From assembly GCA_947453415.1 (NCBI GenBank), contig CANGGG010000030.1:1-35202 (forward strand): DNA of 35,202 nt, in the 5' to 3' direction. The position numbers and the translations under genes are program-made. The stretch comes from Bacteroidota bacterium. GTDB taxonomy: Bacteria; Bacteroidota; Bacteroidia; UKL13-3. Positions 1 through 35,202 of this stretch are shown one piece after another (position 1 is the stretch's first letter; each line of letters starts with the position of its first letter). The notes beneath the pieces were generated by a model, which worked only from the letters and a program-made list of their open reading frames with translations, did no database searches and had not been told where the DNA came from.

Positions 1-282
1 CGGCTATTGCTTGGTTTACGCGGACTGTCAGAAAATTTATCATCACCAAATGATTTCTTTTCAAACGGTTTTTTATCCCAACCACCTTCTGACTTATCTT
101 TACTAAACGAACGGCTATTGCTTGGTTTACGCGGACTGTCAGAAAATTTATCATCACCAAATGATTTCTTTTCAAACGGTTTTTTATCCCAACCACCTTC
201 TGACTTATCTTTACTAAACGAACGGCTATTGCTTGGTTTACGAGGACTGTCAGAAAATTTATCATCACCAAACGATTTCTTT
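1..282. repeat. 111-bp in-frame tandem repeat (2.5 copies)
   Basis: Copies start at 1, 112 and 223; the third diverges after about 282. Copies 1 and 2 are identical over all 111 bases, and copy 3 differs at only two positions before it ends. The period is 37 codons, so gain or loss of a unit keeps the frame of the minus-strand gene. The array may continue to the left of the window. Confidence 0.95.
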
Positions 283-473
283 TTGGAAAATGATGGTTGA
301 TCGCTTGAAAACTTTCCTTTGCTTTCAAATGGCTTCTTTGAGCCAAAACTTCCTGATTTACTATAACTTGAACTGCTTTTTGATGAACTGCTTCCTGATC
401 TAGTTGTTGTTTTAGCGGCTGGCCTACTTCCCGAATTCGATTCTCTTTTACCGCTATTGTTTTTACTTTGCAT
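1..473 (-). CDS. Partial protein with repetitive disordered N-terminus (possible RluB-type pseudouridine synthase)
   Basis: The reading frame starts at ATG 473-471 on the minus strand and is open to the left edge (157 codons seen; the C-terminal part is outside the window). The first ~63 residues are Ser/Lys/Gly-rich (MQSKNNSGKRESNSG...). From about residue 64 a 37-residue unit repeats, built around KKSFGDDKFSDSPRKPSNSR and GGWDKKPFE. It is highly charged, low in hydrophobics, and has no signal peptide, so an intrinsically disordered cytoplasmic tail is expected. Bacteroidota 23S rRNA pseudouridine synthases of the RsuA/RluB type often carry such an N-terminal extension, and some DEAD-box helicases carry similar tails at the C-terminus. 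As the tail is N-terminal here, the synthase is my first guess. No catalytic domain is visible, so this stays an inference. The plus-strand frame over the same bases is a shadow of the repeats. Confidence 0.7.
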   Translation of the reverse strand, partial: MQSKNNSGKRESNSGSRPAAKTTTRSGSSSSKSSSSYSKSGSFGSKKPFESKGKFSSDQPSFSKKKSFGDDKFSDSPRKPSNSRSFSKDKSEGGWDKKPFEKKSFGDDKFSDSPRKPSNSRSFSKDKSEGGWDKKPFEKKSFGDDKFSDSPRKPSNS

Positions 474-485
474 ACTGTTAAAAAA

Positions 486-493
486 TATATTTG
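486..493 (+). promoter_or_regulatory. Candidate -7 box TATATTTG for the DUF2459-like gene
   Basis: TATATTTG matches the Bacteroidota -7 consensus TAnnTTTG. No clear -33 TTTG lies 19-21 bases upstream. Transcription would start near 500, leaving a leader of about 80 bases. The box abuts the minus-strand box at 494-501. Confidence 0.35.
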
Positions 494-501
494 CAAAAGT
501 A
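494..501 (-). promoter_or_regulatory. Candidate -7 box TACTTTTG for the repeat-protein gene
   Basis: Read on the minus strand, 501-494 is TACTTTTG, a match to TAnnTTTG. It lies 20 bases before the ATG at 473, giving a leader of about 15 bases. No -33 element is evident. Confidence 0.35.
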
Positions 502-582
502 AGTTTATTTATTTTAGTTTTGGCTAAAAGTTATAGTACCTTTTTAAAAGAAAAAAATTAAATTACAAAAAATGGCTTATTT

Positions 583-1251
583 ATGAAAAACAAAATTGGC
601 CAATATGGCCTCAATACCTTTTATAGTATCATATCGATAGTAACATTTTACTATATGTGTTGCTTAGTTTTACCATTAATTCATGTAAACAATGATTATT
701 TGAAAAAGAATAAAGGAACTGCCATTTATATTACCAATATTGCAGGTAAAAGCAACATTATTGTACCTTTAAAAAATAAAATTACCAATTGGGAAGAACA
801 TTTTAGTTTAATAAAATTTGATAGTATTCAGCCAAATCAAAAATGGCTTTGCCTTGGCTTTGATGAAGAAGATGCTTATTTAGAAAATGACTCAAGTTTC
901 CTTAGTTACCTGTTTTTATTGCCTCAATATTGCGGTTTTGGACAATCAATCATTCATGTAAATTATTTAAATGATTCAGCAATTAACAAAAGAAAATCGT
1001 TAAAAATCTTTTTAGGAACTGAGCAATATTTAAAATTATGTAACTTTATTATAGAAAGTTTTGAAACCAATCAATCCGACAGTTTAAAACCAATAGTTAA
1101 ATTAGCACATTTTAAAAACGAAGTAATTTTTGAAGCCAAACAAGAGTTTAGTTTTATTTATACAAGTAATACTTGGACTAATAGTGCATTAAAATCTTTT
1201 GGTTACAAAACTGGAATTTGGACAGCTTTAGAAATTGGAATTAGAGAATAA
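583..1251 (+). CDS. DUF2459/TIGR02117-like membrane-anchored protein
   Basis: The product has 222 residues, with a hydrophobic segment at about residues 12-38 that is probably an uncleaved anchor. The rest reads like the DUF2459 (TIGR02117) family. There is an N-terminal block IYITNIAGKSNIIVPL followed by an NWEEHF block, then WLCLGFDEEDAYLE where the family has a 'GWGDxxFY' block. A histidine-valine strand (IIHVNY) follows, then a QYLKLCNFIIESF helix, and a C-terminal YTSNTWTNSALKSFGY block. In family members I remember, that last block reads TCNTW and the first block contains an HTD-like histidine. Here the cysteine is serine and the histidine is absent, so if those residues are catalytic this member may be inactive. 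The function of the family is not established. The gene is convergent with era, with a hairpin spanning both stop codons. Confidence 0.7.
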   Translation: MKNKIGQYGLNTFYSIISIVTFYYMCCLVLPLIHVNNDYLKKNKGTAIYITNIAGKSNIIVPLKNKITNWEEHFSLIKFDSIQPNQKWLCLGFDEEDAYLENDSSFLSYLFLLPQYCGFGQSIIHVNYLNDSAINKRKSLKIFLGTEQYLKLCNFIIESFETNQSDSLKPIVKLAHFKNEVIFEAKQEFSFIYTSNTWTNSALKSFGYKTGIWTALEIGIRE

Positions 1252-1280
1252 TTTTAGTTGTGTTTACAACTAAAATTATT
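1247..1280. terminator. Bidirectional hairpin across two convergent stop codons
   Basis: A perfect 15-bp stem (1247-1261 with 1266-1280) closes a GTTT loop. It contains the TAA stop of the plus gene (1249-1251) and the stop of era on the minus strand (1278-1276). The arms are AT-rich, so each strand's 3' side ends in a short U-rich stretch. It is most likely a shared terminator. Confidence 0.7.
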
Positions 1281-2163
1281 TCCCATCAGTATCGTAGCCC
1301 CATTCTTTCAATAAATTATTATTATCTCTCCAGCCTTCTTTAACTTTAACAAAAGTTTGTAAAAATACTTGTTTACCAAAGAATTTTTCTAAATCTCTGC
1401 GAGCCGCAATTCCCATGTTCTTAATGGCAATGCCACCTTTTCCAATCATAATTTGTTTTTGAGAATCACGCATTACATAAATAATAGCGCTAATTCTTAG
1501 CAATTTTTCTTCATCTTTAAACGATTCTATTTCCACTTGAACTGAATAAGGAATTTCTTCTTTATAGCGAAGTAATATTTTTTCACGTAGTATTTCAGAA
1601 GCTATAAAACGTTCCGATTTATCAGTTACTTGATCAGTTTCATAAAATGGTGCACCTTCGGGTAAATATGTCAACACGCTTTTTAAAAGCATGTCAATAT
1701 TGAACTTATTGGAAGCAGAAATAGGAACTACTTCTTTAAAATCAACTTGACTGCGCCAAAAATCTATTTTTTTCTTAACACCATCATTATCGCTTTCATC
1801 TATTTTGTTAATGATACAAATAAGTGGCGCGTTTATAACTTTTAAACGTTCAATAAGCTCAGGCTCTTCATTTTTTTCATTAAAGTCAGTAACAAACATT
1901 ACCAAGTCGGCATCTTGCAAACTTTCGTTTACAAATTTCATCATGCTGCCTTGTAATTTATATTTTGGCTCAATTATTCCTGGAGTATCAGAAAATACTA
2001 TTTGATATTCTGGTTGATTATAAATTCCCAAAATTCTATGTCTAGTAGTTTGAGCCTTAGGAGTAATAATTGATATTTTTTCACCCAAAAGGGCATTCAT
2101 TAAAGTAGATTTGCCAACATTAGGCTTACCTATAATACTTACAAAACCAGCACGAAACGACAT
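1276..2163 (-). CDS. era: GTPase Era
   Basis: The 295-residue protein has the usual Era length and layout. The GTPase domain carries G1 GKPNVGKST (residues 12-20), G3 DTPG (59-62), G4 NKID (119-122) and G5 SAS near 149-151. A C-terminal KH domain with the IMIGKGGIAIKNMG loop follows. By family knowledge it binds the 3' end of 16S rRNA and helps mature the 30S subunit, cycling with GTP in the cytoplasm and at the inner membrane face. The start at 2163 puts the first strand directly before G1, as expected. All signature residues are present and nothing is truncated. A promoter-like pair lies just upstream at 2187-2217. Confidence 0.97.
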   Translation of the reverse strand: MSFRAGFVSIIGKPNVGKSTLMNALLGEKISIITPKAQTTRHRILGIYNQPEYQIVFSDTPGIIEPKYKLQGSMMKFVNESLQDADLVMFVTDFNEKNEEPELIERLKVINAPLICIINKIDESDNDGVKKKIDFWRSQVDFKEVVPISASNKFNIDMLLKSVLTYLPEGAPFYETDQVTDKSERFIASEILREKILLRYKEEIPYSVQVEIESFKDEEKLLRISAIIYVMRDSQKQIMIGKGGIAIKNMGIAARRDLEKFFGKQVFLQTFVKVKEGWRDNNNLLKEWGYDTDGK

Positions 2164-2186
2164 TTTTAATTTTTTTATTAGGTTTA

Positions 2187-2217
2187 CAAAGAAACAGTTT
2201 TATATTTGCACTCCCAA
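2187..2217 (-). promoter_or_regulatory. Candidate era promoter
   Basis: On the minus strand TTG (2217-2215) is followed after 20 bases by TTTCTTTG (2194-2187), one mismatch from TAnnTTTG. The spacing fits the Bacteroidota -33/-7 arrangement. The core interleaves with the plus-strand box at 2201-2208. Confidence 0.35.
2201..2208 (+). promoter_or_regulatory. Candidate -7 box TATATTTG for the tRNA-fMet region
   Basis: TATATTTG followed by CACTCCC looks like the strong -7 boxes seen before Bacteroidota stable RNA genes. A transcript starting near 2214 would run through the decayed tRNA copy and then the intact tRNA. No good -33 TTTG is visible. Confidence 0.4.
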
Positions 2218-2316
2218 AAACAAAAGAAATATACTTGTTTTATTCAATAAAAACTAAGTTTACACCTCTTCAAGTTTTGGATTAAAAGTTACATTTAAGC
2301 ACATTCAAAGATACAT

Positions 2317-2385
2317 CGCGGAGTGATTAACTGGTTAACTAATTTTTGGGCTCATATCCGCTAGTTAGCGGACGTAGGTTCGAGT
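2317..2385 (+). pseudogene. Decayed tRNA-fMet relic with a palindrome in the anticodon arm
   Basis: The 18 bases at 2308-2325 repeat exactly the leader plus acceptor 5' strand of the intact tRNA (2419-2436). The D-arm is replaced by an AT-rich inverted repeat (TTAACTGGTTAA). TGGGCTCA of the anticodon stem-loop is kept, then TCCGCTAGTTAGCGGA (2357-2372) replaces the 3' half of the arm. GGTTCGAGT of the T-arm ends at 2385, and the 3' acceptor strand and CCA are missing. It cannot fold as a tRNA. Confidence 0.8.
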
Positions 2386-2400
2386 AAAAAGAAAAGAAAC

Positions 2401-2416
2401 AAGTTCGAAAGAACTT
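2401..2416 (+). terminator. Short GAAA-loop hairpin before the tRNA
   Basis: AAGTTC-GAAA-GAACTT is a perfect 6-bp stem with a GNRA-type tetraloop, followed by TT. It sits between the tRNA relic and the intact tRNA. It could be a weak terminator or a processing signal in the tRNA leader; the sequence does not decide which. Confidence 0.35.
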
Positions 2417-2427
2417 TTAAGATACAT

Positions 2428-2631
<204 letters not shown>

Positions 2632-2800
2632 ATCTCATAATGTTCTTTCAGTTAAAGGTTATACTTTAAAGTATAGACCATGGGAAATAATTCACAATGA
2701 AGTTTTTGAAACAAAATTAGCAGCGATGAAACGTGAAAAAGAATTGAAAAGCGCAAATGGCAGAAAATTTATTTGGAGTTTAATTGAAAACAAAATGAAA

Positions 2801-2863
2801 TAGCTCGTTGGGCTCTTATCCGCTAGCTAGCGGACGTTGGTTCGAGTCCAGCCTCCGCAACCA
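2801..2863 (+). pseudogene. Partial tRNA-fMet copy with palindrome replacing the anticodon arm 3' side
   Basis: It begins inside the D-arm (TAGCTCGTTGGGCTC) and ends with CCA. It lacks the acceptor 5' strand. The anticodon loop and 3' stem are replaced by TCCGCTAGCTAGCGGA (2819-2834), a perfect palindrome, so neither the anticodon arm nor the acceptor can form. The T-arm and 3' end are identical to the intact tRNA. Confidence 0.9.
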
Positions 2864-2867
2864 ATTA

Positions 2868-2892
2868 AATCCTGCCTATGGCGGGATTTTTT
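2868..2892 (+). terminator. Duplicate of the tRNA terminator
   Basis: The sequence is identical to 2507-2531. It would end transcription reading through the first GIY-YIG gene and the tRNA relic. Confidence 0.75.
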
Positions 2893-2909
2893 GTTTTAAA
2901 TTACTAAAA

Positions 2910-2996
2910 ATGTTTACAGTTTACGTATTATATTCTTCATCATTTAATAAAATTTATATAGGCTTCACCTCAAATTTGGAAGCAAGGGTTTTTTAA
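2910..2996 (+). pseudogene. Truncated second copy of the GIY-YIG gene
   Basis: From ATG 2910 it encodes the same first 27 residues as the intact gene (through NLEAR, then V). It then reads Phe and a stop where the copy breaks off into T-rich sequence. The conserved His and the Glu-bearing helix are lost, so it cannot be an active nuclease. Confidence 0.9.
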
Positions 2997-3017
2997 AGTT
3001 TTTTTTGAATGATAAAT

Positions 3018-3058
3018 AAAAAAACCGATTTGAATTGAATCAAACCGGTTTTTTTTAT
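3018..3058. terminator. Bidirectional terminator after ahcY
   Basis: AACCG-A-TTTGA pairs with TCAAA-C-CGGTT (one mismatch), with an A-run on the left and eight Ts on the right. It can serve ahcY from the right and the tRNA/GIY-YIG unit from the left. Confidence 0.8.
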
Positions 3059-3083
3059 TGAATTTTCTAATTATGATTTTAGC

Positions 3084-4397
3084 TTAGTATCTGTACATTT
3101 CAGCTTTGAAAGGTCCTTCAACTTTTACACCAATATAATCAGCTTGTTCGTTATCTAAAACGGTTAATTTTGCACCAATATGCTCTAAATGTAAATATGC
3201 TACTTTTTCATCTAAATGTTTAGGCAATACATATACTTTATTTTCATATTTATCGCTATGATTCCACAATTCAATTTGAGCTAATGTTTGGTTTGTGAAT
3301 GAATTACTCATTACAAAACTAGGATGACCCATTGCGCAGCCTAAGTTTACTAAACGGCCTTCAGCTAAAATAATGATATCATTACCATCAACATTATACA
3401 CATCAACTTGAGGTTTAATGGTATCTTTTGTTGATCCATAAGCACCATTTAACCAAGCCATGTCTATTTCATTGTCAAAATGGCCAATGTTACAAACGAT
3501 AGATTTATCGCGCATTGCTCTAAAATGACGTTCACCAATAATTTTTAAATTACCAGTAGCAGTTACAAATATGTTTGCACGTGTACAAGCTTCTTCCATA
3601 GTTACTACTTCAAATCCGTCCATTGCAGCTTGTAAAGCACAAATTGGATCAATTTCAGTAACTAAAACTCTAGCACCGGCTCCACGTAATGACTCTGCAG
3701 AACCTTTTCCCACATCACCATAACCAGCAACAACGGCTACTTTACCAGCCATCATAATATCAGTCGCCCTACGAATAGAATCAACTAAACTTTCTTTGCA
3801 ACCATATTTGTTATCAAATTTAGATTTAGTAACTGAATCGTTTACATTGATAGCGGGAATAACTAAAGTTCCTTTTTTCATACGTTCGTATAAACGATGA
3901 ACACCAGTGGTAGTTTCTTCCGATAAACCTTTGATATCTTTTGTTAACTCAGGATAACGATCAAAAACCATATTGGTTAAATCGCCTCCGTCATCTAAAA
4001 TCATATTTAAACCTTTTCCGCCTTCAAAAGCAAATAAAGTTTGCTCAATACACCAATCAAATTCTTCCTCGTTTTGACCTTTCCAAGCATAAACAGGAAT
4101 TCCAACAGCAGCAATTGCAGCGGCAGCATGATCTTGCGTAGAGAAAATGTTACAAGAACTCCAAGTAACTTCAGCTCCCAATGCTTTCAACGTTTCAATT
4201 AAAACTGCAGTTTGAATTGTCATGTGTAAACAGCCCGCAATTCTTGCTCCTTTTAAAGGTTGTTCAGCACCATATTCTTTTCTAATTGTCATTAAACCTG
4301 GCATTTCTGCTTCAGCTAATTTTATTTCTTTACGGCCCCATTCGGCTAAACTAATGTCCTTAACTTTGTAAGGAGATACTGATTTTACTTCTGACAT
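3084..4397 (-). CDS. ahcY: Adenosylhomocysteinase
   Basis: The 437-residue enzyme cleaves S-adenosylhomocysteine to adenosine and homocysteine in the cytoplasm, closing the methylation cycle. Visible signatures are the substrate-domain block [16 protein letters not shown] (55-70), the [13 protein letters not shown] block (82-94) and the NAD-binding loop [10 protein letters not shown] (225-234). C-terminal NCAMGHPSF-like ([15 protein letters not shown]) and KAEMYRY segments complete the set. Length and ends match the family. The start is ATG 4397, with a candidate -7 box about 37 bases upstream. The gene is monocistronic and ends at a strong terminator. Confidence 0.97.
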
Positions 4398-4433
4398 TTT
4401 ATTTTATTATAGATTTTTAAAAATTATTTTTTG

Positions 4434-4441
4434 CAAAAATA
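4434..4441 (-). promoter_or_regulatory. Candidate ahcY -7 box
   Basis: On the minus strand 4441-4434 reads TATTTTTG, a match to TAnnTTTG. It lies 37 bases before the ahcY ATG. No -33 TTTG is found at the right distance. Confidence 0.3.
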
Positions 4442-4600
4442 GAATAATCAAGGACTTTAAAAAATTTGATTATGATATTAATAACAAATTTTATGTAAAA
4501 AGTTTTTTTAAATTTTTATGACAATTAGGCTTAATGCAATTAATTGGAAACAAAATTGTAAAATTGTAAATTCAAATTAATCATTAAATCAAACAAAAAT

Positions 4601-5020
4601 ATGCCATATCCAGAAATGTTAGTAGCACCAATGCGTCAACAATTAGTTGAAGTGGGCTTTAAATCTCTTTTAACTGCTGATGAAGTTTCAGCGGTAATGA
4701 ACAATCAAGAAGGAACAAAACTAATGGTTTTTAATTCAGTTTGTGGTTGCGCAGCTGGAACAGCCAGACCAGGAATTATGAAAGCAATTCAAGAATCTAG
4801 CAAATTACCAAATGAATTGTTAACTGTATTTGCAGGACAAGAAGTGGAAGCAGTAGCAAAAGCTCGCGAATTCATTGCTCCGTTTCCACCATCATCTCCA
4901 TCAATTGGATTGTATAAAAATGGTGAATTAGTTCATTTTATTGAACGTCATAATATTGAAGGTAGAAGTGCTGAAATGATTGCAGCAAATTTAAAAGCTG
5001 CATTTGAAGAGTATTGTTAA
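4601..5020 (+). CDS. BrxA/BrxB family bacilliredoxin-like protein
   Basis: The 139-residue thioredoxin-fold protein carries the family's CGC motif in SVCGCAAGTARPG (Cys48 and Cys50). It starts MPYPEMLVAPMR and ends FIERHNIEGRSAEMI, like the YphP/YqiW (DUF1094) family. In Firmicutes these proteins remove bacillithiol from oxidised protein thiols. Many Bacteroidota carry the protein, and its thiol partner in this organism cannot be read from the window. There is no signal peptide, so it is cytoplasmic. The gene stands alone, transcribed divergently from ahcY across a 203-base AT-rich gap, and ends at a strong terminator. Confidence 0.92.
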   Translation: MPYPEMLVAPMRQQLVEVGFKSLLTADEVSAVMNNQEGTKLMVFNSVCGCAAGTARPGIMKAIQESSKLPNELLTVFAGQEVEAVAKAREFIAPFPPSSPSIGLYKNGELVHFIERHNIEGRSAEMIAANLKAAFEEYC

Positions 5021-5037
5021 TTAAATATGTATGATTT

Positions 5038-5072
5038 AAAAGGCTGAAAGTTTAAACTTTCAGCCTTTTTTT
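5038..5072 (+). terminator. Rho-independent terminator of the bacilliredoxin gene
   Basis: AAAAGGCTGAAAG (5038-5050) pairs perfectly with CTTTCAGCCTTTT (5057-5069) around a TTTAAA loop, running into Ts. Confidence 0.9.
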
Positions 5073-5239
5073 GTTATAAAATTAAATTATATGATAAACA
5101 TAGTTGCTTTTATAAAAACAAATAATGCACTTTATACGATTTTATTCAAATTTTTTATTCAAATTTTTCTCTATTTTTCAAATGAAAACAGATTTTTTTA
5201 TTTATTTAAAATATAGAAATTCAGTAAATTATAATAATG

Positions 5240-5265
5240 TGTAGTAGTGATGTTGTGGTAAATAA
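5240..5265 (+). promoter_or_regulatory. Candidate operator, copy 1
   Basis: The site reads TGTAGTA-N5-GTTGTGGTAAATAA. It matches the sequence at 11384-11409 at 19 of 26 positions without gaps, including most of its G positions in otherwise AT-rich DNA. It lies 105 bases before the 978-residue protein gene. It is proposed as a binding site of the LuxR-type regulator encoded at 8376-11261. Confidence 0.5.
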
Positions 5266-5331
5266 ATTTAAAAATATTCACCGTGAAAGGAAAGAAGGGG
5301 TGTAAAAAATAGAAAGTAAATAAGTAAATTA

Positions 5332-5339
5332 TATGTTTG
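5332..5339 (+). promoter_or_regulatory. Candidate -7 box TATGTTTG
   Basis: TATGTTTG is an exact TAnnTTTG match, 31 bases before the ATG at 5371. No -33 element stands at 19-21 bases, which would fit a promoter needing an activator. Confidence 0.4.
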
Positions 5340-5370
5340 AAATACAATAAAAATCAAAACAAACAAATAA

Positions 5371-8307
5371 ATGAAAACAATTAGACAACTTAGTATGCTA
5401 TTTCTGTTACTTTTTGTAACACATATAGCCAAGGCACAATCATTTGACATGCCTTTAAATTTTGACAGCACTAATGTAACATACACATTAACAGACTTTG
5501 GAGGAAATACAAGTTCTGTGGTTGCAGATCCTGTAGTTTCTACCAACAAAGTTGCGAAAGTAATTAAATCAAATACAGCCGAAGTTTGGGCTGGAACCAC
5601 CATGGGTGGTGCAAGTGGTTTTGCTACTGCAATTGCTTTTAATTCGAGCAGAACTATAATTAGAATGCGTGTTTACTCACCTGACAGTGGAATTGCAGTA
5701 CGTTTGAAAGTTGAAGATCCTAATGACGGAACTAAAAGTGTAGAAACAGAAGCAAGAACTACTGCTTCAAACACTTGGCAAACTTTAACTTTTAATTTTA
5801 TCAATAATGCATCTGGTACAGCTTCAATTAATTACACTTATACTTATAAAAAGGCTTCCGTATTTTTTAACTTTGGTGTTAATGGTTCAACTGCTGGTAC
5901 TAAAACTTATTATTTTGATGATGTAGTTTTCCCAGCAGCTACTGGTCCGGTTTTATCACAAGTAACATTACCAATTTACTTCGATTCAACTAACGTAAAT
6001 TATACAACTACAGATTTTGGTGGAAATACAACTACTATAATTACAGACCCAGGCAACTCTTTAAATAAAGTAGCTCAAACAGTTAAATCAAATACAGCCG
6101 AATTATGGGCTGGTACAACTATGAGCACTTCATCGGGATTAGCAAATGCAATTCCTTTTTCATCAGGAAATGCTTACATTAGGGTAAAAGTTTATTCTCC
6201 AAATAGTGGAATACAAGTTCGTTTAAAAGCTGAAGATCCTAATGATCCAACAAAATCAGTAGAAACTGAAGCAACAACAACAACCGCAAATGCATGGGAA
6301 ACATTAACATTTAATTTTGCAAACCAAGCAACTGGTACAGCAGCAATTAACTATGGTTATACTTATAGAATGTTATCAATATTTTTTAATTTTGGTGTAA
6401 CAGGTGCTAATGCTGGAACAAAAACTTATTTGTGGGACAATGTAGAATTTGGAACGGGAACAGTTGCTCCACAATTAAACATGCCTGTAACTTTTGAAAG
6501 TACTACTTTAAATTATGGTTTAACTGATTTTGGAGGAAATACTAGTTCAATAGTAACAGATCCTTCAGTTTCATCAAACAAAGCATGTAAGGTTATAAAA
6601 TCAAGTACAGCTGAATTATGGGCTGGAACTACCATTGGAGCATCAACTGGATTTTCAACTGCAATACCGTTTACTTCTTCTGCAAAAACTATTAGTATGA
6701 GAGTTTACTCTCCAACAATTGGAACTCCAATCAGAATGAAAGTAGAAGACCCCAACGATGGTGGAAAAAGTGTAGAAACTGAAGCAACTACAACTGTTGC
6801 TAATGCATGGCAAACATTAGAATTTAATTTTGCTAACCAAGCAACTGGAACTGCTGCAATCAACTTAGCTTATACATATAAAAAACTTTCAGTATTCTTT
6901 AATTTTGGAACAACAGGCGCAATTGCTGGTGAAAAAACGTATTATTTTGATGATGTAACTTTTGGAACTATCACTCCTCCGGTTCCTTCTAAAGTAAATA
7001 TTAAATTTAGCGTAGATACCAAAAATATTACATTGAATGCAAATGATACCATCACTTTAAATGGTACATTTAATGGCTGGTGTGGAGCTTGTACTCCAAT
7101 GACTAAAACTCCAGGAACAAATATTTGGACTACAACTGTGGCACTTGATACCGCAACAGATTTTGAATTTAAATATGCTGTTGGTGCTTGGGTATCTTCA
7201 GAAAATTTAGCTTCAACTTTATCATGTACTAAAACTACGGGTAATTTTACCAATAGATTATTCAGAACGGCTAAAGTTAATGATTCAATTCCATTAGCTT
7301 GTTGGGAAAAATGTACTGCTTGTACTGGTACAGGTGGTTCATCAAAAACATACTTAACTTTTCAGGTTGATATGGCTAAAAACAAACCTGCAGCTGGCGA
7401 TACTGTTACTTTAAACGGAACATTTAACAATTGGTGTGGAGCTTGTAATCAAATGACCAATAAGCCAGGAACTGATATTTGGGTAACAAGTGTTTTATTA
7501 GATAAAGATTCAACTTATGATTTTAAATACACAGTTGGAAATTGGAAATCACAAGAATTATTAAAAGAAGGTATGACTTGTACAACTACTAAATCTGGTT
7601 TTACAAATAGAACAATTACTGTTTCAAAATTAAATGATACTTTACCTTTAGTATGCTGGGAAAGTTGTGTAAGTTGTTTAAATACAGCTCCAAAAGCTAA
7701 AGTTACTTTTAAAGTAAATATGAAAAATTATGTTGATGACAGTTTATCAATCAAAGGTGTTACATTAAATGGTAGTTTCAACGGATGGTGTGGCGAATGT
7801 ACCAAAATGACAGCTATTGGAAATAGCATTTATTCTGTTACATTAACTTTAGATACTGGCTCATATGATTACAAATTCAGCGTTGGAAATTGGTTAGATC
7901 AAGAACAATTTATAGCTACAGATCCTTGTACTAAAACAGTAGGTAATTTTACAAATCGTTACTTAAGTGTAAAAGATACTGCAGCAGTAATTGCAGGAAC
8001 ATACTGTTGGAATACTTGTACAAAATGTGAAGCAATTGGTTTTGCAGAACAAGCATTAAACAATGTTAAAATTTATCCAAATCCTACCACTGAAACATTA
8101 TTTATAGAAATGGGTCAATTCTTAGAAAGAGATTCAAAGGTTTTAGTATATAATATGTTAGGTGAGTTAATGATTACAAAAACATCGAATCAAAATAACG
8201 GAAATGGTACTGTTAATTTAGATACTCATTCGTTAAAACAAGGTATTTATTTGTTAAAAATAGAAGCGGACAATGCTGTAAAAACTATTAAGTTCCAAAT
8301 AAATTAG
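5371..8307 (+). CDS. Secreted multi-CBM protein with T9SS sorting domain
   Basis: The 978-residue protein has a signal peptide (1-22, ending KAQ). Three repeats of about 173 residues follow (DFGGN at about residues 41, 215 and 386), each with TAE-WAGTT, a RMRVYSP/RVKVYSP strand, EDPNDGTKSVETEA and an end strand TYYFDD. They look like beta-sandwich carbohydrate-binding modules. Next come three modules of about 119 residues starting VTLNGTFNGWCG, with KYAVG-W and CWEKC-C; they resemble starch-binding/E-set folds and carry paired cysteines. The C-terminus (KIYPNPTTETLFIEMG to the end) is a type A T9SS sorting domain. No catalytic motif is visible, so I infer a surface or released glucan-binding protein. 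It is convergent with the regulator gene and shares an upstream motif with the glucanase operon. Confidence 0.85.
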   Translation: MKTIRQLSMLFLLLFVTHIAKAQSFDMPLNFDSTNVTYTLTDFGGNTSSVVADPVVSTNKVAKVIKSNTAEVWAGTTMGGASGFATAIAFNSSRTIIRMRVYSPDSGIAVRLKVEDPNDGTKSVETEARTTASNTWQTLTFNFINNASGTASINYTYTYKKASVFFNFGVNGSTAGTKTYYFDDVVFPAATGPVLSQVTLPIYFDSTNVNYTTTDFGGNTTTIITDPGNSLNKVAQTVKSNTAELWAGTTMSTSSGLANAIPFSSGNAYIRVKVYSPNSGIQVRLKAEDPNDPTKSVETEATTTTANAWETLTFNFANQATGTAAINYGYTYRMLSIFFNFGVTGANAGTKTYLWDNVEFGTGTVAPQLNMPVTFESTTLNYGLTDFGGNTSSIVTDPSVSSNKACKVIKSSTAELWAGTTIGASTGFSTAIPFTSSAKTISMRVYSPTIGTPIRMKVEDPNDGGKSVETEATTTVANAWQTLEFNFANQATGTAAINLAYTYKKLSVFFNFGTTGAIAGEKTYYFDDVTFGTITPPVPSKVNIKFSVDTKNITLNANDTITLNGTFNGWCGACTPMTKTPGTNIWTTTVALDTATDFEFKYAVGAWVSSENLASTLSCTKTTGNFTNRLFRTAKVNDSIPLACWEKCTACTGTGGSSKTYLTFQVDMAKNKPAAGDTVTLNGTFNNWCGACNQMTNKPGTDIWVTSVLLDKDSTYDFKYTVGNWKSQELLKEGMTCTTTKSGFTNRTITVSKLNDTLPLVCWESCVSCLNTAPKAKVTFKVNMKNYVDDSLSIKGVTLNGSFNGWCGECTKMTAIGNSIYSVTLTLDTGSYDYKFSVGNWLDQEQFIATDPCTKTVGNFTNRYLSVKDTAAVIAGTYCWNTCTKCEAIGFAEQALNNVKIYPNPTTETLFIEMGQFLERDSKVLVYNMLGELMITKTSNQNNGNGTVNLDTHSLKQGIYLLKIEADNAVKTIKFQIN

Positions 8308-8334
8308 TTTTCAAGTTTTATATTTAGTAGTAAG

Positions 8335-8365
8335 AAAAAGGTCAGAGAAATCTGGCCTTTTTTTT
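8335..8365. terminator. Bidirectional terminator between convergent genes
   Basis: GGTCAGA pairs with TCTGGCC around a GAAA loop (one T-G wobble). The stem is extended by an A-run on the left and eight Ts on the right. Confidence 0.85.
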
Positions 8366-8375
8366 ATTTTGTCAA

Positions 8376-11261
8376 TTACAGTCTCAAAAGAAAATCTGTA
8401 AGATTGGTGGCATTTTCTAAGTCCATTTTTTTACGTAACCTGTATCTGCTAATTTCTACTCCACGGGCTGATATATTTAATATTGAAGCTATTTCCTTAG
8501 TTGATAAATTCATGCGTAAATAAGCACACATTTTTATATCGTTTGCACTTAAATTTGGAAATTTTTCTTTTAAACTTTTCGTAAAACTGGTATGAATATT
8601 ATTAAAATACAATTCAAATTTTTCCCAATCTTTATCAATTAAAGTATCTTTATCAATATTTTTTATAAGTTCACTTATTTCAGGTTTAATTTTAGAGTCA
8701 TTTGTAATATGTGAAATATGTTTCAGCTTTTCTTTTATTGACAATAATTTTTCGCTTTTTTGAACAATATGCATGGTTGAAGATGCCAATTCTTTTCCCT
8801 GGTGTTCCACTTCTAAAAGCAATTGTTGGTTTTTTAACTCAATTAATTCTTTTTCTTGTTTATCTTTTTCAGATCTTAAAATTTCAGTTTGTTGTTTAAA
8901 ATGACTGTCTTTTTCGGCAATAACCCTTGATGCTTTTTTACGAACTAACATTTGCGGATAAAAACCAATCAAAACCAAAATTAACATAGCAATTAACACA
9001 TAGCAAAATTTTGCAAATTTTGACCAGTACCAAGGTGCTTGAATGCAAAATTTTACAGTAGTTTCTTCACCTTCTAATCCCATGCATTTTGACTTTATGT
9101 GCAATGTGTAATTCCCATAAGACAATCGGCTAAACTCACGGGTAATGGCAGGTTTCCAAAGAGACCAATCTTTGTCCCAGCCTTCTAAATAGCTTGAAAA
9201 TACGAGGTCTTTATAAAAATAGGAATTGGGCGAACTGTAAGTAAATTCTATTGATTTGTCATCGATCTCAAGTTTTTCGTTACTAGAATTTACATACCTA
9301 AAATAAACAGAATCTGTTAATACTAATGAACTTATTCCAGTAATTAATACCGATGGTGCTTGTTGGACAAACTTTTTGATTTGATTCAAATTTATATTTA
9401 CAAAACCCGACTCAACTCCAATAAATAAATTCCCGTTTTCACATTCTTTTAAAAACTCAAAACCACCCACTAAATTTTGGTCTAATTTAGGTAAAATAAC
9501 CTTGTTAAAAGTATAGTCAACACCATTATAATTGGGTTTTAAAAATCCAATTTCATTGGAACTCACAAACCAAATATTTCCATTTTTTCCGTTAAAAATT
9601 CTCTTATAAACTTTTGAATTATCTAAATTTGAACTAAATGTTTTAAATAATTGAAACTTATCTGTTTCATCCTTATATTGATAAATGCCTTTGACAGTAC
9701 AAAAACTTAACCCTGGATCTGTATTAAACACATAATTTTCTGTTTCATTGGGTAAGCCATCTTTCACACCATAAAGTTTTACCAATTGAACATTCTGTAA
9801 ATCACCACTTAATTTAATTTTATAAATTCCTTTGTAAGGATGACCAACCCAAATATTTCCATTTTCGTCCTCTTCTAAAAACCTGCTCGATTCCTTAAAA
9901 CGACCAAGTTTTGTTACAAATGCCAATGAATTGTTTTCCCATTTAAAAAGACTCAAACCATTATAGGTTCCCATTAAATAATAACCAGCATGTTTTAATA
10001 GTGGAATTAATTTCCAGCAACCACGTGAATCTAGCATCTTTTTTGCTGCCAAACCATTTACTTCAAATAAACCTTCGTGGTGGCACATAAATAATTTTCC
10101 ATTTAGTACTTGAACCCACCAAACTTGCCCATCCGTATTGGTAACTAGCTGAAAAGCATCTGCTGAATTATTGCCTTTTTTTCGGGCATATAAACCATTA
10201 TTTGTACCAAAGTAATAGGTGTCTCCAAATTCAGTCATACTGTATCCAGTTCCTTTTAAAAGGCCATCTGGGAGCACGTAACCAAAAGGATAATTAAGTC
10301 TGACTAAGTCAATTCCATTGTCTAATCCAAGCCAAATATTATTATTTTTATCTTTGAATAACGACAAAACATTATTGTTTTGAAGGCCATCTTTTATACT
10401 TACATTATTAACTATTTTTCCATTTTGATCTAAAAAAAATATTCCTGACCTGTTGGTTGCTAAAATATAATAATTGCCATAAGAGCAAGCTTTATATATT
10501 CTACTTTGATTTAGGATATTGTTATCAATTTCAGACTTTTGTATGATATTATTTTTTATAAAATAAATGCCATTTTTATAAGTTGTTATTAATAAATCTT
10601 TTTTACCGAATGGCAAAATAGCAGAAATATCCAATTTGCTTTCTTTTAAAATTTGAATAAAATTATTTTCTTTTATTTCGTATATACTACCTAAAACATC
10701 AGTTAGCAAAATACGTTCACCCACTTTATATAAGTTCTCTAAAAAATTTTCAGATGGTTTTATTACATCAATGTTTTTACCGTCATATACAAAAATTTGT
10801 TTACTGGTTTGAAAATAAATTTTATTATTTAATTCTTCTATTCCCCAAACATCTTCAAATCCTTTAAACCCAATGGGCAAAAGGTTTGTAAGAGACACAA
10901 ATTTAAGGTTTCCATTTTTTTCAAAATAATAATAACCTAATTCATTTTGTCCTCCAGCGAACACTTTTTTGGTTTTATTATCATAAAAAATAGATCTTAA
11001 TATGGTGTTTTGTGGAAGAGAATATTTACTGAAAAGATTACCATTAAAAAGCAATAATCCATCATTATTAGCAAAAAAGATTAATCCATTATCAGCTTCG
11101 CAAACATCCCAAGTTTGAGTACCTCCATTATAGATAGATTTTGGATAGTTCTTTATCATTGGAGTAGAAGTCATGTTTTGCGCATTTATTTTTAATAAAA
11201 GCAAAAAGACATATGATATAACTAAACTAATTTTTAAAATATTTTTGTAATTTTTATCCAT
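8376..11261 (-). CDS. SusR-like transmembrane regulator (beta-propeller, Y_Y_Y, LuxR HTH)
   Basis: The 961-residue protein starts with a signal-like hydrophobic segment (residues 8-27). A long periplasmic region follows with repeated propeller motifs such as NNNIWLGLDNGI, YFGTNNGLY and GNIWVGHPYKGIYKI. A triple-tyrosine (Y_Y_Y) domain follows, with YLEGWDKDW and LSYGNYTLHIKSK. One transmembrane helix (FCYVLIAMLILVLIGFY) leads to a coiled coil, and the C-terminus is a LuxR/GerE-type helix-turn-helix (NLSTKEIASILNISARGVEISRYRLRKKM, split here: TKEIASILNIS then RGVEISRYRLRKKM). There is no histidine kinase or receiver domain, so it is a one-component sensor like SusR of Bacteroides. It is divergent from the glucanase operon and convergent with the CBM protein gene, both of which it probably controls in response to beta-glucan oligosaccharides. 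Confidence 0.9.
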   Translation of the reverse strand: MDKNYKNILKISLVISYVFLLLLKINAQNMTSTPMIKNYPKSIYNGGTQTWDVCEADNGLIFFANNDGLLLFNGNLFSKYSLPQNTILRSIFYDNKTKKVFAGGQNELGYYYFEKNGNLKFVSLTNLLPIGFKGFEDVWGIEELNNKIYFQTSKQIFVYDGKNIDVIKPSENFLENLYKVGERILLTDVLGSIYEIKENNFIQILKESKLDISAILPFGKKDLLITTYKNGIYFIKNNIIQKSEIDNNILNQSRIYKACSYGNYYILATNRSGIFFLDQNGKIVNNVSIKDGLQNNNVLSLFKDKNNNIWLGLDNGIDLVRLNYPFGYVLPDGLLKGTGYSMTEFGDTYYFGTNNGLYARKKGNNSADAFQLVTNTDGQVWWVQVLNGKLFMCHHEGLFEVNGLAAKKMLDSRGCWKLIPLLKHAGYYLMGTYNGLSLFKWENNSLAFVTKLGRFKESSRFLEEDENGNIWVGHPYKGIYKIKLSGDLQNVQLVKLYGVKDGLPNETENYVFNTDPGLSFCTVKGIYQYKDETDKFQLFKTFSSNLDNSKVYKRIFNGKNGNIWFVSSNEIGFLKPNYNGVDYTFNKVILPKLDQNLVGGFEFLKECENGNLFIGVESGFVNINLNQIKKFVQQAPSVLITGISSLVLTDSVYFRYVNSSNEKLEIDDKSIEFTYSSPNSYFYKDLVFSSYLEGWDKDWSLWKPAITREFSRLSYGNYTLHIKSKCMGLEGEETTVKFCIQAPWYWSKFAKFCYVLIAMLILVLIGFYPQMLVRKKASRVIAEKDSHFKQQTEILRSEKDKQEKELIELKNQQLLLEVEHQGKELASSTMHIVQKSEKLLSIKEKLKHISHITNDSKIKPEISELIKNIDKDTLIDKDWEKFELYFNNIHTSFTKSLKEKFPNLSANDIKMCAYLRMNLSTKEIASILNISARGVEISRYRLRKKMDLENATNLTDFLLRL

Positions 11262-11271
11262 TCTGTACTTT

Positions 11272-11279
11272 CAAATATA
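11272..11279 (-). promoter_or_regulatory. Candidate regulator -7 box
   Basis: On the minus strand 11279-11272 is TATATTTG, an exact consensus match. It lies so close to the ATG at 11261 that the leader would be only a few bases, or translation starts at a later codon. Confidence 0.3.
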
Positions 11280-11343
11280 ATAAAATATAATAAAATAAAA
11301 ATTAAGTTAAATAGTTTTACATAAGTTATTTATAAATTTTTGT

Positions 11344-11365
11344 TGTAGCTGTGTTGTAGTAATAA
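11344..11365 (+). promoter_or_regulatory. Candidate operator, degenerate copy
   Basis: TGTAG-N4-GTTGTAGTAATAA resembles the two better sites at 5240-5265 and 11384-11409, but with a shorter spacer. It could add to regulator binding or be a chance match. Confidence 0.3.
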
Positions 11366-11383
11366 TAGCAAATTAAATCTTAT

Positions 11384-11409
11384 TGTAGTATGTGAGTTGG
11401 GGCAAATAA
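11384..11409 (+). promoter_or_regulatory. Candidate operator, copy 2
   Basis: TGTAGTA-N5-GTTGGGGCAAATAA matches 5240-5265 at 19 of 26 positions. It ends two bases before the putative -33 TTG of the operon promoter, the place where a class II activator would sit. Confidence 0.5.
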
Positions 11410-11411
11410 TA

Positions 11412-11441
11412 TTGGTATTTTAAACTTAGTACTTACTTTCG
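11412..11441 (+). promoter_or_regulatory. Candidate operon promoter
   Basis: TTG (11412-11414) and TACTTTCG (11434-11441) are 19 bases apart, fitting the Bacteroidota -33/-7 layout. TACTTTCG also occurs upstream of purH on the minus strand. The transcript would start near 11448, giving a leader of about 12 bases. Confidence 0.45.
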
Positions 11442-11459
11442 TTTTACAATAAAACAGAT

Positions 11460-13385
11460 TTGAAAAAATATTACTTATTCAACCGATTTTTTTGCTTGTT
11501 AATTCTTACGTTTTTTGTATTTAATTATTCCAAACTAAATGCTCAAGATGTTGATTCAGGCTTTGTTAAAAGACCAATTTCTACTGGTCCTTTGGGATTA
11601 ATTCCACTAAAAAAAATTAGTGTTAATGGATATTATCGTTTTTTTGGAATTAACCGTGACTTAGAAAACTCTTTTGTAGTAATTCCAGGGAATCAATTTG
11701 CAAATGCACCAAATTTTGTGCTTGGTGCTGGTGATGTATACCGAGATCCACCTTTAATGTTGATTAATATTTCTGCACATCCAACTTCTAAAACTTTTAT
11801 AGGAATGGATTATGCCTTATACCATAATTTTACTGGAAATATTGGTAATAGTCCAATCAATTTAAACTTAGGTATTAATTTAACTGGAAGTATTCAAACA
11901 GATATTGGGAAATTTACAGCTCACATGGGTGGTATTAATTGGACTGACATGAGCGGAATGCTTTTTAGTAGTTTTATTGGTTACCAACGTTATAGTATTT
12001 TTGAACGTTATCCTTGGGAAAATAATTCTGTGTCATACGATAGGGCCTCTAACTATTTTGAATATGGAAATATTAGCAGAGACATGCGCTTTGGAATGCA
12101 AGCTTTTAAAGGAATGATGATTGATGGAAATGAACTTCCGGGTAACATGTCGTTCCGATTATTATATGGTGTTACCCCAGTTCAATCTATAATTGGCAGT
12201 AAAATTCCATCCTATACTTTTGGATTAAGATTTAAGAAAAAAATAAACAATCAAACCATTGGGTTTAATATGATGAATTATACTTCATTCTTAGATTCAT
12301 TGGCAACTGAAGAAGCGGGAATTCAATTACAAACTTTTTCATATGATTTGGTATGGAATGGATTCGATTTGTCAGCAGAAATGGGAAGGGGCCAACTTTA
12401 TTCAAATACTCAAAAAGAAGGTTGGGGCGAAGCAATAAGAGTAAAAATTAAAACACCTGCTAAAATTACAAAAATTCCTTTTGATGTTGAAGGATTTTAT
12501 ATGAGTCCGCAATTTGTAAATTATTACGGAAATTTTTTAAGTTCAAATACAGCTTTTTTAAGTACATCATCTGTTAATCAAACTGGTAATTCGGCTGGTG
12601 GAAGCGGAGGTATTAGTAATTTTGCGGGATCAATAACAGACGTTGGTCAAATTAGTAATAACCGCAAGGGTTTTAGTTTTAATTTTTGGTTAGATATAAC
12701 AAAATCAACCAAATTAAACATTGGAAATATGGTTTCTAGTGAAATAAAATCAATGGGACGTACTTTGGCTTTTGGCCATAAAATAAATGCTTTGCCTTTT
12801 TCTCGTTTTGTACCTTTTGTGAATAATGTAGGTGCATACAGCAATTGGACATCATACTTTCGTGGTTTTTCTCAAACAATGGAAATTACAGATACAAATT
12901 CTTTAGGAATGCCCAAAACATTGACCAATTTTAACATGTTGCAAGTGCAATTAAAACAAAAAGTAAACTTTCCTTGGATGCCTTTTTATTTACTTTATGT
13001 TGGTTCATTTGGTTCAGCACAAAATGATTTTAACATCATTCCAACCTTTAGCAACAATGCTTATTTACGAACTTTTTACCATGAATTTGATGCTGTTTTT
13101 ATGTTCAACAAAGAAGTAAGTATAATTACATCGTTTGGTAAAGAATACATTACAGGTAATAGCCAATTAAACAAAGGTGATAATGTAGATGGAAAACTTG
13201 GAAGCACTTTAAATAATGCAATTAACCAAGAATCTAATTTGTTTGGATTGGGTTTGGATTTAGCCATTGCTAAAAATACAAATTTATATTTTAGAAGACG
13301 TTGGTTTAGCCAAGAAGACAAAAGTTTTGTAAAAGACAATATTAAAGGAACAGAAACAACCATTGAACTTAAACTATATTTTTAA
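11460..13385 (+). CDS. Outer-membrane beta-barrel protein, first gene of the glucanase operon
   Basis: The 641-residue protein has a signal peptide (about 1-28, ending LNAQ), many alternating aromatic strands and a C-terminal phenylalanine (ELKLYF), as in outer-membrane barrels. I see no TonB box, plug domain or SusC signature, and the length is short for a TonB-dependent receptor (usually 800 or more). I do not recognise the family. The start codon is TTG at 11460. It is the only start that gives an intact signal peptide (KKYYLFNRFF follows), and no in-frame ATG lies close upstream. The stop is one base before the next gene's ATG. As the first gene of the operon and partner of a second barrel, it may be a porin for oligoglucans; this is an inference. 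Confidence 0.8.
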   Translation: MKKYYLFNRFFCLLILTFFVFNYSKLNAQDVDSGFVKRPISTGPLGLIPLKKISVNGYYRFFGINRDLENSFVVIPGNQFANAPNFVLGAGDVYRDPPLMLINISAHPTSKTFIGMDYALYHNFTGNIGNSPINLNLGINLTGSIQTDIGKFTAHMGGINWTDMSGMLFSSFIGYQRYSIFERYPWENNSVSYDRASNYFEYGNISRDMRFGMQAFKGMMIDGNELPGNMSFRLLYGVTPVQSIIGSKIPSYTFGLRFKKKINNQTIGFNMMNYTSFLDSLATEEAGIQLQTFSYDLVWNGFDLSAEMGRGQLYSNTQKEGWGEAIRVKIKTPAKITKIPFDVEGFYMSPQFVNYYGNFLSSNTAFLSTSSVNQTGNSAGGSGGISNFAGSITDVGQISNNRKGFSFNFWLDITKSTKLNIGNMVSSEIKSMGRTLAFGHKINALPFSRFVPFVNNVGAYSNWTSYFRGFSQTMEITDTNSLGMPKTLTNFNMLQVQLKQKVNFPWMPFYLLYVGSFGSAQNDFNIIPTFSNNAYLRTFYHEFDAVFMFNKEVSIITSFGKEYITGNSQLNKGDNVDGKLGSTLNNAINQESNLFGLGLDLAIAKNTNLYFRRRWFSQEDKSFVKDNIKGTETTIELKLYF

Positions 13386-13386
13386 C

Positions 13387-15108
13387 ATGAAGCATATATA
13401 TACGTACTTATTATTATGTCTTGGTTTGTTGCCTTTGGCAATACAAGCGCAAGAAAAAAAGATTGATTTTTTTGGTTCGGGGAGGTTTACTTTTAACAAC
13501 AGTAGTTTGAGTGGTAACCTTATTAATAAAGATACTACCACAGCCAGAAAACAAATGACTGGTGCAACTTTATTTGATTTTGGATTACATATTCGTCCTT
13601 CAGAAAATACTGAAATAAAAGTTACCACTCGTGTGCAAAATGACATGACAGGTTTTTGGGGTGGTGGAATTATTTTCAATTTACGTGAATTATATTTACG
13701 AGGCTTAATGTTTAACAAAATAAAATACCAAGTTGGCGACTTAAATACTCGAATGACAGCTTATACTTTATTCAACAATCAAGGTGAACTCAGCCAGAAT
13801 AATCCTGCTGCTTTTAATACTTTCACGGAAGTAATTGCTTATGATAAATTTTATGGTCAAAATTCATGGCGTCAACAAGGAGCAACTGCAGATATTGGTT
13901 TTGATTTCAATAAATATGTGAACTATATTCATGTAACAGGATTAATTACTAAAAATAAACAAACAGACTATTTCAGTTCTCCCGATAGACTTTTTGCTGG
14001 TAGCACCATTCAAGCAAAAATGTTTAACCAATTAAGCATAGCTTATAATTATACCAATGCTTTTGACGTGCAAAAAACTGCCATGTTTTCTAATGCTTTA
14101 TTCAGCAATACTGTGAACAGTTTTGAAGTAAAAGAAGATTTAAAAGTAAAAGATTTAAAAGTAGTATTGGGTGGAGAATTTGGTAAATCGAATGTGACAT
14201 TTGAAAACACTACAAACGCACCTTCAATAAACGATGGAATGTTTATGGATGGAGGAATTACCATTGATAACAAAAAGAAAAATTGGAATATTGGTATTGA
14301 TTTACGCAGCGTAGAAACTAATTTTAGAAGTATAGGCGCTCAAAGCAGAAGAGTGGATTTTAATGCAGTGGCAAGCGAATATCCCTATTATACCAATCGT
14401 GAGTCGGCAAGACCAGCAAATATGCTTTCAATATTAACAGATGGAAATTATTACAATATGTTTTTAAGTCCAACTTTAAAAGATTACAACCCTGCATATG
14501 AAAACATGTTGCCTTATGGAAAAGCAACTCCAAACCGCCAAGGCGGTGATGTTAAATTAGCATGGAATCATAACAATAAAAATCTTTTGAAAATAAGCGG
14601 AAATGCATCCATGTACAATGAAATTACAGGGCAAGGAACTACTGCAATTAGAGACTTTACAAATTTTGAAATATTGACCGATTTAGGCGTAAATGAATTA
14701 TATAAAGGTAAAAAGAAAATGCATGTTGGATTGTTGGTAAAACAACAAAATACTTCAAGAAAAGGAACTGAGGGAATTGACAAAATTGATTTTATAAGTA
14801 CGCAAATAAAAGTAGGTGTGGAGTATGAAATTATTCCAAATTTAGAAATTCAATTAGCAGGAATTTTATTAAATGCGAAGGGAAATGAGTTTTTAGCGCA
14901 ACGCAATTCATTCAATGAAATTATTTTTTATAAATCATATAACGCAGATTTACAAGAAACCATTTTGTTGGGAGGAATTAACTATCAATTCAGTAAATAT
15001 AACTGCTTAAAAATTCAGTATCAACAAGCTGATTGGAATAATAAATTATTGACAGAAAACCAATATGCTATTAATAGGTTAGCCATTATTTATAATTTAT
15101 TTTTTTAA
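13387..15108 (+). CDS. Second outer-membrane beta-barrel protein
   Basis: The protein has 573 residues from ATG 13387. A longer frame from 13363 overlaps the previous gene and puts eight extra residues before a clean signal peptide (MKHIYTYLLLCLGLLPLAIQAQ), so I reject it. The mature part starts KKIDFFGSGRFTF, consists of amphipathic strands with many Asn/Tyr/Phe, and ends AIIYNLFF with a C-terminal Phe. There is no plug or TonB box. Its layout (barrel strands interrupted by long polar loops) resembles uncharacterised Bacteroidota porin-like proteins, but I cannot name a family. It follows the first barrel gene by one base and precedes a lipoprotein gene by nine, so the three are almost surely translated together. 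Confidence 0.8.
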   Translation: MKHIYTYLLLCLGLLPLAIQAQEKKIDFFGSGRFTFNNSSLSGNLINKDTTTARKQMTGATLFDFGLHIRPSENTEIKVTTRVQNDMTGFWGGGIIFNLRELYLRGLMFNKIKYQVGDLNTRMTAYTLFNNQGELSQNNPAAFNTFTEVIAYDKFYGQNSWRQQGATADIGFDFNKYVNYIHVTGLITKNKQTDYFSSPDRLFAGSTIQAKMFNQLSIAYNYTNAFDVQKTAMFSNALFSNTVNSFEVKEDLKVKDLKVVLGGEFGKSNVTFENTTNAPSINDGMFMDGGITIDNKKKNWNIGIDLRSVETNFRSIGAQSRRVDFNAVASEYPYYTNRESARPANMLSILTDGNYYNMFLSPTLKDYNPAYENMLPYGKATPNRQGGDVKLAWNHNNKNLLKISGNASMYNEITGQGTTAIRDFTNFEILTDLGVNELYKGKKKMHVGLLVKQQNTSRKGTEGIDKIDFISTQIKVGVEYEIIPNLEIQLAGILLNAKGNEFLAQRNSFNEIIFYKSYNADLQETILLGGINYQFSKYNCLKIQYQQADWNNKLLTENQYAINRLAIIYNLFF

Positions 15109-15117
15109 AAAACTAAC

Positions 15118-16152
15118 ATGAAAAAAACATTGCTATATATAGGAATTATTGCCATTGCAATTATTTCATCGTGTAAAAAAGAAACCGCCATTGAAGGTCC
15201 AGAATTGGTAGATATTTATGGTGATTTTAAAGTTTTAGAGCCTTTGAAAGCTTCCATAAAAGCACCAAATTTTGCTACAGGCGACATTGTAATTTACAAT
15301 ACCAAACTTTCAATTAGAACCAATTGGACTGTTGAAATAATTGGTTTAAATAGTGGCGCGTTAAAAATATTTACAGGTAATGATAAAGATTTTTCATTGA
15401 ATCAATTAGCATGGAATGGAAGTATTTCTTTTGCACCATTTTTCAGGAAAAATGAACCAGTAGTTGCACGCATGAGTTTTGAAAATTATCCAGATACTTT
15501 ATACTCCGATACTATTATAATTGCAGCTGCAAGACCAACTCCTTCCGTTGATATTTTAATAGACGATTTTGAAAGTCCACAACGTGCTTATAATACATTT
15601 ACCGAGGGTCAACAATCATATAATTCTACTTCAGTAAATTATTCTGGAATATCCTCAGCCGAAAAAACAAGGTTCTTTGTAATGGCCGGTAACCATGGGC
15701 CTACAGCTAGTTTATTTATTTGCGGAATGGCATTAAGTGCCAAAATTAGTCAAGGAACTGCTAACAATTATTTTGTTTTTAGTACTGATAATCCGAAGAA
15801 AGTTTTCTTTAACGCATATGTATATGGTTGGGGCGATAAAAATGCACAATTAAGTGTAGAATTTCAGGAAGACGATAATTTAGATGGAATTTACCAACCA
15901 GCTGAAGAAGGAACTTATAACTACAAAATGAATGTTAATTGGAAAGGTTGGAAATTGGTTAGTTTTTCATACGATGAAACCAGTATTTCTACTTCTGGCG
16001 GATTTGGGAACACCGATAGAAATGGTAAAAAAGAATTAGATAGAATTATAAATGCACAGTTTTTATTATTGGCACAAGCTGGAACTTCTGGTGCTACACG
16101 CGTTGGACTTGACTTTGCTTCATTCACTTATTCAGCGCCATTTCAACCATAA
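15118..16152 (+). CDS. Lipoprotein with glycan-binding-like C-terminus
   Basis: The 344-residue protein has a lipoprotein signal (IAIAIISSC, Cys19) followed by KKE, without the acidic run typical of surface export. Residues 30-145 look like one Ig/PKD-like beta-sandwich. Residues 148-344 start DILIDDFESPQRAYNTF and end with LDFASFTYSAP, the pattern of a jelly-roll carbohydrate-binding module that begins at 'DDFE' and ends at 'DFxSF'. It may do the job of a SusE-like surface glycan-binding protein. It shares the A of TAATG with the next gene (stop 16150-16152, start 16152), a sign of coupled translation. Confidence 0.75.
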   Translation: MKKTLLYIGIIAIAIISSCKKETAIEGPELVDIYGDFKVLEPLKASIKAPNFATGDIVIYNTKLSIRTNWTVEIIGLNSGALKIFTGNDKDFSLNQLAWNGSISFAPFFRKNEPVVARMSFENYPDTLYSDTIIIAAARPTPSVDILIDDFESPQRAYNTFTEGQQSYNSTSVNYSGISSAEKTRFFVMAGNHGPTASLFICGMALSAKISQGTANNYFVFSTDNPKKVFFNAYVYGWGDKNAQLSVEFQEDDNLDGIYQPAEEGTYNYKMNVNWKGWKLVSFSYDETSISTSGGFGNTDRNGKKELDRIINAQFLLLAQAGTSGATRVGLDFASFTYSAPFQP

Positions 16153-17339
16153 TGAGAAAGTTTACCATATACCTGTTTTTATTAATTTTTACCTTGAGTA
16201 ATTGTGGCATTCGCATGCAAAAAACACAATTAACAGATGAATGGGGAGGAACTTATACAAATACAGCCGTTAAGGAATTTCAAGATAAAGAAATTTATAA
16301 GGATTTAACTGTGGATGTTTGGGGAATGGAAAAAACAGATTGTAAGAATTTTACTCGACTTGATTCACTTTCATACAGTGGTAAATCGTGTTTAAGTGTT
16401 AGTTGGAACAGAACGGGTAATTGCCCGTGGATAGGTTTTGGAATTGGTTGGAACGGCTATGCTTCAAAAGATTTAACCGATGTAATGGAAAGCGGAAGTA
16501 TTGAATTTTACATGAGAGCTTTAAAAGGAAAACAATTTATTCCAACCTTAATTTTTTTATTAGAAGATTATTCAGGAGTTCAAAGTGCAACTGTGCTTAA
16601 AGCAAGTCAATTATCAAATTATCCAATAGATGAAGAATGGCAAAAAGTAAGTATTCCCTTAAATACATTTTTGAAATCAGCCAAGCCACTATGCGATTTT
16701 AGTAACATCAAAAGTTTGAATATAGAATGTCAAGGTTCAGGTGCTTTTTTAATTGATAAAATTGAAATAGGAGGAGCTAATTCCAAAAATATAAATACTA
16801 AAAAATTTGGTGTAGCAATTACGCAAAATTTTCCTGCAACAATATTTCATGATGAACTTCCTTTTGCTTGGGGATTGGGTAATTATAATGGTAAAAATAT
16901 ATTATTAGATAGTAATAAAAATTATGCTGGAAGTAAATCTATTTATCTAAAATGGAATGAACAAGAAAGTGGAAACCAAACTCGAAAAATTGGAGTGAAT
17001 TGGGAACATTGGCAAGCCATTTCATTTCCTGATTCTTTGAGAAATTATGCGCTAAAATTTTATATTAATTCTATTGATATAAATGCCAGTAAAAATTTAA
17101 ATATAGGCTTTGAAAGTTATAATGGCAAAACAGTGATGATACCAATAAAAAAAGAATATTTAGACAGTTTACCAACTATTAATAATTGGCAAATGATTAC
17201 TATTCCATTTACAGAATTTGATTTTACAAAAGATAGATTTGACACAACAAAATTCAAACAATTAATCATTGAATTTAACAATTCAGGAGAACTTTGGTTG
17301 GATGAAATTACAATAGAACAAAACAAAAATTATGAATAA
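16152..17339 (+). CDS. Lipoprotein with two jelly-roll, CBM-like domains
   Basis: The 395-residue protein has a lipobox LSNC (Cys18). Two similar halves follow. Residues about 45-205 contain YSGKSCLSVSWNRTGNCPW, SGSIEFYMRAL and WQKVSIPLNTF, ending FLIDKIEIGG. Residues about 225-393 contain YAGSKSIYLKWNEQESGN, NYALKFYINS and WQMITIPFTEF, ending LWLDEITIEQ. This 'store, present, bind' pattern is that of galactose-binding-like CBMs (CBM11/CIA30-like). No catalytic residues are evident. I infer a second anchored glucan-binding protein. The gene overlaps the previous one by one base and the GH3 gene by eight. Confidence 0.78.
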   Translation: MRKFTIYLFLLIFTLSNCGIRMQKTQLTDEWGGTYTNTAVKEFQDKEIYKDLTVDVWGMEKTDCKNFTRLDSLSYSGKSCLSVSWNRTGNCPWIGFGIGWNGYASKDLTDVMESGSIEFYMRALKGKQFIPTLIFLLEDYSGVQSATVLKASQLSNYPIDEEWQKVSIPLNTFLKSAKPLCDFSNIKSLNIECQGSGAFLIDKIEIGGANSKNINTKKFGVAITQNFPATIFHDELPFAWGLGNYNGKNILLDSNKNYAGSKSIYLKWNEQESGNQTRKIGVNWEHWQAISFPDSLRNYALKFYINSIDINASKNLNIGFESYNGKTVMIPIKKEYLDSLPTINNWQMITIPFTEFDFTKDRFDTTKFKQLIIEFNNSGELWLDEITIEQNKNYE

Positions 17340-19572
17340 AACAATTTTACTTTTTATACTTTTTTCTATCATGCTTTGGCAATGTGGAACTAAAACCAAC
17401 GAGTCGGCAAAATCGAAAGCACAAGCATTATTAAGCCAAATGACTTTAGAAGAAAAAGCTGGGCAAATGACACAATTAACTATTGAAATGATTTCAAAAG
17501 GGGAAGGTTTTAATTTGGAAAAACCACATGCTTTAGATACCGCTAAATTGCAAAATGTAATTGTGAATTTAGGTGTTGGTTCTATTTTAAATGTTGGCGG
17601 ACATACTTACGATGTAAATCATTGGAAAGAAATTATAACCAGTATAGAAAAATACAGCCAACAATCGCGTTTAAAAATTCCAGTTTTATATGGTATTGAT
17701 GCCATTCATGGCGCAAATTATACAGTTGGTGCCACTTTGTATCCACAACAAATTGGATTGGCAGCAACATTTAATCCTGAAATGGCTTATAAAATGGCTC
17801 AATTTGTTGCCAACGATGTTAGAGGTAGTGGCATTCCATGGAACTTTTCACCTGTGTTAGATGTGGGAAGAAACCCCATGTGGCCAAGGTTTTGGGAAAC
17901 ATTTGGTGAAGACCCTTTTTTGGTTTCTCAAATGGGAGTGGCCATTGTTAAAGGTTATCAAAACACCAATAATGGAACTGTAAAACCATTTGCAGCTTGC
18001 TTAAAACATTATGTGGCTTATAGTAATCCGCAAAGTGGACATGATAGAACTCCTGCTTATATTCCAGAGCGTCAATTACGTGAAATTTATTTGTTGCCTT
18101 TTGCTAAAGCAATTGCCGCAGGCGCAAAAACCATAATGATAAATTCAGGTGAATGGAACGGTGAACCTGTTCATGCCAGTAAATTTTTATTGCAAACGGT
18201 GCTTCGCAATGAATTGAAATTTGAGGGAATAACAGTTACTGATTGGGAGGATATAAAAAACCTAACTGAACGCCATAAAGTTGCTGAAACATATAAAGAT
18301 GCAGTTGCGCTTGCTATTAACGCGGGTATTGATTTAGCAATGGTTCCGCTTGATTTAGACTTTACAAAATACTTGATTGAAAATGTAAATGAAGGTAAAA
18401 TAAAAAAGGAAAGAATAGATGAAGCGGTGCTTAGAATTTTAACTTTAAAATACGAGCTTGGATTGTTTGATGAACCTAATACTAAGCCTGAAAATTTTAA
18501 AGAGCCAGAACAAATTGAAAGCAAAAAACTAAGTTATGAATTGGCATGCCAAAGCATTACTTTATTAAAAAATGAAGGTAATATTTTGCCATTTTCAATG
18601 AATGAAAAAATATTAGTAACTGGTCCTAATGCTGATTATATCAATGCCTTGAATGGTGGTTGGAGCCATACTTGGCAGGGAAGAGACACCAATTACAATC
18701 CTAAAGTTTTAACAGTTATAAATGCGCTGAAAAGTGTTTTTGGAAATGGAAATGTAAGTTATTTAAAAGGGAATACTTACACACAAAATTTACCTGAAAA
18801 TGTGTTGTTAAATGCTGCGCAAAATGTAAGTAATGTGGTGCTTTGTTTGGGTGAAGATACTTATACTGAAAAACCTGGTGACATCAACGATTTAGAGTTA
18901 GATGAATCACAACAAAATTTGATAAAAATGTATAAAAAAGCGGGTAAAAAAGTAATAGTAATTTTATTAGAAGGAAGACCTAGAACTTTTGCTAAAACTG
19001 AACCCCTCTGCGATGCAATTTTAGATGCTTATTTACCCGGAAATGAAGGTGCATTAGCCATTGCAGATATCATGATTGGTAAGGTAAATCCAAGTGGAAA
19101 ATTACCTTTTACTTTTCCCCGTTTTGCTGGTGTTCACACCACTTATGATTGTAAATATACAGAAACTTTGAACAACGATTTTAAACCAATGGGGTTTGAT
19201 CCATTATTTTATTTTGGACAGGGTTTAAGTTATTCAAATTTTAATTATGCTAATATGAAAATTGAGAACAGAGATGTTACAGTAAAAGATACCGTTTCTA
19301 TTACTGTTCAATTGAATAATACTAGTGCAATTGCAGGTTCAGAAACAGTTTTAGTTTATGCCTCCGATGTTTATGCCAGCATTACTCCATCAGTAAAAAG
19401 ATTACGTGCATTTAAACGTGTACCATTGGATAAATATGAAGGAAAAGAAGTGCAGATTAAAATAGCTATTTCTGATTTAGCTTATGTGGGATTAGACAAT
19501 AAATTTATAGTAGAGCCTGGTAAGTTTTATATTAATATTGCTAATTTAAAAGACTCTATTACCGTTAAATAA
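17332..19572 (+). CDS. GH3 beta-glucosidase lipoprotein
   Basis: The 746-residue enzyme has a lipobox (LWQC, Cys18), so it is anchored in a membrane facing the periplasm or outside. The GH3 N-terminal barrel shows LYGIDAIHGANY, GRNPMWPRFWETFGEDP and the KHYVAYSNPQSG block. The nucleophile lies in TVTDWEDI (Asp304). The C-terminal sandwich has GEDTYTEKPGDINDLELDE and LPGNEGALAIADI, and an Fn3-like domain follows (residues about 640-746). Family GH3 enzymes with this layout release glucose from the non-reducing ends of beta-glucans. Linkage cannot be read from sequence, but the GH16 neighbour suggests beta-1,3-glucan oligosaccharides. It overlaps the preceding lipoprotein gene by eight bases and precedes GH16 by seven. 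Confidence 0.95.
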   Translation: MNKTILLFILFSIMLWQCGTKTNESAKSKAQALLSQMTLEEKAGQMTQLTIEMISKGEGFNLEKPHALDTAKLQNVIVNLGVGSILNVGGHTYDVNHWKEIITSIEKYSQQSRLKIPVLYGIDAIHGANYTVGATLYPQQIGLAATFNPEMAYKMAQFVANDVRGSGIPWNFSPVLDVGRNPMWPRFWETFGEDPFLVSQMGVAIVKGYQNTNNGTVKPFAACLKHYVAYSNPQSGHDRTPAYIPERQLREIYLLPFAKAIAAGAKTIMINSGEWNGEPVHASKFLLQTVLRNELKFEGITVTDWEDIKNLTERHKVAETYKDAVALAINAGIDLAMVPLDLDFTKYLIENVNEGKIKKERIDEAVLRILTLKYELGLFDEPNTKPENFKEPEQIESKKLSYELACQSITLLKNEGNILPFSMNEKILVTGPNADYINALNGGWSHTWQGRDTNYNPKVLTVINALKSVFGNGNVSYLKGNTYTQNLPENVLLNAAQNVSNVVLCLGEDTYTEKPGDINDLELDESQQNLIKMYKKAGKKVIVILLEGRPRTFAKTEPLCDAILDAYLPGNEGALAIADIMIGKVNPSGKLPFTFPRFAGVHTTYDCKYTETLNNDFKPMGFDPLFYFGQGLSYSNFNYANMKIENRDVTVKDTVSITVQLNNTSAIAGSETVLVYASDVYASITPSVKRLRAFKRVPLDKYEGKEVQIKIAISDLAYVGLDNKFIVEPGKFYINIANLKDSITVK

Positions 19573-19579
19573 ACCATGT

Positions 19580-21397
19580 ATGCAAAATTATAAAACCATC
19601 TTTTTAATATTAATACTCTCTATTTCCACTCCAGTTTTTTCGCAAGATTTTTTGCGTTGGTCCGATGAATTTAATGGAAGTAATTTAGACACTAATTATT
19701 GGGAATATCAAATAGGTGATGGTTGTCCAAACTTATGTGGATGGGGAAATGACGAACGTCAATCATATCAAAAAGGGAATATTGTTTTAGCAAATGGCAT
19801 GCTAAATATCAATGCTAAAAAAGAAACAATAGGAAATAGTTCATACAGTTCTGGCAGAATTAGAACCATGAATAAATTTGATTTTTCATCGGGTAGAATT
19901 GATGTAAGAGCAAGATTACCAATTGGACAAGCCTATTGGCCCGCTGTATGGTTTTTACCATCTGAAAATTATTATGGAACTTGGCCATTAAGTGGCGAAA
20001 TAGACCTAATGGAAGGCAAAGGACAAGAGCCTAAAAATACATACGGAACTTTACATTATGGGGCTCATGCTCCTAATAATAAATATATAGGTGCTAGTTA
20101 CACCTTACCATCTGGTAATTTCACTTCTGAGTTTCATGTTTTCTCGTTGAATTGGAAAAAAGATACTATTCAATGGTTGGTTGACAATGTAGTTTATAGC
20201 ACTAAAACAAAAAAAGATTTACCTGATTTTTGGTGGCCATATAACAGAAATTTTCATTGTATTATTAATTTGGCAGTTGGTGGATATTTTCTTGGATATC
20301 CAGATGGAACAACTCCTGATACTGCTTCTTTACAAGTTGATTATATTCGTGTTTATCAAAATTTAAACGATGTATATATTACCAGTCCTGATGCTATTTT
20401 GAGAGCTGATCAACAAAAAGATTTTTATACTCAAAAAATTGCGGGAGCCACTTATTTATGGCAAGTTCCTGCCAATTGTAAAATTACGCAAGGACAGGGA
20501 ACCGCAGCCATTAAAGCCAATTGGGGTTTAAAAAGTGATAGCATAAAAGTGACAATTACTAACCAGTCAACTACTAAAACAATTTCCAAATTTATTAGGA
20601 CTTTGCCCGATACATGTGAGGGTGTTTTTGATAATGTTGAATCGCTCAGAACTGCATTTTGGGTAGGTGGAAATGGAACTTATAAAGCTGCAGTTAATAA
20701 TCCTTCAAAAGACAGTGTGAACACTACTTTAATTTGTAACAGGTATTATAGAAGTGGATCCACTACTTACGATGCATTGGTGGTTTTTTCTGATGTAATT
20801 CGCAACGCAAAAGCATTTGAAGATGGCACGCTATTAATGAAAATGAAACTTTATACCACCGCTCCTATTGGAACTGATGTAAATATAAATTTTGAAAATA
20901 GAAGTTTATCCGGATTAGATTATCCTTCTGGAAGGCGTTGTGTTTTGCAAGCTAAAACTTCTAAAACCAGAGCTTGGGAAGAGTTAACGTTTAAATTAAT
21001 TTTGAAGCCTGACGCCAATACGCCTGAAGGAAACATTGACCAAATGGTGATTTTATTTGCTCCTAATTCTAATAACTCTGACGTGTTTTATTTTGATGAA
21101 TTTAGTTTAGTGGAAACACCTTGTAAAACTGCTACCAGTAGCATCAATGAAAGTGAGATTTTAAATAATAAAATTAATATTTATCCAAATCCATTTACTA
21201 ATCAAATAAGCATAGAAGCAGCTTTTGTTCCTTCACAAATTGTTGTGTTTGATTTAACTGGAAAGGAATTGATTGCTGCTAAAAATATTGACGAAGTTAA
21301 CAAGCAAATTCCTTCGTTAAACACAGGAAGTTATATTGTTAGGATTACAAATAATGAGCGTCATTTTTATTTTAAAATTGTAAAAACCAATCCATAA
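19580..21397 (+). CDS. GH16 beta-glucanase (laminarinase-like) with T9SS sorting domain
   Basis: The 605-residue protein has a signal peptide (1-22, ending VFSQ). The GH16 domain (about 24-265) starts LRWSDEFNGSNLDTNYWEY, contains GWGNDERQSY, and has the catalytic SGEIDLMEG, with nucleophile Glu140 and acid/base Glu145. The bulged EIDxxE form is typical of endo-beta-1,3-glucanases. An Ig/PKD-like stretch (270-345) is followed by a CBM-like module (350-515, ending DVFYFDEFSL) of the kind repeated in the 978-residue protein. A type A T9SS domain (KINIYPNPFTNQISIEAAF to the end) closes the chain. The enzyme is therefore secreted by T9SS and probably fixed to the surface. It cuts the polymer for the GH-A and GH3 neighbours. 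Confidence 0.95.
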   Translation: MQNYKTIFLILILSISTPVFSQDFLRWSDEFNGSNLDTNYWEYQIGDGCPNLCGWGNDERQSYQKGNIVLANGMLNINAKKETIGNSSYSSGRIRTMNKFDFSSGRIDVRARLPIGQAYWPAVWFLPSENYYGTWPLSGEIDLMEGKGQEPKNTYGTLHYGAHAPNNKYIGASYTLPSGNFTSEFHVFSLNWKKDTIQWLVDNVVYSTKTKKDLPDFWWPYNRNFHCIINLAVGGYFLGYPDGTTPDTASLQVDYIRVYQNLNDVYITSPDAILRADQQKDFYTQKIAGATYLWQVPANCKITQGQGTAAIKANWGLKSDSIKVTITNQSTTKTISKFIRTLPDTCEGVFDNVESLRTAFWVGGNGTYKAAVNNPSKDSVNTTLICNRYYRSGSTTYDALVVFSDVIRNAKAFEDGTLLMKMKLYTTAPIGTDVNINFENRSLSGLDYPSGRRCVLQAKTSKTRAWEELTFKLILKPDANTPEGNIDQMVILFAPNSNNSDVFYFDEFSLVETPCKTATSSINESEILNNKINIYPNPFTNQISIEAAFVPSQIVVFDLTGKELIAAKNIDEVNKQIPSLNTGSYIVRITNNERHFYFKIVKTNP

Positions 21398-21400
21398 TTT

Positions 21401-22669
21401 ATGAAAAATAAAATTCTTGGTTTACTGCTTTTTTGTTTTGGTTTTCAACCCATTTTTGCGCAAGTAATAAAAGTTGAAATCACTAAAAATTCAAATGGGA
21501 ATTTCCAATTGCTACGCAACAATTTACCTTATTTTGTAAAAGGTGCGGGTGGCGATGTGTTTATGGATAAAACAGAAACTGCTGGAGGAAATTCAGTGAG
21601 AATTTGGGGTGCAGAAAAAGCGCAAGAAGTTTTAGACGAAGCTCAAAAACATGGATTAACAGTAATGCTTGGACTTTGGATGCCACCAGAAAGAACAGGT
21701 TTTGATTACAGTGATAAATGGGCTTGCCAAGATCAAGTGGAGCAATTTAAAGCGGTTGTAAATCGGTTTAAAAACCATCCTGCTTTATTGCTTTGGGGAA
21801 TAGGAAATGAAGTGGATTTGGACTATACCGATTTTTCGGTTTGGAAAAATGTACAAGCCATTGCCGCAATGATTCATGAAGAAGATAAGAATCACCCTAC
21901 TTCTACTGTTACCGCGGGAATTGATGCACCCGAAGTTCATTTAATCAATGAAATTTGTCCCGACATTGATATTTTAGGTGTGAATACTTATGGCGATTTG
22001 CCAGCATTGGCAGAGAAAATAAAACTTTTTGGTTGGAAAAAACCATACTTGGTTACTGAATGGGGTCCAAACGGTCATTGGGAAGTGGCCAAAGTAAAAT
22101 GGGGCGCTGCCATTGAACAAACTTCTACCGAAAAAGCCATTACTTACCGAAAAAGATATAATGAAAATATTATCAGTGATAGCAATCAATGTGTGGGTTC
22201 TTATGCATTTTTATGGGGACAAAAACAAGAAACCACGCCTACTTGGTATGGAGTTTTTGTAGATAAAAAACAAACGGAAGCAGTAAATGTATTGCAAGAA
22301 GTTTGGAGCGGAAAAGCACCTCAGTTTTGGGCGCCACAAATTGATTCTTTTTTACTCAATAATGAATTGCCAACTAAAAGTTTGGAATTTAAAAAAGGTG
22401 CAAATGTGAATTTGAAACTAAAAATAACTCATCCTGATTTGGCAAGCTTAACTTATAAATGGGAATTATTGCCAGAAAGTGAATTTACCGGAACCGGTGG
22501 AGATGCTGAAAAAAGGCCAGATGCTATACCCATTAACGTAAAAGGAAATGGAGTAAATGGGTATAATTTTAAAGCACCATTTCAAAAAGGAGCATACCGC
22601 ATATTTGTATATATTTACGATACCCACGACCAAGTAGCTTGTGCTAACTTTCCGTTTTGGGTTAAGTAG
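21401..22669 (+). CDS. Clan GH-A glycoside hydrolase, family uncertain
   Basis: The 422-residue protein has a signal peptide (1-20, ending IFAQ). A TIM-barrel glycosidase domain covers about 35-310, and a C-terminal sandwich (320-422) contains LKITHPDLASLTYKWEL. The two clan GH-A acids are clear: acid/base Glu137 in WGIGNEVDL and nucleophile Glu220 in VTEWGPNGHW, with NTYG before the latter. It looks like the barrel of GH2-type or GH5-like enzymes without the GH2 N-terminal domains. Beta-1,3-glucan families such as GH17 or GH158 are also possible, but I cannot assign one. No T9SS tag is seen, so it is probably periplasmic. It is the last gene of the operon, three bases after GH16. Confidence 0.85.
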   Translation: MKNKILGLLLFCFGFQPIFAQVIKVEITKNSNGNFQLLRNNLPYFVKGAGGDVFMDKTETAGGNSVRIWGAEKAQEVLDEAQKHGLTVMLGLWMPPERTGFDYSDKWACQDQVEQFKAVVNRFKNHPALLLWGIGNEVDLDYTDFSVWKNVQAIAAMIHEEDKNHPTSTVTAGIDAPEVHLINEICPDIDILGVNTYGDLPALAEKIKLFGWKKPYLVTEWGPNGHWEVAKVKWGAAIEQTSTEKAITYRKRYNENIISDSNQCVGSYAFLWGQKQETTPTWYGVFVDKKQTEAVNVLQEVWSGKAPQFWAPQIDSFLLNNELPTKSLEFKKGANVNLKLKITHPDLASLTYKWELLPESEFTGTGGDAEKRPDAIPINVKGNGVNGYNFKAPFQKGAYRIFVYIYDTHDQVACANFPFWVK

Positions 22670-22869
22670 TTAAAAGGAATTTGATTATTGACTTTTGATA
22701 TTATTTAAACATTTCGTCCAAAAGCTATCAGACAAGTCAAATATTCGCGGTCGTTGAGCTTGTCGAAACGAAGTTCATATAGTAGAAAATTCAAAAGTAT
22801 TTGATTTTTTTTTATCCGTCTGACGCTTGGCCTAGTTATGGCTAATTAAGCGTATGACAGAGGTTACAA
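22670..22869. other. Gene-free gap with dispersed-repeat-like sequence
   Basis: No gene is seen between the convergent GH-A and gamma-carbonic-anhydrase genes. At 22749-22773 lies GGTCGTTGAGCTTGTCGAAA plus CGAAG, a word I have often seen dispersed in intergenic DNA of bacteria. At 22816-22863 is an imperfect inverted repeat (CTGACGCTT against AAGCGT-ATGA-CAG with an inner GCC/GGC). Neither is followed by a T-run in a useful direction, so neither is a clear terminator. Confidence 0.5.
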
Positions 22870-23400
22870 TTATTCTCCAAAAACTTCCAAATAAACCTTA
22901 CTTAAGTCAACATAACTTTGGGCGTTTAGCTTTATTTTTTCAACTTGTTCTGGTGTAATTTGTTTTACCACTTTTGCTGGTGAACCAAGCACCAATGAAT
23001 AAGGTGGAATTTGCATGCCATCTGTCACTAATGCATTAGCGCCAATGATACTAAAATCGCCAATAACAGCATTATTTAAAATGGTAGAATGCATGCCAAT
23101 TAACACATGGTTTCCAATTTTTGCTCCATGTACAATGGCCGAATGTCCAATGATACAATCATGGCCAATATGCACCGGACAATTGGGGTCTACATGAATG
23201 ACAGCGTTGTCTTGAACATTACTTCTGTCGCCAATAATAATGTCATCATTATCACCACGGAGAACTGCACCAAACCAAATAGAAACTTCATTTCCTAAGT
23301 TTATATTTCCAAAAACAGTTGCGTTGTTTGCTATAAAAACATCTTTGCCTTTAACAATGGTTTTGGTTAAAGTTTGTTCCATTTTTTCTTTATCCAACAT
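22870..23400 (-). CDS. Gamma-carbonic anhydrase family protein (left-handed beta-helix)
   Basis: The 176-residue hexapeptide-repeat protein reads VFGNINLGNEVSIWFGAVLRGD, DRSNVQDNAVIH and IGHSAIVHGAKIG (shown as separate blocks). The three zinc-ligand histidines of the gamma class are present (His69, His86, His91). So are Arg48 and Asp50 of RGD and Gln63. The acidic loop of the archaeal Cam enzyme is absent, as in CamH, YrdA and PaaY. Activity as a carbonic anhydrase is possible but unproven for this subgroup. It is cytoplasmic. The start could also be Met7. The gene lies three bases downstream of the serine hydrolase gene and is probably cotranscribed with it. Confidence 0.9.
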   Translation of the reverse strand: MLDKEKMEQTLTKTIVKGKDVFIANNATVFGNINLGNEVSIWFGAVLRGDNDDIIIGDRSNVQDNAVIHVDPNCPVHIGHDCIIGHSAIVHGAKIGNHVLIGMHSTILNNAVIGDFSIIGANALVTDGMQIPPYSLVLGSPAKVVKQITPEQVEKIKLNAQSYVDLSKVYLEVFGE

Positions 23401-23403
23401 GGT

Positions 23404-24558
23404 TTATAATGCTAAAGCAATGTCTAAATAAACATAAATATCTTCTGGTAATTCATCCCCTTTTTTGGTGGCACGTTTATGACCTGTTCTTACCACAATT
23501 AAATGGCTATCTGGCACCGCAAAAATGTATTGTCCGCGAATACCTCTGCAATAAAATATATCATGGCCTTTGTGTTTCATCATCCACCATTGATAACCAT
23601 ATTTGTCATTTGGTTTGCCTTCTGTATCTTTTAAATTAGCAATTTGAATGGATTCATTCACGTATGAAGAATCCAAAAGTTGTTCTCCATTCCAATTGCC
23701 TTTATCTCTGTAAAGCTTCGCAAAACGAGCAAAATCGCGGGCAGTGGCATACCAGCAGCAACTTACTTTTTCCATTCCAGCATTATCCAAACTCCAAAAA
23801 GCAGGTTGTTCCGCACCCATTTTTTGCCATAAATTTTCAGTAGCAAAATCAGAAATACTTTTATTTCCCAATACTTTTTTCAAAATAATTCCAAGTAATT
23901 GCGAATCGCCACCTTTGTATTTCCAAGTAATTCCAGGCGCTTCTTTCACTTCTGATTTTAGTGTTAAAGCATTAACGTCATCGCCATAATAGGCTTCACT
24001 TGGCCAAGCCCACGGACTTGAATAAGTTTCGTCAAAATCAACGCCACTGCTCATGGTCAGCAAATGTTTGATGGTAATTTTTGATTTCTCACCTTCTTTA
24101 TAACTTTCAATATAATTGCCTACAGGTTCGTCTACATTTTTTATCAAACCTTGTTTGATGGCAATGCCAATTAAAGCAGCGGTAAAACTTTTGGCCATAC
24201 TGAAAGAATTGGTTACACTTTTATCATTGTATTGTTCCCAATAATTTTCATAAATAATCGAATCGTTTTTGATAACCAAATAGGAGGTAGTTTTAAAATC
24301 TTCCATTTTTCTCATCAAAGAGTCATCAATTTTTGCTTTGTTATAATTAACAGAAACTAACCAAGGTTGTGGTTTTGTAGCCGTCATTTCTCTGAATGGA
24401 AATGAATTTAATTCATCAATATCTGGACTTAATTTACCACTAAAAATAGTCATGGCAAAAACGCGGTTTAAAAATGTTTTGCCAGTAATTAATATGGCAG
24501 CTTCGCCAATAACTAGTAAACTAATGATAACTATAAAAAACCATTTGATGAATTTCAT
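23404..24558 (-). CDS. Serine hydrolase, class C beta-lactamase/NylB-like
   Basis: The 384-residue protein has an N-terminal membrane helix (residues 5-25) without a clear cleavage site, so it is probably anchored with the enzyme in the periplasm. The SxxK motif is SMAK (Ser120, Lys123). A KYKGGDSQLLG block replaces the YxN-type motif and matches what I know of 6-aminohexanoate-dimer hydrolase (NylB)/EstB-like enzymes. GVDFDETYSSP and a late GIRGQYIFAVP block also fit. The substrate is unknown and could be an ester or amide. It is 91 bases from the ABC transporter gene upstream and three from the gamma-carbonic-anhydrase gene downstream. Confidence 0.88.
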   Translation of the reverse strand: MKFIKWFFIVIISLLVIGEAAILITGKTFLNRVFAMTIFSGKLSPDIDELNSFPFREMTATKPQPWLVSVNYNKAKIDDSLMRKMEDFKTTSYLVIKNDSIIYENYWEQYNDKSVTNSFSMAKSFTAALIGIAIKQGLIKNVDEPVGNYIESYKEGEKSKITIKHLLTMSSGVDFDETYSSPWAWPSEAYYGDDVNALTLKSEVKEAPGITWKYKGGDSQLLGIILKKVLGNKSISDFATENLWQKMGAEQPAFWSLDNAGMEKVSCCWYATARDFARFAKLYRDKGNWNGEQLLDSSYVNESIQIANLKDTEGKPNDKYGYQWWMMKHKGHDIFYCRGIRGQYIFAVPDSHLIVVRTGHKRATKKGDELPEDIYVYLDIALAL

Positions 24559-24649
24559 ATTTTAGGATTGATTAATTGATTAAGATTCCAAATATAAAAT
24601 TATTTGGTAAATAAGGTTTGTTTGAAAATTAATAATTGCTCTGTTTTTT

Positions 24650-26401
24650 TTACTTCTTAAACTGCGTTTCGTAAAGTGCGGTATAAAAGCCATCTTTTAT
24701 TTGCAATAAACTTTCGTGGGTGCCACGTTCTTTTATTTCGCCTTTGTCTAACACTAAAATTTCGTTGGCTTTTTGAATGGTTGAAAGTCGGTGTGCAATC
24801 ACAATGCTGGTGCGGCCTTCCATCATTTTTGCAATGGCATATTGAATAATATCTTCTGTTTCTTGGTCAATGCTTGAGGTAGCTTCATCGAGAACCAAAA
24901 CAGTTGGGTTTACCACCATGGCTCTCACAAACGAAATCAATTGCCTTTGGCCCATGCTTAAAGTTAAGCCACGTTCTTGTACCGATTGGTGATAACCATT
25001 TGGCAAACGACTAATGAACTCATGTGCGCCTAAAAGTTTTGAAGTAGATACCACTTGTTCCATGGTAATTTCTTTGTTGAACAAAGTAATATTATCATAA
25101 ATGGAGCCACTGAATAAAAATACATCTTGTAAAACTACTGCAATATGGCTTCTTAAACTATCGGTTTGGTATTGCTTTAGCTCAATTCCATCAATTAAAA
25201 TTTCGCCTTTTTGATAATCGTAAAAGCGGCTTAATAAATTGATGATGGATGATTTTCCCGCACCAGTTGCACCCACCAAAGCCATGTTTTTTCCTTTGTT
25301 TAAGGTAAAAGAAATATTTTTTAGCACATAATCTTCATCAATATATGCAAAACTGATGTTCTTAAATGCTATTTGATTTTGGAGTGATTCAAGTGGTAAA
25401 TCACCGCTGGTTTCCACATATGATTCATCGTCAATTAAAGCAAAAATACGTTTGCTAGCTACCATGCCCATTTGCAAAGTATTGAACTTATCGGCTATTT
25501 GTCTAATGGGTCTAAAAAACATGGTGATGTACATAATAAATGCTACAATTACACCTGCTGAAGCTGAGCCAACAATGGTTTCTTTAGCACCATACCAAAC
25601 CACTAAACCAATGGCAATACTCGAAATAATTTCTACAATTGGAAAGAAAACTGAATAATAAAAAACACCTTTAATATTTGCATCTCTGTGTGCTTTATTT
25701 ATGGTGTTAAACTTTTCAAATTCTTCCTCTTGCTTGTTAAAAATTTGAACTATTTGCATGCCAATAATATGTTCTTGCACAAAAGTATTTAATTCAGAAA
25801 CTTTGTTTCTTACTTCCTCAAACGAAACCCTTACACGTTCTTTGAACCAATAAGCAGCCATGAGTAAAAAAGGAAAAACAGCCAAACTAACTAAGGTTAA
25901 TTTCCAGCTTTCGTAAAACATAAAACCTAGGATGAAAATTATTTGCAATAAATCGCCCATGATGCTAATAAAACCTTCACTAAAAACTTCGGTTATGGTT
26001 TCAATATCGCTGATACAGCGGGTTACCAGCGTTCCAACAGGAGTATTGTCAAAAAATTTTAAACGTAATTTACTTAAATGAGAAAAAACTTTTGCGCGTA
26101 AATCTTTAATAATTAATTGCCCAAGCAATGCACCCAAATAACTTGAAAGCAACTGAAAAACTGTTGAAATAATTAACAGTCCAAAAATAATTGCTGAGTA
26201 AATATAAATGTTTCTGAAATCTTTTGTTGTCAAAAAATTATCAATAACATGTTGAATTAAGTATGGCCTTATAGTAGATAAAAGCGCAAATAAAATGGTG
26301 AATAAAAAAGTAAACCAAAACAGTTTTGCATAAGGATTTGATAGCTTAAATAATCGTTTTAAAACATTGTTATCAAACGAACTTGGCTTGCTTTTTTGCA
26401 T
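24650..26401 (-). CDS. ABC exporter, fused permease/ATPase (MsbA-like)
   Basis: The 583-residue half-transporter has an N-terminal six-helix domain (about 28-310) and a nucleotide-binding domain (about 340-583). The latter has Walker A GATGAGKSS (377-385), a Q-loop (VLQDVF), signature LSMGQRQ (481-487), Walker B VLVLDEATSS (501-510) and the H-loop (AHRLST). The layout is that of MsbA/multidrug exporters acting as homodimers in the inner membrane. The substrate cannot be named, and lipid or drug are both possible. It starts 14 bases after gpsA ends, so def, gpsA and this gene form one transcription unit. Confidence 0.93.
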   Translation of the reverse strand: MQKSKPSSFDNNVLKRLFKLSNPYAKLFWFTFLFTILFALLSTIRPYLIQHVIDNFLTTKDFRNIYIYSAIIFGLLIISTVFQLLSSYLGALLGQLIIKDLRAKVFSHLSKLRLKFFDNTPVGTLVTRCISDIETITEVFSEGFISIMGDLLQIIFILGFMFYESWKLTLVSLAVFPFLLMAAYWFKERVRVSFEEVRNKVSELNTFVQEHIIGMQIVQIFNKQEEEFEKFNTINKAHRDANIKGVFYYSVFFPIVEIISSIAIGLVVWYGAKETIVGSASAGVIVAFIMYITMFFRPIRQIADKFNTLQMGMVASKRIFALIDDESYVETSGDLPLESLQNQIAFKNISFAYIDEDYVLKNISFTLNKGKNMALVGATGAGKSSIINLLSRFYDYQKGEILIDGIELKQYQTDSLRSHIAVVLQDVFLFSGSIYDNITLFNKEITMEQVVSTSKLLGAHEFISRLPNGYHQSVQERGLTLSMGQRQLISFVRAMVVNPTVLVLDEATSSIDQETEDIIQYAIAKMMEGRTSIVIAHRLSTIQKANEILVLDKGEIKERGTHESLLQIKDGFYTALYETQFKK

Positions 26402-26415
26402 TTATATTTTAGAGA

Positions 26416-27441
26416 TTATACCAATTTTTCACTCAGCTTTTCTATTTCAAATTTAGCTGGTAAGTTTTTATAAATAATATTATACATGGCATCCATAATT
26501 GGCATTTTGATGTTCATGGTTTGATTCAATTCAAAAACAGTTTTGGTAGCATAATAACCTTCAGCTATCATTTTCATTTCTAACTGTGCCGATTTAACGG
26601 AATAACCTTTACCAATCATGGTTCCAAAGGTACGGTTACGACTATGTTGAGAGTAGCCAGTTACCAATAAATCGCCTAAGTATGCAGAGTGATTTATTTT
26701 TCTATCAGCATCGGTAATGGTGCGTAAAAAACGCTTCATTTCTCTAATGGCATTACTCATTAACACCGCTTGAAAATTATCGCCATATCCTAATCCGTTA
26801 CACATTCCGGCTGCTACAGCATAAATATTTTTTAGCACAGCACCGTATTCAGTTCCACGCACATCTTTTGAAATAACTGTTCTAATATTTTTATTGGCAA
26901 GCATACCCGCAAAATGCCTTGCAATGGTTTGGTTGGAACTTGCAATGGTTAAGTAAGATAATTTTTCAGAAGCCACCTCTTCGGCATGACAAGGTCCAGA
27001 AATTACCACTATTTGATCTTCTGGAATTTGATAATCATTCATAAAAAAATCACCTACAATTTGTTTGCTATGAGGCACCAATCCTTTCACTGCAGATACA
27101 ATGGTTTTACCTTTTAAATCGTCTGCTGTAATTCCTTCTAAACTATTTAATAAAAATGCAGATGGAATGGCAATCACTAAAATATCGCTTGTGCTAATAA
27201 TTTGTTTCAAATCACTACCCACCTCTATTGATTGCGGGTGAATTTCAACGGTGCTTAAATAATCAGGATTGTGGTGTTTTTCTCTAATATATGTTGCTTT
27301 TTCTTCCGAACGAACCCACCACTTTAAACTATTCATGGTTGGTTCAGGTAATTCACGGTGTTCAATCAACATTTTTACAATAGCTGTTGCCCAACTTCCG
27401 CCTCCAATTACTGCAATATTTTTAGGTAAATTTTGTTCCAT
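26416..27441 (-). CDS. gpsA: NAD(P)H-dependent glycerol-3-phosphate dehydrogenase
   Basis: The 341-residue cytoplasmic enzyme reduces dihydroxyacetone phosphate to sn-glycerol-3-phosphate for phospholipid synthesis. Visible are the nucleotide-binding loop VIGGGSWATA (11-20), IPSAFL, VSAVKGL, VISGPCHAEEVA and the catalytic-lysine block YGAVLKNIYAVAAGM. The glycine loop has GGGSWA where many homologues have GAGSWG; this is common enough in Bacteroidota. It begins eight bases after def ends and is followed by the ABC exporter gene. Confidence 0.96.
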   Translation of the reverse strand: MEQNLPKNIAVIGGGSWATAIVKMLIEHRELPEPTMNSLKWWVRSEEKATYIREKHHNPDYLSTVEIHPQSIEVGSDLKQIISTSDILVIAIPSAFLLNSLEGITADDLKGKTIVSAVKGLVPHSKQIVGDFFMNDYQIPEDQIVVISGPCHAEEVASEKLSYLTIASSNQTIARHFAGMLANKNIRTVISKDVRGTEYGAVLKNIYAVAAGMCNGLGYGDNFQAVLMSNAIREMKRFLRTITDADRKINHSAYLGDLLVTGYSQHSRNRTFGTMIGKGYSVKSAQLEMKMIAEGYYATKTVFELNQTMNIKMPIMDAMYNIIYKNLPAKFEIEKLSEKLV

Positions 27442-27449
27442 TCGTATTT

Positions 27450-28004
27450 TTATTTTACTTTAGGTATGCGCATTTTATACTTCGTATTTGCGCCACCTTT
27501 ACTGATGTTTATTAATTTATTTTTCAACAAACGTTTTTTGAGTGGACTCAAATAATCAACAAATAATTTTCCTTTAATATGGTCATATTCATGTTGAATA
27601 ACGCGAGCTGCTAATCCATCATATTCTTCGGTATGCCAAACAAAGTTTTCATCTTGATATTTTATTTCAATATTACTCCATCTAAATACATCTTCTCTAA
27701 TGTGCGGAATACTTAAACAACCTTCTTCAAAAGCCCATTCTTCGCCCCATTCTTCTATCATTTCAGCGTTCAAAAATGCCTTTTTTATTTTAGGACAATC
27801 TTCTTCATCAAATGCGCTGGTATCAATTATAAATAAATTGATGGCTTTGCCAACTTGTGGCGCTGCCAATCCAACTCCTTGAGCCTGATACATGCTTTCC
27901 CACATATTGGATATTAATTCATTTAAGCCTTCGTATTCGGCCGTAATGGTTTGTCCTACTTTTCTTAAAACGGTATCTCCGTATGCTACTATTGGTAATA
28001 TCAT
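27450..28004 (-). CDS. def: Peptide deformylase
   Basis: The 184-residue metalloenzyme removes the formyl group from nascent proteins. All three motifs are intact: GVGLAAPQVG (43-52), EEGCLSIP (93-100, metal ligand Cys96) and QHEYDH (137-142, ligands His138 and His142, catalytic Glu139). It ends with a Lys-rich tail. It heads the unit with gpsA and the ABC exporter, and is separated from ruvX upstream by a 261-base repeat-rich gap. Confidence 0.97.
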   Translation of the reverse strand: MILPIVAYGDTVLRKVGQTITAEYEGLNELISNMWESMYQAQGVGLAAPQVGKAINLFIIDTSAFDEEDCPKIKKAFLNAEMIEEWGEEWAFEEGCLSIPHIREDVFRWSNIEIKYQDENFVWHTEEYDGLAARVIQHEYDHIKGKLFVDYLSPLKKRLLKNKLINISKGGANTKYKMRIPKVK

Positions 28005-28265
28005 TCTTTTTTAAATTCGTAATATAAAATTCGAAATTCGAAAATTTTTCTGAATTTTGAATTTGGTAAATATTTTATTTTCTTTTCTCCGTTGGCTAAA
28101 GCCAACGGCTATTCTTTAGGCTTATTTTATTGTTCTTGATTGGTGAATACACAAACCTCGAACTAGTTAAAAATATTAAATTCGAAATTCGAAGTATAAA
28201 TTCGAAATTTAGAATTTGATTAGTACTGTATTTTTTTCGAATTTCGAATTTATTTTTTCGAATTT
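28005..28265. repeat. Intergenic cluster of eight TTCGAA palindromes
   Basis: TTCGAA occurs at 28030, 28037, 28181, 28188, 28201, 28236, 28243 and 28257, mostly as AAATTCGAAATTCGAA-like pairs seven bases apart. Copies on the two sides can pair with each other. There is no spacer regularity, so it is not a CRISPR. No gene is seen in the gap. It may be a dispersed intergenic repeat of this genome. Confidence 0.75.
28089..28108. repeat. Perfect 8-bp hairpin CCGTTGGC-TAAA-GCCAACGG
   Basis: The GC-rich stem stands out from the AT-rich gap between ruvX and def. I recall the same word as a dispersed intergenic palindrome in Bacteroidota. It has no T-run, so it is a poor terminator. Confidence 0.6.
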
Positions 28266-28676
28266 CTATATCATAGTCATATAAGTTTGCAGTATAATAA
28301 CCGCACTTACTTGATCCACATTTTCTTTTTTTTCTCTGTCTTTTTTCTTCAATCCCATTTCGGTTAAAGTTCGCCTTGCCATTACTGAAGTATAGCGTTC
28401 ATCGGCTCGTTCAATTCTCATACTTGGAAAATTTTTGACGAGCAAAGATATAAATTTTTCAATATGTGGCGTAGCATCCGTATCATCGCCATTATGACGG
28501 GTGGGTTTTCCTACCACAAAACAACTTACTTCTTCCTTTGCGGTGTAATCTTTTAAATACTGAATTACATCTTTGCTATGAACCGTAGTTAGGGTATTGG
28601 CAATAATTTGCAATGGGTCGGTAACAGCCAAACCAACTCTTTTTGTTCCGTAATCTATTGCTAATATTCTTGCCAT
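28266..28676 (-). CDS. ruvX: Putative Holliday junction resolvase RuvX/YqgF
   Basis: The 136-residue RNase H-like protein starts with ILAIDYGTKRVGLAVTDP (catalytic Asp8). It has VVGKPTRHNG, the Glu-bearing DERYTSVMA and a C-terminal VDQVSAVIIL with the last acidic residue. Family members are linked to 16S rRNA 5'-end processing and to junction resolution. It is cytoplasmic and of usual length. ruvX next to def is a familiar Bacteroidota order; here repeats fill the gap. Confidence 0.95.
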   Translation of the reverse strand: MARILAIDYGTKRVGLAVTDPLQIIANTLTTVHSKDVIQYLKDYTAKEEVSCFVVGKPTRHNGDDTDATPHIEKFISLLVKNFPSMRIERADERYTSVMARRTLTEMGLKKKDREKKENVDQVSAVIILQTYMTMI

Positions 28677-28692
28677 TTTTTTATTGTTTTAT

Positions 28693-28770
28693 TCGTCATT
28701 GCGATCACGCCTCAGCGTGAGGGCAATCTCAAAACATGAAATGAGATTGCTTCGTGCCTCGCAATGACGA
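28693..28770. mobile_element. 78-bp MITE/REP-like palindromic element
   Basis: The 12-base ends TCGTCATTGCGA (28693-28704) and TCGCAATGACGA (28759-28770) are perfect inverted repeats. Inside, GCAATCTCA pairs with TGAGATTGC, and CACGC-CTCA-GCGTG forms a small hairpin. The word family (CGTCATTGCGAGG ... CCTCGCAATGACG) is a dispersed intergenic element known to me from many bacteria. It lies between purH and ruvX and encodes nothing. Confidence 0.75.
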
Positions 28771-28843
28771 TTTATCTTAGATTTTTTTAATTTTTTAGCA
28801 TCTTATTTCGCTCATCAACTTAATCAACTCTATTAACTAATTT

Positions 28844-30361
28844 CTAGTGTTTAAAATGTCTCACTCCTGTAAAATACATCACCATTTTTTGTTGGTCACA
28901 ATATTGCACTGAGGCATCGTCTTTAATTGAACCTCCAGGTTGAATCACTGTTTTTATTCCTTCGTTAAATGCTATTTCTACACAATCAGGAAAAGGGAAA
29001 AACGCATCACTGCTCATTACCGAATCAGTTAAATCAAATTCAAATGCTTTGGCTTTACCAATGGCTTGTTTCAATGCATCTACACGAGAAGTTTGTCCGC
29101 AGCCTATTCCTAATAATTGCTTATTTTTTGCCAAAACAATGGTGTTAGATTTGGCATGTTTTACTATTTTATCAGCAAATAATAAATCATCAATGGTACT
29201 TTGATTGGCATTATTTTCAGTAACCAATTGCAAGTTTTCTTGCGTTAAAATCACATCGTTTTTATCTTGTTCCAAATGTCCGTTTAGCACGGTACGCATG
29301 GTTTTGCCTTTTGGCAATAAACCATTTTTTGCTAATATAATTCTGTTCTTTTTACCTTTTAAAATTTGCAAAGCAGCTTCATCGTAACTTGGAGCGATTA
29401 ATACTTCCAAAAATATTTTGTCCATGGCAGTAGCAGTTTCTACATCTATGTTTCTGTTGGCAACAATTACTCCACCAAAAGCCGAAACTGGATCGCCAGC
29501 TAAAGCATCGGCCCAAGCTTGCGCAATGGTATTTCTGCTTGCTAATCCACAAGGATTATTATGTTTGATAACAGCCACAGTTGGTTCTTCAAAATCTTCA
29601 ATTAAATGGGTGGCAGCGTCTAAATCTAGCAAATTATTATATGATAATTCTTTGCCATGTAATTGTGTAAACATACCATTAATATCGCCATAAAAAACTC
29701 CTTTTTGATGAGGGTTTTCACCATAACGCAATGTTTGCGCAGGCATGGTACTTAAAGCAGCAAACTGAGTTTGGTTAAAATAATTTTGAATAATGGTATC
29801 GTAAGCGGCAGTAGTTGCAAATGCTTTGGCTGCATACATTCTACGTTGTTCAATGCTGGTTGTTCCGTTTTGTGCCAATAATGTTTCAGCTAAAACGGCA
29901 TAATCATTTTTATTACAAATAATGCAAGCATCGTTGTGGTTTTTAGCTCCAGCTCTAATTAAGGAAACACCGCCAATGTCAATCTTTTCAATAATCTTAC
30001 TTTCTTCATTGGTGCTTGCTAAAGTCTCCTCAAACGGATATAAATCAACCACTACTAAATCAAAATAAGGCATGTTAAATTCTGACATTTCTTTTTGATC
30101 TTGCTCATTGGCTCTGCGAGCTAATATTCCTCCAAATACTTTTGGATGCAATGTTTTTACTCGTCCACCCAAAATACTTGGATATTCCGTTAAATCTTCC
30201 ACTCGGTTAACTTTAATTCCTAATTGTTCAATATAATCTTGTGTACCGCCAGTACTGTATATATTGATTCCTAATTGGTTCAATGCTTTTGCCAAAACGT
30301 CTAACCCATCTTTGTAAAAAACTGAAATTAAAGCATTTTGCATGCTACGAGCTTGATTCAT
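28844..30361 (-). CDS. purH: Bifunctional AICAR transformylase/IMP cyclohydrolase
   Basis: The 505-residue cytoplasmic enzyme catalyses the last two steps of IMP synthesis. The N-terminal MGS-like cyclohydrolase domain (about 8-150) has NALISVFYKDG, STGGTQDYIE, GGRVKTLHPKVFGGIL and DLVVVDLYPFE. The C-terminal transformylase has LRYGENPHQ, the KHNNPCG motif, DPVSAFGGV and SSDAFFPFPD, and ends YFTGVRHFKH. Length and ends match the family. The start is ATG 30361 (Met7 is an alternative). A TACTTTCG -7-like box lies 30 bases upstream on the same strand. Confidence 0.97.
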   Translation of the reverse strand: MNQARSMQNALISVFYKDGLDVLAKALNQLGINIYSTGGTQDYIEQLGIKVNRVEDLTEYPSILGGRVKTLHPKVFGGILARRANEQDQKEMSEFNMPYFDLVVVDLYPFEETLASTNEESKIIEKIDIGGVSLIRAGAKNHNDACIICNKNDYAVLAETLLAQNGTTSIEQRRMYAAKAFATTAAYDTIIQNYFNQTQFAALSTMPAQTLRYGENPHQKGVFYGDINGMFTQLHGKELSYNNLLDLDAATHLIEDFEEPTVAVIKHNNPCGLASRNTIAQAWADALAGDPVSAFGGVIVANRNIDVETATAMDKIFLEVLIAPSYDEAALQILKGKKNRIILAKNGLLPKGKTMRTVLNGHLEQDKNDVILTQENLQLVTENNANQSTIDDLLFADKIVKHAKSNTIVLAKNKQLLGIGCGQTSRVDALKQAIGKAKAFEFDLTDSVMSSDAFFPFPDCVEIAFNEGIKTVIQPGGSIKDDASVQYCDQQKMVMYFTGVRHFKH

Positions 30362-30390
30362 ATAAAATATTTCTTTTTAAAAACGAGCCG

Positions 30391-30398
30391 CGAAAGTA
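30391..30398 (-). promoter_or_regulatory. Candidate purH -7 box
   Basis: On the minus strand 30398-30391 is TACTTTCG followed by CGGC, the same octamer as in the glucanase operon promoter. No -33 element is clear. Confidence 0.35.
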
Positions 30399-30490
30399 AT
30401 ATTATCTGTTTACTTAAAATAGGTTTTTTTAAGTAAATATTTAAATAGACTATTTATTAAAAATATTATATTGCATTAAAATATAGTAAT

Positions 30491-30727
30491 ATGACAACGG
30501 TAGAATTGAAAACAAATTTTCATCAATTAATAGATAAAATAAGCAATGAAGCAATGCTTGTAAAATTTTATGAAATAATGTCAACTGCTAATGTTTCAAA
30601 CGAAGGTTCATTATGGAAAAACCTAAGTAATGAAGAACAGCAAGAGCTTATTGAAATAGAAAAGGATGTCCATAATATTGAAAATTTGATAGACCATTCC
30701 GCCATGATGTTTAAGTATACAAAATGA
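30491..30727 (+). CDS. Antitoxin-like protein without a partner toxin
   Basis: The 78-residue protein is acidic and mainly helical: VELKTNFHQLIDKI, then LVKFYEIMS, then SLWKNLSNEEQQELIEIEK and a C-terminal NLIDHSAMM. This pattern is one I know from Bacteroidota antitoxins paired with RelE/ParE toxins; their C-terminus ends in 'LIPHEEVMKKY'-like sequence. Here the next gene is a lipoprotein, not a RelE, so it appears orphaned. The last codons overlap the lipoprotein start (ATGA at 30724-30727), which suggests coupled translation. The function is an inference from resemblance only. Confidence 0.7.
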   Translation: MTTVELKTNFHQLIDKISNEAMLVKFYEIMSTANVSNEGSLWKNLSNEEQQELIEIEKDVHNIENLIDHSAMMFKYTK

Positions 30728-31083
30728 AAACTATACTTAAACTAACCCTCATTATTTCATTTATTTTTACTTGCTTTTCAGCATGTAAATTAGATAAGGA
30801 AATAACAAAACCAGGTATACACACTATTTATTCCAATTTTAAAAACGGGATAATTTTAGAATGTAAATTAAATGGTCAAACAGTTTATGAAGCCAGCGAA
30901 AATGCCTATGACGTTTCTACTTTTATTTTTGATTTACAAGGAAAAAAGATTGGAGAATGCAATTGGGCTTTTGGAAAAGTTGATACCATTTGTAGCCAAG
31001 TTCAAAATTGTGAAATTGTTTATTGTTGCAAAAATCACATCAGTGGACAACCATTTACTGATAAATATGGTTTGAGTAAATAG
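30724..31083 (+). CDS. Small cysteine-rich lipoprotein
   Basis: The 119-residue protein has a signal peptide and lipobox FSAC (Cys21), followed by KLDKE. The mature part (about 98 residues) contains five further cysteines, including a C-terminal NCEIVYCC cluster, and a DVSTFIFDLQGKKIGECNW segment. I do not recognise a family. Its start overlaps the stop of the antitoxin-like gene, so the two are expressed together. The 3' end is convergent with mazF. Confidence 0.7.
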   Translation: MKTILKLTLIISFIFTCFSACKLDKEITKPGIHTIYSNFKNGIILECKLNGQTVYEASENAYDVSTFIFDLQGKKIGECNWAFGKVDTICSQVQNCEIVYCCKNHISGQPFTDKYGLSK

Positions 31084-31131
31084 TGGTTTGAATATAATAT
31101 TATTGGAGTTTAAAACTTTAAATTTTATTTA

Positions 31132-31455
31132 TCAATCAACAAAAGTCTCTTTTATTACTGATTTTATTTTTGAGATTTCTAAAGGCAATAAATGGTCAAA
31201 TGCTTTAGTTATTCTTTGTTTGTCTACGGTCCTAATTTGGTCAATAACCACCCAACTTTTGGTATTATTGTGAAATATTTCAACTCGAGTTGGATAGCTT
31301 TTAGAATTGCTAGTAAGCGGTGCAATCACAATGGTTTGTAAAAATTTATTCATTTCATTTGGTGATATTACAACACAAGGTCGGCTTTTTTTAATTTCAC
31401 TTCCAACCGTTGGATCTAAGTTTACCAAAACAATTTGATACTGATTTATTTCCAT
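31132..31455 (-). CDS. mazF: MazF/PemK-type endoribonuclease toxin
   Basis: The 107-residue protein begins with the family's QYQIVLVNLDPTVGSEIKKS block, then RPCVVISPNEMN, VIAPLTS and SWVVIDQIRTVDKQRI. Arg25 and the Thr/Ser in PLTS correspond to the catalytic residues of known MazF enzymes, which cut mRNA at short motifs. It is complete. Its ATG overlaps the end of the antitoxin gene by 10 bases, the usual arrangement. Confidence 0.93.
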   Translation of the reverse strand: MEINQYQIVLVNLDPTVGSEIKKSRPCVVISPNEMNKFLQTIVIAPLTSNSKSYPTRVEIFHNNTKSWVVIDQIRTVDKQRITKAFDHLLPLEISKIKSVIKETFVD

Positions 31456-31691
31456 TCCTCAAAGCTCTCATCTTCAAAAACATCGTTTATAAGTAATTGG
31501 TCATCGCCATTTTCGTTCATTTTTTTAAACGACTTTTCCCATCCTTTTCGTGGTGTATTTTTAGGTTTTAAAATGATAAATCCTTTTTCTAATATAAGCT
31601 CAACTGTATCGGTAATATTGTATTTTTCTAAAATGGTTTTGGTAAGTCTAATTCCTTTAGAGTTACCAATTGGGATTACTGCAATTTCCAT
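31446..31691 (-). CDS. mazE: MazE-type AbrB-fold antitoxin
   Basis: The 81-residue protein has the swapped-hairpin DNA-binding motif IPIGNSKGIRLTKTIL and VELILEKGFIILKPK (residues 1-45). The rest is an acidic tail (ENGDDQLLINDVFEDESFEEW) that would bind and block MazF. It is upstream of mazF. A palindrome and a promoter-like pair lie directly before it, fitting autorepression by the MazEF complex. Confidence 0.92.
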   Translation of the reverse strand: MEIAVIPIGNSKGIRLTKTILEKYNITDTVELILEKGFIILKPKNTPRKGWEKSFKKMNENGDDQLLINDVFEDESFEEWK

Positions 31692-31707
31692 TATTGTATT
31701 ATTTAAA

Positions 31708-31717
31708 TGTAGCTACA
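31708..31717. promoter_or_regulatory. Candidate MazE operator TGTAGCTACA
   Basis: This perfect 10-base palindrome lies 17 bases before the mazE ATG. It overlaps the downstream edge of the putative -7 box. A wider pair AATGTA...TACATT (31706-31729) surrounds it. Confidence 0.5.
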
Positions 31718-31745
31718 AAGTAATTACATTTATTTGTTAAAAACA
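31716..31745 (-). promoter_or_regulatory. Candidate mazEF promoter
   Basis: On the minus strand TTG (31745-31743) and TTACTTTG (31723-31716) are 19 bases apart. TTACTTTG is one mismatch from TAnnTTTG. Confidence 0.4.
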
Positions 31746-31786
31746 ATTTTTTTATTTATGTGAACTTTTTATTTTGCAAAATTGCA

Positions 31787-31814
31787 TCCCGATGCATCGG
31801 TAGCCAATTACCGA
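31787..31814. repeat. Overlapping palindromes between mazE and the MFS gene
   Basis: CCGATGCATCGG (31788-31799) is a perfect palindrome. It overlaps ATCGGTA-GCCAAT-TACCGAT (31795-31814), a 7-bp hairpin, so the two folds exclude each other. The hairpin lies just past the MFS stop codon and might end its transcript, though no T-run follows. Confidence 0.55.
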
Positions 31815-31819
31815 TCTAT

Positions 31820-33076
31820 TTATTCCTCCACATAATCCAAATCTTTGTGAAAGCTTTCGGCAATATATGCGGTAGAAATAATGGCTAAGGTTAAGCAAAT
31901 TAAGCCTACTACTAATGCCGAAGAGGTAATGTTAAAACTAAAATTGCTTTGCAAAGCGGCAAAACCTAAAGTAATTGGAACTACCGCACCACGCACAAAA
32001 TTAGGAACGGTATTAGTCACTGTAGAGCGAATATTGGTGCCAAATTGTTCGCAGGCCACCGTTACAAAAAGTGCCCAATAACCAGTGGCAGCTCCTAATA
32101 AAAAACACATGAGTTTAAAGTAAGAAACCGAAACTTGGTTGTTAAATAAATACACAAAATAGAGGATTAAACTAATTCCTAAATAGCCAAAAATTACTTT
32201 TTTTCTGCTTTTAAATAATTGGCTGAACAAGCCACTTAACAAATCGCCAAACGACAAGCCTAAATAAGCAAACATTACACTGTCGGCTACTTTTATTTCA
32301 ACGCCCAAGTTACGAGCAAATAAATGTGATTTATTGACCAAAACACCAATGGTAAACCAAATTGGTAAACCAATGGCAATACAAGCCAAATATTTCAGTA
32401 AGTTATTTTTATTTTTCAGTAAATTTATCAAATTTCCTTTTTGGATTGATTTGTTTGTTTCCACCATTTTATACATTCCACTTTCGTAAGTTCCTGCTCT
32501 GAGCAACAATAGCAATAAGCCTAAAATGCCACCTACCAAATAAGTAACTTGCCAATTTTTTAATGAAATAGAAAAAGCGGTATCTAAAAACGAAACCAAA
32601 TAATGACCATTTTTGCCAATAAATGCAGCAGCAATGGCACCTAATGCTCCAACAGAAACGATGATCATGGTTCCAATTCCGCGCTTCGATTTTTCCATGT
32701 TTTCACTTACCAAAGTGATTCCAGCACCTAGCTCACCGGCCAAACCAATACCAGCTATAAACCTAGCTAAAGCATAACTAGGAATATCTGTTACAAAAGC
32801 GTTGGCAATATTAGCAATTGAATACAAAATGATAGAACCAAATAGCACCGAAACTCTTCCTTTTTTATCGCCTAAAATACCCCAAATTAATCCACCTAAA
32901 AGCATGCCTGTCATTTGACAATTAAACAAATAAGTATCTGTTTTATCCATCAAGTCGGCAGAAATAAAATCGAGTAAACTTTCTTGTTTTACAACGTTAA
33001 ATACAATTAAATCATAAATATCTACAAAGTAACCAAGGGCGGCCACAATTATTAAAAAGTTGAGTTTTTTATTCAT
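31820..33076 (-). CDS. MFS transporter
   Basis: The 418-residue inner-membrane protein has about 12 hydrophobic helices. The MFS signature between helices 2 and 3 reads GGLIWGILGDKKGRVSVL. The helix 4 region is ARFIAGIGLAGELGAGITLVSE, of the sugar/metabolite-symporter (MHS/SP) type. A central cytoplasmic loop contains ESGMYKMVETNKS. The substrate is unknown; the neighbouring anmK gene on the other strand does not settle it. Length and both halves are intact. Upstream lies a 127-base divergent promoter region shared with anmK. Confidence 0.9.
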   Translation of the reverse strand: MNKKLNFLIIVAALGYFVDIYDLIVFNVVKQESLLDFISADLMDKTDTYLFNCQMTGMLLGGLIWGILGDKKGRVSVLFGSIILYSIANIANAFVTDIPSYALARFIAGIGLAGELGAGITLVSENMEKSKRGIGTMIIVSVGALGAIAAAFIGKNGHYLVSFLDTAFSISLKNWQVTYLVGGILGLLLLLLRAGTYESGMYKMVETNKSIQKGNLINLLKNKNNLLKYLACIAIGLPIWFTIGVLVNKSHLFARNLGVEIKVADSVMFAYLGLSFGDLLSGLFSQLFKSRKKVIFGYLGISLILYFVYLFNNQVSVSYFKLMCFLLGAATGYWALFVTVACEQFGTNIRSTVTNTVPNFVRGAVVPITLGFAALQSNFSFNITSSALVVGLICLTLAIISTAYIAESFHKDLDYVEE

Positions 33077-33182
33077 TTTAAAAACGCTAAATAGAATTGC
33101 ATGATAAGAAAAATTGTTCGATTTTGAATAAATGTAAATATTTTCAATGATAAAAAATAGTCAAACACCCACCAAATTATAA

Positions 33183-33190
33183 TATATTCG
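33183..33190 (+). promoter_or_regulatory. Candidate anmK -7 box
   Basis: TATATTCG, followed by CACAC, is close to TAnnTTTG. It would give a leader of about 19 bases to the ATG at 33216. Confidence 0.35.
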
Positions 33191-33215
33191 CACACTTATT
33201 TTTTTGAAAATAAAC

Positions 33216-34295
33216 ATGAATAAATACAATGTAATAGGCTTAATGAGTGGCACTTCAATGGATGGAGTTGACATTGCTTATTGCGAATTTGAATTGATAA
33301 ATGATTCATGGAATTTTGAAATTAAACAAGCTCAAACCCTTCCTTACGATGAAAATTGGTTGGTTAGGTTAAGTCAATTACACAATCAACCAATTCACTT
33401 ATATCCTAAAACTGATGCGTTTTATGGAAAGTATTTAGGAAAAATTACCAAACAATTTATTGAAGAAAATAACCTTGTTGTTGATTTTATTTCATCGCAC
33501 GGACATACCATTTTTCATCAACCTGAAAGCGGATTTACTGCTCAAATTGGTTGCGGAGCAGGAATTAATTCAGAAAGCAATTTGCCGGTTGTAAATAATT
33601 TTAGGAACATGGACGTAATGCTTGGTGGACAAGGTGCGCCATTGGTTCCTATTGGTGATTTTTTATTATTTGAAAAGTATGATGCTTGTTTAAATTTGGG
33701 TGGCTTTGCCAATATAAGTTTAAAAAATTCACAAAAAGCATTTGATATTTCACCCTGCAATATGGTGTTAAATATTATTGCCAATGAATTTGATTTACCA
33801 TTTGATCACGAAGGTGAAATTGCTGCTAGCGGCAATATTAATCATGAATTACTTTTAGCACTAAATGATTTAGATTTTTACAAAAAAGAAGGTGCAAAAT
33901 CATTAGGCATTGAATGGGTGAAAAAAGAATTTTGGCCAATTATTGCTAGCTTTTCTTCGTTGAGTGATGCCGATAAAATGGCAACTTTAAGTGAACATAT
34001 TGCATTACAAATTGCAACTATTTTAAACATTAATAATATTGAAAATGTGCTAGTAACAGGTGGTGGTACTTTCAATCATTTTTTGATAAACAATATAAAA
34101 AGTAAAACCAAAACAACAATAATAATTCCAGATTTAAACACCATCAATTTTAAAGAAGCCATGGTTTTTGCTTTTTTGGGTGTATTAAGAATGAGGAATG
34201 AAATTAATATTTTAAAATCAGTTACGGGTGCTGTTAGCAATAGTATTGGCGGAGCGTTACACGGAAATTTCAGTAAACTGATTGAAAGATTATAA
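33216..34295 (+). CDS. anmK: Anhydro-N-acetylmuramic acid kinase
   Basis: The protein has 359 residues from ATG 33216. A frame four codons longer begins with TTG at 33204 and is less likely, as the family starts right before the GLMSGTSMDGVD loop. The enzyme phosphorylates and opens 1,6-anhydro-MurNAc to MurNAc-6-phosphate in cell-wall recycling in the cytoplasm. Other signatures are SSHGHTIFHQP, NNFRNMDVMLGGQGAPLVPIGD (seen as two blocks), NLGGFANIS and the VTGGGTFNHFLI nucleotide loop. It is complete. It is followed after 86 bases by the dehydrogenase gene. Confidence 0.95.
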   Translation: MNKYNVIGLMSGTSMDGVDIAYCEFELINDSWNFEIKQAQTLPYDENWLVRLSQLHNQPIHLYPKTDAFYGKYLGKITKQFIEENNLVVDFISSHGHTIFHQPESGFTAQIGCGAGINSESNLPVVNNFRNMDVMLGGQGAPLVPIGDFLLFEKYDACLNLGGFANISLKNSQKAFDISPCNMVLNIIANEFDLPFDHEGEIAASGNINHELLLALNDLDFYKKEGAKSLGIEWVKKEFWPIIASFSSLSDADKMATLSEHIALQIATILNINNIENVLVTGGGTFNHFLINNIKSKTKTTIIIPDLNTINFKEAMVFAFLGVLRMRNEINILKSVTGAVSNSIGGALHGNFSKLIERL

Positions 34296-34381
34296 TCCTG
34301 ATTAATCGGGAGAAAGATTACAAAATTAAAAGATTACAAAACTAAAAACTAAGTACTAGAAACTAACAACTAACAACTATT
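34296..34381. repeat. Palindrome and low-complexity spacer after anmK
   Basis: TCCTGATTAATCGGGA (34296-34311) is a palindrome with one T-G wobble, directly after the anmK stop. The rest repeats AGATTACAAAA and ACTAA/CAACTAA words (34313-34378). I see no gene in it. The palindrome resembles CCCGATGCATCGG at 31787-31799. Confidence 0.6.
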
Positions 34382-35202
34382 ATGCAATTAGATAAATTAA
34401 TACAAAAATACGAATCGAAACAACCAGAGATTGTTTTTGAATGGAAAGACAGCGAAACAGATGCGGAAGGTTGGGTAGTTATTAACTCGTTACGTGGTGG
34501 TGCTGCAGGTGGCGGAACGCGTATGCGTAAAGGTTTGAACAAACATGAAGTAACTTCATTGGCCAAAACCATGGAAATAAAATTTGCCATTGCTGGTCCA
34601 GCTATTGGTGGAGCAAAATCTGGAATTAATTTTGACCCAGCTGATCCTCGTAAAAAAGGCGTGTTGGAGCGTTGGTACAAAGCAGTGATGCCTTTGCTTA
34701 AAGCATATTATGGAACTGGTGGTGATTTAAACGTAGATGAAATTCATGAAGTAATTCCTATTACTGAAAAATTAGGTTTATTTCACCCGCAAGAAGGTGT
34801 AGTGAATGGTCATTTTAAAGTTGATGCAATTTCTACTAAAAAACGTTTGGCAAATTTAACGGGTGGCGTTTCTAAAAAATTAACAGATTTACGTTTTATT
34901 CCTGCTGACGATAAAAACTTGGTTACAGCCGATATGATTACTGGTTATGGCGTGGCTGAGGCTGTTCGTCATTACTACGGAATTTGGGGTGGAAACGTAA
35001 ATATGAAACGTGCCATTATTCAAGGTTGGGGAAATGTAGGTGCTGCGGCAGCTTATTACCTAAGTTTGTATGGTGTAATGATAGTTGGAATTATTGACCG
35101 AAATGGTGGTTTGATAAAAAATACTGGCTTTACCAAAGATGAAATAAAAGAACTATTTTTAAACAAACAAGGCAATACTTTGGTTCATCCTGATATGCTT
35201 TC
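34382..35202 (+). CDS. Glu/Leu/Phe/Val dehydrogenase, cut by the window edge
   Basis: The frame is open from ATG 34382 to the right edge (273 codons), so the C-terminus is missing. The dimerisation/substrate domain reads SLRGGAAGGGTRMRKGL, then MEIKFAIAGPAIGGAKSGI, with lysines at 67 and 79 in the positions of the catalytic and substrate lysines. A GTGGDLNVDE block (111-120) follows. The NAD-binding domain starts RAIIQGWGNVGAAAAYYL (GWGNVG at 215-220). The family deaminates amino acids to 2-oxo acids with NAD(P). Which amino acid is used cannot be told from what is visible. It is cytoplasmic, with no signal peptide. Confidence 0.9.
   Translation, partial: MQLDKLIQKYESKQPEIVFEWKDSETDAEGWVVINSLRGGAAGGGTRMRKGLNKHEVTSLAKTMEIKFAIAGPAIGGAKSGINFDPADPRKKGVLERWYKAVMPLLKAYYGTGGDLNVDEIHEVIPITEKLGLFHPQEGVVNGHFKVDAISTKKRLANLTGGVSKKLTDLRFIPADDKNLVTADMITGYGVAEAVRHYYGIWGGNVNMKRAIIQGWGNVGAAAAYYLSLYGVMIVGIIDRNGGLIKNTGFTKDEIKELFLNKQGNTLVHPDML

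Follow-up and report, generated by a model that had tools for sequence, protein, structure and literature searches.

A probable beta-1,3-glucan utilisation operon built on a two-barrel, two-lipoprotein outer-membrane module without SusC/SusD

The seven-gene operon described here is quite probably a beta-1,3-glucan PUL resting on an outer-membrane (OM) module without SusC/SusD, of the kind encoded by chu_1276-chu_1280 in Cytophaga hutchinsonii, and working in the manner proposed below. It is best read as a beta-1,3-glucan counterpart to a PUL type lacking SusCD that has so far been known from cellulose. The four genes at its head, encoding two OM barrels (B1 and B2) and two lipoproteins (LP1 and LP2), constitute a core that recurs in the same order across Bacteroidota, and we propose that it is a general module in which a swap of enzyme brings a swap of substrate.

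The operon and its predicted target

The window, i.e., the whole 35,202-nucleotide stretch analysed (positions 1-35,202), spans the entirety of one contig (C30) of a 2.9-Mb genome in 107 contigs, the closest public relatives of which are uncultured Bacteroidota MAGs; the "Chitinophaga pinensis" label on several of these relatives' records looks like a misnomer. Positions 11460-22669 are occupied by seven plus-strand ORFs, separated by +1, +9, -1, -8, +7, and +3 bases. Because all seven share a strand and are spaced by only -8 to +9 bases, a single operon is the natural reading, in keeping with the tight packing described in the first-pass annotation. Scans for sigma-70 promoters and terminators returned no more than was obtained from shuffled sequence.

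The first two genes, B1 (11460-13385) and B2 (13387-15108), encode signal-peptide-bearing OM beta-barrels, modelled without a plug by AlphaFold2 and placed by gene order in the CHU_1276 and CHU_1277 positions, respectively; the B2 ORF reaches upstream to a TTG at 13363, with the start codon probably being the ATG at 13387. LP1 (15118-16152; CHU_1278 position) is a lipoprotein (lipobox ISSC, with Cys19 invariant across the LP1 alignment) that is likely surface glycan-binding; Pfam gave one sub-threshold match only, NCBIfam none, and PDB no credible relative. LP2 (16152-17339; CHU_1279 position; lipobox LSNC) is an SGBP-B-like lipoprotein with two CBM-like domains, matched in Pfam by CBM30 (3.6e-15) and SGBP_B_XBD (2e-7), and its family profile matches CBM30 (2c24) and CBM11 (1v0a/6r3m) structures in the PDB. 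The earlier description of two lipoproteins with CBM-like folds therefore stands for both lipoboxes and for the fold of LP2, with the fold of LP1 following only via the published model of CHU_1278.

Three glycosidases complete the run. The first is a GH3 lipoprotein (17332-19572; lipobox LWQC), a predicted beta-glucosidase with Pfam N- and C-domain matches of 2.7e-74 and 1.3e-41 and BoGH3B as its top PDB match (2e-176). It is followed by a GH16 enzyme (19580-21397), annotated through Pfam and NCBIfam as an endo-beta-1,3-glucanase (laminarinase) with a PKD-like domain and a T9SS type A sorting domain (Pfam Por_Secre_tail); its leading PDB matches are laminarinases (1e-56) and it carries the motif EIDLME. 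The last (21401-22669) has a signal peptide and no T9SS tag and belongs in Pfam to the GH-A TIM barrels, as first annotated; matches to PDB 9oro (6e-96) and 6pal (7e-68) narrow its identity to a GH158 endo-beta-1,3-glucanase. Since GH16 laminarinase, GH158, and GH3 are present together, the predicted target is sharpened from beta-glucan in general to beta-1,3-glucan of the laminarin type.

Divergent from the operon, on the minus strand (8376-11261), lies a SusR-like sensor-regulator with a Reg_prop/Y_Y_Y sensor (Reg_prop 1.9e-10; Y_Y_Y 7.8e-4, under its cut-off), a LuxR-type HTH (GerE 1.6e-7), and no kinase. Beyond it, on the plus strand (5371-8307), is a 978-amino-acid T9SS-secreted protein with CBM48/CBM53-type domains (Pfam CBM_48 8.7e-17; Por_Secre_tail 5e-15) that recurs beside the regulator within the window's own family of loci. 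Both neighbours had been so described at first pass. The CBM48/CBM53/CBM20-type domains of the secreted protein are usually linked to alpha-glucan, yet it adjoins a beta-glucan operon. Neither a SusC-like TBDT with a plug (PF07715) nor a SusD-like protein was detected by Pfam in the window, such that the barrels and lipoproteins do stand where that pair would be expected.

A conserved core with exchangeable enzymes

Cellulose use by C. hutchinsonii does not depend on the SusC/SusD homologues of that species (PMC12016534). There, chu_1276-chu_1280, termed an "atypical PUL" for cellulose and present in two close relatives besides (PMC12016534), encode in order two OM proteins, a bimodular beta-sandwich SGBP, an SGBP-B, and a GH9 enzyme (PMC12016534; for GH9, PMC6247017), with the barrels CHU_1276 and CHU_1277 both required for cellulose use (PMC12016534). 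Our operon has the same succession on one strand of barrel, barrel, SGBP-like protein, SGBP-B-like protein, and glycosidase, likewise with no SusC/SusD, and LP2 and CHU_1279 each have two CBM-like domains resembling CBM11 (6R3M for the C domain of CHU_1279; PMC12016534). The two loci differ in that (i) the enzymes are GH3, GH16, and GH158 as opposed to GH9 for cellulose, (ii) a SusR-like regulator is adjacent, whereas chu_1276 is under an ECF sigma factor, and (iii) the C domain of the window's LP2 matches SGBP_B_XBD, unlike the GH9-type pattern. As GH9 is missing from it, the operon is at most a variant of chu_1276-chu_1280 with another target.

The intermediate link is provided by four loci (L066 and L207 by Pfam, with L213 and L216 in the same cluster) with the order B1-B2-LP1-LP2-GH9, i.e., the five genes of chu_1276-chu_1280 in identical order. 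In L207, LP2 (380 residues; 380-381 in the GH9 loci) displays Y89xxF92, F180, Y255xxF258, and F349, an aromatic pattern that parallels, when compared by published residue positions, W89, F92, F180, Y253, F256, and F343 of the 375-residue CHU_1279 (PMC12016534). The core is thus very probably of the same kind as chu_1276-chu_1280, a putative homology argued from gene order, fold, and residue pattern. Although B1 and B2 belong to no family in Pfam or NCBIfam and have no credible relative in PDB sequence and profile searches, the earlier statement that neither barrel falls into a nameable family no longer holds in this respect.

Likenesses to other systems are more partial. The Bacteroides uniformis 1,3GUL (BACUNI_01484-01490) targets beta-1,3-glucan (PMC7157763) and has in common with the operon GH16, GH158, GH3, and an SGBP-B-type protein; however, it contains a SusC-like TBDT, a SusD-like SGBP-A, and a hybrid two-component regulator (PMC7157763), with B1, B2, and LP1 present instead in the operon. 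Canonical Sus-type PULs similarly cluster surface binding proteins, glycosidases, and a dedicated regulator, but the operon is without either a plugged TBDT or SusD. CAZyme clusters in PULDB without susC/D share this lack (PMC6499787); those are defined by absence alone, whereas the operon has a specific conserved four-gene core.

Among 147 related genomes, relatives of B1 and of B2 occur in an identical set of 32. A wider B2 scan (one genome per species, with a query from a 10-row subset of the B2 alignment) yielded 204 stretches encoding a relative, from which 79 loci were kept. Gene-order counts, resting on 127 distinct B2 loci, place B1 directly upstream of B2 on the same strand in 126/126 loci, LP1 directly downstream in 120/121, and a second lipoprotein next in 107/115, with the order kept down to approximately 30% protein identity. 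Conservation of B1-B2-LP1-LP2 is far beyond chance, and the order highlighted at first pass as worth following in other genomes is indeed maintained. B2 occurs in 45 of the 396 genomes of an even Bacteroidia sample; a single match (L151) is labelled Rhodothermia. Carriers include a cultured species, Cryomorpha ignava (L145). Across the 69 loci with enough flank, for which neighbours were labelled by BLAST to a reference, the core is accompanied by GH158 (55 loci), GH16 (46), and GH3 (42), with a SusR-like regulator nearby in 28, a NUDIX/winged-helix regulator nearby in 21, and a sodium:solute symporter (SSF) adjoining in 19.

Other enzymes accompany the core in a small group of genomes (f11), which have up to five core copies each, in versions with GH9 (L066 and L207), with GH18 and GlcN6P deaminase, with GH97, or with GH16/GH3. 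Three f11 loci (L065, L206, and L223) have a GH18 chitinase upstream, glucosamine-6-phosphate deaminase (NagB)/PIG-L proteins downstream, and an LP1-like second lipoprotein, and are predicted to be a chitin version of the core. In L272 (5516-19498) and L274, the core is followed by GH97, with L272 adding a 1441-amino-acid Ig-containing protein, from which an alpha-glucan version is predicted. A quick-search, midpoint-rooted B2 tree unites the GH9, GH97, and chitin types in a single group (SH-aLRT 99) nested among the beta-1,3-glucan loci. This spread and substrate-swapping of the core appear to be new, no account of them having been found in the literature searched.

Barrel models, proposed mechanism and alternatives

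AlphaFold2 models built on alignments of 64-65 relatives gave a B2 barrel of 22 strands (mean pLDDT 91.5) and a B1 barrel of about 22 strands, counted by eye on the DSSP line (mean pLDDT 83.2). The best-conserved segments are largely long non-strand loops, at approximately 171-220 and 436-450 in B1 and 316-331 and 377-395 in B2, which may narrow the lumen or bind partner proteins. Foldseek against the PDB returned for both a loose, generic barrel likeness only (porins, ushers, AlgE) with TM scores of about 0.2-0.5; as these came with rmsd values of 10-24 Å, designations of "usher," "AlgE," or "chitoporin" were rejected. A putative porin induced by laminarin in Formosa (PMC6246565) was also set aside as a precedent, judged by its description, as it is linked to nitrogen genes. 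Such generic likeness counts against a firm assignment of pore function; on balance, B1 and B2 are probably TonB-independent channels assembled with the lipoproteins.

In the proposed mechanism, the SusR-like regulator would sense glucan products, and the GH16 enzyme, judging by its sorting domain, would reach the cell surface through type IX export and cut glucan outside the cell. LP2, via its CBM-like domains, and LP1 would hold glucan chains at the surface, where B1 and B2 would form an OM complex with the lipoproteins. This complex would pass oligosaccharides or glucose without TonB, with the remaining digestion left to GH158 and GH3, acting in the periplasm or at the outer membrane. An inner-membrane symporter would then import glucose; the sodium:solute symporter that is adjacent in sister loci is absent beside the operon.

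Of the two roles offered for the barrels at first pass, TonB-independent uptake appears to have more in its favour than enzyme display or secretion. Mutants in chu_1276 and chu_1279 grow poorly on low glucose (PMC12016534) and CHU_1277 is tied to assimilation of cello-oligosaccharides in C. hutchinsonii, findings that favour uptake. Conversely, loss of chu_1277 lowers cell-associated beta-glucosidase activity, for which chu_1276 is also reported to matter, and this favours a role in assembly or display. B1 and B2 might thus serve as an assembly or display platform for the lipoproteins and enzymes, with uptake left to general porins or another transporter; this would also suit the requirement for CHU_1279 through its physical presence and not its cellulose binding (PMC12016534), as well as the occurrence of usher and AlgE-type barrels among the fold matches. 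We nonetheless consider such a platform unlikely, given the low-glucose defect, the surface display that the T9SS and lipoprotein export already provide, and the co-variation of B1-B2-LP1-LP2 with substrate in the manner of SusCD.

A transporter of the Sus type is not foreign to the source genome, in which, as the first-pass annotation had thought to look for, SusCD pairs lie outside the window, on contigs C31 and C84. The C84 pair (L278) sits beside a T9SS-tagged alpha-amylase in an ordinary starch-type PUL. In the C31 PUL (L063; 20000-35000), two GH30 enzymes and GH97 are joined by a CBM48-T9SS protein and a regulator resembling that of the window. Were C31 the true glucan importer, the operon would supply enzymes and binding proteins only, an arrangement to which the beta-glucan-type GH30 enzymes, the CBM48-T9SS protein, and the similar regulator lend some weight. 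This is rendered quite improbable by core-carrying genomes, at least 12 in number and including all seven sampled f11 genomes, in which SusD is undetectable by either scoring family (PF07980 and PF14322), and by relatives in the window's own family, most of which have one weak SusD match only. The C31 PUL is a possible partner of the operon, the two perhaps being used together on branched laminarin. The core is no universal SusCD replacement, an idea rejected since 32/45 carriers in the Bacteroidia sample (versus 155/351 non-carriers) have at least one SusD match. It is scarcer in SusD-rich genomes (at least four matches), where it occurs in 2/101 versus 43/295 others (Fisher p 2e-4, kinship uncorrected).

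That B1 and B2 are divergent TBDTs, their plug coming from internal loops or from a separate protein, is similarly very doubtful: about 22 strands is what TBDTs have, the best-conserved B2 segments are long loops, and prediction for CHU_1276 gave TBDT matches (PMC12016534), but no Pfam plug was matched in either barrel, no globular, plug-sized domain precedes the first strand in the AlphaFold2 models, and no conserved TonB box is seen in the alignments because the N-terminal tail is unconserved. The plug-less character claimed from the outset is therefore upheld.

With TonB-independent uptake as the preferred reading, a wider proposition can be formulated, to which we would give even chances: the two-barrel, two-lipoprotein core would be a second general architecture for glycan import, TonB-independent and present in approximately one-tenth of sampled Bacteroidia, enzyme-swapped for beta-1,3-glucan, cellulose, chitin, and alpha-glucan, and the sole PUL-type uptake in SusD-less lineages. 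PUL searches in Bacteroidota take SusC/SusD as their marker of glycan uptake and therefore overlook loci based on this core. Should the core prove to be a transporter, (i) uptake of laminarin and cellulose by SusD-poor freshwater and marine Bacteroidota would become predictable from sequence, (ii) the puzzling use of cellulose by C. hutchinsonii without SusCD would be explained as an instance of a general system, and (iii) the substrate-swapped paralogues would provide a ready comparison for determinants of specificity.

Two further proteins recur around the core. One, at 16263-17102 of L148 with about 24 relatives, is a 280-amino-acid protein of no Pfam family with a lipobox-like LAFGC, encoded in many loci right after GH3 or LP2. 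The other, at 3139-3870 of L137 with 33 relatives, is a NUDIX and NrtR/AraR-type winged-helix regulator, often found where the SusR-like regulator is absent.
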